The translations under genes and the position numbers were made by a program. Below, piece after piece: positions 1 through 64,000 of a stretch of 64,000 nt of DNA. How positions within the stretch are numbered: position 1 is the first letter of the stretch; each line of letters starts with the position of its first letter. Below the pieces are notes generated by a model. The model saw nothing but the letters and a program-made list of their open reading frames with translations, had not been told where the DNA came from and made no database searches. Source of the stretch: Salinicola acroporae (GTDB lineage Bacteria; Pseudomonadota; Gammaproteobacteria; Pseudomonadales; Halomonadaceae); assembly GCF_003206615.1 (NCBI RefSeq), contig NZ_PZJW01000006.1, positions 248,001 to 312,000 on the forward strand. Reading direction: 5' to 3'.

Positions 1-539
1 GTCAAGATATCGGCCAGGTTTCCGCGCCAACCGCGATTTCTGACGAACGGAACCCGCGAGGTGCGGCACTGGATAATGCTGAAGATTCGCTGAGCAGTCG
101 ACTGCTGATATGGCAATACGGCCTAGAGGCATTCGAAGAAAAGCCTATTGTCGGGCAAGGGTACGGGGGATGGCAGGAAGGGTTTTCCGGTTATGTCAAG
201 AGACTGGGCGAGGAGGGGGTCGAGTTGCGCGATGGCTTTCCTCCGCATAATACCTTTATCTATCTCTGGAGCCAGAGCGGGGCACTGTCGGTTGTTTTTG
301 CGATCCTGTTGTTATGGCATTGGAGCGGGATCTCTCTTTCAGCGATCGGCAAAAATCGTGAAAAAGAACATGGCCTTAGGATGGCGATGGCGTTGACGGG
401 GGCGTGGGTCTGGTTGACCGTGCATGGCATGGGGGATAATACCGGGCTCCTTGGCGATGCTCATCAGGTGACACTGCTGGCGCTCGTCATTGCCGGGATC
501 GACAATCTATCAGAAAGGAAGCGCGCTAGTGCAGCTTAA
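1..539 (+). CDS. O-antigen ligase/polymerase (Wzy_C family), 3' part only
   Basis: The reading frame is open from base 3 to a TAA at 537-539; the start lies outside the window. The visible part carries the Wzy/WaaL C-terminal pattern: R-LLIWQYGLEAFEEKPIVGQGYG, then an HNTF motif (in PPHNTFIYLWSQSG), followed by hydrophobic segments. In this family such proteins polymerise or ligate undecaprenyl-linked oligosaccharides at the periplasmic face of the inner membrane. The next gene starts inside its last codons, so it is the visible 5' member of the first polysaccharide operon. Polymerase versus ligase cannot be decided from the fragment. Confidence 0.8.
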   Translation, partial: QDIGQVSAPTAISDERNPRGAALDNAEDSLSSRLLIWQYGLEAFEEKPIVGQGYGGWQEGFSGYVKRLGEEGVELRDGFPPHNTFIYLWSQSGALSVVFAILLLWHWSGISLSAIGKNREKEHGLRMAMALTGAWVWLTVHGMGDNTGLLGDAHQVTLLALVIAGIDNLSERKRASAA

Positions 540-1677
540 GCGAGTGGGCATATTTCGGAATCAATTGTTTAAGTTTTCCGAACCTTTCATAACTCAGCAG
601 GCACAGGCGTTAACCCATTTCGAACCGGTTTATATCGGCAGGAAGCTGCTGGGTAGAGCGCCGGAGGGCGCAAGGTATCTATCGCTGGATCGTTCGCAGG
701 GAACCGTCGCGCGGGGGAATCAAACGGTCAATGCACTGACTCGCCACCCCGGTGAGTACGTTCGACTTCTGAGGGATGAGCCGGTCGACATCATTCATGC
801 CCACTTCGGCGTGGATGCCGTCTACGCGCTACCACTGACTAGAAGACTTGGCGTCCCGCTAGTCACCACGTTTCATGGGTTTGATGCCACGACCAGCAGA
901 AGAGGGCTCCTGACATCCGGCTCTCCCGCTTGGTACCACTATTTGCTGTTTCGAAAGCAGCTGGCCCGAGATGGCGACGTCTTTCTTTGTGTATCGAACT
1001 ATATCCGAGAGCGCGTGCTGGAACTGGGCTTTCCCGAAGAGAAGACCTTCGTCCACTACACGGGGATCGACTCTGCCATGATACCGCCCAGGGCGCCCGC
1101 CGCCGGAAGCAAGAAGATAGTTCACGTTGCAAGACTGGTGGAAAAGAAGGGGACGCGTTATCTCATTCAGGCATTCAATGAGTTGCTCCGGAAAATGCCG
1201 GGTTGCGAACTGGAAATCATCGGAGAGGGCCCTTTGGAAAAGGACCTCAAGGATCTCGTCGACTCCTTGAAGCTAAACGGGAAGGTCAATTTCCTGGGGT
1301 CGCTTCCGCACGATGCCGTCCTCTCAAGATTAGTCAGTGCTTCGGTCCTTGCCCTGCCCAGTGTCCAGGCGGCATCCGGGGACATGGAAGGTCTCGGAAT
1401 GGTGCTGCTCGAGGCGGCAGCAATGGGGATTCCGCTAGTTGGTACTCATCATGGTGGTATACCGGAGGTAATCGTTCATGGAAAGACGGGCTTTCTCGTC
1501 GAGGAAAAATCCGTCACGAACCTCAAGAAATACCTTCTAGAGCTAGTCGCGGACGATGACACCAATGTCCGCATGGGACTGAATGCGAAGGTCATGGTAC
1601 AGGACAGGTTTGAAATAAAGTGCCAGTCTAAAGTTCTTGAACGGATTTATGAATCAGTTCTAAAAGGCGCTTGTTGA
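529..1677 (+). CDS. Glycosyltransferase family 4 (GT-B fold)
   Basis: A 382-residue cytoplasmic GT4 enzyme. The N-terminal half has the HAHFG...TTFHGFD pattern of colanic-acid type transferases. The C-terminal half has the donor-binding segment VHVARLVEKKG and the E-x7-E motif in EGLGMVLLEAAAMG, ending with GGIPEVI. A GTG at 529 is preferred over the upstream ATG at 490 because AAGGAA lies about 8 bases before it and the N-terminus then begins with the expected beta strand (KRVGIF). It overlaps the preceding gene by 11 bases, which indicates an operon. The sugar and linkage are unknown. Confidence 0.85.
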   Translation: MQLKRVGIFRNQLFKFSEPFITQQAQALTHFEPVYIGRKLLGRAPEGARYLSLDRSQGTVARGNQTVNALTRHPGEYVRLLRDEPVDIIHAHFGVDAVYALPLTRRLGVPLVTTFHGFDATTSRRGLLTSGSPAWYHYLLFRKQLARDGDVFLCVSNYIRERVLELGFPEEKTFVHYTGIDSAMIPPRAPAAGSKKIVHVARLVEKKGTRYLIQAFNELLRKMPGCELEIIGEGPLEKDLKDLVDSLKLNGKVNFLGSLPHDAVLSRLVSASVLALPSVQAASGDMEGLGMVLLEAAAMGIPLVGTHHGGIPEVIVHGKTGFLVEEKSVTNLKKYLLELVADDDTNVRMGLNAKVMVQDRFEIKCQSKVLERIYESVLKGAC

Positions 1678-1738
1678 TATTGTTTTTAATTGTGGGTTCA
1701 TCTTCTGGAGCGGTACCGCTGCCTTTTATTGGTGATTT

Positions 1739-2905
1739 ATGAATCTTTCTAAGCTGCCGTTGTCGATCGTTCAAGTTGTCAGGGATGTAGGGCCTGGTGG
1801 AGGAATCAATGGCGTTGCCTACAATCTTGGTATTCAATTTAAAAGAAAAGGAATAGAGGCTCAGAATCTTACTCTCGGAAAAGCAAAAAAAGAGTCGATG
1901 GGTAGGTCGATTTTTTTTAGCAAAATAAAGCTAATGAAGGAGGTTGTCCAGTTTACAGTTTTTGGTACGTTGCGGGCAAGAAGGCAGTTTTTGAAATCAA
2001 GTGACCAATCTGTTGTTTTGTGCCATGCCGATGTGCTTTATGGCGACGTCTACGTAAACCATGGTCTCCATTTGGCCATGTTGAGGCGCTCAGAGAATAG
2101 GTTTAGGATTATTGTTAGAAATCCTTTTCATTTATTTTTGCTGTTGAGGGAGTGGCTTCGATTTTATTTTAATATTCATTCTGTCATTGTGTGTTTTAGT
2201 GATCGCGAAAAACGAGAGCTTCTTGAGGTTTATCCAAAAATAAAGAGTGAGGTAGTGGTGATACCCAATGGTATCGACCTGGATGTTTACCGGCCTGGCC
2301 TGCCCCAGGATAATTGTGGCCTGAGGCTGAGTTTTGGGTTGGATTTGGAAGACCTATGTTTGATTTTTGTTGGACATGAGTTTGATAGGAAAGGGTTGAA
2401 ACTGGTTGTCGAAGCTTTGGCGTTGTTGCCGAAGCACGTTAAGCTTGTCGTGGTGGGAGGCGGGTCTCAGTCTAAAATAGACCAATACAAGAAGATTGCG
2501 GAAAAATTGGCTGTCGAAAATCGGGTCAAGTTTTTGGGGCAGAGGTCGGATGTCGCTGCTTTGCTAAATATGTGTGATCTCTTTGTTCTGCCATCTTTCT
2601 ATGAGACTTGGGCATTGGTTGGGGTTGAATCCATGGCTTGTGGCCTGCCGGTTTTGATGTGCCCGGTTGGTGGGATAACTGAATATTTGCACGATGGTCA
2701 TAATGGTTTTGAAATAACTCGAGATCCAAAAGATATAGCTGACAAAGTGAAGTACTTTATTGATGTTCCCTCTGCTGTGAGTCGCATGGGTGAAAAGGCA
2801 ATATCGACGGCAAGGCAGTACGCTTGGTCGAGTGTGGCTGATTCCTATATTGCTCTCTTTCATAAAATTATTTGCGACAACCGCAACAGAGCGAACCGGC
2901 AGTAA
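1739..2905 (+). CDS. Glycosyltransferase family 4, AT-rich
   Basis: A 388-residue GT4 protein. A VRDVGPGGGING acceptor loop lies near the N-terminus. Later come VIPNGIDLDVYRP, FVGHEFDRKGL, and the donor-binding E-x7-E region (FYETWALVGVESMACGLPVL followed by CPVGGITEY). The start ATG at 1739 has GGTGA upstream. Codon use is strikingly different from the neighbours: many A/T third positions and runs such as TTTTTTTTAG near 1911-1920, where flanking genes use C/G. This suggests recent acquisition, a common behaviour of serotype-specific glycosyltransferases. It probably adds one sugar to the lipid-linked repeat unit. Confidence 0.87.
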   Translation: MNLSKLPLSIVQVVRDVGPGGGINGVAYNLGIQFKRKGIEAQNLTLGKAKKESMGRSIFFSKIKLMKEVVQFTVFGTLRARRQFLKSSDQSVVLCHADVLYGDVYVNHGLHLAMLRRSENRFRIIVRNPFHLFLLLREWLRFYFNIHSVIVCFSDREKRELLEVYPKIKSEVVVIPNGIDLDVYRPGLPQDNCGLRLSFGLDLEDLCLIFVGHEFDRKGLKLVVEALALLPKHVKLVVVGGGSQSKIDQYKKIAEKLAVENRVKFLGQRSDVAALLNMCDLFVLPSFYETWALVGVESMACGLPVLMCPVGGITEYLHDGHNGFEITRDPKDIADKVKYFIDVPSAVSRMGEKAISTARQYAWSSVADSYIALFHKIICDNRNRANRQ

Positions 2906-2965
2906 AATGAAATTCCTGTTAACCTATGACATACCGGTTTGCGTTTGGTGGAAGGGGGACTGGGC

Positions 2966-4450
2966 ATGATGAGAGCCATTGTTCAAGTCTTCAGCGGCAA
3001 CCTCCTTTCAAAACTGTTGGGCGCGGTTCGTGAAGTCCTGACGGCAGCCTGTTTCGGAACCGGCGCGACGGCTGGTGCTTACCGGGTGGCTCAGACCGGC
3101 ACGCTGGTCCCTGTCAACTTCTTCACCAGTGACAGCCTGAATGCCGCGTTCATCCCGCTCTACAAGCGTTATCTTGTCGAGTCCCCCGACAAGGCGATCG
3201 TCCTGCTCTGGGAAATTCTCGGGTTGTTCACGCTGTTGTCCGTCGCCATCGGCTACGGGCTTGCGGTACTGGCCCCCCTTTGGGTGGAGACGCTGGCGCC
3301 GGGGCTCGGTTCCGTCGCCACGACCACTGCCGTCGAGTTGCTGCGTATCATGGCGTTGGGCGTGCCTTTCTATCTCTGGAGCATGATCTTCATCTTCCAG
3401 GCGATGGCCCATGATGACTTCGTGCCCATGGCGCTGCGACCCTCCGTCCAGAATCTCGGCATGATCGCGGGTGTGCTGCTGGCCTATTTCACTGGCCACG
3501 TCAGCTGGTTGGCCTGGGGGTTCACCGCGAGTTACATGGGGCTCTTTGGCTGGAGCCTGTATCGGGCGGTCGTCACCCGCAGCCTTCGATGGTCGGAGGC
3601 GTGGCAGCGGGGTGAGTTGCGTGAGGTCGCACGGGCGTTCTGGCTCACTCTGAGGCCGCTGTTGCTGCTGCCCGTCATGCTTCAGGGCAATATCGTGACG
3701 GAACGGGCCGTCGCCTCGATGATCAGCCTGACCGCCGTGGCGGCGATCGACTACTCGCGCTTCGTCACCGAGACGATCATCCTGCTCCTCGCTATGCCGA
3801 TCGCCTACGTTGGCCTGTCGAGCTGGAGCGTGCTGGGTCGAGAGGCGCTGGATCGACAACTCCGGCGGGTCACGATGCTGCTGTTGCTGATCGCGGTGCC
3901 CGGCAGCCTGTTTCTTTACGACAATGCGGTTTCGATCGTGGATGTCGTCTACGCCCGGGGAGCGTTCGATGCGGTCTCGTCCACGACCACGGCGGCCATT
4001 CTGCAAGGCGCCGCGATCGGGCTTTGGGCCCAGGTGGTGGGCTACGTGCTGATCAAGGCGCTCAACGCCAAAATGCGCAATCGCCAGGTCCTTTGGATCA
4101 TGGCGGCTGCGCTTTTCGGCAACGTGATGACCAATCTGCTGCTCTACCGATGGCTGGGCGCCTGGACCTTGGGGTTGGGAAACGCCGTCTACGGCCTGCT
4201 GCTGTTCCTCGGAACGGTCTGGGCCTGTGGTCTCGTGAAATCGATCGGGCGTTACTTGCCGATCCTGGCCATCGCCTGTTGCGGATATCTTCTGTGTGGC
4301 CAGTGGATTCCGGCTCCCGACCATGAGTTGTCGCACCTATTTAGCAACGTGGTGTTCGCGGCTATCTACTGGTCGATCGTCGTCTTAGTGATACCTGCCT
4401 TCCGTCAGTGCATCGTCGATCTGATCCGGCAACGTAAAGTCAGGAGTTGA
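2966..4450 (+). CDS. MurJ/MviN-family lipid-linked oligosaccharide flippase
   Basis: A 494-residue polytopic membrane protein whose N-terminus (LLSKLLGAVREVLTAACFG) and SDSLNAAFIPLY segment match the MviN/MurJ branch of the MOP exporter superfamily, with about 13-14 hydrophobic segments. The ATG at 2966 is chosen because GAAGGGGGA lies at a good distance; the ATG at 2939 has no such site. Being embedded among glycosyltransferases and a sugar-phosphate transferase, it probably flips the undecaprenyl-linked repeat unit of this polysaccharide rather than lipid II, taking the role normally played by Wzx. That role is inferred from context. Confidence 0.82.
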   Translation: MMRAIVQVFSGNLLSKLLGAVREVLTAACFGTGATAGAYRVAQTGTLVPVNFFTSDSLNAAFIPLYKRYLVESPDKAIVLLWEILGLFTLLSVAIGYGLAVLAPLWVETLAPGLGSVATTTAVELLRIMALGVPFYLWSMIFIFQAMAHDDFVPMALRPSVQNLGMIAGVLLAYFTGHVSWLAWGFTASYMGLFGWSLYRAVVTRSLRWSEAWQRGELREVARAFWLTLRPLLLLPVMLQGNIVTERAVASMISLTAVAAIDYSRFVTETIILLLAMPIAYVGLSSWSVLGREALDRQLRRVTMLLLLIAVPGSLFLYDNAVSIVDVVYARGAFDAVSSTTTAAILQGAAIGLWAQVVGYVLIKALNAKMRNRQVLWIMAAALFGNVMTNLLLYRWLGAWTLGLGNAVYGLLLFLGTVWACGLVKSIGRYLPILAIACCGYLLCGQWIPAPDHELSHLFSNVVFAAIYWSIVVLVIPAFRQCIVDLIRQRKVRS

Positions 4451-4456
4451 GTGGTC

Positions 4457-5647
4457 ATGGAGAAGTTCGACATTGTGATGTTGTCGACAGCAGACTGGGA
4501 CAATCCGTTCTGGACCAACAAGCAGCATGTCGCTCGTGAACTGGCGAGGCGAGGGCATCGGGTGTTCTACATCAATTCGCTGGGATTGCGCCAACCCAGT
4601 TTCAATCGCTCCGACATGAAGCGTATCGCCGCCAGATTGAAGTCTTTCTTCTCGCGGCCCAGGCATGTCGAGGAGAACGTGATCGTCTGGTCGCCGATCG
4701 TCATACCATTGCAGAGGTTTTCTCTCGTGCGCCGCATCAATCGGCTCTCTCTGGGGCTGATGATTCGTCTTCTGACGCGATGTCATGGATTTCGGAACCC
4801 CGTGCTCTGGACATACAATCCGCTGACGCTGCGCCTGCTGGATATTTCCCGATACCGATTTCTCATCTATCACTGTGTCGACGAGATCAAGGCGCAGCCG
4901 GATATGCCGGTTCTCATCCTCGAAGAGTCCGAGAAGAGACTGGTGGAGGAATCCGACGTGGTGTTCGTCACCGCGCCCAGGCTCTTCGAGACCCGGCAGC
5001 GGTGGAACGACAAGACGTGGTTCTTCCCCAACGTGGCCGACTATCGTCACTTCTCCCGGGCGAGCGAGCCCTCGACGCCCGTTTCTCCCGTCGTGGCGCG
5101 CCTCGACAAGCCGGTGATAGGTTTCGTCGGGGCGATCAGTGGTTACAAGGTGGATTTCCCGTTGCTCGAGCATCTGGCGCTCTCCCGCCCGGACTACCAG
5201 ATCGTCCTGGTGGGCAAGATCGGGGAGGGCGATCCCTACACGGATATCAGCCGCCTCGAAGCGCTTCCTAATGTCCACTTCCCGGGGCCGGCGGCCTATG
5301 CCGACCTGCCTGGCATCCTCAAGGGATTCGATGTGGCGATCCTGCCCAGCCTGCTGAACGATTACACCGCCAATATGTTCCCGATGAAGTTCTTCGAGTA
5401 TCTGGCTGCAGGGAAACCGGTCGTCGCGACGAGGCTGGAAGCGCTATCCGAATTCCAGGAAATGGTCTTCATGGCGGAAGGAGAAGGGGATTTCGTACGC
5501 CAGGTCGACCGTGCCCTCGACGAGAACCGCGACGAGAGTATCGATGCTCGTCAGCGATTGGCCCGCGAATATACCTACGAATCCAGGACGTCGAGCATGC
5601 TGGATCTTGTCAGGCATGAGATGACTGAAAAAGAGAGTTCCCAATGA
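4457..5647 (+). CDS. Glycosyltransferase, TuaH-like
   Basis: A 396-residue GT-B protein beginning FDIVMLSTADWDNPFWTNKQ and carrying YHCVDEI and GFVGAISGYKVDFPLL. This pattern is seen in glycosyltransferases annotated TuaH-like or family 1. The donor site includes ILPSLLNDYTANMFPMKFFEYLAAGKPVV, with the acidic FFEYLAAG helix. AGGAG at 4442-4446 could serve either the GTG at 4451 (4-base spacing) or the ATG at 4457 (10-base spacing); the ATG is taken. Its last codon overlaps the next ATG (ATGA), so the two are probably translationally coupled. Confidence 0.83.
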   Translation: MEKFDIVMLSTADWDNPFWTNKQHVARELARRGHRVFYINSLGLRQPSFNRSDMKRIAARLKSFFSRPRHVEENVIVWSPIVIPLQRFSLVRRINRLSLGLMIRLLTRCHGFRNPVLWTYNPLTLRLLDISRYRFLIYHCVDEIKAQPDMPVLILEESEKRLVEESDVVFVTAPRLFETRQRWNDKTWFFPNVADYRHFSRASEPSTPVSPVVARLDKPVIGFVGAISGYKVDFPLLEHLALSRPDYQIVLVGKIGEGDPYTDISRLEALPNVHFPGPAAYADLPGILKGFDVAILPSLLNDYTANMFPMKFFEYLAAGKPVVATRLEALSEFQEMVFMAEGEGDFVRQVDRALDENRDESIDARQRLAREYTYESRTSSMLDLVRHEMTEKESSQ

Positions 5648-6768
5648 AAGTTGCGCTGATATCGGACTGGCTCGTCTCGTACGCCGGTTCCGAGAAGGTC
5701 GAGGAAGCCATTCTGGGGCTGTTTCCTCAAGCCGATGTCTTTACCTGTGTCTTCAATCGCGAAGCATTCAAGGGAACCGGCTTCGAAAAGGTCCGGGTGA
5801 CGGAGTCGTTCATCGCCCGATTGCCTGGTGCGCTGAAGCATTATCAGAAATACCTGCCGCTGATGCCGCTGGCCGTGGAGCAGTTCGACCTGTCCGCCTA
5901 CGATGTCGTGATATCGAGCTCGCATGCAGTGGCCAAGGGGGTTCTCACTGGGCCGGATCAGCTTCATATCTGCTACTGCCATACCCCCATTCGTTACGCG
6001 TGGGATTTTCAACACCAGTATCTGAACGAGTCGGGGATGGGGCGCGGCCCGAAAGGTTGGCTCGCGCGCTATCTGCTGCATCGGTTTCGAATCTGGGACG
6101 TACGCACGGCGCATGGCGTCGACCATTTCATCGCCAATTCCCGTTATATCGGCCGGCGCATCCGCAAGGTCTACGGCCGGGATGCCGATGTCATCTATCC
6201 GAATGTCGCCGTCAATGATTTTTCGCTGGTGCCCGAGAAGGAGTCGTTCTACCTGGCGGCGTCACGCCTGGTCCCCTACAAGCGGATCGACTTGGTGGTC
6301 GAGGCGTTTTCCCAGATGCCGGACCGTCAGCTTGTGGTGATCGGGGAGGGCGATCAGGAGGACAAGATTCGGCGAATGCTGACCCCCAATATCACATTCC
6401 TCGGCCATCAGCCTTTTGCGGAGCTCCGTGGTTACCTGCAGCGTGCCAAGGCTTTCGTGTTCGCCGCCGAGGAGGATTTCGGCATCATGCCGATCGAGGC
6501 GCAGGCCTGTGGCACGCCGGTGATTGCCTATGCGCGCGGTGGCGCGCTGGAGACCGTTCAGAACGGTAAGACGGGCATCCACTTCGATCGCCAGACACCG
6601 CAATCAATCCGTGAAGCGGTCGAAAATTTCGAGACAAAAGGGGTATCATTCGGCGCCTCCGAAATCCGGCAGCATGCCGAGAGCTTCTCGCGTGAACGAT
6701 TCGATCGGGAAATGGAGGCGTTCGTTCTGGAGCGATGGGGTGCCTTGAAGATGAGGCGGGGATTTTAG
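5644..6768 (+). CDS. Glycosyltransferase family 4 (WbaZ-like mannosyltransferase type)
   Basis: A 374-residue GT4 enzyme. Its N-terminus LISDWLVSYAGSEKV, SSSHAVAKGV, CYCHTPIRYAWDF and the C-terminal FAAEEDFGIMPIEAQACGTPVIAYARGG are the hallmarks of the WbaZ/WbdB-like mannosyl- or rhamnosyltransferase group. The E-x7-E motif is EEDFGIMPIE. It starts in an ATGA overlap with the preceding gene. Given the GDP-mannose enzyme encoded downstream, GDP-mannose is a plausible donor, but this is inferred from family and context only. Confidence 0.86.
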   Translation: MKVALISDWLVSYAGSEKVEEAILGLFPQADVFTCVFNREAFKGTGFEKVRVTESFIARLPGALKHYQKYLPLMPLAVEQFDLSAYDVVISSSHAVAKGVLTGPDQLHICYCHTPIRYAWDFQHQYLNESGMGRGPKGWLARYLLHRFRIWDVRTAHGVDHFIANSRYIGRRIRKVYGRDADVIYPNVAVNDFSLVPEKESFYLAASRLVPYKRIDLVVEAFSQMPDRQLVVIGEGDQEDKIRRMLTPNITFLGHQPFAELRGYLQRAKAFVFAAEEDFGIMPIEAQACGTPVIAYARGGALETVQNGKTGIHFDRQTPQSIREAVENFETKGVSFGASEIRQHAESFSRERFDREMEAFVLERWGALKMRRGF

Positions 6769-6863
6769 GCGGGGCGGCCGAGTTTTGGCTGTCGGTCACC
6801 AGTGACGGCGACTGACAGATGAGCGCTGTTCTCATCGGAAGTTGTGAGGATGGGGAGAGGATA

Positions 6864-8261
6864 ATGTCGCCTGCAGAGGAGAGGTCGCGGCCCCGAGGTC
6901 ACGACTGGTTGATGGCCCTGCTGTCTCGCGGGGCGGATTTCTGTGCCGTGCTGTTGGCCGGGTGGATCGCCTACGCGTGGCGATTCGATAGCGTGGTCGT
7001 CCACTACGAACGATACCAGTGGGCGCTCCTGGTGGGTGGCCTGATCCAGCTTTGGCTGTTCCCGCTGTTCGGGCTCTACCGCTCCTGGCGGGGACGTCGC
7101 TGGCTGGCCATGGTCGCCAAGCTCCTGGCGGGCTATCTGGCCTGGGGCGTGGCACTTGCCGTGGTGATGTTCGCGTTCCAGCTGTTCGACTACTCGCGTA
7201 TCTGGCTGCTGGGATGGATGTTGCTGGCCTTCGCGCTCTCCACGAGCGCCCGCGGGATCGCCTATCCGTTGATCACCCGGCTGCGCAAGCATGGCCGGAA
7301 CCAGCGCAAGGTATTGCTGATCGGCGACGCTTCTTCGTGTCGCAACGCTTTCTATGCGCTGCGCAGGGACCCCGGGCAAGGGTTCGATGTCGCTCGCGTT
7401 CTGGTCCTGGACTACGGCCTCCGCCGGCGACTCAAGAAATACCAGGGCGTCGTCGATAACTACGAGTTCGGACGACGTATCACGGTCGAGGAGGAGGAAG
7501 TCTGGGTATGTCTGCCACTGTCACGTGGGAATGATGCGCATCGCATCATCGACGCGCTGGATACGGTCACTGCCAATATCCGGTTGATGCCGAACCTGTC
7601 GGATCTGCGCTTGATCAATCACAGCACATCGGTCATCGCCGGGCAGCATCTCATCGACGTGTGCTGTTCGCCGATGACAGGATGGCGGCGCATGAAGAAG
7701 CGCATATTGGATGTGGTGCTGTCCAGTCTGATCCTGGTGACGATCGCGCCCCTGCTCCTGATTCTGGCGCTGGGGGTGAGAGTCAGCTCCCGGGGGCCGA
7801 TCTTTTATCGGCAGGAGCGTGTCAGTTGGAATGGGCGGCCGTTCTGGATGCTGAAGTTTCGCTCCATGCACGTCGATACCGAGCAATCCGGTGTGGATTG
7901 GGGCGGGGCGAGGAACAAGTCGACGACCCGCTTCGGGGCCTTATTGAGGCGGACCAGCCTTGATGAGCTGCCGCAGTTCATCAACGTGCTTCGCGGAGAC
8001 ATGTCCATCGTCGGTCCGCGGCCGGAGCGCACGATATTCGTCGAGCGATTCAAGCACGAGATACCGGGCTACATGCAGAAGCACATGGTCAAGGCCGGCA
8101 TTACCGGATGGGCCCAGATCAACGGCTGGCGTGGCGACACGGATCTCAACAAGCGGATCGAGTACGATCTCTGGTATATCGAGAACTGGTCGCTGTGGCT
8201 CGACCTGAAAATCATTCTGCTGACGTTCTTCCGGGGGTTCACGAATCCCCACGCCTATTGA
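6864..8261 (+). CDS. Undecaprenyl-phosphate sugar-1-phosphate transferase (WcaJ/GumD type)
   Basis: A 465-residue polyprenyl-phosphate hexose-1-phosphate transferase, probably the priming enzyme that starts the repeat unit by moving glucose-1-phosphate (or a related sugar) from UDP-sugar to undecaprenyl phosphate. The N-terminal half has hydrophobic segments and a Rossmann-like CoA-binding region (KVLLIGDASSCR). The C-terminal bacterial sugar transferase domain shows KRILDVVLSS, KFRSMHVD, RRTSLDELPQFINVLRGDMS and VGPRPE, and ends GFTNPHAY. The ATG at 6864 is chosen for the GGGGAGAGG just upstream; the ATG at 6819 lacks a site. An intrinsic terminator follows the gene. Confidence 0.92.
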   Translation: MSPAEERSRPRGHDWLMALLSRGADFCAVLLAGWIAYAWRFDSVVVHYERYQWALLVGGLIQLWLFPLFGLYRSWRGRRWLAMVAKLLAGYLAWGVALAVVMFAFQLFDYSRIWLLGWMLLAFALSTSARGIAYPLITRLRKHGRNQRKVLLIGDASSCRNAFYALRRDPGQGFDVARVLVLDYGLRRRLKKYQGVVDNYEFGRRITVEEEEVWVCLPLSRGNDAHRIIDALDTVTANIRLMPNLSDLRLINHSTSVIAGQHLIDVCCSPMTGWRRMKKRILDVVLSSLILVTIAPLLLILALGVRVSSRGPIFYRQERVSWNGRPFWMLKFRSMHVDTEQSGVDWGGARNKSTTRFGALLRRTSLDELPQFINVLRGDMSIVGPRPERTIFVERFKHEIPGYMQKHMVKAGITGWAQINGWRGDTDLNKRIEYDLWYIENWSLWLDLKIILLTFFRGFTNPHAY

Positions 8262-8318
8262 GGCCGGTCGATTGGCGAGATACCCGTGAAGGGTCGTTTC
8301 GAGATGGGTGAGTTTGTG

Positions 8319-8345
8319 ACGCCGCCGCTGCGGCGTTTTCTTTTT
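8319..8345 (+). terminator. Intrinsic terminator after the sugar-phosphate transferase gene
   Basis: ACGCCGC (8319-8325) pairs perfectly with GCGGCGT (8330-8336) around a CGCT loop, followed directly by TTTCTTTTT. This textbook rho-independent terminator separates the glycosyltransferase operon from the ligase, ugd and algA genes. Confidence 0.88.
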
Positions 8346-8370
8346 CAAGTGAAAGGCATGAGGGAAAGGG

Positions 8371-9684
8371 ATGGGTTGGTACTGCCCTAGGGGACTCTGG
8401 TGGTTGGGCTTTTCATTGGTACTGGTCTATGCCGCCCTGGGAATCGCTGCGCATTCGCTGAAGGATGTCATCGAGCCTTACATGGCGTTCCTGGGGCTGG
8501 CGTCGTTACTGGTGTTCGGAGGTTGGCGGCGCAAAAGCGGGGCGTTGGTCCTGCTGGTGGCGATCTGCCTGGTCCAGGTCGTCAGTTGGTGGCTCGCCAT
8601 CGCCGATCATCCACAATGGGCCAGGCCCAACCCCGATACGGAAAGAATGGCAAAGCTGTTCATCTTCGTCGCCATCGCCTGGTGGTTGAAAGGAAACCTG
8701 CGTCATCTCTTCTGGGTGTGGGGCCTCGCGCTGGTGGCCTTTCTGCTGACGACGGTTGTTTACCCCGAGGGGCGTGAATCATGGGTCCTCGGCTTGCAGG
8801 GGGAGCGCGTTGGGTTCGGTATCCAGAACAATCAGCATGCCTCGATGCTGTTCGGTGTCGCGCTGCTGGGGCTCTGTATCTTTGCCCGGCGGTTCTGTTG
8901 GTCGGGTGGGTTTCGTCTGGGCCGCGCGGGCCTCTGGGCCGGGATGACCCTGATGGTGCTGGTGGGGATTCTGTTCGGCCAGACCCGGGCCGTCTGGTTG
9001 GCGCTTTTACTCTCCTTGGTCGTGGTCTTGTTTGTGCTCGGGGTTTACGCCAAGAAACGCTATCGGGTCCGGCTGCTGAACCGGCTGACCGTGGGCATCG
9101 GCGCCGGGCTGCTTCTGGCGGGTGCGATCGTCACGATGTTGTTCGGCCATGTGCTGACCGACCGGGCGCTGGCGGAAGACCAGATCATTGCGCAGTTGCT
9201 GTCGGGGCGGCTGGACACGTTGCCCTACAGCAGCATCGGCATTCGCATCCACTCCTGGGTCGCGGCCACCCAGTGGATCGGCGAACGGCCCTGGATCGGC
9301 TGGGGCAGCAACGGGCGCGAGCTGGTGATCGAGCACACGCCATGGCTGCCGGAGTACGTGAAAACCCACTTCGGTCATCTTCACAATTTCTTGTTGGAGA
9401 CGTTGGTCAATTACGGCTTCCTGGGGCTCGCCTGCATGATCGGATTGATAGCCTGGGTCGGAACCATCACCTGGCGAGCCTGGTCACGGGGTGATATGCC
9501 CAGCGACGTGGCGCTGTTTGCGGTGGCGTTCTTCTGCTATTGGCTGATCGTCAATCAATTCGAGTCTTACCTCTCGTTCTGGACCGGCATTTATGTCCAT
9601 AACCTGATCGTAGGGGGACTGGTCACGCTTTATTGGCGTTCACCAGCCGACCCGAGCCGCGTCGTCGAAAACCGATTACCATAG
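8371..9684 (+). CDS. O-antigen ligase/polymerase family membrane protein
   Basis: A 437-residue protein with about ten hydrophobic segments and a periplasmic loop containing RIHSWVAATQWIGERPWIGWGSNG followed by HFGHLHNFLLETLVNYGF. That is the Wzy_C (PF04932-type) signature with the conserved H-N in HLHNF. The ATG at 8371 follows AGGGAAAGGG. It sits downstream of the terminator, so it is probably transcribed separately from the upstream glycosyltransferases. It may be the polymerase for region 1, with the truncated gene at the window edge as ligase, or the reverse. Confidence 0.85.
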   Translation: MGWYCPRGLWWLGFSLVLVYAALGIAAHSLKDVIEPYMAFLGLASLLVFGGWRRKSGALVLLVAICLVQVVSWWLAIADHPQWARPNPDTERMAKLFIFVAIAWWLKGNLRHLFWVWGLALVAFLLTTVVYPEGRESWVLGLQGERVGFGIQNNQHASMLFGVALLGLCIFARRFCWSGGFRLGRAGLWAGMTLMVLVGILFGQTRAVWLALLLSLVVVLFVLGVYAKKRYRVRLLNRLTVGIGAGLLLAGAIVTMLFGHVLTDRALAEDQIIAQLLSGRLDTLPYSSIGIRIHSWVAATQWIGERPWIGWGSNGRELVIEHTPWLPEYVKTHFGHLHNFLLETLVNYGFLGLACMIGLIAWVGTITWRAWSRGDMPSDVALFAVAFFCYWLIVNQFESYLSFWTGIYVHNLIVGGLVTLYWRSPADPSRVVENRLP

Positions 9685-9775
9685 GCCACAATCGTATAGT
9701 GGCGAGTGCGATGCATAGGCAGGAAGGCGATGTGGCGGCTCGCGCTTTTTTCATCCGATGGTTGAAGGGACAGCA

Positions 9776-11131
9776 ATGCGAATCACGATTTTCGGTACCG
9801 GATATGTTGGCTTGGTCACCGGAGCCTGTCTGGCCGATGCGGGCCATGACGTCATGTGCATGGATATCGATGAGCAGAAGGTCGCCCGGCTCAAGCAGGG
9901 CGAGATTCCGATCTACGAACCCGGGCTGGAGACGCTGGTCACCGAGAACGTTGGCCAGCAGCGGCTGCTGTTCACCACCGACGCCGCGGAAGCGGTGGCG
10001 TTCGGCACGCTGCAGTTCATTGCCGTGGGCACGCCGCCGGACGAGGATGGCAGTGCCGACCTGCAGTACGTGCTGGCGGTGGCCAAGACCATCGGCCAGC
10101 ACATGGAGGAGTACAAGGTCGTGGTCGACAAGTCCACGGTGCCTGTCGGTACCGCGGATCGGGTTCACGAGGCCATCGCCGGGACCCTGGGCGAGCGCGG
10201 CGTCGCGCTCGACTTCGATGTCTGCTCGAATCCGGAATTTCTGAAGGAAGGGGCCGCTATCGAGGATTTCACCCATGGCGCCCGCATCGTCGTGGGTACC
10301 GACTCGGAGCGGGTCAAAACGCTGATGCGCGAGTGTTATGCGCCCTATAACCGGCGTGTCGAGAAACTGATGTTCATGGACGTGCGCAGCGCGGAGCTGA
10401 CCAAGTACGCCGCCAATGCGATGCTGGCGACCAAGATCAGTTTCATGAACGAGATCGCGAACCTCGCCGAGCGGTTGGGGGCGGATATCGAACAGGTTCG
10501 CCGAGGGATCGGCAGCGACCCGCGGATCGGCTACCACTTTATCTATCCCGGTTGCGGTTATGGCGGCTCCTGCTTCCCGAAGGACGTCCAGGCGCTGGCG
10601 CGGACCGCCAGCCAGATCGGCTACGATCCGCAATTGCTCAATGCCGTCGAGGCGGTCAACGACCGCCAGAAGTCGACCCTGTTCGACAAGCTCGGCCAGG
10701 CGTTCGACGGGCAACTGGACGGCAAGACGGTGGCGGTCTGGGGGCTGGCGTTCAAGCCCAATACCGACGACATGCGCGAAGCCCCGAGTCGCCACCTGAT
10801 GGAAGCGCTCTGGGCCGCTGGCGCCAAGGTTAGGGCGTACGACCCGGAAGCCATGGAGGAGTGTCGACGCATTTACGGCGAGCGCGACGATCTGACGCTG
10901 GTCGGGGGGCGCGACGAGGCGCTGCAGGAAGCGGATGCGCTGGTGATCTGCACCGAATGGAAATCCTTCCGGACGGTGGATTTTGCTCATCTTCAGCGCA
11001 CGCTGCGGACCCCGGTCATCGTGGATGGCCGCAACCTGTTCGAGCCTGAGCAGGTGCGTGCCGCCGGCCTGCTCTATTTTGCGGTGGGCCGTGGTGATTC
11101 GCTACGCATCAGCGGCCGTCCGGCGCATTGA
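9776..11131 (+). CDS. ugd: UDP-glucose 6-dehydrogenase
   Basis: A 451-residue cytoplasmic enzyme oxidising UDP-glucose to UDP-glucuronate with two NAD+. It has the N-terminal NAD-binding motif GTGYVG (residues 7-12), the EFLKEG substrate segment, the catalytic cysteine Cys266 in GGSCFPKD, and the C-terminal domain segment [17 protein letters not shown]. The ATG at 9776 is preferred to 9758 because GAAGGGA lies upstream and the protein then begins MRITIFG. It supplies acidic sugar for the polysaccharide of region 1. GDP-mannose dehydrogenase (AlgD) is a relative, but the sequence reads as Ugd. Confidence 0.93.
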
Positions 11132-11180
11132 GCGCCTGACCATGCCCAGCCCCACAAGCGAGCGCGAAGGAGAGGCAAGG

Positions 11181-12587
11181 ATGCTCATACCCGTGGTATT
11201 GGCCGGCGGTGCCGGCACGCGTCTGTGGCCGATGTCCCGCGCGAGTCACCCCAAACAGTTTCTGCCCATCACCGGGCGTCGCAGCATGCTGGTGGAGACA
11301 CTGGCGCGGTTCGATTCGCTGTCACCGGCGGCGCCGATCGTCGTCTGCCAGGATGCGCACCGCTTCCTGGTGGCCGAGCAGCTGCGCGAGGCGGGTATGA
11401 CCGGCGATATCCTGCTCGAGCCGGCGCTGCGCAATACCGCGCCGGCGATTGCCCTGGCGGCGTTACAGGCCATTGACCGGGACGCCAATGCGCTGATGCT
11501 GGTCTTGCCGGCCGATCACGCGGTGGCCGACCCGCAGGCGCTGATCGCGGCGATCGCGCCGGCGCGGACAGCGGCGGAGCAGGGCAGGTTGGTGACGTTC
11601 GGCGTGTCGCCGACGCGGGCGGAAACCGGTTACGGCTATATCGAGGCCGCGGAGACTCCAAGTGCCGATAGCGCGGTGCCGATTCGGCGTTTCGTCGAGA
11701 AGCCGGATGCCAAGACCGCGCAGTCCTACCTCGACAGTGGCCGCTATCTCTGGAACAGCGGCATGTTCCTGATGCGGGCGGATCGTTACCTGCAAGCCCT
11801 CGAGCGCCAGCGGCCGGCCATGCTATCGGCGGTGAAGTCGGCCTGGGAAGCACGTCAGGTCGATCTCGATTTCCTGAGGGTGGGGGTGGACGCCTTCAGC
11901 GCCTGCGAGGCCGAGTCGATCGATTATGCCGTGATGGAGGACGCCCCGGACGCCAGCGTGGTGGCGCTGGATGCCGGTTGGTCGGATGTCGGCTCCTGGC
12001 AGTCGCTGTGGGAAATCTCTGCCAGGGACGAGGATGACAACGCGCTGCGTGGGGATGTGATCGCCGACGGCGTGACCGGGAGTTTGATCCATAGCGAGAG
12101 CCGTCTGGTGGCGGCGATCGGCGTGAGGGACCTGATGATCGTCGAGACGCCGGACGCAGTGATGGTGGCGCATCGCGACGCGTCACAGGCGGTCAAGCGC
12201 GTTGCCGAGACGCTCAAGCGCCAGCATCGTACCGAGTGGGACCAGCATCGCCGGGTCCACCGTCCCTGGGGCAGCTACGATGGCGTGCATGCCGCCGAGC
12301 GGTACCAGGTCAAGCAGATCAGCGTGCGGCCGGGTGGCCGGCTGTCGCTCCAGAAGCATTTTCATCGCGCTGAGCACTGGATCGTGGTGCGTGGTACGGC
12401 GCGGGTGACGCGGGGCGAGGAGACCTTCCTGCTGGAGGAGAATCAGTCGACCTATATCCCGCTGGGGGTGGTCCATCGTCTCGAGAACCCCGGCAAGATC
12501 GAGCTGGAGCTGATCGAAGTCCAGAGTGGCAGCTACCTCGGCGAGGACGATATCGAGCGCTTCGACGACGTCTATCGCCGGGAGTGA
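11181..12587 (+). CDS. algA: Mannose-1-phosphate guanylyltransferase / mannose-6-phosphate isomerase (type II, bifunctional)
   Basis: A 468-residue enzyme of the AlgA/ManC/CpsB family that makes GDP-mannose from fructose-6-phosphate via mannose-6-phosphate and mannose-1-phosphate. The N-terminal nucleotidyltransferase has GGAGTRLWPMSR and HPKQFL; FVEKPD and LWNSGMF lie in the middle. The C-terminal cupin-type isomerase domain has RPWGSYD, GGRLSLQKHFHRAEHW and IPLGVVHRLENPG. The start is the ATG at 11181 with AAGGAGAGG upstream; the much longer open frame before it is overlap with ugd. Its stop abuts the stop of the convergent mscS-like gene (TGATCA). Confidence 0.93.
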   Translation: MLIPVVLAGGAGTRLWPMSRASHPKQFLPITGRRSMLVETLARFDSLSPAAPIVVCQDAHRFLVAEQLREAGMTGDILLEPALRNTAPAIALAALQAIDRDANALMLVLPADHAVADPQALIAAIAPARTAAEQGRLVTFGVSPTRAETGYGYIEAAETPSADSAVPIRRFVEKPDAKTAQSYLDSGRYLWNSGMFLMRADRYLQALERQRPAMLSAVKSAWEARQVDLDFLRVGVDAFSACEAESIDYAVMEDAPDASVVALDAGWSDVGSWQSLWEISARDEDDNALRGDVIADGVTGSLIHSESRLVAAIGVRDLMIVETPDAVMVAHRDASQAVKRVAETLKRQHRTEWDQHRRVHRPWGSYDGVHAAERYQVKQISVRPGGRLSLQKHFHRAEHWIVVRGTARVTRGEETFLLEENQSTYIPLGVVHRLENPGKIELELIEVQSGSYLGEDDIERFDDVYRRE

Positions 12588-13973
12588 TCACTGGGCCGGC
12601 CCGGCCCTGCTGCCCTGGTCGTCGGCCCCCGCGGTTCTCGTTGTCGCCGGGTCCGATGGCTTGTTGCCGCCATCGCGCTGGGGGACGTCCAGACGCAGGG
12701 TCGGCAGATACTCGGGGTAGTTCCCGCAGATGAAGTCGATCAGGCCTTCCCGGATCTCGCAGCGCAGATCGAAGGTATTGGGGCCGCCGCTGCTGCTGAT
12801 CAGTACACGTAGCTGCTTGTTGCGCTCGGTCATCTCCAGCATCTGTACCTTGCAGACGCGTCCGGTCCAGAATGGCGAGGCCTCGGCGATTCGCTGGCAC
12901 TCGGCCCTTAGCGGCTCCATCGGCATGTGGTAGTCGACGTAGAGAATGACGACGCCGATCAGGTCCTTGTCGCGGCGGGTCCAGTTCTCGAAGGGGTGGT
13001 CGACGAAATAGGTGATCGGCAACACGACCCGGCGCCAATCCCAGGTCCTCACCACCGCGTAGGTGAGCGTCAACTCTTCTACCCAGCCCCACTCGCCCTC
13101 GACGATGACCGAATCGTTCAACTGGATCGGCTGGGTAAGGGCGATCTGTATGCCGGCGATCAGGTTGCCCAGTACCTTCTGCGCCGAGAAACCCAGCACC
13201 ACACCCAGGATCCCGGCGGAAGCGAGGATGCTGGCGCCCAGTTGGCGGACTTTCTCGAACACCATCAGCATCGAGGCGAGTGCCAGAATGACGATGATGA
13301 AATTGATCAGTTTTCGCAGCACGGTGATCTGCGTGTGCACCTTGCGCGCGACCGCGTCCTCGTCATCGAACTTGTAGCGCTCGCTCAATGCCCGCTCGCT
13401 GATGTTGATCCCGTGAATCAGCACGCCGGCGATGCTGCCGATCAGTATCAGGCTGGTCAGGTCGTGCAGCGCCGCATCGAGGCTGGCCGAGGTGATGAAG
13501 ACCGGGAACAGCGAAAACAGCACGAAGATCGGGATCAGTGCGGCCAGACAGCGCGCCATGAACGGCACCAGGAAACGTTCCAGTATCGAGGTCCGCGAAT
13601 TCCCCCAGCGATCCATGGTGGCGACCAGTCGCCGGCACAGGCGAATCAACAGCCAGACGCCGAGCAGTGCGGCACAGAAGTGCGCCACCGTCATGATCAG
13701 CGCGTGGCCCTCGACGCCGTTCGGAACCAGAAAGCGGGCCGCGCCGAAGAGTCCGTAGACCCAGAGCACGCCCACCAGCGGCGGATGGACGGCCTTGGCG
13801 GTGGTGCCGAGTAGGGAGTAGCGGCTGTCACCGAGTCTTCGCAGCCGGAAGTGCACATACTTGAGCAAGGCATGGGCGGCGATGGTGACGGCGATGATGA
13901 TCGCCGCCGTGAGCCAGAATGGCAGCGCATCGAGCCACGCCGCCATCGTCGTATCGATGACTGATGCCTTCAT
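12588..13973 (-). CDS. MscS-family mechanosensitive ion channel
   Basis: A 461-residue inner-membrane protein with several N-terminal transmembrane segments. The pore-lining helix and beta domain read ASAGILGVVLGFSAQ, then KVLGNLIAGIQIALTQPIQLND, and later ENWTRRDKD. It probably gates in response to hypo-osmotic membrane tension, useful to a halotolerant cell. The last ~30 residues are low-complexity (PSDPATTRTAGADDQGS). Start uncertain: ATG at 13973 or 13946, neither with a strong Shine-Dalgarno. It converges on algA without any spacer and is not functionally linked to it. Confidence 0.9.
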   Translation of the reverse strand: MKASVIDTTMAAWLDALPFWLTAAIIIAVTIAAHALLKYVHFRLRRLGDSRYSLLGTTAKAVHPPLVGVLWVYGLFGAARFLVPNGVEGHALIMTVAHFCAALLGVWLLIRLCRRLVATMDRWGNSRTSILERFLVPFMARCLAALIPIFVLFSLFPVFITSASLDAALHDLTSLILIGSIAGVLIHGINISERALSERYKFDDEDAVARKVHTQITVLRKLINFIIVILALASMLMVFEKVRQLGASILASAGILGVVLGFSAQKVLGNLIAGIQIALTQPIQLNDSVIVEGEWGWVEELTLTYAVVRTWDWRRVVLPITYFVDHPFENWTRRDKDLIGVVILYVDYHMPMEPLRAECQRIAEASPFWTGRVCKVQMLEMTERNKQLRVLISSSGGPNTFDLRCEIREGLIDFICGNYPEYLPTLRLDVPQRDGGNKPSDPATTRTAGADDQGSRAGPAQ

Positions 13974-14092
13974 GGAGGAGCCTGTTGTTGCTGTTGTCGA
14001 CTTCTTCCAGCTTAGGCGTTCTGGCTACAACTTTCGTCGGGTGATGCACTTTTCTCCGATAGGACCGTCGCTGAACTGGCGATACGGCGAAC

Positions 14093-14122
14093 GGCGCTCG
14101 CGCGGCGGCTCCCGCGAGCGCC
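14093..14122 (-). terminator. Stem-loop downstream of tctC-like gene
   Basis: GGCGCTCGCG (14093-14102) pairs perfectly with CGCGAGCGCC (14113-14122) around a 10-base loop, 15 bases after the tctC stop. There is no T-tract, so it may act in mRNA 3'-end protection rather than classical termination. Confidence 0.45.
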
Positions 14123-14136
14123 GGACGTCCGCCAGT

Positions 14137-15123
14137 TTACTGGGAGAGCCCGATCTGGCGCGAGATGTCGTCGATCTGGGCGATCTGGTCGTTGACGAAT
14201 GTCGTGAAGGCTTCGCCATGCATTTCGAACGGCATCAGGCCGTTCTGTGTCATGACGCTTTTCCACTCATCACTGTTGTAAAGCGTGTCGATGGTGTCGA
14301 CCCACCAGTCGTAGGCGTCGTCGGAAACCTCTGCTGGCATGTAGAAACCACGCCAGTTGGGGGCGATGGTATCGATTCCCTGCTCACGCGCCGTTGGCCA
14401 CTCGTGCAGTTTGCCGGGCAGGCGCTCCTCGGAGAGGATCGCCAGGGGCCGCAGGTCACCGGATTCTATGAAGCTGATCACTTCCGAGATGTCGCCGGTG
14501 AAGGCATCGACGTGGCCTCCCAGGGTCTGGGTCACCGCCTCGCCGCCGCCGTTGTAACCGAGGTAGGGGATGCGCGCCAGATCGTCGACGCCCGCGGCAT
14601 CGGCCGCCATCAGCAGCTTGAGGTGATCCCAGCCGCCGGTCGCGGTGCCACCGGTAAAGGTCAGTGCCCTGGGATTCTCCTTCAGCGCCTTCATGACGTC
14701 GGAGAGTGATTGGTACGGCGAATCGGCGGCGACGGCGATGACCCCGTAGTCCGCGCCCAGCGTTCCGATCCAGTTGACCATGCTGGCGTCCATCCCGGGA
14801 AACTGGCCGCGAGCCAGGCCGGTCGTGGTCACGGTGCTGGCGGCGACGATCAGGTTCTCCTGGCCGGCACGTTTCTGGACCACGTGGGAGAAACCGACAC
14901 CGCCACTGGCACCGGGCATGTTGGTGGTCTGGACGTTGCCGTCCACCAGCTCGAGGTCGCTGAGCACTCGCCCCACGGAGCGGCAGGTAAAGTCCCAGCC
15001 GCCGCCGGGGTTGGCGGGCGCGATGCAGTCCACCTTTCCGCTTTGCTCGAAAGCCTGGGAGGCGCTGGCGGCGCTCCAGAGCAAGCCGCCCACGATGAGC
15101 GTCTTGAGTTGAGGTTTGATCAT
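14137..15123 (-). CDS. Tripartite tricarboxylate transporter substrate-binding protein (TctC/Bug family)
   Basis: A 328-residue periplasmic binding protein with a signal peptide (hydrophobic LKTLIVGGLLW, cleavage near ASQA-F). The mature part begins VDCIAPANPGGGWDFTCR and contains MPGASGGVGF and FTGGTATGGWDHLK, typical of Bug receptors for di- and tricarboxylates and similar small acids. No TctA/TctB membrane genes are nearby, so the receptor is an orphan here or uses membrane subunits encoded elsewhere. It lies directly downstream of the LysR gene on the same strand and next to CoA-transferase and lyase genes, which suggests they handle one organic acid. Confidence 0.92.
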   Translation of the reverse strand: MIKPQLKTLIVGGLLWSAASASQAFEQSGKVDCIAPANPGGGWDFTCRSVGRVLSDLELVDGNVQTTNMPGASGGVGFSHVVQKRAGQENLIVAASTVTTTGLARGQFPGMDASMVNWIGTLGADYGVIAVAADSPYQSLSDVMKALKENPRALTFTGGTATGGWDHLKLLMAADAAGVDDLARIPYLGYNGGGEAVTQTLGGHVDAFTGDISEVISFIESGDLRPLAILSEERLPGKLHEWPTAREQGIDTIAPNWRGFYMPAEVSDDAYDWWVDTIDTLYNSDEWKSVMTQNGLMPFEMHGEAFTTFVNDQIAQIDDISRQIGLSQ

Positions 15124-15290
15124 GGCGCGTTCCTCTTCATCTTGTTATCGATCGGCAGGGGGAAACCTGTCTGCTGTGCCTGGCCACCGGGCGGGCAGGA
15201 ATGACAGCAGACGGTGAAGGACTGTAGCGAGGGGCGCCGATGGGAAAAATTGGTTTCTGGGCAAGCAAGGCTTCGTGCTTTTCGAAGGGT

Positions 15291-16238
15291 TTACACCTTC
15301 GTCGCAATGATCGTGCCGGCTCGGGTCTCGCTGGCTTCGAGTTCTCTGGTCCCTGCGCCGACCAGATGGTCGACCATCTGGCGGGCGATCAGCGGCAGAG
15401 CGTCCAGGTCGCGGACACCGATGACCAGCTCGCGCTCTGCCCACTCGTCGATCAGCGGGACCGTCGCCAGGGATAGGCTCTCTCGATAGGCGGCGACGGC
15501 CCGGGCGGGCAGAATGCCGATTCCCATGCCTCGGTCGATCATGCGGCAGATGCCCTCGAAGCTGCGTACCTGAATGCGCATTCGCAGTGGCCGGGACAGT
15601 CTCTGGGAATCCTGGTGTAGCAGGGCGTGGAGCGACGAGTCCTGCTCCAGCCCGATGAAGTCGTGATCCAGGGTCTCGGCGAACGCCAGCCGTTGTCGGC
15701 TCGCCAGCGGGTGGTCCCGTGCAGTGACCAGCACCAGCCGGTCCCGCCGGTAGGGCTGGATCGCAAGGCCGTCGGCGGGAATGTGCGCGGAGAAGATGCC
15801 GATGTCGGTGAGGCCGTCGCGAACGGCCGTGATGATCTCGTGGCTCAGGCGCTCCTGCATGTCGATGCGAATCTGCGGATAGCGCCAGGTGAAGTCGCTC
15901 AGGTCGTCGGGCAGGAACTCGATCACCGCAGAGGTGTTGGCGTGCAGCCGCACGTGCCCGCGGATTCCCACGCTGTACTCGCTGAGATCGGCGTTGAGGT
16001 GGTCTAGGCTATCCAGCATGTGACGGGCATGGTGGAGCAGCGCATGGCCGGCGGGTGTTAGCTCGACGCCGCGCGGGCGCCGATAGAGCAGGGTGGTCGA
16101 GAGCTGGGTCTCAAGGTCGCTGATACGCTTGCTCACCGCCGCCAGGGCCAGGTGCTCCCGTTCGGCGGCGCGGGTCAGGCTCCGCAGGTCGGCGATGGCG
16201 ACGAACAGCTTGAGTGTAATGAAGTCGAGTCGCTTCAT
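15291..16238 (-). CDS. LysR-family transcriptional regulator
   Basis: A 315-residue regulator. The N-terminal winged HTH (about residues 3-62) reads FITLKLFVAIADLRSLTRAA then LALAAVSKRISDLETQL, followed by RRPRGVELTPAG. The rest is the periplasmic-binding-like effector domain (SAHIPADGL, ARDHPLASR). It is divergent from the CoA-transferase gene and upstream of the tctC-like gene, the usual placement for a LysR activator of a small catabolic unit. The effector is probably the acid bound by TctC or its CoA ester; this is inference. No convincing T-N11-A box was singled out in the intergenic region. Confidence 0.93.
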   Translation of the reverse strand: MKRLDFITLKLFVAIADLRSLTRAAEREHLALAAVSKRISDLETQLSTTLLYRRPRGVELTPAGHALLHHARHMLDSLDHLNADLSEYSVGIRGHVRLHANTSAVIEFLPDDLSDFTWRYPQIRIDMQERLSHEIITAVRDGLTDIGIFSAHIPADGLAIQPYRRDRLVLVTARDHPLASRQRLAFAETLDHDFIGLEQDSSLHALLHQDSQRLSRPLRMRIQVRSFEGICRMIDRGMGIGILPARAVAAYRESLSLATVPLIDEWAERELVIGVRDLDALPLIARQMVDHLVGAGTRELEASETRAGTIIATKV

Positions 16239-16424
16239 GATGAGGATGTCCGTTTGGCGACGGGGATGTGGCCACTCTAGCGTTCGCGATGGACGAAGCC
16301 TAGCTTGACGATCGCCTAATTGTGGCGGCCCGTGGGCTGGGTCACGCTGCCGCTATCGAGAAACGATCATGATGGCAGCGATTCCAGCGAGGCGGTGCCG
16401 ATGCACGTGACGGAGGAGAGCGAT

Positions 16425-17642
16425 ATGGCTGCCAGCGACGACGCGCAGGCGCTAGCGGGACTCAAGGTGGTGGAACTGGGGCAACTGATTGCGGGGCCCT
16501 TCGCCAGCAAGCTGCTCGGCGAATTCGGTGCGGACGTGATCAAGATCGAACCGCCGGGCACGGGCGACCCGCTGCGCAAGTGGCGCGTGCTGAAGGACGG
16601 CACTTCGCTGTGGTGGCACGTGCAGACCCGCAACAAGCGATCGCTGGCGCTGGACCTGCGCTCGGAGGAGGGGCAGGAGATCGTGCGTCGGCTGGTCGAC
16701 GAGGCGGATATCGTGATCGAGAACTTCCGTCCCGGCACACTAGAGAAGTGGGGGTTGGGCTGGGAAACGCTGAGCGAGCGCAATCCCGGCCTGATCATGG
16801 TGCGTATCTCCGGTTACGGACAGACCGGCCCCTATCGCGATCGACCGGGATTCGGCGTCATCGGCGAGGCGATGGGCGGGCTGCGCTATCTCTCAGGGCA
16901 CCCCGACCAGCCCTCGGTGCGGGTCGGCATCAGCATCGGCGATTCGCTGTCGGCGCTCTACGGCATCATCGGAGCCCTGCTGGCCCTGCAGGAGCGCCAC
17001 CGCAGTGGCCGGGGGCAGTATATCGATGTGGCGCTCTACGAATCGGTCTTCGCGATGATGGAAAGCCTGATTCCCGAGTACGACGGTGCCGAGGTGATCC
17101 GCGAACCCAGCGGCAGCGCCTTGCCGGGGATCACGCCTTCCAATGCCTATCCCTGTGCGTCGGGCGATGGTGATAGCGAGGAGTACGTGCTGATCGCCGG
17201 TAACGGCGACAGTATCTTCAAGCGCCTGATGACGGCGATCGGCCGCCAGGACCTGGCCGATGATCCGCGCTTCGCCCACAACGATGGCCGAAGTCGACAC
17301 GCCGACCTGATCGATGGGGCCATTGCCGACTGGACCCGACGCCACCGTCGCGACTACGTGCTCGACGTGCTGGAGAGCGCTCACGTACCGGTGGGTTATC
17401 CTTACACCGCCAAGGATATCGTCAGCGACCCTCACTACCTGGCCCGGGAGATGATCGAGACCATTCGGCTGGGCGATGGCGAATCGCTCAAGGTGCCTGG
17501 CGTGTTGCCCAAGCTGAGCCGGACGCCGGGTCGTATCCAGGGCGGCGGCCCGGCACTGGGCCAGCACACCCGGGACGTGCTCGACGAGCTCGGCATCGAC
17601 CGCGAGACCCAGGCGAAGATGCGCGAACGAGGAGTGATCTGA
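16425..17642 (+). CDS. CaiB/BaiF (family III) CoA-transferase
   Basis: A 405-residue class III CoA-transferase that moves CoA between carboxylic acids. It contains LAGLKVVELGQLIAGPF near the N-terminus, GADVIKIEPPGTGDP, the RNKRSLALDLR segment, and GDSLSALYG, where Asp173 aligns with the catalytic aspartate of formyl-CoA transferase. The ATG at 16425 is chosen because GGAGGAGAG precedes it; the open frame back to 16320 has no such signal. It overlaps the lyase gene by one base (TGATG), so the acid is probably activated here and then cleaved by the next enzyme. The substrate is unknown; a succinyl-CoA donor is common in the family. Confidence 0.9.
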   Translation: MAASDDAQALAGLKVVELGQLIAGPFASKLLGEFGADVIKIEPPGTGDPLRKWRVLKDGTSLWWHVQTRNKRSLALDLRSEEGQEIVRRLVDEADIVIENFRPGTLEKWGLGWETLSERNPGLIMVRISGYGQTGPYRDRPGFGVIGEAMGGLRYLSGHPDQPSVRVGISIGDSLSALYGIIGALLALQERHRSGRGQYIDVALYESVFAMMESLIPEYDGAEVIREPSGSALPGITPSNAYPCASGDGDSEEYVLIAGNGDSIFKRLMTAIGRQDLADDPRFAHNDGRSRHADLIDGAIADWTRRHRRDYVLDVLESAHVPVGYPYTAKDIVSDPHYLAREMIETIRLGDGESLKVPGVLPKLSRTPGRIQGGGPALGQHTRDVLDELGIDRETQAKMRERGVI

Positions 17643-18583
17643 TGACGACGACGCCTACACAGTCCGGCATTACCGTCAATGACGTGGCGCCGCGAGACGG
17701 TCTCCAGATCGAATCGCGGTTCGTTCCCACGGAGGAGAAGATTCGGCTGATCGACGCGCTTTCCCGTACCGGCCTGGCAAAGATCGAGGCCACCTCGTTC
17801 ACCTCGCCAAAGGCGATTCCCAATCTGCGCGATGCCGAGGAGGTCATGCGCGGTATCGAGCGGGTGCCGGGAGTCGACTACGTGGTGCTGGTCCCCAACG
17901 AGAAGGGGGCCGAGCGCGCGCTCGCCTGCGGGGTCGACGAAATCAACCTGGTGCTGTCCGCCAGCGACAGCCACGGCCGTGCCAACCTTCGCATGACCGC
18001 GGAACAGTCGCTCGAGCGCTTTGCCAACATTCTGGAGATCACCAGGGGAAGCGACGTCTTCGTCAACGCCTCGATCTCGACGGCATTCGGCTGCCCGTTC
18101 GAAGGCGAGGTGCCGTTCAAGCGGGTGCTGTCGATCACCGAGAAGCTGCTGGCGCTGGGCGTCCAGGGGATCACTCTCTGCGACACCACCGGGATGGCCA
18201 ATCCGCGCCAGGTCGCCGATCTGAGCCGCGAGACGTTGAGCCGCTGGCCGTGGCTGCCGGTGACGCTTCATGTCCACAACACCCGTGGGATGGGGTTGGC
18301 CAACGCCCTGGTCGCGTGGCAGAGCGGGATCACTCGCTTCGATGCCGCGCTGGGTGGCCTGGGCGGCTGTCCCTACGCGCCGGGGGCCACCGGCAACGTC
18401 TGCACCGAGGACCTGGTCCACATGTTCGAGCAGATGGGCGTGGAGACCGGCGTCGACCTCGATCGGCTGATCGCCGCCGCCGAGTTGCTGCCGGCGATGA
18501 TCGGCCACGACGTGCCGGGTCAGGTGGTCAAGGCCGGCACCTCGGATCGCCGCTATCCGCTGCCGGAGACCGCCAACGGCTGA
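17642..18583 (+). CDS. Hydroxymethylglutaryl-CoA lyase family enzyme
   Basis: A 313-residue TIM-barrel lyase of the HMGL-like branch. It shows APRDGLQIE (metal and substrate site), EATSFTSPKAIP, CDTTGMANP, the HVHNTRGMGLAN metal histidines, and the HMG-CoA lyase signature GLGGCPYAPGATGN with catalytic Cys243. The family cleaves 3-hydroxy-3-methylglutaryl-CoA to acetyl-CoA and acetoacetate; relatives act on similar 3-hydroxyacyl-CoAs such as citramalyl-CoA. Leucine-degradation partners (isovaleryl-CoA dehydrogenase, MccA/B) are absent here. Coupling to a CoA-transferase suggests uptake and breakdown of a free hydroxy-diacid instead. Confidence 0.9.
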   Translation: MTTTPTQSGITVNDVAPRDGLQIESRFVPTEEKIRLIDALSRTGLAKIEATSFTSPKAIPNLRDAEEVMRGIERVPGVDYVVLVPNEKGAERALACGVDEINLVLSASDSHGRANLRMTAEQSLERFANILEITRGSDVFVNASISTAFGCPFEGEVPFKRVLSITEKLLALGVQGITLCDTTGMANPRQVADLSRETLSRWPWLPVTLHVHNTRGMGLANALVAWQSGITRFDAALGGLGGCPYAPGATGNVCTEDLVHMFEQMGVETGVDLDRLIAAAELLPAMIGHDVPGQVVKAGTSDRRYPLPETANG

Positions 18584-18589
18584 GCGCCG

Positions 18590-19921
18590 TCAGGCCGCTG
18601 CCGCGTCGCGCTGATGGGCTAGGCGGCCGTTGGCCCAGGTCGCCGCCACCGTACGGTCGTCGCCCAGCATCATCAGCGCGAACAGGCGCTCGGACAGGGT
18701 CGTGGCCTGGGATAGCCGGCGCGCCATCAACGGGGTGGATTCGGGGTCGAGAACGGCGATATCCGCCTCGAATCCCTGCTGCAGGCAGCCGATCTTGTCA
18801 TCGAGGTGCAGCGCCCGGGCATTGCCCAGAGTGAGCCGGTAGAACCCCTGCCAACCGGTCAGTGGCTGGCCCAGCAGCGCTCCCACCTGATACGCCCCCT
18901 GCAGCGTGCCGAGGCCGGACAGCGAGGTACCGCCGCCGACATCGCTGGCCAGCGAGGTGGCCAGCCCGGCATCGCGGCAGGCCAGGCGATCCATCAGCCC
19001 GCTGCCGAGGAACAGGTTCGAGGTCGGGCAGAAGGCGATATTGGCGCCACCCTGCGCCAGCCGTCGGCGCTGCCCCTCGTCGAGATGAATGCCATGGGCG
19101 AAGGTGCTGCGCGGGCCGACGAGTCCATGGCGCTCGTAGACATCGAGATAGTCACGAGTTTCCGGAAACAGCTCGGCCACCCAGGCGATCTCGCCGCGAT
19201 TCTCCGACAGGTGGGTCTGCAGATAGAGATCGGGGGCATTGCGCAGCACGCCGCCCACGGCGTCGAGCTGCTCGCGGGTCGAGGTCGGGGCGAACCGTGG
19301 GGTCAGGGTGTAGGCGAGACGGTCGCGTCCATGCCAGTCGGCAATCAGCCGCTCGCTGTCGCGAACGCCGCCCAGGGTGTCGTCGGTCAAGGCGTCCGGC
19401 GCATGGCGATCCATCAGTACCTTGCCGGCGATCATGCGCAACTGGCGACGTTGGGCCGCCGCGAAGAAGCTGTCCACCGAGACCGGATGCGAGGAACAGA
19501 ATACCTGCGCGGTGGTGGTGCCGACCCGCAGCATCTCGTCGAGGAAACGCTCGGCCCCGGCCTGGGCGTGTCCGGCGTCGGCGAACCGGCATTCGGCAGG
19601 AAAGGTGTAGTCGTTGAGCCAGTCGAGCAACTCGCGGCCATAGGACGCCATGATGTCGAGCTGAACGTAATGGACGTGGCTATCGATGAAGCCAGGCATC
19701 ATCAGCTTGTCGCGGTAGTCGACGATCTCGACCCCGGCCGGTAACCGATCGGCGAGCACATCGAAGGGTTCGACGGCGTGAATGTGGCCGTCGACGATCC
19801 AGATCGCGCCGTCCTCGAGATAGCGGGTGGTGCCGGTCAACGGCACGGCATCCTCGCCGGGGTCGTCGAGGCAGGTGAATAGCGGACCGCGAAGCAGACG
19901 TTGATGATTTTTCATGGTCAT
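18590..19921 (-). CDS. guaD: Guanine deaminase
   Basis: A 443-residue amidohydrolase that hydrolyses guanine to xanthine and ammonia. It has the Zn motif PGFIDSHVHYVQ, CSSHPVSVDS, the HLSEN and FAHGIHLD metal/substrate segments, FCPTSNLFLGSG, and LASDVGGGTSLS with the last metal-binding Asp. Its ATG overlaps the xdhC stop as ATGA, making it the last gene of an xdhA-xdhB-xdhC-guaD operon, which fits the pathway: guanine to xanthine here, then xanthine to urate by Xdh. The alternative start three residues in (Met3) is less likely given the overlap. Confidence 0.94.
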   Translation of the reverse strand: MTMKNHQRLLRGPLFTCLDDPGEDAVPLTGTTRYLEDGAIWIVDGHIHAVEPFDVLADRLPAGVEIVDYRDKLMMPGFIDSHVHYVQLDIMASYGRELLDWLNDYTFPAECRFADAGHAQAGAERFLDEMLRVGTTTAQVFCSSHPVSVDSFFAAAQRRQLRMIAGKVLMDRHAPDALTDDTLGGVRDSERLIADWHGRDRLAYTLTPRFAPTSTREQLDAVGGVLRNAPDLYLQTHLSENRGEIAWVAELFPETRDYLDVYERHGLVGPRSTFAHGIHLDEGQRRRLAQGGANIAFCPTSNLFLGSGLMDRLACRDAGLATSLASDVGGGTSLSGLGTLQGAYQVGALLGQPLTGWQGFYRLTLGNARALHLDDKIGCLQQGFEADIAVLDPESTPLMARRLSQATTLSERLFALMMLGDDRTVAATWANGRLAHQRDAAAA

Positions 19922-20874
19922 TCTCTGGCGGAATCTCTCGAATGGACGGTGTCGATCGGCTCGGCGCTTGAAAAGGCGGACCGAAGTCGGTCCGGCGCCG
20001 CGCCCCGTTGTACCGGTACGCTTTCCGGCGGGCGTTGGTCGGCCAGCAGTTCGGCGGCAACGCTGATCGCGATCTCGCGAGGGCGCTTGCTGGCGGTGGA
20101 GACCAGGCCGATGGGGCAGCGAATCCGCGCCAGCGTGGCGTCATCGAATCCGGCGGCGGTCAAGCGCGAGCGAAAGCTGGCCCATTTGCTGTTCGAGCCG
20201 ATCATGCCGATCGAGCGCAATGCCCCGCCGCCCGAGTTCGTTCGGGATAACAGTGCCGCGACAAGATCCCGGTCCTGGGCGTGGTCGTGGGTCATCACCA
20301 GCACGTGAGCATTCGGGGGGATAGCCGCCACGGCCCGTGCCACGCCCTCGGCATCCGCCGCCAGCGTCAGGGGGCGGACCCGGTCAGGGTAGCGGTCGTG
20401 AGGGTGCCGGGGCGGAAACGCCTCCGCGCGACTGTCGTACCAGTCGATTCGCCAGGGCAGTGGCGCGAGCAGTTCGACCAGGGCCTGGCCGACATGGCCG
20501 GCACCGAACAGCGTCAGGTGGCTTTCGGCGCCGGCGAAGACCTCGATCAAGACATGCACGAACCCGCCACAGCACTGCCCGGAGCGGCCGCCCAGCGGAA
20601 ACGCCTCGAGATGGGTGCCTGTCGCCACGGGGGTGGCCGCCAGATGCCGCCGGGCGGTCTCGATCACTTGCTGCTCGAAATGGCCGCCACCCAGCGTATC
20701 GATGACCGCCGTCGAGGTAACCACCAGCTTGGCGCCGGGTTCCCGCGGGGTCGAGCCGGCAGCGCCGACGACGCTGGCGAGCACGTGAGAGACGCCGCAC
20801 TCCTGCAGGCGGTGCAGCGCGGCGTGCCAGCTTTCGTGGTGGTCTCGGGCGTCGTGAGCCTGGTCGGTGCTCAT
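19918..20874 (-). CDS. xdhC: Xanthine dehydrogenase accessory protein XdhC
   Basis: A 318-residue XdhC/CoxI-family protein that binds sulfurated molybdenum cofactor and inserts it into XdhB. The N-terminal region has SVVGAAGSTPREPGAKL and TLGGGHFEQQVIE; the Rossmann-like C-terminal part has LTLFGAGHVGQALV, VMTHDHAQD and IGMIGSNSKWASF then IRCPIGL. The ATG at 20874 makes an ATGA overlap with the xdhB stop, which decides the start over the longer open frame to 21492. It overlaps guaD the same way. Confidence 0.94.
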   Translation of the reverse strand: MSTDQAHDARDHHESWHAALHRLQECGVSHVLASVVGAAGSTPREPGAKLVVTSTAVIDTLGGGHFEQQVIETARRHLAATPVATGTHLEAFPLGGRSGQCCGGFVHVLIEVFAGAESHLTLFGAGHVGQALVELLAPLPWRIDWYDSRAEAFPPRHPHDRYPDRVRPLTLAADAEGVARAVAAIPPNAHVLVMTHDHAQDRDLVAALLSRTNSGGGALRSIGMIGSNSKWASFRSRLTAAGFDDATLARIRCPIGLVSTASKRPREIAISVAAELLADQRPPESVPVQRGAAPDRLRSAFSSAEPIDTVHSRDSARE

Positions 20875-23354
20875 CGTGGAATCCCGGCGTTCACCTGCGC
20901 GGCGCGTAGCGCCTCGGCCGCCATCAGTACCCGCTCCGGCGTGGCAGGAGTATCCAGCGACGGACTGGCGCGATAGCCGGTCAGGCTCGAGAGTGCATCG
21001 CGCAGCGCCGACCAGACCGAGATGCCGAGCATGAATGGCGGCTCGCCCACGGCCTTGGAGCGATAGATGCTGGCCTGGGAGTTGGGATGGCCCTCGAGCA
21101 GTTCGACATTGAAGATGGGTGGCAGGTCGCCGAAGGTCGGGATCTTGTAGGTGGCGGGGCCGTCGGTCAGCAGCCTGCCGTCGTCGTTCCACTTCAGCTC
21201 CTCGCTGGTCAGCCAGCCCATGCCCTGAACGAAACCGCCCTCGACCTGACCCAGATCGATGGCCGGATTGAGCGAGTCGCCGACATCGTGAAGGATATCG
21301 ACGCGCTCGACCCGATACTCCCCGCTCAGGGTATCGACGCGGACCTCGCTGACCCCGGCGCCGTAGGCAAAATAGTAGAAAGGCCGGCCCTGGCCGGTGT
21401 CGCGGTCGTAGTGGATCAGGGGCGTGGCGTAGAACCCGGTTGCCGATAGCGAGATGCGTCCGAGATAAGCCGCCTGCACCAGGTCCCCCCACGCTACCCG
21501 CTGATGCACGTCGCCGACGCCGGAGACCAGTTCGCCATCGACGAGACGCAGCCCCTCGCGATCCAGGCGATAGTGGTCGGCGGCGAAGTCGAGCAGACGC
21601 TGGCGGATCTGCGCGGCGGCGTCGCGGGCGGCCATGCCGTTGAGGTCGGCACCGCTGGAGGCCGCGGTGGGCGAAGTGTTGGGTACCTTGTCGGTACGGG
21701 TGGCGCTGATGCGTACCGAGTCGAAATCGAGCCCCAGCTCGCGGGCAACCACCTGGCAGATCTTGGTGTGCAGGCCCTGGCCCATCTCGGTGCCGCCATG
21801 GTTGATCATCACGCTGCCGTCGGTGTAGACGTGAAGCAGGGCACCCGCCTGGTTGAGGTGCTTGGCGGTGAAGGAGATGCCGAACTTGACCGGCGTCAGC
21901 GCCAGGCCGCGCTTGATCACGGCGCTTTCGCGATTGAACGCGGTGATCTCGTCGCGGCGCCGCCAGTAGTCGCTGCTGCGCTCCAGACGCTCGATGATCT
22001 CCAGCATCAACGGATGCTGGTCGACCTGCTGGCCGTAGTGGGTGGTGTCGCGACCGCTGCGATAGAGATTGCGCTTGCGCACGGTCAACGGGTCCTGGCC
22101 GACATGGCGGGCGATGTCGTCCATCGCGAGTTCGGCGACCATCATCCCCTGGGGGCCGCCGAAACCGCGAAACGCCGTGTTCGAGGCGGTATGGGTACGC
22201 GCCCGATGGCCGGTCACGCGTGCGGCCCCCAGCGAGTAAGCGTTATCGGCGTGGAACATGGCGCGGTCGACCACCGCTTCGGAGAGATCCGGCGAGTGGC
22301 CGCAGTCGCCGATCAGGGTGATGTCGCCGCCGAGGATCACGCCGTCGTCGTCGAAACCCAGGCGATAGCGATTGTGAAACGGATGGCGCTTGCCGGTAGC
22401 GCGGGTATCGTCGGCACGCGGCAGGCGCAGGCGAACGGCGCGGCCGGTTCGCCTCGCCAGCAGTGCCGCGACGCAAGCCCAGGGCGCGGCCTGGGTCTCC
22501 TTGCCGCCGAAGCCGCCGCCCATGCGGCGATTTTCCACCGTCACTGCGTGGAAGGGGATATCCAGCACCTCGGCGACCAGCTTCTGGGTCTCGCTGGGGT
22601 GCTGGTTGGAGGTATGGACGACGACGCCCTCATCCTCGCTGGGCACGACCAGGCAGGCCTGGCCCTCGAGGTAGAAGTGTTCCTGGCCGCCGACGAACTG
22701 TTCGGCCTCGAGCACATGGGGCGCGCGCTCCAGCGCCTGCTGCCAATCCCCGCTGATCTGCCGGTGCGTGGGGCGCACGAACTCGCTGGCCTCGGCGGCG
22801 GCCACGGGATCGAAGCGGGGCGGCAGCGGCTCGATCTCGACCACTGCCGCCTTTACCGCGCGGCGTGCCTCGAGGTAACTGGTGGCGGCCACGGCGAACA
22901 GCGGCTGGCCGACATAGCTGACTTCCTCGTCGGCAAACATGGGGTCGCCGGGAAATACCGGACCGATATCGCGATGCCCGGGAATATGCTGCGTCGTGAT
23001 CACGTCGACGACGCCGGGCATTTCTCGCACCGCGTCGAGGTCGAGACGGATCACCCGGCCATGGGCCACCTCGCTCAGTCCCACCATGGCGTGCAGCGTA
23101 TCGCCGGGCGCCGGCAGGTCGTCGATATAGCGGGCGCGTCCGGTGACATGCTTGATGGCGCTCTCGTGAGCCTGGGAGTGACGGGCAGTCTCTCGTGTCG
23201 GCTGTGGGCTGACAGTGTCGCGGGCAACCGGTTCGTCGCCTTCGAGCCGGCCGATCTCCGCGCCTTTCGCCCGGTCGGAATCGGCCAGGGCATCCGGCAC
23301 GGCATCGGAGGCGGCGCGCGCCGATCGATATCGCTTTTCAGTGAGCGTACGCAT
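20871..23354 (-). CDS. xdhB: Xanthine dehydrogenase molybdopterin-binding subunit
   Basis: An 827-residue large subunit of xanthine dehydrogenase, binding Mo-pterin and oxidising hypoxanthine/xanthine. Seen in order: HVTGRARYIDDLPAPGDTLHA (N-terminal alpha-beta hammerhead), GGGFGGKETQ, TAFRGFGGPQGM and NHGGTEMGQGLHTK in the Mo-pterin domains. Near the C-terminus, KAVGEPPFMLGISVW holds the expected catalytic glutamate. The N-terminal ~55 residues are polar and not conserved. It overlaps the xdhA 3' end by 17 bases and xdhC by 4 bases. Confidence 0.95.
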   Translation of the reverse strand: MRTLTEKRYRSARAASDAVPDALADSDRAKGAEIGRLEGDEPVARDTVSPQPTRETARHSQAHESAIKHVTGRARYIDDLPAPGDTLHAMVGLSEVAHGRVIRLDLDAVREMPGVVDVITTQHIPGHRDIGPVFPGDPMFADEEVSYVGQPLFAVAATSYLEARRAVKAAVVEIEPLPPRFDPVAAAEASEFVRPTHRQISGDWQQALERAPHVLEAEQFVGGQEHFYLEGQACLVVPSEDEGVVVHTSNQHPSETQKLVAEVLDIPFHAVTVENRRMGGGFGGKETQAAPWACVAALLARRTGRAVRLRLPRADDTRATGKRHPFHNRYRLGFDDDGVILGGDITLIGDCGHSPDLSEAVVDRAMFHADNAYSLGAARVTGHRARTHTASNTAFRGFGGPQGMMVAELAMDDIARHVGQDPLTVRKRNLYRSGRDTTHYGQQVDQHPLMLEIIERLERSSDYWRRRDEITAFNRESAVIKRGLALTPVKFGISFTAKHLNQAGALLHVYTDGSVMINHGGTEMGQGLHTKICQVVARELGLDFDSVRISATRTDKVPNTSPTAASSGADLNGMAARDAAAQIRQRLLDFAADHYRLDREGLRLVDGELVSGVGDVHQRVAWGDLVQAAYLGRISLSATGFYATPLIHYDRDTGQGRPFYYFAYGAGVSEVRVDTLSGEYRVERVDILHDVGDSLNPAIDLGQVEGGFVQGMGWLTSEELKWNDDGRLLTDGPATYKIPTFGDLPPIFNVELLEGHPNSQASIYRSKAVGEPPFMLGISVWSALRDALSSLTGYRASPSLDTPATPERVLMAAEALRAAQVNAGIPR

Positions 23355-24801
23355 CGAGTGTCACCTCCTGCGTCGGTTCGTCCAGGTCGACTCGGGCGAG
23401 TGTCAGTCGCCAACGTTCGAGCAGGTTGGCCGCGGCGGTGGAGCGGTAGTCGCGGGAGCCACGGGCGTCGCTCATTGGCGTGAGTGATTGGTGGAGTGCC
23501 CGCCTGGCGGCGTCGAAGCTCTCTTTGTCGGGCGCCTTGCCCTCCAGTGCGGCCTCCACGGCAGTGACTCTCAGCGGGATCGCCGCCATGCCACCGTAGG
23601 CGACGCGGACGTCCCGCAGCACGCCGTCCTGCAACCGCCAACGAAAGGCGCCCAGTAGTGTCGAGATGTCGTCCTCGCGCCGCTTGGAGAGCTTCCAGAC
23701 GCGCTGTTCGTAGCCGTCGCCGGGTTTTGGGAAAAAGATGGCGGCGATACACTCGCCGGGAGCGAGAGCGGTCTGCTTGTAGTCGAGGAAGAACGACGCC
23801 AGCGGGATCTCCCGAATTCCATTCGGTCCGGCGAGACGCAGGGTCGCGTCCAGTGTCAGCAGCACGGGCGGCGTATCGCCAATGGGGGATGCGTTGGCGA
23901 TATTGCCGCCGACGGTGGCCCGGTTGCGGATCTGGGCCGAGCCCAGTCGGGTCAGGAGATGCGCGAAAGCGGGATAATGGGCTTCCAGCAGCGGCTCCCA
24001 CTCGCGATAGGTGACTGCCGCACCCACCCACCAGCCGTCCGCGACTTCCTCGATCTGGCGCAGCTCGTCGACCTGGCGCAGATCGATCACGGCGTCGAAC
24101 CGCGCGAGCCGCTGGGTGATTTCGAGCCAGAGATCGGTGGCGCCGGCGACCAGCCTGGCCTCGGGATGGCGCTGCATGGCGGTGATGAGTTCGGCGAGCG
24201 TCGTCGGCGTGAAATAGCCGCTCTGGTCCCCGTCGGTCACTGTCGGGGAGAGATCGTGAATTACCCGCTCGAAGGCGGGATCCTCCGCCCAGGGTGGGCG
24301 AGTGTCGGTGCGTTCACCCATGCTATGGGCGGCGTCGCGTATCGGCCGGTAGCCTGTACAGCGACACAGATTGCCGCCAAGTGCCGCTTCCAGCCGGTGA
24401 TCGTCCAGCTCTTGCCGGGGGAGCACCCGCTGCTGTTCGTGCAGCGCGAACAGCGACATCACGATGCCGGGGGTGCAGAACCCGCATTGACTGCCATGGC
24501 ACGCTACCATCGACGCTTGGGCCGGATGCAGCGCATCGCCCCGAGCCAGGCCCTCCACGGTCACCAGATGAGCGCCCTGCAACTGATGGGCCGGGGTGAT
24601 GCAGGCATTCAAGGTGTGATAGGCCATCGCGCCCTCGTCGTCGGGCCGGGCGATGGCGACGGTGCACGCGCCGCAATCTCCGGAAGCGCAACCCTCCTTG
24701 GTGCCATGCTGCGCGAGAGGACCCCGCAACAGCTCGAGTATGCTGGTGCCGGGCGCGGCGGCCAGCCGCCGATGCTGGCCGTTGAGGAAGAATTCGATCA
24801 T
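23338..24801 (-). CDS. xdhA: Xanthine dehydrogenase small subunit (2Fe-2S/FAD)
   Basis: A 487-residue subunit carrying electrons from the Mo site to NAD+. The N-terminal ferredoxin-like domain has Cys38, Cys43 and Cys46 (GCASGDCGACTV). The second 2Fe-2S domain has CGFCTPGIVMS and NLCRCTGYRPI. The middle is the FAD-binding domain (LVAGATDLWLEITQR, ATVGGNIANASPIGD, with GGNIANASPIGD contacting FAD), followed by a CO-dehydrogenase flavoprotein C-terminal domain. The ATG at 24801 gives the standard MIEFFLNGQ start; the longer frame to 24963 runs over the operator and is rejected. First gene of the operon, divergent from the TetR regulator. Confidence 0.95.
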   Translation of the reverse strand: MIEFFLNGQHRRLAAAPGTSILELLRGPLAQHGTKEGCASGDCGACTVAIARPDDEGAMAYHTLNACITPAHQLQGAHLVTVEGLARGDALHPAQASMVACHGSQCGFCTPGIVMSLFALHEQQRVLPRQELDDHRLEAALGGNLCRCTGYRPIRDAAHSMGERTDTRPPWAEDPAFERVIHDLSPTVTDGDQSGYFTPTTLAELITAMQRHPEARLVAGATDLWLEITQRLARFDAVIDLRQVDELRQIEEVADGWWVGAAVTYREWEPLLEAHYPAFAHLLTRLGSAQIRNRATVGGNIANASPIGDTPPVLLTLDATLRLAGPNGIREIPLASFFLDYKQTALAPGECIAAIFFPKPGDGYEQRVWKLSKRREDDISTLLGAFRWRLQDGVLRDVRVAYGGMAAIPLRVTAVEAALEGKAPDKESFDAARRALHQSLTPMSDARGSRDYRSTAAANLLERWRLTLARVDLDEPTQEVTLDAYAH

Positions 24802-24862
24802 GGGGAGCCTGCCGTTGTCATTGTGCGGGGTGCCGTCTGCCGGCAACCTTGCAGGATAAATC

Positions 24863-24878
24863 CTGACCGATCGGTCAG
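24863..24878. promoter_or_regulatory. Palindromic operator between xdhA and the TetR-type regulator
   Basis: CTGACCGATCGGTCAG is a perfect 16-base palindrome, 62 bases upstream of xdhA and 184 bases upstream of the divergent regulator. Its TGACC...GGTCA core resembles the E. coli RutR box (TTGACCA-N2-TGGTCAA), matching the family of the adjacent regulator. It is the most likely binding site for control of the xdh-gua operon. Confidence 0.75.
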
Positions 24879-25061
24879 CTTTGTATAGCCTCTTCGATTC
24901 CGGCCGTGATGGCAAGTGCTCTCTACCGGGGCCGAAACGGGTCCACCGGCAGACAACCCTCATGATTCAGCATAGCATCGGCATCGGGAGCCACTGAGTA
25001 GGCGCGCCGGGGGCGTGGCAGCGGGCGCTTCCAGTCTGATTGATGGGTAAAAGGAGTTCAG

Positions 25062-25706
25062 GTGGATAATCACGATCTTCCCGAAGCCACGGCCCGGGAA
25101 CGTAACGAGCAGCGGATTTTCGAGGCGGCGGAAAGCGTCTTCGCACGACACGGCTATCGGGGGGCAAGCATCCAGGCGATCGCCGCGGCTGCCGGGATCC
25201 CCAAGTCCAACGTCCTCTACTATGTCGGCAGCAAGCGCCGCCTCTATATCACCCTGCTCGAGCGTACGATGTGGCGTTGGAACGCGATGCTGAGCGATAT
25301 CAGCGTCGATGACGATCCGGCGGAGGTGCTGGAGGCGTTCATTCGCAGCAAGATGCGGCTGAGCCAGACCCATCCCAGAAGTTCGCGGCTCTTCGCCAAC
25401 GAGATACTGCAGGGCGCTCCGTTCCTGAAGGAGTCGCTGTTCGGTGAGATGAGGGAGTGGGTGGAAGCCCGCGCCGAGGTCTTCCGCCACTGGGCGGAGC
25501 GCGGATTGATGGATCCGGTGGATCCCGTCTGGCTGATCTTTCTGATCTGGTCGGCGACCCAGCACTATGCCGATTTCGAGACCCAGATCGTGGGCATCAC
25601 GCATCGTGAGAAGCTCGACGAACGAGACTTCCAGTCGGCTGGCGATTTCCTGTGCCAAGTGATCATCAAGGGGTGTGGTGTCCGAAGGCGTGATGGCGCG
25701 GTCTAG
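25062..25706 (+). CDS. TetR-family regulator, RutR-like
   Basis: A 214-residue dimeric repressor. The HTH covers about residues 12-57: RIFEAAESVFARHGYRGASI, then AAAAGIPKSNVLYYVGSK. The ligand domain has SRLFANEILQGAPFLKE and the TQHYADFETQI stretch characteristic of RutR-like proteins, which respond to pyrimidines or purines. The start is the GTG at 25062 with AAGGAG five bases upstream; no ATG fits. It faces the xdh operon across a palindrome of RutR type, so purine-derived ligands such as xanthine or urate are plausible effectors. The ligand cannot be read from sequence. Confidence 0.9.
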   Translation: MDNHDLPEATARERNEQRIFEAAESVFARHGYRGASIQAIAAAAGIPKSNVLYYVGSKRRLYITLLERTMWRWNAMLSDISVDDDPAEVLEAFIRSKMRLSQTHPRSSRLFANEILQGAPFLKESLFGEMREWVEARAEVFRHWAERGLMDPVDPVWLIFLIWSATQHYADFETQIVGITHREKLDERDFQSAGDFLCQVIIKGCGVRRRDGAV

Positions 25707-26079
25707 GTCGGTGATGAATCACAGCGGCATGTCGTCGAAGCGGGAGGGGCTGGGGGAGGTCGGCTGACCGTTTCGGTGTGCGACCCGATGACGGAAGCGA
25801 GTCCTTTCGCGCTCAACTTCCTGTCGAGTCTCAACCTTGAGGGCCGGCAACGTCCTGTTGCTCTGCTGTCGATCCCTGGATGCTGTCCCTATCGCGTTCC
25901 GTGCGTCGTCGCATCGTCCTTGAAGGGGCTTCCTTGCGGCAGCGGCATCCTGCCACGGGCAGTGTATATGAGACTCGATCGCCAAGGCGAAGGGAAAATC
26001 GCTAAAAAGCGTTAAGTTACAAAGCGATACGTTTGGGCTCGGACTCGCCGTGGCGTGAGCTCAAGTGATTGTTTCCCAG
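25707..26079. other. Non-coding gap between convergent regulator and modC
   Basis: No supported gene in these 373 bases. The open frames (for example 25719-25985 minus and 25776-26015 plus) have no ribosome site or recognisable product. Small inverted repeats occur (TCGCC-AA-GGCGA near 25980; CGCT-AAAA-AGCG near 25999) and could contribute to bidirectional termination, but neither has a T-tract. Confidence 0.6.
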
Positions 26080-27213
26080 CTAGAATCGGGAGTCGAACGC
26101 TACGCTTCGAATCAGCGCGACCATCGGCTTGCCGACACTCAGTTGCATTTCGTCACAGGCCTGGCGGGTGAGTCGGGCGCGCAGCTGTTGGTGCCCAATC
26201 GTCAGGCGTACTTCATTGGCGCTGGATTCCTGGGTCGAAGGCTCGATCGCGTCGATCACCACCGCGAGCCCGTTGCGATAGCTGGTGCCCTCGGGCATGG
26301 CATGGGCGAGGGCAACGTCGCGCACGCCCACGCGCAGACGTACCGGCGTCCCGGGTGGGTGATCGAGCGCCGGGATGCGAAGCGTCTGTCCATCGTCGAG
26401 GACGACCCGGGTCAAGGCGTAGGCGGGGTCGTGGTCGACAACCCGGGCACTCAGTCGCGTGGCGGCATCGAATCCACCCAGTCGCTCGATAAGGTCGAGC
26501 CGCATCATCAGTGCGTCCAACTGGCCGTGCGCCGTCAACCGGCCCTGCTCGATCAGGGCGAGATGGTCGGCGATCGCGGCGATCTCCGCCGTGTCGTGGC
26601 TGACGTAAAGCACCGGCAGGTCGATCTCCCGGGTCAGACGGACAAGATAGTGCAACAGTTCCCGCTTGCGTTCTCCATCGAGCCCGGTCAGCGGCTCGTC
26701 CAGCAGCAGCAGGCGAGGTTGGGTCAGCAGCGCACGGCCGATGGCGACCCGGCGCGCCTCTCCACCCGAGAGGGTACCGGGCAGGCGCTCGAGAAGATGG
26801 CCGATCCCCAGCAATGCCACCAGGTCGTCGAATTGAGCACGCGCTGCCCTTGGCATGCCGTAGGTGAGGTTGCCGCGAACCCGATAGTGGGGGAACAACC
26901 GCGCTTCCTGAAAAACGATGCCCAGGTGGCGCTGGTGAGGCGGCACATGGGTACGGCTGACGACTTCGGTCAACAGTCGCTCGCCGAGCCGGATATAGCC
27001 GGCATCGGGACGATCGAGCCCGGCAACGAGTCGCAGCAGGCTGGTCTTGCCGCTGCCGGACTCGCCGAACAGCGCGGTCACGCCCCGGCCGGGCACCGTC
27101 AGCGCGATATCCAGGTCGAAGCCGCCCAGGCGTTTGCGCAGCCGACACTCCAGCGCATTGTCCTCGGCGGCGGGAGGTACGCCGGGGGGCAAGTGGTACA
27201 TGTCTCTGCTCAT
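26080..27213 (-). CDS. modC: Molybdate ABC transporter ATP-binding protein
   Basis: A 377-residue ATPase energising molybdate import. Walker A is GESGSGKTSLL, the Q-loop is in FQEARLFPHYRVRGNLTYG, the ABC signature is LSGGEARRVAIGRALL, Walker B is LLLLDEPLTGLD, and the H-loop is YVSHDTAEI. The C-terminal ~100 residues form the Mop-like regulatory domain typical of ModC (SSANEVRLTIGHQQLRARLT). The ATG at 27213 overlaps the modB stop as ATGA and fixes the start. Last gene of modABC. Confidence 0.94.
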   Translation of the reverse strand: MSRDMYHLPPGVPPAAEDNALECRLRKRLGGFDLDIALTVPGRGVTALFGESGSGKTSLLRLVAGLDRPDAGYIRLGERLLTEVVSRTHVPPHQRHLGIVFQEARLFPHYRVRGNLTYGMPRAARAQFDDLVALLGIGHLLERLPGTLSGGEARRVAIGRALLTQPRLLLLDEPLTGLDGERKRELLHYLVRLTREIDLPVLYVSHDTAEIAAIADHLALIEQGRLTAHGQLDALMMRLDLIERLGGFDAATRLSARVVDHDPAYALTRVVLDDGQTLRIPALDHPPGTPVRLRVGVRDVALAHAMPEGTSYRNGLAVVIDAIEPSTQESSANEVRLTIGHQQLRARLTRQACDEMQLSVGKPMVALIRSVAFDSRF

Positions 27214-27920
27214 CGGTCGCGCTCCTCCAGGCGCTTTCTGGCTCGCCGCGCCAGCCACTCGGAAGCCATCAGCGACAGCATGGCGATGACGATCGACAGC
27301 ACGCAGAGCCTGGCGGCGGCCGCCTCCCTGCCGGGCGTCTGGATCAGGGTATAGAGCGCCAGGGGTAGGGTGCGGGTCTCGCCCGGAATGTTGGACGCAA
27401 AGGTGATGGTAGCGCCGAATTCCGACAGCGCGCGGGCGAAGGCCAGGACCGTGCCGGTCAGCAGGCCCGGCACAGCCAGGGGCAGGGTGATCGTGAACAT
27501 GACCCGCCAGCGGTTGGCGCCGAGGGTGCCCGCGGCCGCCTCCAGCTTGGGATCGACGGCCTCCAGCGAGAGCCTGACGGCGCGGACCAGCAGCGGGAAT
27601 GCCATCACGCCGCCGGCGATGGCCGCGCCTTGCCAGGTGAACGGCAGCGACAGGCCGAAGCCTTGATAGAGCCACTGCCCCAGCCAGCCATGGCGTCCCA
27701 GCGACAGCAGCAGCAGGTAGCCCACCACCACGGGAGGGAGCACCAGTGGCAGGTGGAGCAGGCCGTCGAGCAGGGATTTGCCGCGAAAGTCGTGTCGGGC
27801 TAGCAGCCACGCCACGGCGACGCCGGGAACCAGAATCCAGCCCACGGCACTGCCGGCGATCTTCAGGCTGAGAGTGATCGCCTGCCACTCGGCGTCGGAG
27901 AGCGCTATCGCCTCGAACAT
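27210..27920 (-). CDS. modB: Molybdate ABC transporter permease
   Basis: A 236-residue inner-membrane permease with five to six hydrophobic segments. The cytoplasmic coupling motif is EAAAGTLGANRWRVMFTITL, and ARALSEFGATITFASNIPG is close to the ModB/CysT consensus. The ATG at 27920 (MFEAIALSDAEW) gives a normal ModB N-terminus; the longer frame to 27986 enters modA. It follows modA by 7 bases and overlaps modC by 4. Confidence 0.94.
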   Translation of the reverse strand: MFEAIALSDAEWQAITLSLKIAGSAVGWILVPGVAVAWLLARHDFRGKSLLDGLLHLPLVLPPVVVGYLLLLSLGRHGWLGQWLYQGFGLSLPFTWQGAAIAGGVMAFPLLVRAVRLSLEAVDPKLEAAAGTLGANRWRVMFTITLPLAVPGLLTGTVLAFARALSEFGATITFASNIPGETRTLPLALYTLIQTPGREAAAARLCVLSIVIAMLSLMASEWLARRARKRLEERDR

Positions 27921-27927
27921 CCGCGAC

Positions 27928-28719
27928 TCAGTCGGATTCGACCGGCGTGAAGCCGTAGCGAGCGAAAATCGCCAAGGCGTCGTCACCCGTCAACCATCGC
28001 CGGAACGCCTCGGTGGCATCGCTCGGCGTCGGGTTGACCACGGCGAGCGGGTAGGTGATCGGGTCGTGGCTGTCGTCGGGGAACACACCGATCTGCTTGA
28101 CCCGTTCGCTGGCCTCGGCGTCGGTCTGGTAGACGATGCCGAGCGGCGTCTCGTTGCGCTCCACCAGCGCCATGGCGGCGCGGACGTTATCACCACTGGC
28201 CAGCCGCGACTGCAGCGCGTCCCACTCGCCGATCGACTGCAGCGCCTGCCTGGCGTAGATGCCGGCCGGCACGTGGCTGGTCTCGCCGACCGACAGGCGC
28301 TGGTCGTCGCCCAGCCGGGAGACGATCGTGGTCCCGTCGCCCGGGGTGAAACCGTCAATATCGCTGGTCGTCGGCGCGATCAACACCAGCCGGTTCCTGA
28401 GCAGGTCTACACGCTGGCTGATCGGTACCTTCTGTTCAGCCAGCCAGTCCATCCACTGTTCATTGGCGGAGATGTAGACGTCCGCCGGCGCACCGCTGGC
28501 AATCTGGCGCGCCAGCGTCGATGAAGAGGCGTAGACCGGAACGATATCGACATCGTGGTCGGCTTCATACGATTGAATCGCCGCGTCCATGGCGTCAGTC
28601 ATCGAGGCGGCGGCGTAGAGCTGGACCTTTGTGTGAGTGTCGGCGGCCTGGGCGCAAAGCGGAACGGAAACGGCCAGGACCAGCAAGCAGAGTGAGGTGT
28701 TGCGTATCGATGGAAGCAA
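27928..28719 (-). CDS. modA: Molybdate ABC transporter substrate-binding protein (TTG start proposed)
   Basis: A 263-residue periplasmic molybdate receptor. The signal peptide LPSIRNTSLCLLVLAVSVPL ends at AQA. The mature part has VQLYAAASMTDAMDA, PVYASSSTLARQIASGAPAD and YISANEQWMDWL (oxyanion site serines) and GIVYQTDAEAS. The nearest in-frame ATG (28776) lies upstream of both a -10 candidate and the ModE operator, so translation cannot sensibly start there. The TTG at 28717-28719, preceded by GCGAG, gives a textbook signal peptide and is proposed. First gene of modABC, next to xanthine dehydrogenase which needs molybdenum. Confidence 0.9.
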   Translation of the reverse strand: MLPSIRNTSLCLLVLAVSVPLCAQAADTHTKVQLYAAASMTDAMDAAIQSYEADHDVDIVPVYASSSTLARQIASGAPADVYISANEQWMDWLAEQKVPISQRVDLLRNRLVLIAPTTSDIDGFTPGDGTTIVSRLGDDQRLSVGETSHVPAGIYARQALQSIGEWDALQSRLASGDNVRAAMALVERNETPLGIVYQTDAEASERVKQIGVFPDDSHDPITYPLAVVNPTPSDATEAFRRWLTGDDALAIFARYGFTPVESD

Positions 28720-28727
28720 GATTTTCT

Positions 28728-28751
28728 CGCTATGTATGAATGGAAATAACG
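28728..28751 (-). promoter_or_regulatory. ModE operator upstream of modA
   Basis: Read on the minus strand the site is CGTTAT-N12-ATAGCG, a near-perfect dyad with the same arm sequence and 12-base spacing as the E. coli modA operator (CGTTAT-N12-ATAACG, from memory). It begins 7 bases after the proposed -10 box, so bound ModE would cover the transcription start, the classical repression geometry. Confidence 0.75.
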
Positions 28752-28758
28752 GAGAATC

Positions 28759-28787
28759 ACTATAGCCACCGGTCATGCGGTGGTCGA
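28759..28787 (-). promoter_or_regulatory. Proposed modA promoter (-35/-10)
   Basis: On the minus strand, TATAGT (28764-28759) resembles a -10 box. TCGACC, 17 bases upstream (28787-28782), is a weak -35. The predicted start of transcription, near 28752, falls at the edge of the ModE operator. Confidence 0.5.
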
Positions 28788-28813
28788 GGGGGAATTCGGA
28801 CGGAGCAACAGGG

Positions 28814-29230
28814 TCAGTCGGAGTCGACGCCGGACTTCGGTGCTCCGGCAATGCGGCCGTCGATATCGACGGAGTCTCGCGGGGAGAGACGGTCCAGCAG
28901 GGCCTGACCATGAGGGTTGCAGTCGAGATCGGCCAGCAGCCGGCGATAGTCGTCGACCAGGGCGCGGCCCGCTGCTGTCAGGGTGGCGCCACCACGCCGG
29001 GTACCACCGGTGACGGTGTCGATCACCGGCGCGGCGAGGTGCCGGTTCATGGTGTCGAGAAGTTGCCATGCCTTCTTGTAGCTCAGGTCCATTTCGCGAC
29101 ATGCCGCGGCGATCGATCCATGCCGCTCGATCGCTTCCAGCAGCTCGATCTTGCCCGGTCCGACGACGATCTCCCGGTCGGCGACCAGGCGAAGCTGAAA
29201 GCGTGGCGAGGGGTGGTGGGTTCGGGTCAT
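28814..29230 (-). CDS. modE: Short ModE-like regulator (wHTH only)
   Basis: A 138-residue protein matching the N-terminal DNA-binding domain of ModE: GPGKIELLEAIERHGSIA, then AACREMDLSYKKAWQLLDTM, and GGTRRGGATLTAAGRALV. Full-length E. coli ModE is about 262 residues, with two Mop domains that bind molybdate; here the protein stops after the winged HTH and a short tail. It sits directly upstream of modA on the same strand, 62 bases before the operator. The ATG at 29230 is preferred to 29281, since the conserved part begins soon after it. How it senses molybdate without Mop domains is unclear. Confidence 0.85.
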   Translation of the reverse strand: MTRTHHPSPRFQLRLVADREIVVGPGKIELLEAIERHGSIAAACREMDLSYKKAWQLLDTMNRHLAAPVIDTVTGGTRRGGATLTAAGRALVDDYRRLLADLDCNPHGQALLDRLSPRDSVDIDGRIAGAPKSGVDSD

Positions 29231-29291
29231 GGCGGCATCGTGGCGGTGGCGAGCCCCTGTTGTAACACAGGCGCTCGCCACGGGCCCAGGA

Positions 29292-30671
29292 TCAGGCCGC
29301 CTGTGCCACTCGCTGGCGAACGCCAGCCCGCCAGCGCAGGTAATCCACGGCGACGAACAGCAGCAGGCTGGCGCCCATTACCGGGAGGGCGTAGCCGAAG
29401 GCGGCCGTGACGAAGAGGACGACCAGCCGCGATCGCCGGTCCATGAGCCGGAAGATGGCGGTCAAGGTCTGCGGCTCGCGGGAAGCGGCGGGCCGCCGAC
29501 GCCACCACATCGCGTAGCCCCAGCAGATCAGGGTGACGAGGCAAGAGGCGAACGCGATCAGCGCCAACTGGTTGGGCAGTCCGAACAGTACGCCCATGTG
29601 CAGGTCGATGCCCCAGCGGGTGAGCTTGGCCGCCAACGGGAAGGTGGCGAAATCGGTACGGTCGAGTGCCGCGAAGCTGCGCGGGTCGAGCGCCACCTGA
29701 TCGACCTCGGTGGGCCACTCGCGGCCGATCTCGCGTACCTGCCAGGCGCGATCCGTTGCCACCGGCGGCAGCAGCTCTATCTTGCCCGCGTGCAGGCCGG
29801 CATGGCGGGCCGCCGCCAGTGCGCGGTCGAAGTCGGTGTCGCTGACCTGTGCCGCGCCCATGTCCATGCTTCCTGCAGCGTGATGATGCTCGGCATGGGG
29901 ATCGGCGGCCGCGGCGTCTTGTCCCTGGAGCACCGTGGAGACACCTGGTGTGCCCCAGCCCCAGGCATGGCGCAGTTCGGCGATATTGCCGCCGGCCCAC
30001 TTCGACCAGGTGAGACCGGTCGCCGAGAAGAACACCAGCCCGATCAGCGCTACCGCACCAAGGGTAGCGTGACGCTGGCGCAGGCGTTGCGGTCCGGCCG
30101 CCTGCCGGCGGATCCGACGGCGGCGCCACCACAGGAAGCCGCCGCCCAGTGCCGCGATCCATAGCCAGGAGGCGGCCAGTTCACTGTAGAGGCGCCCGGG
30201 TTCTCCCAGCAGCAGGCTGCGATGGAACTGGTCGATGGTGGTGCGCAGCGGCAGCACGCCACTGGTGCCGTAGACCGGCAGATCGCCGCGTACCACCAGC
30301 GTCACCGGGTCGATAAACAGTGCGCGGTGTTGGAACTCAGCCACGCTGGGGTCATTGAACATTACTCGCGTGGTCTGGCCCGCGGCCGGCGCCGGGCGCA
30401 CCGCGGCGGGAGCTGCGCTGATTCCTGCGGCGACCTGGGCGGCGGCGATCTGGCGTGCCAGTGGCTGTGCCTCGCCCTCGCTCTGGGTGGTCAAGGCGTC
30501 ATGGTAGAGCCAGCTCTCGAGTTGGGGCGTCAGCGCGTAGGCAATCCCCGATAGCGCGGCGATGAGCAGGAAAGGCCCGACGAACAGGCCAACGTAGAAG
30601 TGAAGACGAGTGATCAGTGCAACCCACAAGGGTTGCTGGCGGCGATCGGCCGCCGATGAAACGGTGTCCAT
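29292..30671 (-). CDS. PepSY-associated transmembrane protein
   Basis: A 459-residue inner-membrane protein with a first segment (LHFYVGLFVGPFLLIAALSG), a long periplasmic PepSY-containing region, a second segment near WLWIAALGGGFLWW, then further segments toward the C-terminus (RHATLGAVALIGLVFFSATG and the last ~80 residues). Members commonly lie beside iron or copper uptake genes and are thought to have reductase-like or peptidase-inhibitory roles; the true activity is not established. A periplasmic His-rich stretch (HAEHHHAAGSMDMG) could bind metal. The ATG at 30671 has GGAG eight bases upstream. It is downstream of the DUF2946-like gene on the same strand. Confidence 0.85.
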   Translation of the reverse strand: MDTVSSAADRRQQPLWVALITRLHFYVGLFVGPFLLIAALSGIAYALTPQLESWLYHDALTTQSEGEAQPLARQIAAAQVAAGISAAPAAVRPAPAAGQTTRVMFNDPSVAEFQHRALFIDPVTLVVRGDLPVYGTSGVLPLRTTIDQFHRSLLLGEPGRLYSELAASWLWIAALGGGFLWWRRRRIRRQAAGPQRLRQRHATLGAVALIGLVFFSATGLTWSKWAGGNIAELRHAWGWGTPGVSTVLQGQDAAAADPHAEHHHAAGSMDMGAAQVSDTDFDRALAAARHAGLHAGKIELLPPVATDRAWQVREIGREWPTEVDQVALDPRSFAALDRTDFATFPLAAKLTRWGIDLHMGVLFGLPNQLALIAFASCLVTLICWGYAMWWRRRPAASREPQTLTAIFRLMDRRSRLVVLFVTAAFGYALPVMGASLLLFVAVDYLRWRAGVRQRVAQAA

Positions 30672-30785
30672 GGGTGAACTCCAGTCCTGAACCGGATGGC
30701 AGTGCCCGACGACGGTCGTCGGACGAGCATGACGTGTCCCCAGTACGCATCGGGTCGCGGTGGGCATGCGGAGCGGGGAACTGAT

Positions 30786-31184
30786 TCAGGCCAGGGGCGG
30801 TGCGCGGGACGCGTAGCGGGGGTAGATCGGCGTCGGCGACGGCGGGGCGACGACCTCCAGCGGATGTACGGCCGACGGTGGCGGCGTTACCGGTGGTGTG
30901 ACACGCGGCGGCGCGATGCCGGGCGTGTGGAGAAACAGCTCGCAGTAACCGCAGGCGGCCATATGCCAATGGTCGTCTGCGGTCATGGGCCGAGCGGACG
31001 ACGGCATTCGATGGTCGTCGACGGCTGCCGCGTGATGGGACGTGGCCATCATCATGCCGCCGTGGGCCGGCATCTCCATCAGGCGCTGCATCTGGCTGAT
31101 CAACGGGCCCGTGAACGCCATCAGCATGGCGAACAGCGCGAGCGCGGTCAGCGGGCGGTAGCAGCGATGCCAGAAATGCGTCAT
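30786..31184 (-). CDS. DUF2946-like small membrane-anchored protein
   Basis: A 132-residue protein with one N-terminal hydrophobic segment (LTALALFAMLMAFTGPLI). A Met/His-rich middle follows (MEMPAHGGMMMATSHH), then a CGYCELF motif and a Pro-rich C-terminus. The CxxC-like pair plus His/Met clusters resemble DUF2946 proteins that accompany PepSY membrane proteins and copper- or siderophore-related genes. A metal-linked role, probably copper or iron, is likely but not shown. No TonB receptor is encoded alongside. Confidence 0.7.
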   Translation of the reverse strand: MTHFWHRCYRPLTALALFAMLMAFTGPLISQMQRLMEMPAHGGMMMATSHHAAAVDDHRMPSSARPMTADDHWHMAACGYCELFLHTPGIAPPRVTPPVTPPPSAVHPLEVVAPPSPTPIYPRYASRAPPLA

Positions 31185-31295
31185 ATCTCATCCAGGACGC
31201 CGTCGTCAGAGGGGAACTCTACGCGCTGGCGGTTTGGCCGCCAATCATGACCGCCCGGGTGTGTAATTATGCCGCACCTGCCGCACCTGCCGCAG

Positions 31296-32000
31296 TCAGG
31301 GAGGCGTGAGCTGGACGTCGAGGCGGTACCCATGCTGGTAAATGCTCTGCAACTTGATGCCGTGGCGGCCATCCAGTTCCAGCTTACGCCGCAGTCGGCT
31401 GACATGGGTGTCAACCGTGCGGGTGGCGATGTCGCCTTTATGGCCCCATACGATTTCCAACAGATGGGCTCGGGAGAGCAGTTCGCCAGCGTGAGCGAAC
31501 AACAGGCTGACCAAGCGGTATTCTCTTTCCGTCAGCGGGATCGATTCCCCGGCCAGCGAGACCTGGCGCTGGCTGGCGTGGAGCTCGTAATCGCCGAGTC
31601 GATGGCGTTCACGGGGTTGGGGGGAGCTGATACGTCGCGCCAATGCGTTGACCCTGGCGACCAGCTCCCGTGGGCGTAACGGCTTGCCGAGAAAGTCATC
31701 CGCGCCCAGCGCCAGCGCCTTGACCACGGTCTCTTCCTCCTGGTTGGCCGTCACGAACAGGATCGGGCCCTGCCAGCCATCGTGCTGTCGAAGCTGCGCC
31801 AGTACGTCCATGCCGCTGGCATCCGGCAGATACCAGTCGAGAATCATCATATCGAAATGATGCTGCTGCAGTCCTCGGCGGAACTCGCTGGCGCGGGAAA
31901 ACATCCGCGGCCGGTGGCCCGCGCCGTCAAGGCAGATTTCGATGAAAGCCTGCTGATCCGGATCGTCCTCCAGCACGCCGATGTGCATGGATGTGGTCAT
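31296..32000 (-). CDS. OmpR/PhoB-family response regulator
   Basis: A 234-residue two-component regulator. The receiver domain has acidic residues EDD (11-13) and phosphoacceptor Asp55 in LDWYLPD, with Lys in the later GKPLRPRELVARV. The C-terminal winged helix has SIPLTEREYRLVSLLF and RTVDTHVSRLRRKLELDG. The ATG at 32000 is preferred; an upstream frame to 32063 adds unrelated residues. Divergent from the hybrid kinase at 32334, which is probably its partner or shares the signal. Target genes are unknown. Confidence 0.92.
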   Translation of the reverse strand: MTTSMHIGVLEDDPDQQAFIEICLDGAGHRPRMFSRASEFRRGLQQHHFDMMILDWYLPDASGMDVLAQLRQHDGWQGPILFVTANQEEETVVKALALGADDFLGKPLRPRELVARVNALARRISSPQPRERHRLGDYELHASQRQVSLAGESIPLTEREYRLVSLLFAHAGELLSRAHLLEIVWGHKGDIATRTVDTHVSRLRRKLELDGRHGIKLQSIYQHGYRLDVQLTPP

Positions 32001-32333
32001 GAGGTCCCCTGGCCGTCGAATGGTGATTCGCCGCTTGGACCAGTCTGCCTCAGCGACATGCAAGTTCCCAGCCGGAATTGGATAGCGCCCCAGCGCTACT
32101 GTTTAAATTTTCGTCGGCAAGATGCCGATAACAGTATTGGGTAGCCAAAGCGCGACGCGATGCGCGTATCGGCACGCTGCCTGAGAGGCAAAAAAATGGA
32201 CGCGAAGAGAGTTGGCTGGGCGTCGACACGGGTTGACGCCTCTTCAGCCCGGGTGGGAGCGCCTGTTCCGCCATGGCCCCGGGCGTTGTTCACCGGGTGC
32301 CGAAGGTCGCTCGTTTTGCTGCAGGACTCGGTG
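32001..32333. other. Divergent intergenic region between response regulator and hybrid kinase
   Basis: These 333 bases hold the two divergent promoters. I see an AT-rich patch (TTTAAATTTT at 32102-32111) directly followed by a small dyad TCGGC-AAGAT-GCCGA (32114-32128). The kinase frame is open through part of it back to 32160 but shows no ribosome site until about 32320. No clear -10/-35 could be fixed. Confidence 0.5.
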
Positions 32334-34586
32334 ATGCCAAGCTTGAAAGACGTTCTACCTCTGACCCGGCGGTTCTCCGCTGTGATCGTGGTCACAGTGC
32401 TCTTCCTCATCAGCACGGTCACCACGGGTGGCATTATTCTGGTGCGACAGCATGCCGCTGGAGAACAGTCTTTCGATGAGCTGACATGGGCCGTTCATCG
32501 GTTGAATAGAGAGAGCCATCGGATTGCGTTGCAGATCGCAACCCTTACCTCTGAAGCCGACTGGCGTTCTTTGCGGCGAGACGTCGAGGGGCTGTCAAAC
32601 CAGGTCGCTAGCCTGTCTCGGCCGGTTCAAGAGAAAGCGGGCGATGTGCTGGTCGCTGATCAGGCAGGCGCGGCGCTCGGCCAGGCGGTGGAGCGGCTGC
32701 GTACAGAGCTCTCCTCGCTCTCGTCACTGCCGCAGGCCCGCCGTATGGCGGCGATACCCGAACTACTCCGTACGGCTACCCCCATCCTGGGGGCTTCAGA
32801 GGATCAGGTGAGGCGCGTGCACGCTCGGGTCGAGTCGCTGCACCGTTCCGACCACCGTCAGTTGTCTCAGCTCTATGCGTTCGTGATGCTCCAATTGGTC
32901 ATGACCGTCCTCTCCGCTGTCGTCCTGATCAAAGCGCTGTGCCGCGAGGCGAGCGACAGCCGGAAACAGCTGCGTGAACTCGAGATCCAGCGCGCGGCCT
33001 TGAACGAGGCGCTCGAGCGAGTGGAGTCCGCCAGTCTAGTCAAGTCTGAATTCATGGCCATGATGAGCCATGAAATACGCACGCCCCTCAACGGCATCGT
33101 CGGCATGGCGGATTTGCTGGATCGCGAAGTGGGCTCGTCTCAGGGAGAGCGTTATCTGGCCGCCTTGAAGCAGAGCGCTGCTGGCCTGCAGGTCATCATC
33201 AACGACATTCTCGATTACTCGAAGCTGGAAGCGGGCACGCTGGTCCTGGACCGTAGTGCCCTCGATCTCGAAGCGTTCGTGTCCCAGATCTGTGACACCT
33301 ATCGTCTCGGTGACACCCGCGTGGCATTCGCGGCAACACTCTCCCCCGAATTGCCCGGGCAGGTGGTGGGTGATGTGACACGCCTGCGGCAGGTCTTGAC
33401 GAACCTGCTCAACAACGCTTTCAAGTTCACGGCGTCAGGCCGGATTACACTCAACGTGAGTAGAGAGGACTCAAGCTGGCTGCGATTCGAGGTGAGTGAC
33501 ACCGGCTGTGGCATTCCTGCTGAGAATCGGGATCGACTTTTCGCGCCTTTTTCGCAAGTCGATAGTTCGATCACCCGGCGTCATGAAGGTACCGGGCTGG
33601 GACTGGCGATATGCAAACGCTTGGTAAAGGCGATGGAGGGGGAGATCGCTTTCGAGAGCCGAGAAGGCGAGGGGAGTCGTTTCTGGTTCCGTCTGCCGCT
33701 GATCGAGGCGAGTGGCGAGCGTGCCGAGAAGGTCGACTTCATACCGATGGAACTGCAGTTCTGCCATGTTCTACTGGTCGAGGACAATCCGATCAATCAG
33801 CAGGTGGCCAAGGGGCTAATGGAGTCGCTGGGCCTGAGGGTGACACTGGCCAACAATGGCAGTGAGGCACTATTGTTGTTGACCAACCAGCATGAGCCGT
33901 TCGATCTGGTCTTGATGGACATGCAGATGCCCGTGCTCGACGGCGTGGAGACCACGCGCCGCTGGCGTGCCTGCGAGCAGGGTCGGCGTTTGCCGATCGT
34001 GGCGATGACTGCCAACGTCATGCCCGAAGACCATCAGCGCTGTTTCGACAGCGGTATGGAGGGTGTCATCACCAAGCCGTTCACTCGTGCGAGCCTGCTG
34101 CAAGACCTCTCCAAATATCTCGCTAACCGTCATGCGCGCACGGCAGACGATAGCGCACCGGCACTCGGTGACCGGACGATGCACCTGGCATCGGTGCCAG
34201 ATGCCAGCGTTCGGCCGGTGCCGCTCTTGAACACGTCGGTCCTGAAAGAGCTGCAGGCCTCACTGTCACTGAACGCGATCGAGCGGCTATATCTTCAGTT
34301 CTTCCAGCGCCTACCGGCACGTTTCTCAGAGCTGAACCGCGCCATCGAGGCACAGAATTTTGCCACGGTTCAGCATGAAGCCCATGCCCTGAAGGGGGCG
34401 GCGGCAGCGCTCGGGTGTCAGGCACTCTCCATGCTCGCTGCCCACTGCGAAAGTCTGGCAAAGCGGCGTTATGATACAAAATTGCCCGAGGCCATCCTGG
34501 CGTTGATCGCCAGTGGAGAGCCTTCACAGGCTGCGGTTATCTCCCGCCTGGATATTTCGCTCCCAATCTCGAGACCGCTACTATAG
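32334..34586 (+). CDS. Hybrid sensor histidine kinase with receiver and HPt domains
   Basis: A 750-residue inner-membrane kinase. TM1 lies at about 14-36 (FSAVIVVTVLFLISTVTTGG) and TM2 after a periplasmic helical region (AFVMLQLVMTVLSAVVLIKA). The dimerisation box holds His246 (MMSHEIRTPLNG). The ATPase domain has N, G1 and G2 boxes (LLNNAFKFT, SDTGCGIP, GTGLGLAICK). The receiver has Asp529 (VLMDMQMPVLDG), and a C-terminal HPt has His684 (HEAHALKGAA). The ATG at 32334 is chosen over 32160 because AGGAC precedes it and the first TM follows. The layout is BarA-like. Its last 6 bases overlap the convergent EAL gene. Confidence 0.93.
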   Translation: MPSLKDVLPLTRRFSAVIVVTVLFLISTVTTGGIILVRQHAAGEQSFDELTWAVHRLNRESHRIALQIATLTSEADWRSLRRDVEGLSNQVASLSRPVQEKAGDVLVADQAGAALGQAVERLRTELSSLSSLPQARRMAAIPELLRTATPILGASEDQVRRVHARVESLHRSDHRQLSQLYAFVMLQLVMTVLSAVVLIKALCREASDSRKQLRELEIQRAALNEALERVESASLVKSEFMAMMSHEIRTPLNGIVGMADLLDREVGSSQGERYLAALKQSAAGLQVIINDILDYSKLEAGTLVLDRSALDLEAFVSQICDTYRLGDTRVAFAATLSPELPGQVVGDVTRLRQVLTNLLNNAFKFTASGRITLNVSREDSSWLRFEVSDTGCGIPAENRDRLFAPFSQVDSSITRRHEGTGLGLAICKRLVKAMEGEIAFESREGEGSRFWFRLPLIEASGERAEKVDFIPMELQFCHVLLVEDNPINQQVAKGLMESLGLRVTLANNGSEALLLLTNQHEPFDLVLMDMQMPVLDGVETTRRWRACEQGRRLPIVAMTANVMPEDHQRCFDSGMEGVITKPFTRASLLQDLSKYLANRHARTADDSAPALGDRTMHLASVPDASVRPVPLLNTSVLKELQASLSLNAIERLYLQFFQRLPARFSELNRAIEAQNFATVQHEAHALKGAAAALGCQALSMLAAHCESLAKRRYDTKLPEAILALIASGEPSQAAVISRLDISLPISRPLL

Positions 34587-35744
34587 AGCGGGTGTGATCA
34601 GCTTGACGAGCTGCTGGTACCAGTGGCTGAAGTCCTTTGCGGAGAGCGGACGGGCCAGCCAGAAACCCTGTCCCAGATCATAGCCGGCGGCCCTGAGCAG
34701 CGCGTGCTGCTCTGGGGTTTCGATCCCTTCCGCCACCACGGCCATGTCGAGCCGATGTCCCAGGTCGAGGATGGAGAGCGCGATCGCTTCGGCCCGTTTG
34801 TCCTGTTCGATACGAGAGATGAAACTACGGTCGACCTTCAACTCATCGAACGTGAGCCGATGGAGTTGCATCAAAGAAGAGTAGCCGGTGCCGAAGTCGT
34901 CGAGTGACAAGCGGCAGCCCCGCTGACGCAGCCCGGCGAGAATATGTCTGGCATAGCCCAGACACCCCAGCGTGGTGGACTCCGTGACCTCCAGGATGAG
35001 ATCGCGGGGCGCGATGTCGTATTGATCGATCAAGCTATCGAAATCCTCGAACAAATCGGCAGACTTGATCCACGCTGCTGGCACATTGACCGAGAGACTG
35101 AGATCCCAGCCCGCTCGCCGCCAGCGTTGCAACTGACGGCAGGCGAGACCGAGCACTTGCCAGGTCAGTTCGACGATCATCTCGTGGCGTTCTGCTAGAG
35201 GGATGATGACATCGGGCGATAGGACGCCACGACTCGGCTCCTGCCAGCGCACGAGGGCTTCAGCGCCGACCACGCGGTTGAGACCCAGATCGAACTTCGG
35301 TTGTAAGACCAGAAACAGTTCTCTTTGAGCCAATCCACGTGCCAGATCCTCCGCGGTGGGGGCATGGGGTTTGCCGGTGGCCGGTATCAACCAGCGATCC
35401 AGCTCCGCAACGAGTTTCGACTTATGCAGAAAACCGAGCATGTCGAGACTGTGCTGATTGCCGTAGCGAATGATGCGATCGGCGACGTCATGGCTGCACC
35501 CGCTGATAACGAGAATACTGGCATCGATCTTCAGGTCGAAGAGATACTCCAGAATATCGAGCCCGGTAAATTCGCCCAGGGAGAAGTCCAACAGTATCAA
35601 ATCGACATTCAGTCTATGAGGGCATCTTGCCAGCTCTTCGAGGCCCTCGGCGGTGTCTACGCGATAGCCCCGCTGACTCAGCAGGTGTTCACAAAGATAG
35701 CGAATGTCTGCGTCGTCATCGACGACCAAGGCAAGTTTGCTCAT
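34581..35744 (-). CDS. Response regulator with EAL domain (c-di-GMP phosphodiesterase)
   Basis: A 387-residue cytoplasmic protein. An N-terminal receiver (VVDDDADIRYLCEH, phosphoacceptor Asp53 in LLDFSLGEFTG) is followed by an EAL domain. The catalytic set looks complete: EALVRW, ILEVTES, LDDFGTGYSS, ELKVDRSFI, VVAEGIET and QGFWLARPL. It should hydrolyse c-di-GMP to pGpG under control of phosphorylation. The convergent hybrid kinase with its HPt domain is a natural phosphodonor candidate. Lower c-di-GMP usually reduces exopolysaccharide output, which is relevant next to two polysaccharide loci, but no direct link is visible. Confidence 0.93.
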   Translation of the reverse strand: MSKLALVVDDDADIRYLCEHLLSQRGYRVDTAEGLEELARCPHRLNVDLILLDFSLGEFTGLDILEYLFDLKIDASILVISGCSHDVADRIIRYGNQHSLDMLGFLHKSKLVAELDRWLIPATGKPHAPTAEDLARGLAQRELFLVLQPKFDLGLNRVVGAEALVRWQEPSRGVLSPDVIIPLAERHEMIVELTWQVLGLACRQLQRWRRAGWDLSLSVNVPAAWIKSADLFEDFDSLIDQYDIAPRDLILEVTESTTLGCLGYARHILAGLRQRGCRLSLDDFGTGYSSLMQLHRLTFDELKVDRSFISRIEQDKRAEAIALSILDLGHRLDMAVVAEGIETPEQHALLRAAGYDLGQGFWLARPLSAKDFSHWYQQLVKLITPAL

Positions 35745-35816
35745 GATGGAGGTCTCTTGGCCGAGCTGTGGCAGGCATCAAGAGATAAGGATGCCTGCCG
35801 GTTGCGATATCAGATA

Positions 35817-37499
35817 TCAGAAGGCGGCCCATTCGTCGTTTGCCCTGGCGGGGCTTTTTGTCACCCGCGCTGTGACCCGCTCCGGGGCGATGGCCGTCGC
35901 CGGTGGGTGCCGAGACTCCGGTGTGGCGGCTTCATCTGTTGTGTCACTCAATTTGAAACTCGACAGCAGTTCGTCCAGCCGCAGTACCTGATCGCGCATC
36001 TCTGCCGCCGCCGCGCGCGACTGCTCGACCATCGAGGCGTTGTGCTGGGTCATGCTGTCGAGGTCGGATACGGCCGTGTTGACCTGGCCAATGCCGATAC
36101 TCTGCTCCTTGGTGCCAGCACTGATCTCGTTGATCACATCATTGACATGCTGGACGCTCTTGACGATGTCCTGCATCGCGCTTCCCGCCTGATCCACCAG
36201 CTCCGCACCGCTGCGCGCGTGGGCGACGGAGGTGTCGATCAGCGTGCGGATTTCGTTGGAGGCTTCGCTGGAGCGACTTGCCAGAACCCTGACTTCCTGA
36301 GCGACGACGGCAAAGCCACGACCGTGCTCACCTGCGCGTGCGGCTTCCACTGACGCGTTTAGCGCGAGGATGTTGGTCTGGAAGGCGATGCTGTCGATCA
36401 TCGCGATGATCTCGCTGATCCGGTTCGATGAATCCCGTATGTCGCCCATGGTGGCGATCACCGCTTGCATCGTGTTCTGACCGGCCCTGGCGTTGTCGAC
36501 GGTGTCCTGGGTCAATCGAGAGGCTTGCTGGGCCGAATCCGCGGTGTTCTTGACCGTGGCGGAGATCTGCTCCATCGAGGCTGATGTCTGCTGCAGATTG
36601 GACGCTGCCTGCTCGGTCTTGGCAGCCAGGTTGGTGCTGCCATTGGCAATTTCATCGGCGGCGACATTGACCGACTCGGTGCTGCTTCTGACCTCCTGGA
36701 GGACACCATCGATACGGGCGATGAAGTCATCGACGCAGTTGGCGAGATCGCCGATTTCATCCTTTCTTTCACTGGCAATACGCGCGGTGAGGTCGCCATC
36801 GCCTTCGGAAATTTCGCGAACCCGCGCTGTGATCTTGCGCAACGCCTTGGACATCAGTACCGGCCCCGCAAAGGCCAGCGAGACGGCGCCTGCCAGAATG
36901 ACAAGACTGAATATCATCACGAAGATGCCTTGGGCGTCAGCCCAACCCAGCACTTCATCTTCGACGGCGTGGACCTTCTTGAGTGTGGCGCCCTCCGCCA
37001 CGTCGAGAATCTCTCTCATGGCATCCAGTGCCACGATAGAAGCGTTGTCCGCCTGACCTCTTGCAGCCTCTACGTCATTTCCCCCGTGCAGCTTGAACGT
37101 TTCCGCGGATGCCGTTTTCCAGGTCTGATAGCGCTCACTGAAATCCTGTGTCAACTGGACGACGTCCGGATAGTTATGCATCAGCTTCTGGAAAGCGAGC
37201 ATTCTGTCCTCGACCTGTTGGGCGTTCTCTCGATAAGAAGCCTCAAGTTCTTCCGCGCGAGGCGAGCTGGGTGACACCAAGAGATAGGCCAGTTCCGCTG
37301 CCCTTGCCTGATAGATGTCCCTGTCGGCATTGAGTATGGTATTCGTCGCCCCGTTGAAGGTATCGCTGAACTCCATGAGGCGGGATTTCAGCGCTTCGAT
37401 GAGACGATAATCCGCGGCACCGAGGATGATCAGTGCGATAGGCACCATCAAGAAAGCCAGCGTATATTTCACTCGGATCTGGTGTAGTTTTTCCAACAT
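35817..37499 (-). CDS. Methyl-accepting chemotaxis protein
   Basis: A 560-residue receptor with TM1 (YTLAFLMVPIALIILGAADY), a periplasmic four-helix-type sensor region of about 150 residues, and TM2 (FVMIFSLVILAGAVSLAFAG). A HAMP domain follows (ALRKITARVREISEGDGDL), then a signalling domain with the tip IDSIAFQTNILALNASVEAA and RAGEHGRGFAVVAQEVR. The C-terminus ends NDEWAAF rather than an NWETF pentapeptide. No other chemotaxis gene is nearby, so this is an orphan receptor; the ligand is unknown. Confidence 0.93.
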   Translation of the reverse strand: MLEKLHQIRVKYTLAFLMVPIALIILGAADYRLIEALKSRLMEFSDTFNGATNTILNADRDIYQARAAELAYLLVSPSSPRAEELEASYRENAQQVEDRMLAFQKLMHNYPDVVQLTQDFSERYQTWKTASAETFKLHGGNDVEAARGQADNASIVALDAMREILDVAEGATLKKVHAVEDEVLGWADAQGIFVMIFSLVILAGAVSLAFAGPVLMSKALRKITARVREISEGDGDLTARIASERKDEIGDLANCVDDFIARIDGVLQEVRSSTESVNVAADEIANGSTNLAAKTEQAASNLQQTSASMEQISATVKNTADSAQQASRLTQDTVDNARAGQNTMQAVIATMGDIRDSSNRISEIIAMIDSIAFQTNILALNASVEAARAGEHGRGFAVVAQEVRVLASRSSEASNEIRTLIDTSVAHARSGAELVDQAGSAMQDIVKSVQHVNDVINEISAGTKEQSIGIGQVNTAVSDLDSMTQHNASMVEQSRAAAAEMRDQVLRLDELLSSFKLSDTTDEAATPESRHPPATAIAPERVTARVTKSPARANDEWAAF

Positions 37500-37714
37500 G
37501 GCGTAGGCCCCCTGCGTGGATAATAAGCAGGAAGGTAAGGCCCGTTTCCATCGTTAGTCGACTAGCTTTCTCCAATGTTTACACTTGTTAACAAAGTGTT
37601 CGTTGGATCTTCTCTCAGGCGTGAGAACAGGCGATCGTTGTCGGAAATTCTGCACGGGGCAATTGGTCTGCCAGGGGGCCGATGGGGCGAGCGCAGTCCG
37701 CTGATATCTAGTGT

Positions 37715-38239
37715 CTAGCGCACAACGGCGTGCCCCTCATGGCCCAGCAGCCAGCACTTGCGCTCGAGCCCGCCAGCGTAACCGGTGAGGCGGCCGTTGG
37801 CGCCGATCACCCGATGACAAGGCACCACGATCGCCAAGGGATTGCGGCCATTGGCCGCCCCCACCGCGCGGGTGGCGGTAGGGCGGCCGATGGCTTCAGC
37901 TTGTTCGGCATAGGAGCGGGTCTCGCCGAAGGCGATCGTGGTCAGCGCCAGCCATACCCGGCGCTGGAACTCGGTGCCGGCGGGCGCCAGTGGTAGTTCG
38001 AAGTGGGTGAGCTCGCCTGCGAAATAGGCACCAAGCTGCTGCGCACAGCGGCGGGTCAGGGCGCTCGGCCGGGCATCGCTGCTGGCGCTGGTGACGAAGC
38101 CGATCCAGGTTAGACCGGCCTCGCTGGCGCGGATCTCGATCTCGCCCAGCGGCACGCCGGCGGGCGGGGTGTAGCGCTGGCACGCCTCGGTGCGGCCGGC
38201 GAGCGGGCAGGGCGCGAAGAAAGAAAGCGGAGCGTTCAT
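37715..38239 (-). CDS. ogt: Methylated-DNA-protein-cysteine methyltransferase
   Basis: A 174-residue suicide repair enzyme that removes methyl from O6-methylguanine. The C-terminal domain has FQRRVWLALTTIAFGETRSY, RAVGAANGRNPLAIVVPCHRV with the acceptor cysteine in PCHR, and GYAGGLERK. The ATG at 38239 overlaps the stop of the Ada-AlkA gene (ATGA), so both are made from one message. Confidence 0.93.
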   Translation of the reverse strand: MNAPLSFFAPCPLAGRTEACQRYTPPAGVPLGEIEIRASEAGLTWIGFVTSASSDARPSALTRRCAQQLGAYFAGELTHFELPLAPAGTEFQRRVWLALTTIAFGETRSYAEQAEAIGRPTATRAVGAANGRNPLAIVVPCHRVIGANGRLTGYAGGLERKCWLLGHEGHAVVR

Positions 38240-39600
38240 ATCACCGTGTCCCATAGTTGCAGGGTGAGGTAGCTGCGCCAGGGCGCGGCACGGGCGGGGT
38301 CGAGTGGTTGCGGCTGACGCGCCAGCGCACGGCGCAGGCCGACATCGCCGTCCAGCCAGATGTCGGGGTCGCCGTTCCCACGCATGGCGACGACGTTGGC
38401 CGTCCATGGGCCGATGCCCTTGAGCGAGAGCCACTGCCGTGGGTCGTCGCCGATGTCCCCCCGGTCATGGGCGTTCGCCAGCCGCCGGACGGTTTCCCGG
38501 CGGCTGGCGGGCAGCTTCAGGAAAGCCAGATCGCTGACGGCGATGGCGTTGGCGGTGGGGAAGCGCCGGCGTCCGCCGGTATCGGCCTCCCCGAGGTGGT
38601 CGACCAGGCTCTGGATCAGGCGATTGGCGGCGGCGATCGAGATCTGCTGGCCGAGCACGGCACGGATGCCGGCTTCGAAGACGCTCCAGGATCCCGGCAG
38701 GCGCAGCCCTTCGGTCAGCGGTAGATCCGGTAGATGCCGCTGCAGGTGGGCTTCGATGGTGGCGGTGTCGGCATCCAGGTCCAGCATCCGCCGGATCTGA
38801 CCCACGATGGCACTGAGGTCGCCGAGCTCGCTCAGGACCAGCGTGACCACGAACTGGTGTCGCTCGGGGTCGTGCCTGGCCTCGAAGTAGCCGGTGGTCT
38901 CCCCCTGTCTCAGGGTCCGCCCCAATGAATGTTCGTCGACCCACTCCAGGCCGTCGATGACGTGAAGCGCATAGAAATGGCGCAGGCGTTCCCACTGGTA
39001 GGGCGGGCGATAGGCGAGCTTGACGGTCAGGGCAGCGTTGTTGCGTTTGCGCCGTCGGATATCGCTGGGTGCCAGCGCCATCTGTCGTTTGAAGGCATCG
39101 TTGAAACGCCGAAGACTGGAGAAACCGCTGGCGTGGGCGACGTCGATCACCGGCAGTGTCGTCTCATGCAGCAGTTTCTTGGCGAACAGGCACTGGCGGT
39201 AGATTGCGTACGCCTTGGGCGATACCCCGAACCTGCGCTGGAACAGTTGGCGCAGATAGCGCTCGCCGATACCCAACCTGTCGCAAAGCGCCGTGATATT
39301 GCCCTGTTGCAGCGCGCCGGCATCGATCAGGCGAATGGCCCGCGCCAGCGTGGTCTGGGGACCCTGCCAGGCGGGAGAGTCCGGTGCGCTGTCCGGACGG
39401 CAGCGCAGGCAGGGGCGAAAACCGGCGCGGGTAGCGGCGACCGCCGACTCGAAATAGCGAACATGGCGCTCCTGCGGGAGCGTCGCCGGGCAGATCGGGC
39501 GGCAGAAGATCCCGGTGGTTTCCACGGCAATGAAGAAGCGACCGTCGAAGCGGGCGTCCCGGGCCAGTCGGGCACTGCGGCATTGCTGAGGGTCGAGCAT
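38236..39600 (-). CDS. Ada metal-binding/AraC regulator fused to AlkA DNA-3-methyladenine glycosylase
   Basis: A 454-residue fusion. The N-terminal Ada-type zinc domain has Cys33, Cys37, Cys64 and Cys67; in Ada the first of these accepts methyl from DNA phosphotriesters and switches on transcription. An AraC HTH follows (ALCDRLGIGERYLRQLFQ, VIDVAHASGFSSLRRFNDAF). Then come the AlkA N-terminal domain and an HhH-GPD glycosylase (VLGQQISIAAANRLI, LKGIGPWTANVVAMR with Asp in DIWLDGD). It lacks the methyltransferase domain, which is encoded by the overlapping ogt. It probably senses alkylation damage, regulates the response, and excises 3-methyladenine. Confidence 0.93.
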   Translation of the reverse strand: MLDPQQCRSARLARDARFDGRFFIAVETTGIFCRPICPATLPQERHVRYFESAVAATRAGFRPCLRCRPDSAPDSPAWQGPQTTLARAIRLIDAGALQQGNITALCDRLGIGERYLRQLFQRRFGVSPKAYAIYRQCLFAKKLLHETTLPVIDVAHASGFSSLRRFNDAFKRQMALAPSDIRRRKRNNAALTVKLAYRPPYQWERLRHFYALHVIDGLEWVDEHSLGRTLRQGETTGYFEARHDPERHQFVVTLVLSELGDLSAIVGQIRRMLDLDADTATIEAHLQRHLPDLPLTEGLRLPGSWSVFEAGIRAVLGQQISIAAANRLIQSLVDHLGEADTGGRRRFPTANAIAVSDLAFLKLPASRRETVRRLANAHDRGDIGDDPRQWLSLKGIGPWTANVVAMRGNGDPDIWLDGDVGLRRALARQPQPLDPARAAPWRSYLTLQLWDTVI

Positions 39601-39719
39601 GGGGGCGTGTCCTGATCATCGTCTCGGCCTCATTGTAGCGGGACGAGTCGGCGGGGCCGGCCGGATCCGGCACTCAATGATTGCCACGGCGAGGATATCG
39701 GATCGTCGAGTCGAGGCAA

Positions 39720-39744
39720 GAACGGCGCCTGCGAGGCGCCGTTC
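39720..39744 (-). terminator. Stem-loop ending the gfcABCD-like operon
   Basis: GAACGGCGCC (39720-39729) pairs perfectly with GGCGCCGTTC (39735-39744) around TGCGA, 30 bases after the gfcD stop. On the minus strand it continues CTTGCCTC; the T-tract is weak, so termination may be partial. Confidence 0.6.
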
Positions 39745-39774
39745 GAGAGCGAGGCTGGCAGATCGCGCGCGTCG

Positions 39775-41916
39775 CTATTCCCAGAGCCTGTCGTAGTCAT
39801 TCCAGTAGTGACCCATGTCGCGATCCTGGGTCAGGCCATACAGCGTGTAGCGGCGGGAGAGACGAGCGCCGCCATCGCGGGTCAGCGGCTGCCAGGCGAT
39901 GGTCGTGCTGCTGCGGCTCGATTCCGAGAAGAAGACATCGAGCGGGATCGAGACGTAGAGCCCCTTGTCGAAACTGCCCTCGCCGTAGTCGTCGCCGGCG
40001 TCTGTCAGTGTCGCCCAGGCGCCGATCCGCACCCCGGAATCGAACTGGCGGGAGAGATCGAACGTCGCACCGAGGTCCTTGGCCAGATAGCGACCCACGC
40101 TGACCTGAGCGAGAACGTCCTCGATTCCGGTCTCGATATAGGCGGTCGCGTGGCCGGTCCAGGTGTCGTAGTCGCGCATGTCGAAGCGCTGGTCGAAATC
40201 CCGCTGCTTGACCCAGTTGAGGTCGACGCCGAACGCTACCGGACTGTTGAACGGGCGATAGAGCACTTCGCCACCGGCGCCGGCATACATCATCTCGAGC
40301 AGACCGCCGTAGGCCATGCCGTACCAGTCCTGGCCGAATCGCAGGGTGCGGGTGTACTGCAGGTTGTAGATACCGAGACTGGTTTCATCCAGATAGCGGT
40401 TGATGTTGGTGCGAACGCGAGGCAGCCTCGAATTGGCGACATAGTCGAAGTCATCGAAATTGTCCGCCAGGTTCAGGGCGGCGCGGCCGCTGAACCAGCC
40501 GTTGGGGTCGGTGCGGTATTCGGCGTCGAGCTTGGCATAGACCTGATAGAGGTAGCCGTCGGGGCCTCCCAAGTTCTGATTCAAGCCCGGTGACAGGCTC
40601 CAGGTGAACTGATCGAGATTGTTCTGATAGAGCAGCTCGCCAGCGGGAGGGGTGTCGCCGGGTTGCGTCAACGCCGAGGCATACAGACCGTAGTGATACT
40701 GCTGGTCGTAGGACGTGGAACCGGCTGCGTCGAGATAGGCCTGGCGATCATGGACGTCGTCGCGCAGTCCCATGCCGACACTCTGCCAGCGGTAGCGGTA
40801 CGTGCCGATATCTTCCGCGGTATGGTTGTTGAGGATGCGATTGGCGCGGCCTTCGCTTTCCAGCATCGAGCGATATTTGGTCGCCTCGGCCTCGACGATC
40901 AGCTCATCGTCGTCGCGGGTGATACGCCGCACGCGCATCCCGGCATTGGCCTGCAGTTCCGAACTGACGGCTTGCCAGTCCCGCGCGGTCCGCTCCGGTG
41001 CCGCCTGGATCGGCACCGGGCTGGGGTCATCGGTCTTGGGTTGGGCAAGGCCGGCAAGGTTGCCTCGGAAGGTGATGCCGAACATGGCGGTGTCGCCGCG
41101 CTCCCATCCGGCGCTCAACGAGACGTTGTCGTTGAGGCTCAGGCGGGCCCCCAGATTGACCGGAGAGGATTGATCCAGGGTGGTCTCGAACGGTTCGTTC
41201 CGGTAGTCGTTGCCATCGTATTCGAGCTGGAGGGTCAAAGGCTCCCAGCCGGTCTGGTATTCGATACCGCCGAACAGTCCGACGTCGCCGCTGAAGATGT
41301 CGCCGAACTCGAAGTCGCCGGCTTCATCGGGGTTCTCCGTGGAGCGCTCGTCGAAGCGGTCCGAGACTGCCGACAGCGGATTGCCGATGCCGCCGCCATG
41401 GGCCAGATAGCCCCAGCCCAGCCCGAGCGTGAAATCGAAGTCGTACCAGCGCTTGCTGGCGACCAGATACTCGCTGCCGAAGAGGCCGGTACCACCGAAG
41501 TCGCGAAAGCCCAGCGCCACGGCTGGCGTATTGCGGTCCTCCTCGAGCAGCCGGAACTTGAAGTCGATCCCCTTATCCAGATAGGCGCGCCCGGGATCGC
41601 TGGAGGCCGGGTAGTCCTGGTTGGTGATCGCCGTGTAGCGAAAGCCGGCCTCCAGCCAGTCCATGGGCTGAAAGCTGATGTTGTAGCGGAGGTAAGGCGA
41701 CACATGGCTGTGATTGAGGGAGATGTCCCCCAATGGGGCCATGCGTGCCGTTGGCGTCTGCATCAGCCCGATACCGCCGAAATCGGTGCGGGCCTGGCCC
41801 AGGTCCGCTTGCACGATGGGGGCGTGCGCCATCAGCATCGGGAGCGAGACTCCCATGACCGGGGTAAAAAGGCGCAGCTGCGTCCAGCGGCGATCTGCGA
41901 ATATCGTCATGAGCAT
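39775..41916 (-). CDS. gfcD: YjbH/GfcD-family outer-membrane exopolysaccharide protein
   Basis: A 713-residue exported protein with a signal peptide (cleavage near IVQA-D). It opens with DFGGIGLMQTPTARMAPLG, the characteristic YjbH N-terminus, and continues with alternating aromatic beta strands (WLEAGFRYTAITNQDY, FDFTLGLGWGYLAHGGG) to a C-terminal strand region. YjbH/GfcD proteins are predicted outer-membrane beta-barrels needed for group 4 capsule or Yjb polysaccharide. Gene order gfcA-B-C-D on this strand matches E. coli gfc and yjb. It follows gfcC by 3 bases. Confidence 0.9.
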   Translation of the reverse strand: MLMTIFADRRWTQLRLFTPVMGVSLPMLMAHAPIVQADLGQARTDFGGIGLMQTPTARMAPLGDISLNHSHVSPYLRYNISFQPMDWLEAGFRYTAITNQDYPASSDPGRAYLDKGIDFKFRLLEEDRNTPAVALGFRDFGGTGLFGSEYLVASKRWYDFDFTLGLGWGYLAHGGGIGNPLSAVSDRFDERSTENPDEAGDFEFGDIFSGDVGLFGGIEYQTGWEPLTLQLEYDGNDYRNEPFETTLDQSSPVNLGARLSLNDNVSLSAGWERGDTAMFGITFRGNLAGLAQPKTDDPSPVPIQAAPERTARDWQAVSSELQANAGMRVRRITRDDDELIVEAEATKYRSMLESEGRANRILNNHTAEDIGTYRYRWQSVGMGLRDDVHDRQAYLDAAGSTSYDQQYHYGLYASALTQPGDTPPAGELLYQNNLDQFTWSLSPGLNQNLGGPDGYLYQVYAKLDAEYRTDPNGWFSGRAALNLADNFDDFDYVANSRLPRVRTNINRYLDETSLGIYNLQYTRTLRFGQDWYGMAYGGLLEMMYAGAGGEVLYRPFNSPVAFGVDLNWVKQRDFDQRFDMRDYDTWTGHATAYIETGIEDVLAQVSVGRYLAKDLGATFDLSRQFDSGVRIGAWATLTDAGDDYGEGSFDKGLYVSIPLDVFFSESSRSSTTIAWQPLTRDGGARLSRRYTLYGLTQDRDMGHYWNDYDRLWE

Positions 41917-41919
41917 GGC

Positions 41920-42756
41920 TTATTGATAGAGATGGGCTGGATCGAGCGTGATGCATTCGTCGCCGGGCAAGCGTGTGGCCAGAAACTGGGGTAGGGCCAT
42001 ATCGACCCACTGGGCGCCGACGGAATCCAGGGGCAGGGCGACCACCACGCGGGTGCCCGGAACCAGTGGGGCCCGCTGGTGATTCCAGGCGGCGATGCCC
42101 AAGCGATGGATTTCGCCCTGAGGGCTCACCAGTTGCAGTGTATCGGCACCGGTATAGGCGTCCCCGTCGAGTCGGGCGAGCAGCGTATCGGTGGTCATGC
42201 CCGGCTCCCATGCCAGTCTGGTAACGCCCAGGGGCGTCCAGGCCTCGATCCAGTCGGGGGTCTGGCACCAGCCCAGTGCATCGACATCCTCGAGTTGGGG
42301 AACCTGACGCAGATGCGCCATCAGCCAGGTCGGATCGACGCGCCCCGGTATCCGACTCTTGTCCAGTTTGCCGATCGCCTCCCGCCACGCCTCCAAGCCG
42401 TTATCGACCCGTGGCGCCGCCAGTAGCCGGGCCTGCATCGCAAGCCCCTCCAGCTCGGCGTCGAGGCGGCGTTGGCGCTGCCGGTCCTCGGCCGTTGCGT
42501 CATCTCGAGCCACGAAGGCACGCGACCAGTTGACCGTGGTCTCCCGTTCCACGGTCAACCAGGCATCGAGCAGCGAAGGGGAAGGCGACGGCGGTCGACG
42601 TCCCTCGATATCGATGGTGACGGTCGAGGTCGGTGCGCTGTCGTCCTGGGCTCCGGCGGTGCCGGCCAGGCCGAGACCGCACAGTACGATGGCGATCCAG
42701 TGACAGGTACTACGCCATGGCTGGCGCCGATGATACGGGAAACGGGGGGTCACCAT
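41920..42756 (-). CDS. gfcC: GfcC/YjbG-family capsule biosynthesis protein
   Basis: A 278-residue periplasmic protein with a signal peptide (HWIAIVLCGLGLAGTAGA). The body has the GfcC arrangement: SLLDAWLTVERETTVNWSRA, a helical region (DRQRQRRLDAELEGLAMQAR), and beta-grasp-like sections resembling the soluble-ligand-binding domains of Wza (TLQLVSPQGEIHRLG, LVPGTRVVVALP). The ATG at 42756 is chosen because the signal peptide begins there; an extension to 42951 would overlap gfcB. The structure of E. coli GfcC suggests interaction with the export channel; that role is carried over by homology. Confidence 0.86.
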   Translation of the reverse strand: MVTPRFPYHRRQPWRSTCHWIAIVLCGLGLAGTAGAQDDSAPTSTVTIDIEGRRPPSPSPSLLDAWLTVERETTVNWSRAFVARDDATAEDRQRQRRLDAELEGLAMQARLLAAPRVDNGLEAWREAIGKLDKSRIPGRVDPTWLMAHLRQVPQLEDVDALGWCQTPDWIEAWTPLGVTRLAWEPGMTTDTLLARLDGDAYTGADTLQLVSPQGEIHRLGIAAWNHQRAPLVPGTRVVVALPLDSVGAQWVDMALPQFLATRLPGDECITLDPAHLYQ

Positions 42757-42829
42757 GTGTCGATCTCGTCCTTGCTGCACTTCACGAAAATCCCTGTATC
42801 GCTCTCGCCGCAGGGCGACGGTGTCAGGG

Positions 42830-43513
42830 TCACCAAGGGCGGGCGACCTGCCAGTCGAATACCGGCGCCCCGGGCCACGGTTGGGTTTCGACAGCCCACA
42901 GGCGACCATCTTCCGGCGCTCGCCAAAGTGTGCCGTGAGTGACGTTGCCATCCTGCCAGTTCACGGTTTCATGGCAGACCTGCAACGCTCGAGACATGAG
43001 CGGCAGTTCGATTCGGGAAGGTGTCGCGTCACACTCGAGCAGGGCTGTCGCCTGGCCGTGGTGCAGTTCGCCATCCGCCGTCTGCCACTCCCGCGTGAGA
43101 CGATAGGCGATCGATGAGGAGATCCCTCTCCAAGGGCTTTCGCCGACAATCTCGCCTTTCGCGTCGATGAGTCGGGTGTCGATCAAGTTCTGCTCGAGAC
43201 CGGCGCTACTGTGCAGGTAGCCATCCTTCAGGGCGACGGTGGCCGAGTCGCGGAACTGCCAGTAGGTCATGTCTCCAACCTGACTCGCCAGGATCACCAG
43301 TCCGCCATGCCCCCCGACGTGAAAGTCGAGCGACGCGTAGGAAGTGGCGGCGGCTTGGTCGGACACGCCCCCGGTGGCGGATCCCGGGACCAGGCCATCA
43401 AGGGAGCGCCCACTGCCCAGGGAGCAGCCTGAGAGGATGAGGCTGGCCATGGCGAGACAAAAGAAGACCGCCCGAGGGCGGTCTTCCAGGCGGTAATGAC
43501 GTGCTGCTGTCAT
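42830..43513 (-). CDS. gfcB: GfcB/YjbF-family lipoprotein
   Basis: A 227-residue outer-membrane lipoprotein; the lipobox is LSGC at Cys31 after AVFFCLAMASLI. The body matches YjbF (YWQFRDSATVALKDGYLHSS, GLEQNLIDTRLID). The ATG at 43513 makes a TAATG overlap with the gfcA stop and gives a charged n-region (RLEDRPR), so it is preferred. The alternative ATG at 43450 leaves almost no n-region. With the upstream start, a terminator-like hairpin lies within codons 10-17, which is unusual. Confidence 0.85.
   Translation of the reverse strand: MTAARHYRLEDRPRAVFFCLAMASLILSGCSLGSGRSLDGLVPGSATGGVSDQAAATSYASLDFHVGGHGGLVILASQVGDMTYWQFRDSATVALKDGYLHSSAGLEQNLIDTRLIDAKGEIVGESPWRGISSSIAYRLTREWQTADGELHHGQATALLECDATPSRIELPLMSRALQVCHETVNWQDGNVTHGTLWRAPEDGRLWAVETQPWPGAPVFDWQVARPW
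43463..43486 (-). terminator. Terminator-like hairpin at the gfcA-gfcB junction (possible attenuator)
   Basis: GAAGACCGCCC and GGGCGGTCTTC form a perfect stem with a tight loop. On the minus strand it runs straight into TTTTGTC. It lies 27 bases past the gfcA stop and inside the proposed start of gfcB. It could terminate most gfcA transcripts, leaving gfcBCD to read-through or antitermination. Confidence 0.65.
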
Positions 43514-43746
43514 TACCGGGTCCCGGTCGTACCGGTGGTGCCGGTCGTTCCGGTAGTGCCGTCACTGCCCCCTGCTGCGGCCAGCGCACCGACCGACGAT
43601 GCCGCGGTGCTGGTGCCGACAGACGACGCTGTCGATGCACTAGCGGCGGTGCCGGCTCCGGCGGCGCTGCCCGTTGCAACTTCCTGGGCGACGGCGAGTG
43701 AAGAGACAGCCATTAACGCGACTGCCATTATGGCCAGTTTCTTCAT
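43513..43746 (-). CDS. gfcA: GfcA/YjbE-like small exported Ser/Thr/Ala/Gly-rich protein
   Basis: A 77-residue protein with a clear signal peptide (KKLAIMAVALMAVSSLAVA, cleavage at AVA-Q). The low-complexity mature part is rich in A, S, T and G and ends in GTTGTTGTTGTTGTR, encoded by 9-base tandem units. E. coli GfcA and YjbE are likewise tiny, Thr-rich and head the gfc/yjb operons. AGGAGG at a good distance before ATG 43746 indicates strong translation. Function is unknown; a structural or export-associated role is possible. Confidence 0.85.
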   Translation of the reverse strand: MKKLAIMAVALMAVSSLAVAQEVATGSAAGAGTAASASTASSVGTSTAASSVGALAAAGGSDGTTGTTGTTGTTGTR

Positions 43747-43762
43747 AAGTACCTCCTAACGT

Positions 43763-43796
43763 GTTGGTTAAACCAACGATGTGGTCCGAAGACCAC
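43763..43796 (-). promoter_or_regulatory. Two stacked hairpins in the gfcA 5' leader
   Basis: On the minus strand GTGGTC-TTCG-GACCAC (43796-43781) forms a stem capped by a UUCG tetraloop, followed three bases later by GTTGGTT-T-AACCAAC (43777-43763). The second hairpin ends a few bases before the AGGAGG ribosome site. They may stabilise the mRNA or control gfcA translation. Confidence 0.6.
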
Positions 43797-44422
43797 CTGT
43801 ATTCTTACCAATATCACGTATCTGAGCAATTATAACTTTCAATTTTCTGACGTTGTAGTGTGTCAAAAAAAAGACACCCGGGTCGTTGCACTGAATGGCA
43901 TCAAGTATAGTTAGTCATCTCCATTATGGTGCAAGCGCTGCACGATAAAGCAATAAAATTATAATGTGTTTTTATGAAACATTAGTTGTCTTTAGTGTGA
44001 GTATCGAGTTTTATTTGTCTAATAATGGCGACAGCTGAACCATTTGTAAGGTTCACGAATCGCGGAAATTGGCCGATTGGCAGGGAGAAGCGCTAGGCGC
44101 ATGGCACCTCGCTTGGGCCGAAAGCCCGGTGCTGTGAGGCGATTTCACACGAAGCGTCCTATAAGTTATTGAAAATCAAAAGCAGGCACTCCCAATGCCC
44201 GGGTTTGTTTCATTGGGTTTCCTGTGTCACTTGATGTGTGTTTTAAAGGGTTGATGGTAACTTTCTGCTTTTGTTGATAATTCCGGCTGTCGCGAATTCG
44301 TCACACCGGATCGTTATCAGTAGGGGTCAGATCCATGTGGGTTCGTGGAATTCTTGGTTCTTGCACACTTTGAAAACCGTTTTTGTAACTCAGGGGTTAG
44401 CTATTTTGTTTGATTTGAAAAG
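43797..44422. other. AT-rich regulatory region between divergent gfcA and wza operons
   Basis: There is no gene here; the composition is far more AT-rich than the flanks. Dyads include GTGTC-A8-GACAC (43860-43877) and GTGCA-N5-TGCAC (43929-43943), candidate activator sites. A weak gfcA promoter can be read on the minus strand as TTGCTC-N17-AAGAAT near 43803-43832. The length and composition suit binding of nucleoid proteins and a sigma-54 enhancer-binding protein, but no specific protein can be named. Confidence 0.5.
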
Positions 44423-44440
44423 TTGGCACGCTATTGGCAT
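44423..44440 (+). promoter_or_regulatory. Candidate sigma-54 promoter for the wza operon
   Basis: TTGGCACG-CTAT-TGGCAT matches the RpoN consensus TTGGCACG-N4-TTGCA/T except for one base in the -12 box, and keeps the essential GG-N10-GC spacing. Transcription would start near 44451, leaving a leader of about 240 bases that carries the JUMPstart/ops element. Confidence 0.68.
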
Positions 44441-44566
44441 TGGTTGATTTGCGAGGAGGCTGAGTCAAGGATTGCTCGACTTCAAATGTTGCGCATCGGT
44501 GATCGGCGGGCGTCGATGATGCGCCATTCTTTTCTATGGAGAACTCGACACGATAATCAGGGCTTC

Positions 44567-44601
44567 GGGGAATGCCGTTAAAATCCCGGGGCGGTAGCGT
44601 G
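44567..44601 (+). promoter_or_regulatory. JUMPstart/ops element (RfaH recruitment) before wza
   Basis: The core GGCGGTAGCGTG (44590-44601) is an exact E. coli-type ops sequence. The bases before it (GTTAAAATCCCGG) resemble the end of JUMPstart (GTTAAGCCAGG). It lies 87 bases upstream of the wza ATG on the transcribed strand. In enterobacteria such elements pause RNA polymerase and load RfaH to suppress polarity in long polysaccharide operons. Confidence 0.85.
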
Positions 44602-44688
44602 TTTAAAATTTATTTTAACAGCGGATGTCATTCACGGGTCATAGTAGTCAGGGCTTTATATGGACGAAATAAAGGGTGTTCGACAGGG

Positions 44689-45876
44689 ATGATGAAAACT
44701 CGCGAAGGTTGCAGTCGCTCTATTTTCCGATGGTGTTTGCCCGTGTTGGCGTTATCGCTGGTCGTTACCGCCTCCGGCTGCGCCTTTGCGCCCGGGGGAC
44801 ACATCGACTATGACACGGATTCTGCCCCTATCGATGATCTGGTCGATATAGAGCCGATCACGCTGGGCCTGGTCCGGACACAGCAGGCGACGACGTCACT
44901 ACGAGGTGGGAGCGGCGAAGATGCCGACCTGCAGCGGGCGGCGGTCGCTTCCCACGATGACCCGGCGCTGGACGACCGCTACGAGTATCACATCGGCATT
45001 GGTGACGTGCTGTCGATCATCGTCTACGACCACCCGGAGTTGACCATACCTGCCGGAAGCGAGCGGCCGACGGAAGACACGGGCAATACGGTCTACAGCG
45101 ACGGAACGATCTTCTATCCCTACGTGGGACGTATCCAGGTGGCCGGACGCACGGTGGAGGATGTCCGCTCCCAGCTTCAGCGGCGCCTGGCGACCTACGT
45201 CACCGAACCCCAGGTCGATGTCAAGGTCGTGGGCTTCAATTCTCAGAAGGTGTACGTCACCGGGCAGGTCGAGAATCCCGGGGTGATGCCCGTCACCAAC
45301 GTTCCGATGACGGTGCTGGATGCCATCAATCTCGGTGGCGGCCTCAATGGGGAAGCCAACTGGCACGACGTGGTGCTGTCGAGAGGCAGCGTCGAAACGC
45401 ATATCGACGTCTATTCGATGCTTCAGAACGGCGATATGCGCCAGAACCAGTTGCTTCGGGACGGGGATGTGCTCCATGTATCCGATATTGGCAGTCAGAA
45501 GGTCTTCGTCATGGGCGAAGTGATGGACCCGGTGACGCTGCCAATGGGGAATTCGCGCCTCTCGCTGACCGATGCGCTGTCCCAGGCAGGCGGGATGGAC
45601 GAGACCCAGGCCAACGCGAAGGGCATTTTCGTGATCCGTCAATCCGCGCCGGACAGCGGCAAGCTGGCCACGGTCTATCAGCTCGATGCACGCAATACGA
45701 CGGCGCTGGTGCTCGGGGCGCAGTTCATGCTGCAGCCCACCGATATCGTCTATGTCACCGCCGCGCCGCTGAGTCGTTGGAACCGGGTCATCAACCAACT
45801 GACCCCGACGATCAGTTCCGTCTATCAGGTGACACGAGCCACGCGTGACTTCGACGAACTTCGCGACGGCAACTGA
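44689..45876 (+). CDS. wza: Polysaccharide export outer-membrane lipoprotein
   Basis: A 395-residue Wza/GfcE-type secretin-like channel. A lipoprotein signal ends TASGC (Cys31). The poly-export domain includes YHIGIGDVLSIIVYDHPEL, YSDGTIFYPYVGRIQVAGRT and EPQVDVKVVGFNSQKVYVTG. Two SLBB domains follow (NPGVMPVTNVPMTVLDAI; KVFVMGEVMDPVTLPMG), with a C-terminal helix region that in Wza forms the outer-membrane barrel. The start is ATG at 44689 (or 44692); the open frame back to 44572 overlaps the ops element and is rejected. First gene of the second polysaccharide operon. Confidence 0.94.
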   Translation: MMKTREGCSRSIFRWCLPVLALSLVVTASGCAFAPGGHIDYDTDSAPIDDLVDIEPITLGLVRTQQATTSLRGGSGEDADLQRAAVASHDDPALDDRYEYHIGIGDVLSIIVYDHPELTIPAGSERPTEDTGNTVYSDGTIFYPYVGRIQVAGRTVEDVRSQLQRRLATYVTEPQVDVKVVGFNSQKVYVTGQVENPGVMPVTNVPMTVLDAINLGGGLNGEANWHDVVLSRGSVETHIDVYSMLQNGDMRQNQLLRDGDVLHVSDIGSQKVFVMGEVMDPVTLPMGNSRLSLTDALSQAGGMDETQANAKGIFVIRQSAPDSGKLATVYQLDARNTTALVLGAQFMLQPTDIVYVTAAPLSRWNRVINQLTPTISSVYQVTRATRDFDELRDGN

Positions 45877-45877
45877 C

Positions 45878-46315
45878 ATGTTCGATCGAATACTGGTGTT
45901 GTGCACCGGCAATATCTGCCGCAGCCCGGTGGCCGAGGCGCTGCTGAGGCAGCGATTCCCCGGCAGGCAGATCGACTCCGCGGGGCTGGGGGCGGTGGTC
46001 GGCGAGGGCGCGGACCCCACGGCCCGGGAACTGGCGGAGCGGGAGGGACTGGACCTGTCCGCCCATGTCGCGCGACAGGTCGATGTCGGCATGTTGCAGT
46101 CCGCCGACCTGGTCCTGGTGATGTCCGATGGTCAGCGTCGAGCGGTGACGGAGCTGCATCCCGCCGCCAGTGGCAAGACGATGCTTCTCACTCGGTGGAC
46201 CGGGGAGGGCGAGGTGCCCGATCCCTATCGCAAGAGTCGGAGCGCTTTCGAACACGTTCATCGTTTGCTGACACAAGCTGCAGATGCCTGGGTAGGCAAG
46301 TTGCCGGATCGCTGA
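45878..46315 (+). CDS. wzb: Low-molecular-weight protein-tyrosine phosphatase
   Basis: A 145-residue cytoplasmic phosphatase with the CX5R loop Cys9-Arg15 (LCTGNICRSP) and the general-acid aspartate in VPDPYRKS. Wzb dephosphorylates the tyrosine-rich tail of Wzc, a cycle required for high-molecular-weight polymer. The ATG at 45878 follows the wza stop by one base; the longer frame inside wza is a shadow. Confidence 0.94.
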   Translation: MFDRILVLCTGNICRSPVAEALLRQRFPGRQIDSAGLGAVVGEGADPTARELAEREGLDLSAHVARQVDVGMLQSADLVLVMSDGQRRAVTELHPAASGKTMLLTRWTGEGEVPDPYRKSRSAFEHVHRLLTQAADAWVGKLPDR

Positions 46316-46319
46316 AAGG

Positions 46320-48539
46320 ATGCAAAAACCCCACATGACCACAAGCAACACATCGACGACATCGACAGCGAGTAACCACGAAGAGATAGACATTCGTCGG
46401 CTGCTGGGGATCTTGCTGGATCACAAGAAATGGGTGATGGCGAGCGTTCTGGGCTTCGCGTTGATCGGAATCGTGTACGCCAGCCTGGCGACACCCATCT
46501 ATCGGGCCGATGCCTTGGTGCAGATCGAGAGTGATTCGCCGGGCAACAATCCGCTCCAGGAGGTGACGAGTCTGCTGGGCGAGAAGCCGCCGACGCTCTC
46601 CGAGATCGAGATCATTCGGTCACGGATGGTGCTGGGCCAGGCGGTCGACCTGCTCAATCTCGACATCAACGTTGCGCCGGTTACCCTGCCGATCATCGGA
46701 GCGTTCTTCGAGCGTCAAGGCATCGGGCGGCCCGGGTTCGCCAGCGGCTGGGGCTATGCGTTCAGCGGCGAGACCATCGCTGTCAGTGAGATGCCGATGG
46801 CCGATGCCTATCTCGGCAAGACGTTCACCCTCGAGGTCCAGGACAGCTACACCTACCGTTTGCGGGATGCCGACGGGGAGTCTCTGGGGTCGGGCAAGGT
46901 CGGCCAGTTGAGTACGTTCCTGAACGGTGACGTTGCCATGCGGGTCACCTCGATCCAGGCACCAGCCGGCGCCGAGTTCACCGTCCAACACGTGCCCCGA
47001 CTGGCAGCCATCAACGGCTTGCGGGGGCGCTTCGAGGTCGGGGAGGCCGGCAGCGAGACGGGGATCCTCAGCTGGAGCCTGACTGGCCCGGATCCGGATG
47101 CCGCCAAGAAGACGCTCAATACGATCGCCGACATTTACTACTCGCAGAACGTTCAACGGCAATCGGAAGAGGCACGCAAGAGCCTCGAGTTCCTGAATAC
47201 TCAGGTGCCGCAGATCCGTAGCCAGTTGAACGAATCGGAGGAAAAACTCAACGAGTATCGTGAGTCCAAGGATAGTGTCGACCTCTCGTTGGAGACGAAA
47301 TCGGTCCTTGAGCGGATCGTGAATCTGGAATCCCAGTTGAACGAACTGGAGATGAGCGAGGCGGAGATCTCGCAGCGTTTCACCAAGAGTCACCCGACCT
47401 ATCAGGCGCTGCTGGAGAAGAAGGCGCAGCTCCAGCGCGAGCGGGACAATCTCGACAAGCAGGTCAAGGGGTTGCCGGAGACTCAGCAAGAGATCCTGCG
47501 GCTGCAGCGGGACGTCGAGGTGACCAACGAGATCTACGTCCAACTGCTCAACAAGGTGCAGGAGACCAAGATAGCCGAGGCCAGCACGGTGGGTAACGTG
47601 CGGATTCTGGACGGTGCCGAGGTTCTGCCGGCACCGGTGGCACCGAACAAGCCACTACTGGTCGCCGTTGCCATCATCGTCGGCTTGATCGTCGGGGTTG
47701 CCGCCGTCTTCCTCAGGGCGCTGTTCAACCGCGGTATCGAAACCCAGGAGCAGATCGAGGATCTGGGGCTGCCGGTCTACGCCACCATTCCGCTGTCGGA
47801 CGAGCAGGGCAAGCTGAATCGACGCGTGAAGCGCTCCGGCAAGGAGTACGCCCGCAGCTATCCCAGCGGTCTGCTGGCCGCGCGCAATCCCGCCGATGTC
47901 TCGGTCGAGGCGCTGCGTGGGCTGCGGACCAGTCTTCACTTCGCCATGCTCGAGGCGGGCAACAATCGGCTGATGATCACTGGACCCAGCCCGGGCGTGG
48001 GCAAGAGCTTCGTCAGCGTCAATCTGGCGACGGTGTGTGCCCAGGCGGGACAGCGCGTGCTCGTCGTCGATGCCGATATGCGCAAGGGGCAGATCCACAG
48101 CGCTTTCGGCGCCGCTTCCGAGAACGGGTTGAGCGATGTGCTGTCCGGCAAGCAGGGGCTCGAGCAGGTGATTCGCCCGGTCGACAAGGTGGACAATCTG
48201 CATTACGTCGCCCGTGGCATGGCGCCGCCGAATCCGTCCGAACTCCTGATGACGCCGCGTTTCAGCGAATTCCTCGCTCAGGTCAGCGAACGCTTCGACC
48301 TGGTCATCGTCGATTCTCCGCCGATTCTCGCGGTGACCGACGCGGCCATCATCGGCAAGCAGATGGGCACGACGCTGATGCTCGCCCGGTTCCAGACCAA
48401 CCCGGTCAAGGAGCTGGAGTTGGCGATCGGCCGGCTGAGGACGGCGGGCGTCGAGCCCCGAGGCGCTATCTTCAATGCCGTGGAGCGCAAGGCCGCTACC
48501 GAGTACGGCTATGGCTACTACCACTACAGCTACAAATGA
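46320..48539 (+). CDS. wzc: Polysaccharide co-polymerase / tyrosine autokinase
   Basis: A 739-residue PCP-2a protein. An N-terminal Wzz domain with TM1 (WVMASVLGFALIGIVYASLA) and a long periplasmic coiled coil (about 275-400) lead to TM2 (LLVAVAIIVGLIVGVAAVFL). The cytoplasmic BY-kinase has Walker A GPSPGVGKSF, Walker A' VLVVDADMRK and Walker B DLVIVDSPP. It ends in a tyrosine cluster (EYGYGYYHYSYK), the autophosphorylation tail. It works with Wza as the export conduit and sets chain length. Start uncertain between ATG 46320 and ATG 46335, since AAAGGA sits right against the first. Confidence 0.94.
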   Translation: MQKPHMTTSNTSTTSTASNHEEIDIRRLLGILLDHKKWVMASVLGFALIGIVYASLATPIYRADALVQIESDSPGNNPLQEVTSLLGEKPPTLSEIEIIRSRMVLGQAVDLLNLDINVAPVTLPIIGAFFERQGIGRPGFASGWGYAFSGETIAVSEMPMADAYLGKTFTLEVQDSYTYRLRDADGESLGSGKVGQLSTFLNGDVAMRVTSIQAPAGAEFTVQHVPRLAAINGLRGRFEVGEAGSETGILSWSLTGPDPDAAKKTLNTIADIYYSQNVQRQSEEARKSLEFLNTQVPQIRSQLNESEEKLNEYRESKDSVDLSLETKSVLERIVNLESQLNELEMSEAEISQRFTKSHPTYQALLEKKAQLQRERDNLDKQVKGLPETQQEILRLQRDVEVTNEIYVQLLNKVQETKIAEASTVGNVRILDGAEVLPAPVAPNKPLLVAVAIIVGLIVGVAAVFLRALFNRGIETQEQIEDLGLPVYATIPLSDEQGKLNRRVKRSGKEYARSYPSGLLAARNPADVSVEALRGLRTSLHFAMLEAGNNRLMITGPSPGVGKSFVSVNLATVCAQAGQRVLVVDADMRKGQIHSAFGAASENGLSDVLSGKQGLEQVIRPVDKVDNLHYVARGMAPPNPSELLMTPRFSEFLAQVSERFDLVIVDSPPILAVTDAAIIGKQMGTTLMLARFQTNPVKELELAIGRLRTAGVEPRGAIFNAVERKAATEYGYGYYHYSYK

Positions 48540-48594
48540 TGGCCACCCGACCGTTCGAATCCCGATGGATTGATCCAACTCCGGGACTATCCTC

Positions 48595-49938
48595 ATGACG
48601 CTTTCTCTGCTGGGCGGCAGACACGCCCGGATCGTTTCGCGATTGCGAGGCGAGTTGTTCGTCAACCTCTGCCGCACCTTCGCCGCCAGGGGCATCGCCG
48701 CGCTGGGGACGATCCTGCTGGGGGTCGTCCTGGGTCGCTTCTACGGTGCCCAGGGCGTGGGGGTCTTCGCGTTGGCCCAGAGCGTCATCTTCGGTGCGGG
48801 CATCATTGCCTGCTACGGCCTCAATGGGTCGCTGATGCGCTACATCAGCCAGGACAACGCCAGCCCCTACATCCTGCGCTACCTGCGTTGGGCGCTGGTG
48901 CGGGCGGGCTGGCTGAGCCTGCTCCTGGGGGGCGGGATCGGCCTGCTGCACCGTCAGATCGCCGAGGCCTTTGGTTCGCCCGAGCTCTCGTCGCTGCTGA
49001 TCAGCATCGCGGTGGCGACGCCGGCCTTCACGCTGTCGTTCGTGCTGGCGGGGTTCCTGAAAGGCGTGAACATGCCAGCCAGGGCGAGTCTGCAGGAGAA
49101 CGGCTCGATATCGCTGCTGGCCGCACTCTGCATCCTGGCTACGGTTTTCGTCACCGATTCCCGCTCGCTGCCGCAGGCCGGCTGGGCATTCTGTCTGTCG
49201 GCCTGGCTGGTATGCCTGCAGGGGACTCTCCAGATGGTGCTGTGGTTGCGCCGTCATCCCGCCGTGCAGCGTACCGACGGGGGGAATACCGAGGCGCTGC
49301 CTCATCGAGGCGAGTTCTTCGCCACCGCGCAGAGCTTCATCGTCCTCAACCTGTCGATGTTTCTCCAGCAGGTGGTGGCGATGTTGATTGCCGGGGCGCT
49401 GCTGAGTCACGCCGATCTCGGGCTGTTCAAGTCCGCCGAGCGAGTCGGCATGGTCATCAGCTTCATTCTGCTGGTCATCAACGCGGTCTTCCCGCCGCGT
49501 TTCGCGCAGCTTTTCCATCGTGGCGAGCACGAGGCGCTGGGGCGGCTGGCCCGCCAGAGCTCGATGGTCGCGGCGGGCATGGCAACGCCGCTGGCGATCG
49601 TCTGCTTGCTCTTCCCGGAGTGGGTGCTGGGCTGGTTCGGGCCGGAGTTCCGCGAGGCGGCGAGCCTGTTGCGTATCGTCGTCATCGGCCACCTCGTCAA
49701 CGTGTCGTTCGGCTCGGTGGGTTTCCTGTTGACGATGACGGGGCGAGAGAAGGTGATGCGCAATATTTCCCTGGTCTGCAGCGCTCTGGGACTGTTGGCT
49801 TTCGTGGTGTTGATCCCGCTATGGGGGGCGGTCGGTGCCGCGATCTCTCTCGCCATGGTGCTGGGGATGCAGAACCTGGTCGCGGCATGTTTCGTCTGGC
49901 GTCGGATGGGCATCGTCATGCTGCCGATCCGGCGCTGA
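48595..49938 (+). CDS. wzx: Wzx-type oligosaccharide flippase
   Basis: A 447-residue MOP-superfamily transporter with about 12-14 hydrophobic segments. The N-terminus carries RGIAALGTILLGVVLGRFYG and the later region EWVLGWFGPEFREAASLLRI, both common in polysaccharide-export flippases. It would move the undecaprenyl-linked repeat unit of region 4 across the inner membrane, upstream of the polymerase encoded next. No strong Shine-Dalgarno precedes ATG 48595. Confidence 0.88.
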   Translation: MTLSLLGGRHARIVSRLRGELFVNLCRTFAARGIAALGTILLGVVLGRFYGAQGVGVFALAQSVIFGAGIIACYGLNGSLMRYISQDNASPYILRYLRWALVRAGWLSLLLGGGIGLLHRQIAEAFGSPELSSLLISIAVATPAFTLSFVLAGFLKGVNMPARASLQENGSISLLAALCILATVFVTDSRSLPQAGWAFCLSAWLVCLQGTLQMVLWLRRHPAVQRTDGGNTEALPHRGEFFATAQSFIVLNLSMFLQQVVAMLIAGALLSHADLGLFKSAERVGMVISFILLVINAVFPPRFAQLFHRGEHEALGRLARQSSMVAAGMATPLAIVCLLFPEWVLGWFGPEFREAASLLRIVVIGHLVNVSFGSVGFLLTMTGREKVMRNISLVCSALGLLAFVVLIPLWGAVGAAISLAMVLGMQNLVAACFVWRRMGIVMLPIRR

Positions 49939-50042
49939 ACCGCCACGGATGCCGGGGGCGGACCGGCTCCGGCTCGGCACCTTACCTTGATCGAAATCGC
50001 AGGCCACGGATTGCCGTCGGCGGTTAATGGATAGCGAGAGAC

Positions 50043-51203
50043 ATGCTGGTAATCAACGCCAAACGGCTGTTCGTGGCAATGGCGATCGTTTTCGCCATCG
50101 CGCTACCGAAATCGGGGGTCGCCGTGGGCGGCATCCCCCTCAATACCATCTATCTGCTGATCTGCTTCTCGTTCCCGATCCTGTTTATCAAGGCGATCCT
50201 GGGGACGGGCCAGCTGGGCCGCCAGGATCGCTACTCGATCTACATCTGGTTGCTGATGCCGTTCTGGGCGTTGTTCCTGACGGTGACGCTGCTCAACGGT
50301 ATTGCCAGCGTCGGGATCTACTTCGGTTACATCATGGCGCTGATCGTGGTGCCGATCTTCTTCTACCTATGGTCGAAACGGCTGTCGGCGGAGAACGTTC
50401 GCTATCTGTTGGTCTGTCTGCGCAACTGCACTCGGTTCGCAGTCGCCTTCGGTCTCTTCCTCTTCGTTCTCAAGATCGGAACCGGGCAATATTTCTCCAT
50501 CCCCGCACTGACCACGACCTTCGGCGCCGAGCGGACCCTCGAGGCCCGGATGAACGATCGCGGCGGGATCTACAAGCTGTTCTCGACCTACAACAACGGC
50601 AATATCTACGCGGTCTGCATGATCATGCTGCTGCCGGTCTACGCCGTCATCGAGAAGAACCGGTTGTGGCTCCTGGCGCTGATGCTGACGATCATGTTGA
50701 CGCTCTCGCGCACCGCCTGGGCACTGTTGCTGATCTACTGCGCGTTCGAGTACCTGATCTTCAACAAGGCCATATCGGTCAAGAAACTGATCGTGATCTG
50801 CCTGGCGGTGTGCCTGGTGGTACCGGGCATCATTGGACTGCTGGGCATGATGGGCAAGGACGTCACGTTCCTTTTCGACAGCAATCTGGGCGGCCGGGCG
50901 GCTTATCTGGAGTACTTTTTCGATGCCGGTCTGATCTCCAGTACGCCGATCTACTGGTCCTACGAGATCCCCTACGTCTCCATCGCGGAGTTCGTCGGCC
51001 TGATTGGATTGATCCCTTTTCTGATGTTCTTCGCCAACATCGTGATGGCGCGGAGTCTCTTCGACGCGACCCGGCCGATCAGTCGCGCCGCTTCGATCGG
51101 GTGCGTGATGTATTGGGTCGCGACCTTCTCCGATGCCGCGCTGGTGCTGGTCCCGACCTTCATCATCTATTGCCTGCTGGTAATGCTCTCCTTCAGCGAG
51201 TGA
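50043..51203 (+). CDS. wzy: O-antigen polymerase-like (Wzy) membrane protein
   Basis: A 386-residue polytopic protein with about ten hydrophobic segments and a central loop (FGAERTLEARMNDRGGIYKLF, YNNGNIYAVCMIM). Sequence conservation in Wzy is low; the assignment rests on topology, on LTLSRTAWALLLIYCAFEY and SNLGGRAAYLEYFFD in the usual place, and on its position between wzx and glycosyltransferases. GAGAG precedes ATG 50043. It should polymerise flipped repeat units in the periplasm. Confidence 0.8.
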   Translation: MLVINAKRLFVAMAIVFAIALPKSGVAVGGIPLNTIYLLICFSFPILFIKAILGTGQLGRQDRYSIYIWLLMPFWALFLTVTLLNGIASVGIYFGYIMALIVVPIFFYLWSKRLSAENVRYLLVCLRNCTRFAVAFGLFLFVLKIGTGQYFSIPALTTTFGAERTLEARMNDRGGIYKLFSTYNNGNIYAVCMIMLLPVYAVIEKNRLWLLALMLTIMLTLSRTAWALLLIYCAFEYLIFNKAISVKKLIVICLAVCLVVPGIIGLLGMMGKDVTFLFDSNLGGRAAYLEYFFDAGLISSTPIYWSYEIPYVSIAEFVGLIGLIPFLMFFANIVMARSLFDATRPISRAASIGCVMYWVATFSDAALVLVPTFIIYCLLVMLSFSE

Positions 51204-51207
51204 ATTC

Positions 51208-52285
51208 ATGAAAATCATGCATGTGTGCGAGACGGTGACCGGCGGCATCGCCACGTATCTGAACAATGTGGTGGCGGAGCAGGCGCGACGTCCGGAAGTC
51301 GAGGCCGTGTCGGTGTTGCTGCCGCTCACCCAGCTCGAAGAGATCAACCTGGGCGATATCGACGAGCTGCAGGGCAAGATCCATATCGTCGGGTTCGAGG
51401 GAGACGGCCGGATCCAGCGACTGAAGCATCTTGCACTGCGTCTGCGCGGCGCGGTGTCCCAGGCACGCCCCGATGTGGTGCATGTCCACAGTACCTTCGC
51501 CGGCTTCCTCTGCCGCGCATTGCCGGTCTCTTTCCACGGCGCCAAGTTGATCTATCAGCCTCATGGGGTCGCGTTCGACCCACATCGCATCTCCGGCCTC
51601 AAGAAACATGGCATCGAGTGGGTGGAGAGAGTGTTGTACCGACGCACCGACGGTGTCGTCGCCATCTCGGAGTATGAGCGCGCACTGCTGGAAGCGGCTG
51701 GGATGGGGGACAAGACGCTGCTGATCAAGAACTGCGTGCGCGATACTCGGGAGGCGATCGGCGAGGGGCGCAAGGAGGATTTCTATCTGTTTATCGGGCG
51801 TTTCGATCGTCAGAAAGGGTTCGACCAGCTCCACGCGTTCTGGGGCGAGGATCGCCCGCCGCTGAAGATCGTCGGCGGCAACGTCGTCGATTCCGATGCC
51901 ACGTTTACCGCCCGCGACAACATGGAATTTCTCGGGTGGCAGGACAATACCGCCCTCGACGGGCTGATCGCGCGGGCCAAGGCACTGATTGTCCCCAGCC
52001 GCTGGGAGGGATTCGGGCTGGTGGTTCTGGAGGCGTACCGCAATGCCACCCCGGTGATCTGCTCGAATCGCGGTGCACTGCCCGAGCTGGTGAGTCATGG
52101 CGAGACAGGCTTCGTCTTCGACTTCGACGACTTCTCGGCCTCTCTCTGCGCGGCGATGACGTCCTTCGACCGCTGCGACCGGCAGGCGATGGGCCGGCGC
52201 TGCCGTGAGCATTACGAGCGGGATTTCTCGCCGGCGAGCATGAATACCGAACTCTTGAAACTCTACCAGCCTAGTGGGCAGTGCT

Positions 52286-52293
<8 letters not shown>
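51208..52293 (+). CDS. Glycosyltransferase family 4
   Basis: A 361-residue GT4 enzyme: N-terminal KIMHVCETVTGGIATYLNNV, acceptor-side VVHVHSTFAGFLCRA and IYQPHGVAFDP. Donor-side FIGRFDRQKGFDQL and the E-x7-E motif in RWEGFGLVVLEAYRNATP (WEGFGLVVLE) follow. It is the only ordinary glycosyltransferase in region 4, so with the priming enzyme and the KpsS/LipB-like protein the repeat unit may be short. It overlaps the next gene by 8 bases. Confidence 0.87.
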
Positions 52294-54347
<2,054 letters not shown>

Positions 54348-54348
<1 letters not shown>

Positions 54349-54902
54349 TGCTCCGTCCGGATCTTCGTGACCAGATCGAACTCGTGCTGTTCGATGTCGA
54401 TGGCGTGCTGACCGACGGAACGCTGCTGATCGGCCCGGAGGGCGAATCGCTCAAGCCGTTCAACGTGCGTGATGGCGTCGCGATCGGGCTGCTGAAGCAG
54501 CATGGCATCAAGAGCGGCGTGCTGTCGGCCAAGTCGAGCCAGCCACTACTGACGCGAGCTACCCAGTTGGGCATGGACGTGATCAAGATCGGCTTCAGTC
54601 GCAAGCTCGAAGCCATCCAGCAGATCGCCGAGGAGCAGGGCATTGCCGCCGAGCGTATCGCGTTCGCCGGTGACGATATCATCGATATCCCGGTGATGCG
54701 GAAAGTCGCCGCGGCCTATGCCCCGGCCGACGCCCACCCGCTGGTTCTCGAGGCTGCCGACCATGTGATGACGACCGCCGGCGGTCGTGGTGTCGCACGC
54801 GAGATTGCCGAGGACCTGCTCTTGGCGCGGGGCCTCGACCTGGCCGGGATGTACGCGCACATGCTGGGAGATGACGACGCGCTGCGTCGCCTGGTCCAGT
54901 AA
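54348..54902 (+). CDS. kdsC: 3-deoxy-manno-octulosonate-8-phosphatase
   Basis: A 184-residue HAD-superfamily phosphatase releasing Kdo from Kdo-8-phosphate. Catalytic Asp16 and Asp18 lie in LFDVDGVLTDG. Motif II and the KdsC loop are in NVRDGVAIGLL and VLSAKSSQPL, the conserved lysine in GFSRKLEA, and the metal Asp pair in AFAGDDIIDIPVM. The ATG at 54348 overlaps the kdsA stop (TGATG). Confidence 0.94.
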
Positions 54903-55213
54903 CGCCGGCGGGAGGAGGGCGCTCGCACCTCCCGCCATGTCTCAAGTCGCCGAACTCCCCCTCCGGCGCCCGAGTCACCGGCCGCCCGGCCGGTGACCCT
55001 GTCGAGGCCCTGGTCCTCGATCCCTGAAGCCCTCAGGTTTCGGAGGCTCGGCCTTCGACTCTCGATCCTATCGATATCTTTCTTATCGCGAAGTCGCGCG
55101 TCAGCGCGCGCTCGAATCATGGGCCTCGATGCCGTCGGTGCGGCGTCATCGGTCCGCCGACGGCAGTCAGCCAGTCCGGTCTGACAGCTACCCGTGTCAG
55201 GGAGGAGCAGTGA
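54903..55213 (+). other. Spacer with two strong hairpins between kdsC and kdsD
   Basis: No gene is supported in these 311 bases. GGCGGGAGG/CCTCCCGCC (54907-54936, 12-base loop) and GTCACCGGCC/GGCCGGTGAC (54974-54997, GCCC loop) are perfect stems of 9 and 10 bp without T-tracts. They could mark mRNA processing or partial termination inside the operon, or a promoter for kdsD downstream may exist. A good ribosome site, GGAGGAG, ends the spacer. Confidence 0.6.
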
Positions 55214-56146
55214 ATGAATCTGGAATATCTGGAAACGGCCCGACAGGTCTTCGTCAAGGAAGCCGAATCGCTTCTGGAGGTTTCCCGCAAGCTCGACAAC
55301 GACCTGAGCGCCGCCATCGACGCCATCCTGCAGACGCCGGGACGGGTGATTGTCTGCGGAATGGGCAAATCCGGCATCGTCGGTCGCAAGATAGCGGCGA
55401 CGCTGGCGAGCACCGGCAGCCCGAGCTTCTTCATGCACCCGGGTGAGGCGTACCACGGCGACCTGGGCATGGTGACGCCTCACGACGTCTTCCTGGCGAT
55501 CTCCAATTCGGGAGAGACGGAGGAGGTCGTCAAGCTGATCCCCTATCTCAAGGACAACGGCAACTACCTGGTCGGCATGACCGGTAACCGGAGCTCGACG
55601 CTGGCGCGGGCTTCCCATAGCCATCTCGATATCGGTGTCGTCGAGGAGGCTTGTCCGCTGCAGCTGGCGCCGACATCGTCGACCACCGCCACGCTGGCGA
55701 TGGGGGACGCGCTGGCGGTGACGCTGATGAAGGCGCGGGATTTCCAACCCGAGAACTTTGCCCGGTTCCACCCGGGGGGCTCGCTCGGGCGGCGCCTGTT
55801 GAGCCGGGTCGAGCATGAGATGCGCAGCGACAACCTGCCGGTGGTCAAGGCGGAGGCGGAGGTGCTCGATGTGATTCAGGCGATGTCGCGCGGACAGTTG
55901 GGGATGGCGGTGGTCCAGCACAACGACAGTTGGGGGGTCATCACCGATGGTGACATTCGCCGTGCCATCGAGAAATACGGCGAATACGTCTTTTCCAAGA
56001 AGGCCTACGACTTCATGACGCCGCAGGCGTCGCGAATTGCCCCGACGGCCCGTGTCGAGGATGCGTTGGCGATGATGGAGTCCAGGAAAATCAATGCCCT
56101 GCTGGTTTTCGACAATGACCGGCTGGTGGGGGTTTTCCAGAAATAG
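55214..56146 (+). CDS. kdsD: Arabinose-5-phosphate isomerase (KdsD/KpsF)
   Basis: A 310-residue enzyme converting ribulose-5-phosphate to arabinose-5-phosphate, the first step to Kdo. The SIS domain has VCGMGKSGIVGRKIAATLAS, HPGEAYHGDLG, ISNSGETEEV and TSSTTATLAMGDALA. Two CBS domains follow from about residue 205. Duplicate copies (KpsF, GutQ) accompany capsule loci in other bacteria, so this is probably a polysaccharide-dedicated paralogue; whether the genome has another copy cannot be seen here. Confidence 0.94.
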   Translation: MNLEYLETARQVFVKEAESLLEVSRKLDNDLSAAIDAILQTPGRVIVCGMGKSGIVGRKIAATLASTGSPSFFMHPGEAYHGDLGMVTPHDVFLAISNSGETEEVVKLIPYLKDNGNYLVGMTGNRSSTLARASHSHLDIGVVEEACPLQLAPTSSTTATLAMGDALAVTLMKARDFQPENFARFHPGGSLGRRLLSRVEHEMRSDNLPVVKAEAEVLDVIQAMSRGQLGMAVVQHNDSWGVITDGDIRRAIEKYGEYVFSKKAYDFMTPQASRIAPTARVEDALAMMESRKINALLVFDNDRLVGVFQK

Positions 56147-56217
56147 CGGGCGGGTTCGGGCGGCTGTCCGCCGAGACCTGAACGTGATTTCCCGGACGCT
56201 TTTAAGGATGGATCTCG

Positions 56218-56319
56218 ATGACGGAGTGTGAAATGACCTTCAAGGATGAGGTCCGGCAGCAGTTTTCAACAACAGCTATGTCAAGGGTCATCAGGATGAT
56301 ATCGGGAGAACGAATATGA
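56218..56319 (+). CDS. Possible 33-codon leader ORF coupled to the second WcaJ-like gene
   Basis: ATG at 56218, with AAGGA nine bases upstream, opens a frame (MTECEMTFKDEVRQQF...) whose TGA overlaps the next gene's ATG as ATGA. No homologue is recognised. It may be a coupling leader peptide or chance; the ribosome site and exact overlap are the only support. Confidence 0.35.
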   Translation: MTECEMTFKDEVRQQFSTTAMSRVIRMISGERI

Positions 56320-57677
56320 GAAGTCTGAATCCTGTCAGGCGGTTGGCACCGTTGATCGACGTCATGGCGATTGTGTTGGCGGGGATTCTCGCCAACGGGA
56401 TCCGGTTCCAGACGACGCAACTGGAGAGCGTCAATGCGCTGGTGCTGATCGTGATGGCGCTGGCTGTCGTGCTGATCAACCTGTCCGGCGGCGGTTACAG
56501 CAAGTGGCGCTCCACCCGGCTACGCAGCCGGATCTATCGGCTGCTGTGGGTATGGGCCGCGGTATTCGCGGCAGTGAGCATCCTGATGTTCCTGCTCAAG
56601 CTGTCGGACGAGGTGTCCCGCCAGTGGCTGGTGTTCACCTTCATGCTGTCGTTCTGTCTGGTCGCCGCCTCCCGGGCGCTGCTGATGATGCTGACGATGT
56701 ACCACAACGGCAGCATTCGCAATCGACGCAAGGTGTTCCTGGTCGGGCCTGAGGAGAATCTGCTCGATGTGGCGCGTTCGTTGCGTCGGCATCAGGAGCA
56801 GGGGTATGCGATCGCCGGCGTCTGCCGCGGGCGCGTGCTGCGGGCGGAGAAGGCGCCGCGCAACCTGGCTCGCCGGGTGGAGAAGTCGGGTGCCCATGAG
56901 GTGTGGATCTGCCTGTCCGTCTCCGAGGGCGAACATGTCAAGGCGATCATGTACAACCTCCGCCATCTGCCGCTGGAAATTCGCTTCATTCCCCATTTTG
57001 CCGACATCCCGCTGCTCAACCATCGCGTCAGCCATATCGCCGGCACCCATGCCATCGACCTTAGCGTCAGCCCGATAGCCGGCAGTGCATTGTGGGTCAA
57101 GCGGCTCGAGGACATCGTCATCGGCGGTCTGATCCTGCTGCTGATCGCGCCGGTCTGCGCGGCTTGCGCCATCGCCGTCAAGTTCTCATCCCCCGGCCCG
57201 GTGCTGTTCAAGCAACTGCGTACCGGTGCCAATGGCCAAGACGTTCAGGTCTACAAGTTTCGCTCGATGAAACTGCATCAGGAGGAGAACGGCCAGGTTG
57301 CCCAGGCGACGCGGCGGGATCCTCGAATCACGCGGGTCGGCGCGTTTCTGCGCCGTACCTCGCTGGATGAGTTGCCGCAGTTCATCAACGTGATTCAGGG
57401 GCGCATGTCGATCGTCGGCCCGCGGCCCCATGCCTTGGCGCACAACGAGTATTACAAGGACCTGGTCGAGTCGTACATGCAGCGGCACATGGTGAAACCG
57501 GGGATTACCGGCTGGGCCCAGGTTCGTGGTTTCCGCGGTGAGACCGATACGCTGGACAAGATGCAGCACCGCGTCGAGCACGACCTCTGGTACATCAACA
57601 ATTGGTCCTTGCTGCTGGACCTCAAGATCATCTTCCTGACGGTCTTCAAGGGTTTCACCGGCAACAACGCCTACTGA
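56316..57677 (+). CDS. Undecaprenyl-phosphate sugar-1-phosphate transferase (second WcaJ-type gene)
   Basis: A 453-residue priming enzyme. Hydrophobic segments occupy the first ~120 residues; a Rossmann-like region (KVFLVGPEENLLDVA) follows. The bacterial sugar-transferase domain contains KRLEDIVIGG, YKFRSMKLH, RRTSLDELPQFINVIQGRMS and VGPRPH, and ends GFTGNNAY. GGGAG precedes ATG 56316. It is paralogous to the gene at 6864 but clearly diverged, so the two polysaccharides are primed separately. The primed sugar is probably glucose by family; not certain. Confidence 0.92.
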   Translation: MRSLNPVRRLAPLIDVMAIVLAGILANGIRFQTTQLESVNALVLIVMALAVVLINLSGGGYSKWRSTRLRSRIYRLLWVWAAVFAAVSILMFLLKLSDEVSRQWLVFTFMLSFCLVAASRALLMMLTMYHNGSIRNRRKVFLVGPEENLLDVARSLRRHQEQGYAIAGVCRGRVLRAEKAPRNLARRVEKSGAHEVWICLSVSEGEHVKAIMYNLRHLPLEIRFIPHFADIPLLNHRVSHIAGTHAIDLSVSPIAGSALWVKRLEDIVIGGLILLLIAPVCAACAIAVKFSSPGPVLFKQLRTGANGQDVQVYKFRSMKLHQEENGQVAQATRRDPRITRVGAFLRRTSLDELPQFINVIQGRMSIVGPRPHALAHNEYYKDLVESYMQRHMVKPGITGWAQVRGFRGETDTLDKMQHRVEHDLWYINNWSLLLDLKIIFLTVFKGFTGNNAY

Positions 57678-57815
57678 TCCTTTCCTGTCTTCGGCCGCCG
57701 CTGGCCGCCGCAGTCCTCTCGTATCAAACGCAATCTCGCCGCTGCCTTCTCATCCGCTGTGACGTCGGCGGGACAAGTGCGGCGCGCTTCAACCCAATGC
57801 CCAAGGAAAGCTCTC

Positions 57816-58874
57816 GTGGAACAGACGACGGCAGCACGCTATCGATGGATCGATCTCGTCAGAGGGACGGCAGTCGTCCTGGTGATCGTGCTTCATTCCC
57901 AGTACGGGATTTCGATTCGCTATGACGGACTCTGGTCCTGGCTCCCGCTGATGTCTGAATATCTGGCACCGTTCAGGATGCCGGTGCTGATGTTCCTGTC
58001 GGGCCTGATGGTGGCGCGGTCACTCCGGAAAGGGCCGCGGCGGTTCTTCACCGGAAAGCTCAAGAACATTGCCCACCCCTACGTGGTGTGGACGCTCGTG
58101 GCCTTCGTGCTCTATTCACTGCGCTGGGTGCTGATGAACGAGCCCATGCCGGATGAGCTGTTTCCGCTGCTGATCCTGCCCTACAACTATCTCTGGTTCC
58201 TGTACTGCCTCTTCATCTACTACATCCTCGCTTTCTTCCTGTTCAAGTTGAGTGCCAAGGGTGCGGTCGCGGTGACGTTGGTCGGCTATCTGCTCTATTT
58301 CTACCTGGCCCAGCACCTGGCACCGGATTGGCTGCTGGTGCCGGACGACGACGGCCGGATGGTGCCGACGCTACCGACCAAGATCGTCTTCTATGCGGTC
58401 TTCTTCATGCTCGGCGGCTGGCTGGGCGAAAACCTGAGCGGATTCGCCGAGGGGCTCGCGCGGCTGAATCCGTTGGTGGTCTGGCTGCTGGTGGCGATCT
58501 GCCTGGCTGGCTACCTGCTGCCGCTGCATCCATTCTCGCCGGTCTATCTGCTGATCTCCCTGGCGTCGCTGGTGCCGCTGGCGCGTCTCGCCATGCTTGG
58601 GTGGGTGCAGCGCTGCACGACACTGCTGCAGTGGTGCGGACGCCAGTCGATCGTGCTTTTCGTTGCCCACATGCCGATCATTCTGGTGATCGTCACGGTC
58701 CTGTCGAAAGCGATGCCCGATTCGAATGCCAACCTGGTGTTCGCGCTGCTCTTCGTCGTGACCTTTATCTGCTGCTGTGTTCTGGCACGTATGTCTCAGC
58801 GCTGGGCCGCGGTCAGATTCCTGTTCGCCTACAACCTGAAGGGGCGTCAGGTTCGGGTCGGGAGCCGGGCCTGA
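57816..58874 (+). CDS. Acyltransferase 3 family membrane protein
   Basis: A 352-residue protein with about ten hydrophobic segments, starting WIDLVRGTAVVLVIVLHSQ with the catalytic-type histidine, then RMPVLMFLSGLMVARSL and LPYNYLWFLYCLF. This is the acyltransferase-3 family (PF01757), typically O-acetylating or succinylating sugars at the membrane. The GTG at 57816 with AAGGAA upstream is favoured; no ATG fits before the first helix. It probably decorates the region 4 polymer. Confidence 0.86.
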   Translation: MEQTTAARYRWIDLVRGTAVVLVIVLHSQYGISIRYDGLWSWLPLMSEYLAPFRMPVLMFLSGLMVARSLRKGPRRFFTGKLKNIAHPYVVWTLVAFVLYSLRWVLMNEPMPDELFPLLILPYNYLWFLYCLFIYYILAFFLFKLSAKGAVAVTLVGYLLYFYLAQHLAPDWLLVPDDDGRMVPTLPTKIVFYAVFFMLGGWLGENLSGFAEGLARLNPLVVWLLVAICLAGYLLPLHPFSPVYLLISLASLVPLARLAMLGWVQRCTTLLQWCGRQSIVLFVAHMPIILVIVTVLSKAMPDSNANLVFALLFVVTFICCCVLARMSQRWAAVRFLFAYNLKGRQVRVGSRA

Positions 58875-58979
58875 CTCCCCTGGCCGGGAGTTGATCGGGG
58901 AGGCCCGCCGATTGTCGGTGGGGGCATGGATAGCGCTTTGCGCCGGGCGTTCGCCGTCTCGCGGGAAGGTATTTAGGGA

Positions 58980-60965
58980 ATGGAAAGGAGCCATTCGTTG
59001 GGTAAGGAACAGAAGTATCTCTACGAGATCCAGGGGTTGCGAGCCGTCGCGGCACTGATGGTCGCCGTCTATCACATCTGGATTCAGCGCGTCTCGGGCG
59101 GCGTCGATGTCTTCTTCGTGGTTGCCGCCTTCTTCGTCGTGGGATCGCTGACACGTCGGGTGCCGCTGTCGTTGGCCGATGTGCTGGATTACTACGGCAA
59201 GACACTACGGCGGCTACTGCCGAGCGCGGCGCTGGTGGTGTGCACGACGATTCTACTGTCAATGTGGTTGATGCCGGACTCGATGTGGCGCAACCAGATC
59301 AAGCATGCAATGGCGTCGATGCTGTTTCTGGAGAACTGGTCGCTGGCGTTGACTGCCACCGACTATCTCCAGCAGGGGGCACCGCCGTCGCCGTTTCAAC
59401 AGCTCTGGGCACTGGCGGTTCAGGTACAGTTCTATTTCGCGTTTCCGCTGCTGCTTTGGGCAGGGTTGAAGCTCGATTCACGCCGGGGGCGTGGGGACAA
59501 CCGCTCCTGCGTGCTGCTGCTGGTGGCAATCACCGTCCTGTCGCTCTGCTACAGCATCTACATTACCGAGAAGAATCAATCCTGGGCCTATTTCGATACC
59601 TTTGCCCGGGCTTGGGAATTCGCCCTTGGCGGGCTGCTCGCGCTCGGGATATCGCGGGTCTCGCTGTCACCGTCCGCTGCGAAGATGCTGGGTTGGATCT
59701 CGCTGGTCGTGCTGACGACCTTCGCCCTGTTTCTCGACGTTTCGACCCTGTTCCCCGGCGTCGTCGCCCTGGTGCCGGTGCTTGCCGCGATCGGAATCGT
59801 CATCGCGGCGCGGAACCGGTGCGACATGCGGTTGCTGAACAACCGATTCGTCGTCTGGTTCGGGGACATGTCGTTCTCGTTCTATCTCTGGCACTGGCCG
59901 CTGCTCTCTTTCTATCGCTATGTCACCGGATCGTTCGATGTCGGCCTCCTTCCGGGGCTGGCGATCATCGGCGGGGCCGGCGTTCTCGCCTTCCTGACCA
60001 CATGGGGCCTCGAAACACCGGTGCGGCGCTCGACGCTGCTGTCTCGTCGGCGCATTCACACCTATGGCGCCTGCGTGCTGTTGATGGCATTTCCCCTTGC
60101 CTCGTTGGCAATGTGGTATCAGGACTATCAGGGGCGTAGCGCGGCAGCTAGATCGGAACTCGCGGCGTTCCTGCGCGCGCCCGATGGTCCTGATGACGAT
60201 CTCCAGCCGTCGACCCTGATCGCCAGCATGGATCTGCCCGCATCCTCGTTCGATGGTTGCCATCAGAACTATCTGCAGCCCGAGGTCAGAGAGTGTACTT
60301 ATGGCGATCCGGATGCGGACTATACGGTCGTGCTCGCGGGCGGCTCCCATGCCCAGCACTGGCTGGCGGCACTGAAGGTCGCAGCGGAGCGCGAGGCGTT
60401 CCGGTTGATCTCGATGACAAAGGGGGCCTGCATGCTATCGACCGATCCGCATGCCCGCTATCAGGTCAACCCATCCTGTCTGGCATGGAATCGAGAGGCA
60501 CTCGAGCGTCTTGGCGAGTTGAAACCCGACCTGGTATTTACCACGGCGACTCGAGGACAGGGGCCGGAGGAGCGCGTGCCCAAGGGGTATCGGCAAGCGT
60601 GGCAGCGGTTGGCCGACGACGACATCGATGTACTCGCGATTCGCGACAACCCCTGGTACGGGTTCGACGTGCCCAAGTGTGTCGACCTCCAGGATAATCC
60701 GAGCGTGGCGTGTTCCATCCCCAGGCGCTCGGTGTTGAAGGCGCAATCGCCCACCGACCAGGTTCACCTGCCGAACGTCCAGTTCGCCGACCTGAGCGAT
60801 CTCTTCTGCGACGACCGGCGCTGCTCGCCGCTGCGGGACAACGTGTTGGTCTACCGCGATGATCATCACATTACCAACACGTTCTCCTATCTGGCGGCGG
60901 ATCGCATCATCGCGGCGCTGCATCGGGCGGAGTCGACATTCGACGACCCACCTCGAGGAGGTTGA
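58980..60965 (+). CDS. OafA/YrhL-type acyltransferase with SGNH domain
   Basis: A 661-residue two-domain enzyme. The N-terminal acyltransferase-3 domain (about residues 12-385) has YEIQGLRAVAALMVAVYHIW, GGVDVFFVVAAFFVVG and FSFYLWHWPLLSFYRYV. The periplasmic SGNH-type C-terminal domain contains VVLAGGSHAQHWLAAL (nucleophile Ser in GGSHA) and ends with a DDHHITNTFSYLAA catalytic Asp-His block. Such fusions O-acetylate polysaccharides: the membrane part hands acetyl groups to the SGNH part. It is the second modifying acyltransferase in the locus. Confidence 0.92.
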   Translation: MERSHSLGKEQKYLYEIQGLRAVAALMVAVYHIWIQRVSGGVDVFFVVAAFFVVGSLTRRVPLSLADVLDYYGKTLRRLLPSAALVVCTTILLSMWLMPDSMWRNQIKHAMASMLFLENWSLALTATDYLQQGAPPSPFQQLWALAVQVQFYFAFPLLLWAGLKLDSRRGRGDNRSCVLLLVAITVLSLCYSIYITEKNQSWAYFDTFARAWEFALGGLLALGISRVSLSPSAAKMLGWISLVVLTTFALFLDVSTLFPGVVALVPVLAAIGIVIAARNRCDMRLLNNRFVVWFGDMSFSFYLWHWPLLSFYRYVTGSFDVGLLPGLAIIGGAGVLAFLTTWGLETPVRRSTLLSRRRIHTYGACVLLMAFPLASLAMWYQDYQGRSAAARSELAAFLRAPDGPDDDLQPSTLIASMDLPASSFDGCHQNYLQPEVRECTYGDPDADYTVVLAGGSHAQHWLAALKVAAEREAFRLISMTKGACMLSTDPHARYQVNPSCLAWNREALERLGELKPDLVFTTATRGQGPEERVPKGYRQAWQRLADDDIDVLAIRDNPWYGFDVPKCVDLQDNPSVACSIPRRSVLKAQSPTDQVHLPNVQFADLSDLFCDDRRCSPLRDNVLVYRDDHHITNTFSYLAADRIIAALHRAESTFDDPPRGG

Positions 60966-60974
60966 AACGCAAGG

Positions 60975-60996
60975 CGCCGGCAGGATACTGCCGGCG
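60975..60996 (+). terminator. Stem-loop after the acyltransferase operon
   Basis: CGCCGGCAG-GATA-CTGCCGGCG is a perfect 9-bp stem, 9 bases after the last acyltransferase stop. No T-run follows, so it is only a possible terminator or 3'-end stabiliser. Confidence 0.45.
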
Positions 60997-61074
60997 AGTC
61001 ATCCTCGTGCCCAACTCGTCAGTGCGCGTCAACTTATCGATCCATCGATCCCATCAGCTGCAGGAGAGTGCGTC

Positions 61075-61275
61075 ATGCCAAGCCGACGTCAAGTGCTGGC
61101 CGCGGGACTTGGCAGCCTGGCGATCGTCGCCATGCCGTCCCTGGCCATGGAAGCCCGCGGGAAATCATCCAAGTCATCGTCAAGGCCACCGAACCCGGCA
61201 GGGCAGGTTAAGCAAACCCCATCCCAGGGTGCCATCCGTCTCCGCCAGGCGGAGGGGCTTATCGTGCTGGGATAG
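61075..61275 (+). CDS. Small exported protein with Tat-like signal
   Basis: A 66-residue protein with AGGAG eight bases before ATG 61075. The N-terminus SRRQVLAAGLGSLAIVAMPS resembles a twin-arginine (SRRxxL) signal, with cleavage near SLA. The remaining ~40 residues are basic and polar, with no recognised domain. It lies between the acyltransferase genes and the convergent beta-helix gene. A link to polysaccharide export is possible only from position. Confidence 0.55.
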   Translation: MPSRRQVLAAGLGSLAIVAMPSLAMEARGKSSKSSSRPPNPAGQVKQTPSQGAIRLRQAEGLIVLG

Positions 61276-61360
61276 CCCGACATCGAGAAGGACGGTGGGC
61301 GGCTTGCGCTGAAGTGAAACGGTTCGCGACCGTGTCGACCCGATTCCACCGAGGTCCGGT

Positions 61361-63724
61361 TCAGCGCGGGCGGGTTGCCTTGAGACCAACGCGTAGCTCG
61401 CGGTAGCGTGCGATGCCTTCGTTCTGGTCGGTCTCGACGTCGACGGGGGAAAAGCTCAGGTCTCGGTTGTTCAGGGTTTCCAACTGAAGCGCCGCACCGC
61501 CGGCTCGCTGGTTGATATTCAGTGCCGCCATCCGACTCCCTTTCGTCACCAGGTTGCCGTGTAGACGGAAGGCGTGGCCTGGCGAGCGGCCCGAGCGGCG
61601 GGCGTCGCCGATCAAGATCGAGGTGTCGACGCCAGGCACGTCGATTCGACACTCGATGATGTCGACGATGGTCACGCCCCCGTAGGCGCGCGCCTGGGCC
61701 AACAGCGGTATCACCCCCGACGGTTGGTCGACCGTCGACTCGATGACCCCTCCTTGCCAGCGGGCGTAGCTTGCGCTGTTGGGGCCGATGGCCACGAGGG
61801 CGTCGCCGTCCGACGCCGGCTTGGTGAATGTGAAACGATTGTCCTGCAGGTACTGTTCCCGCGCGTTGCTGTGCGCGCGCAGGTCCATCACGACGTTGTG
61901 GTGGTTGACGTTGCGGTAGGTGACATTGACCCAGGAGTCGACCGCCACCAGGCCAAAGCCTTCCCCCTCGTAGACGAACGATCCGGTATCCAGCACCACA
62001 TCCTGTTCGAAGTCCGGATCCTCGAATCCCGCCAGGCGCCTGAACAGCGTCTTCCCCAGCCCCGGCTTGAAACGCTTCGTCGCGTAGCGCTCGCGCAGTC
62101 GCGCCGCTTCAGCGGTTTGCCGCGCATGGAAATTCTTGATCACGTTGCCGCGGGTCGCGTAGAAGATCGAGATGCCGAAATTGCCGGCATTGACCGAGTG
62201 GATGCCGTCGAACAGGCAGTAGGTGCAGCCTTCGAAATCGAACGCCGTATCACTCACGTCCCTGGCGCTGCAGCCGAAGATCTTGACGTTGTGGGCGTTG
62301 TTGAAATAGATCGCGCCGTTGGAGCGGGTGCAGTGGACGTCGCTGATATAGCCGTCCCGCAGGCGTCGCATCCAGCGTAGTTCGCCCCCCTTGCCGGGCC
62401 TGGCCGATCCTCCCCAGCCGGAAATGTTGCAGTAGTCCATGCGCACGTGGGCAATGCTGAAGTCACTCACGAAGTTGAGCCGCACGGCCACGGCTGCCTT
62501 GCCGTCTCCAGGGGTATAGCTGTAGCGATCGGTGCCCCCGGTAAGGTGGCTGATGCGAATGCCCTGGTTGAGATCGTCCGGGGTATCGGGATCGAAGCCC
62601 GCGATGACGGCGTTGTCGGTGGTGGGGTCGTCCTCGTGCGCCAGCGAATAGCGGCGGTTGAGCTCCAGTTCATGGAAGAACTTGATGCCGCCGCAGCGGA
62701 CGTGATGATTGTCGTGGTAGTCGACGCCGCGCACGCAGACCAGGGTGGCCGCGGCGCTGGCGAAGTCGCTGGCCTCGAAGGTCAGCCCCCGCAGCTCGAT
62801 GTCGTGGCTGAAACCGAGGTCGACATCGCCGACGGGCCGCCCTTCGGCCCAGGCCTTCACCACATGGGGTTCGCGCAGCCAGAACAGGCCGTCGCGAAAA
62901 GAGGCGCCGACGTAGTCGCTGACGATTCGACTGTTGGCGAGCGCGCCATCGCCGATGATGCGCGTGCCGGAACAGAGTCGAATCCGCTGCTCGCCGACGT
63001 AGAGACCGCGCTCTGCGGGCAGGCTGGGCAGGTACTTGGTGCGATAGGGTGTCTTGTCGAGGGTTTCCTGGAGCCAGGCCGATTCGTCCGTGCCGGCGCG
63101 GCCATTGTCGTCGAGGCCGTAATCGGCGCGAAACCCAACCTTGAGCAGGTGGACGTCGTGACTGTCGTGTTGATACGCCGCGCCATCAGCCGCCCACAGC
63201 GTGAAATGGTGATAGTCGGCGCGCTCGTCATCGCCAGCCAGCCAGGCTCGTTGACCGGCGCGTGACGGATCGTCCCGGGCCACGCAACGTTTCAGTTCGA
63301 CATTGACCTCGTCGGCCAGGTCGTGGTGGAAGCGGCGGCAGATGACCGCGCAGCCGTCGGGTACGCGATGCGCGGGCCAGTTCCTGAGGGTATCGACCGA
63401 GTCGATGACCAGCAGCCGCTGATCTAGCGCCTCGGTCAAGGACTGTTGGCCGGAGGCGGAGTGAACTTCTCCCTGATCGAAGAACTGTGTGTTCAGGCGT
63501 TGGTGGCTGTCGTCACTCCGAACCTCGATTCGATAGTGTCCGTTGGGTGCCGCGAACTGGATCTGGCCATCGTCACCAGCGGAGAAGGGGTTGTCGAGCG
63601 GGTCGCCACCGGCGTTGCGGAGCGTCGCCACCGGATCGCCATCCTCGAGGGCATACACGGTGACCCGGGCGTGGGGAATGACTCGGCCGTCGGTTCCTTG
63701 GGCAAAGAAGGTTTTCAATTCCAT
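61361..63724 (-). CDS. Phage-tailspike-like right-handed beta-helix protein (candidate polysaccharide depolymerase/lyase)
   Basis: A 787-residue protein without a signal peptide. The N-terminal ~80 residues (FFAQGTDGRVIPHARVTVYA, then NPFSAGDDGQIQFAAPNGHY) match the beta-sandwich module found at the start of phage tail fibres and tailspikes. The pectate-lyase-3-like start DYGLDDNGRAGTDESAWLQ follows, and then many beta-helix rungs (GYISDVHCTRSNGAIYFNN, FDGIHSVNAGNFGISIF). No other phage gene is present. Adjacent to an exopolysaccharide locus, it may degrade or edit that polymer, or be a domesticated phage relic. Catalytic residues were not identified. Confidence 0.75.
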   Translation of the reverse strand: MELKTFFAQGTDGRVIPHARVTVYALEDGDPVATLRNAGGDPLDNPFSAGDDGQIQFAAPNGHYRIEVRSDDSHQRLNTQFFDQGEVHSASGQQSLTEALDQRLLVIDSVDTLRNWPAHRVPDGCAVICRRFHHDLADEVNVELKRCVARDDPSRAGQRAWLAGDDERADYHHFTLWAADGAAYQHDSHDVHLLKVGFRADYGLDDNGRAGTDESAWLQETLDKTPYRTKYLPSLPAERGLYVGEQRIRLCSGTRIIGDGALANSRIVSDYVGASFRDGLFWLREPHVVKAWAEGRPVGDVDLGFSHDIELRGLTFEASDFASAAATLVCVRGVDYHDNHHVRCGGIKFFHELELNRRYSLAHEDDPTTDNAVIAGFDPDTPDDLNQGIRISHLTGGTDRYSYTPGDGKAAVAVRLNFVSDFSIAHVRMDYCNISGWGGSARPGKGGELRWMRRLRDGYISDVHCTRSNGAIYFNNAHNVKIFGCSARDVSDTAFDFEGCTYCLFDGIHSVNAGNFGISIFYATRGNVIKNFHARQTAEAARLRERYATKRFKPGLGKTLFRRLAGFEDPDFEQDVVLDTGSFVYEGEGFGLVAVDSWVNVTYRNVNHHNVVMDLRAHSNAREQYLQDNRFTFTKPASDGDALVAIGPNSASYARWQGGVIESTVDQPSGVIPLLAQARAYGGVTIVDIIECRIDVPGVDTSILIGDARRSGRSPGHAFRLHGNLVTKGSRMAALNINQRAGGAALQLETLNNRDLSFSPVDVETDQNEGIARYRELRVGLKATRPR

Positions 63725-63887
63725 ATCATCGTGCGCCTGAGCCTAATCCGTTAGTCGCATTATCCGGGCTCGACATGGACGATGCCTTAGCGAAGCGTTG
63801 TTCTTTTGTAAGGGGGATGGCGCATTGGGTAAGTCCCCTGAAAGGCGCCGAACGACGGGCCGAGGAAGGCCGGTTCGAGGGCATGGA

Positions 63888-64000
63888 TCAGAGCCCGAGT
63901 AGATGGACCAGCGGAGGCAGCAGGAACGCGGTGGTCAATCCGGACACCCCCATCGCCAGGCCGGAGAACGCGCCGGCAACCGCACCCACCGAGGCAAAGC
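63888..64000 (-). CDS. LrgB-family membrane protein, C-terminal part only
   Basis: The minus-strand frame entering from the right edge reads FASVGAVAGAFSGLAMGVSG then a hydrophobic tail ending HLLGL and TGA at 63888-63890. The ...GAFSGLA...GLTTAFLLPPL pattern is that of LrgB/CidB/YohK C-termini (antiholin-like or glycolate-type transport). Too short to be certain. Confidence 0.55.
   Translation of the reverse strand, partial: FASVGAVAGAFSGLAMGVSGLTTAFLLPPLVHLLGL

Follow-up and report, generated by a model that had tools for sequence, protein, structure and literature searches.

An ops element before wza of Salinicola acroporae predicted to recruit RfaH, and exact ops copies within KpsD-like export genes of Halomonadaceae

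We found that the leader of a capsule/exopolysaccharide operon of Salinicola acroporae carries an exact ops element, which, judging from its sequence and setting, is very probably the RfaH-recruitment site of this operon. Because RfaH is present, ops is conserved, ops enrichment is tied to RfaH and the adjoining hairpin covaries, we hold it to be highly probable that the element is a canonical RfaH/ops site, ordinary in mechanism and located in a little-studied lineage. Within Halomonadaceae, RfaH/ops is a nearly universal means of controlling surface polysaccharide operons; therefore, the present case is not exceptional in the family. Most of the interest lies with a probable new variant, in which ops is placed inside the coding sequence of KpsD-like export genes. 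Our literature search returned no mention of ops elements of Halomonas or Salinicola, nor of a functional intragenic ops.

The window, i.e., the whole stretch of 64 kb that was analysed, belongs to an essentially complete assembly of 4.37 Mb. It contains a single exact copy of GGCGGTAGCGTG, and the number expected from base composition is 0.024 per 64 kb window (both strands). The 12 nt lie in the operon leader, on its non-template strand, which is one of the features by which members of the RfaH/ops system are recognized. The preliminary description had placed an exact ops core 87 nt 5′ of wza, and this spacing is correct because the wza ATG lies at 44689; it had also put the element at the head of a long polysaccharide operon, and a co-directional Wza/Wzb/Wzc and Kdo capsule operon of ~16 kb indeed follows. 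The features of the leader and the operon are as follows.

44562..44592, + strand: JUMPstart-like hairpin, arms 44562-44570 and 44584-44592, the 3′ arm covering ops bases 1-3 (covariation)
44590..44601, + strand: ops element, predicted RfaH-loading and RNA polymerase pause site, GGCGGTAGCGTG (exact 12/12 match; exact in nearly all Halomonadaceae wza leaders)
44602..44688, + strand: remainder of the wza leader with a weak ribosome-binding site, CAGGGATGATG (from sequence)
44689..45876, + strand: wza, outer-membrane polysaccharide export lipoprotein (NF011658, 432 bits; Wza_C domain)
45845..46315, + strand: wzb, low-molecular-weight tyrosine phosphatase, start codon uncertain (PF01451)
46320..48539, + strand: wzc, tyrosine autokinase/chain-length protein (PF02706, PF13807; NF008568, 837 bits)
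48595..49938, + strand: wzx-like flippase (PF01943)
50027..51211, + strand: operon gene whose position suggests a polymerase or transferase (no match in Pfam or NCBIfam)
51208-52293, + strand: glycosyltransferase (PF00534)
52274-53503, + strand: Capsule_synth protein (PF05159)
53500-54348, + strand: kdsA, Kdo supply (NF009109)
54240-54902, + strand: kdsC-like, Kdo supply, start uncertain (TIGR01670)
55214-56146, + strand: kdsD-like, Kdo supply (TIGR00393)
56316-57677, + strand: initiating sugar transferase (PF02397)
57759-58874 and 58980-60965, + strand: two acyltransferases (PF01757, PF19040)
60975..60996, no strand assigned: GC-rich inverted repeat at the operon end, possible terminator (pattern scan only)

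All genes from wza to the last acyltransferase, which ends at 60965, are read in the same direction, and wza shares 95% identity with its counterpart in Salinicola lusitanus. On the opposite side, the leader is neighbored by a divergent YjbF/GfcC/YjbH-type operon. This divergent gfc/yjb-type operon is headed by a small ORF (43513-43745, − strand) that resembles a secreted protein rich in Thr, Ala and Val; by eye, and by its position, it is YjbE/GfcA-like.

The RfaH paralogue that had been predicted from the element is encoded at C29:508046 (L002). The protein matches TIGR01955 with 174.2 bits (cut-off 144.5) and NF006534 with 145 bits (cut-off 124), and it is one of two NusG-domain proteins of the genome, being distinct from NusG itself, which is encoded in the secE-nusG-rplK context. 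Among solved structures E. coli RfaH is the nearest (E 7e-28), and in the alignment with it K10, H20, Q24, T72, R73, G74, V75, E48 and R138 are kept. Thus, all three base-specific ops contacts (K10, H20, R73) are present in Salinicola, and the residues of the putative autoinhibitory interface, E48 and R138, are conserved. Among Halomonadaceae RfaH proteins K10, Q24, T72, R73, G74, V75, E48 and R138 are likewise conserved, and H20 is mostly kept, with N in a few genomes. E. coli RfaH contacts ops through K10, H20, R23 and R73, the defect of R23A being only moderate (PMC5995543). R23 is N in RfaH of this genome and is replaced, mostly by N, across Halomonadaceae, with ops unchanged; this residue is not essential to the definition of the RfaH family, because the curated TIGR01955 cut-off is passed without it. 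For the C-terminal domain AlphaFold2 returned a beta-barrel of low confidence (pTM 0.53, shallow alignment), a model that speaks neither for nor against the helical state.

Conservation of ops before wza in relatives, which the preliminary description had made a test of its proposal, was borne out. In the set of the 80 nearest wza loci, each named Salinicola locus has an exact ops ahead of wza, as do most loci from other Halomonadaceae, with differing ops-to-wza spacing; the other genera include Halomonas, Chromohalobacter, Kushneria, Modicisalibacter and Litchfieldella. A minority of Halomonas-type wza loci have no exact ops within 3 kb upstream. Altogether, 44 Halomonadaceae sequences are wza leaders with exact ops, 12 of them (the window counted) from Salinicola or Salinicola-like members, and many of the flanks have diverged.

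We determined that exact ops is enriched only where the genome carries RfaH. This protein scores above the cut-off in 133 of 151 Halomonadaceae genomes, and these carriers have on average 5.36 exact ops per genome vs 1.71 copies of a reversed-pattern control, while the 14 genomes without RfaH have 1.00 and 1.36, respectively. Carriers and non-carriers differ in ops (Mann-Whitney p 4e-8) and not in the control (p 0.15), although these p values are not phylogenetically independent because the genomes are related. The loss of ops enrichment alongside RfaH amounts to a clean natural experiment. In a genus represented by three genomes without RfaH (g7), wza is kept and ops is absent, the best candidate having four mismatches. 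One genome in which RfaH was not detected (G111) retains ops before wza, which may reflect a recent loss of RfaH or an assembly gap.

The flank of ops had been called JUMPstart-like, and this holds for structure and fails for formal family membership. Rfam JUMPstart RF01707 aligns at the exact spot in the same arrangement, yet its score of 15.1 bits falls short of the gathering cut-off of 35 bits. Across 41 wza leaders 91.8% of the cells of the hairpin are paired and 30 cells are changed on both sides; none of 500 shuffles reaches the observed pairing, and sliding the arms gives at most 57%. A conserved JUMPstart-type stem-loop abuts ops, and the name is right structurally because covariation supports this hairpin. 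Like the window, the RF01707 motif (PMC2864571) has one stem-loop just 5′ of ops in polysaccharide leaders; in contrast to it, the stem in the window extends into the first three ops bases. The ops-JUMPstart leaders of E. coli and Klebsiella (wza, O-antigen, kps) share with Salinicola the identical 12-nt ops, the stem-loop immediately 5′ of it, the location ahead of the gene that opens a long polysaccharide operon and RfaH encoded in trans. They differ from Salinicola in the sequence of the hairpin, which in the latter stays below the RF01707 cut-off, in RfaH, which in Salinicola is without R23, and in the host, here a halophilic member of Halomonadaceae.

The mechanism that we propose for wza follows the standard model of RfaH/ops recruitment and polarity suppression known from E. 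coli (PMC6391919). In the wza leader, polymerase would first produce the hairpin, its 3′ arm abutting ops, and would then pause at ops, where RfaH would read the exposed non-template strand (hairpin). RfaH would remain on polymerase to the operon end, keeping NusG/Rho off, and would couple transcription to ribosomes along ~16 kb, from wza to the acyltransferases. Our analysis shows the element, the conserved hairpin, RfaH with its contact residues, the family-wide conservation and the co-occurrence of RfaH and ops. By analogy with E. coli, we infer pausing, RfaH binding, the fold switch and polarity suppression along the 16 kb. Two coding ops in KpsD-like genes are most likely further loading sites of the same RfaH.

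Could a GC-rich genome have produced the 12-mer by chance? Base composition predicts 1.6 exact copies genome-wide against the 5 found, and one of these, at C32:7459 (+), has the look of chance, as it lies antisense to the ‘TLPPFGAN’ codons and occurs in a minority of paralogue copies only; this copy was set aside as probably fortuitous. Yet the expectation for an exact ops on the right strand in the 300 nt before wza is ~6e-5, the element is exact in the 44 Halomonadaceae wza leaders despite the divergence of many flanks, and the number of ops copies depends on the presence of RfaH. Conservation and the RfaH-less controls thus refute chance, to which we give next to no credence. Equally hard to credit is that ops lies inside an N-terminally extended wza: the frame is indeed open from an ATG at 44572 (ORF 44572..45876), but the lipoprotein signal and lipobox begin at 44689/44692, and in five relatives (L037, L065, L080, L086, L091) the frame is interrupted between ops and wza.

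Somewhat more room, if still little, is left for an element that works mainly through RNA structure or attenuation in the leader (hairpin and pause) and without RfaH, e.g., as a JUMPstart RNA with another ligand. The covariation that supports the hairpin would fit this explanation, as would a terminator-like hairpin that the long wza leader contains 5′ of ops (44509-44525, + strand), a possible attenuator known from a pattern match that occurs at about shuffle frequency. However, the 12 ops bases are invariant across wza leaders whereas the hairpin sequence drifts with compensation, ops enrichment vanishes without RfaH, and the hairpin is more simply regarded as an accessory of the pause. An attenuator of this kind is therefore improbable, and recruitment of RfaH at ops is the reading that we retain.

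The preliminary description had also proposed a search for other ops copies, and the genome yielded four more exact ones besides that of the window. Four of the five copies are in conserved, sensible places. Two lie inside genes, at C29:702945-702956 (−) (L113) and C32:7684-7695 (−) (L114). Their host genes encode KpsD-like SLBB export proteins and are followed by ABC-2 and ABC transporter genes; upstream are cysNC and a small lipoprotein gene. The coding ops is in frame and reads V-A-V-A-C within the hydrophobic signal-peptide core. It is exact in 31 of 32 copies examined from 18 Salinicola genomes, and elsewhere in five genomes of a second genus and one of a third, another having a single mismatch; it begins at ORF nt 42 in all copies but one (nt 45). 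Over 39 gene copies, the 10 codons that vary least out of 224 conserved degenerate ones include codons 13-17 (hypergeometric p 6e-8, with codons treated as independent), and Val16 is GTA in every copy, a codon that makes up 8% of Val codons in these genes. In one group Cys18 is changed to Trp with ops intact. By these sequence comparisons, it is the DNA that is conserved here rather than the protein. The coding ops is preceded by its own hairpin, CCGGGC-N5-GYCTGG, which is 100% paired vs at most 50% when slid and displays slight covariation (one double change); in two loci (L130, L131) the stem is retained although the encoded residues change.

A leader ops without a coding copy occurs in five Halomonadaceae genomes and in one of another family; it is located ahead of the lipoprotein gene, 505-650 nt 5′ of the match. 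In the stretch examined, genomes with the coding ops lack a leader copy, and three members of Halomonadaceae have neither. The occurrence of leader and coding ops in different genomes suggests, at the level of sequence, a relocation of ops from the leader to within the KpsD-like gene. The search for the coding form CTGGTGGCGGTAGCGTG across the order gave a single match outside the family, which lies outside any signal peptide, and among distant KpsD-like relatives one leader ops (L278) and no coding ops were found.

ChIP work on E. coli CFT073 found that RfaH does not bind at 22 ops sites on the sense strand of coding regions, and it was proposed that established NusG-ribosome coupling blocks RfaH at such sites (PMC9765446). 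These ops-like sites have in common with the two Salinicola KpsD-like genes an exact intragenic ops on the sense strand. Unlike them, the Salinicola copies are situated 42-53 nt past the start codon, have a hairpin of their own and show no synonymous drift. Placed ~50 nt past the start and after an untranslated gap of ~150 nt, ops could escape the NusG-ribosome block. We consider it likely that in Salinicola and several related genera a working ops moved into coding sequence, where it would load RfaH ~50 nt beyond the start codon, ahead of coupling by the first ribosome. Since coding ops of E. coli do not recruit RfaH, the Salinicola coding ops is a directly testable variant. An ops kept for its DNA right after the start codon offers a means to probe how near to the translation start RfaH can load, and how signal-peptide codons can double as a recruitment site.

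Further ops copies were observed before variable genes. A conserved ops with a long hairpin, GGGATGATGGTAACCATCGTCATCC, is located at C23:197453-197464 (+) (L003, L251) and heads a slot with downstream genes that differ among Salinicola genomes, at no fewer than 12 sites. Some genes of this slot resemble candidate anti-phage genes, with weak matches to PD-T7-1 and HEC-09 and a clearer one to PDC-S31. A second recurrent ops class, ..CAGGTAGGGGCGGTAGCGTG, is found before variable genes in some Salinicola genomes (L191, L196, L208, L217, L220, L244), and one of the genes downstream matches PDC-M45A.
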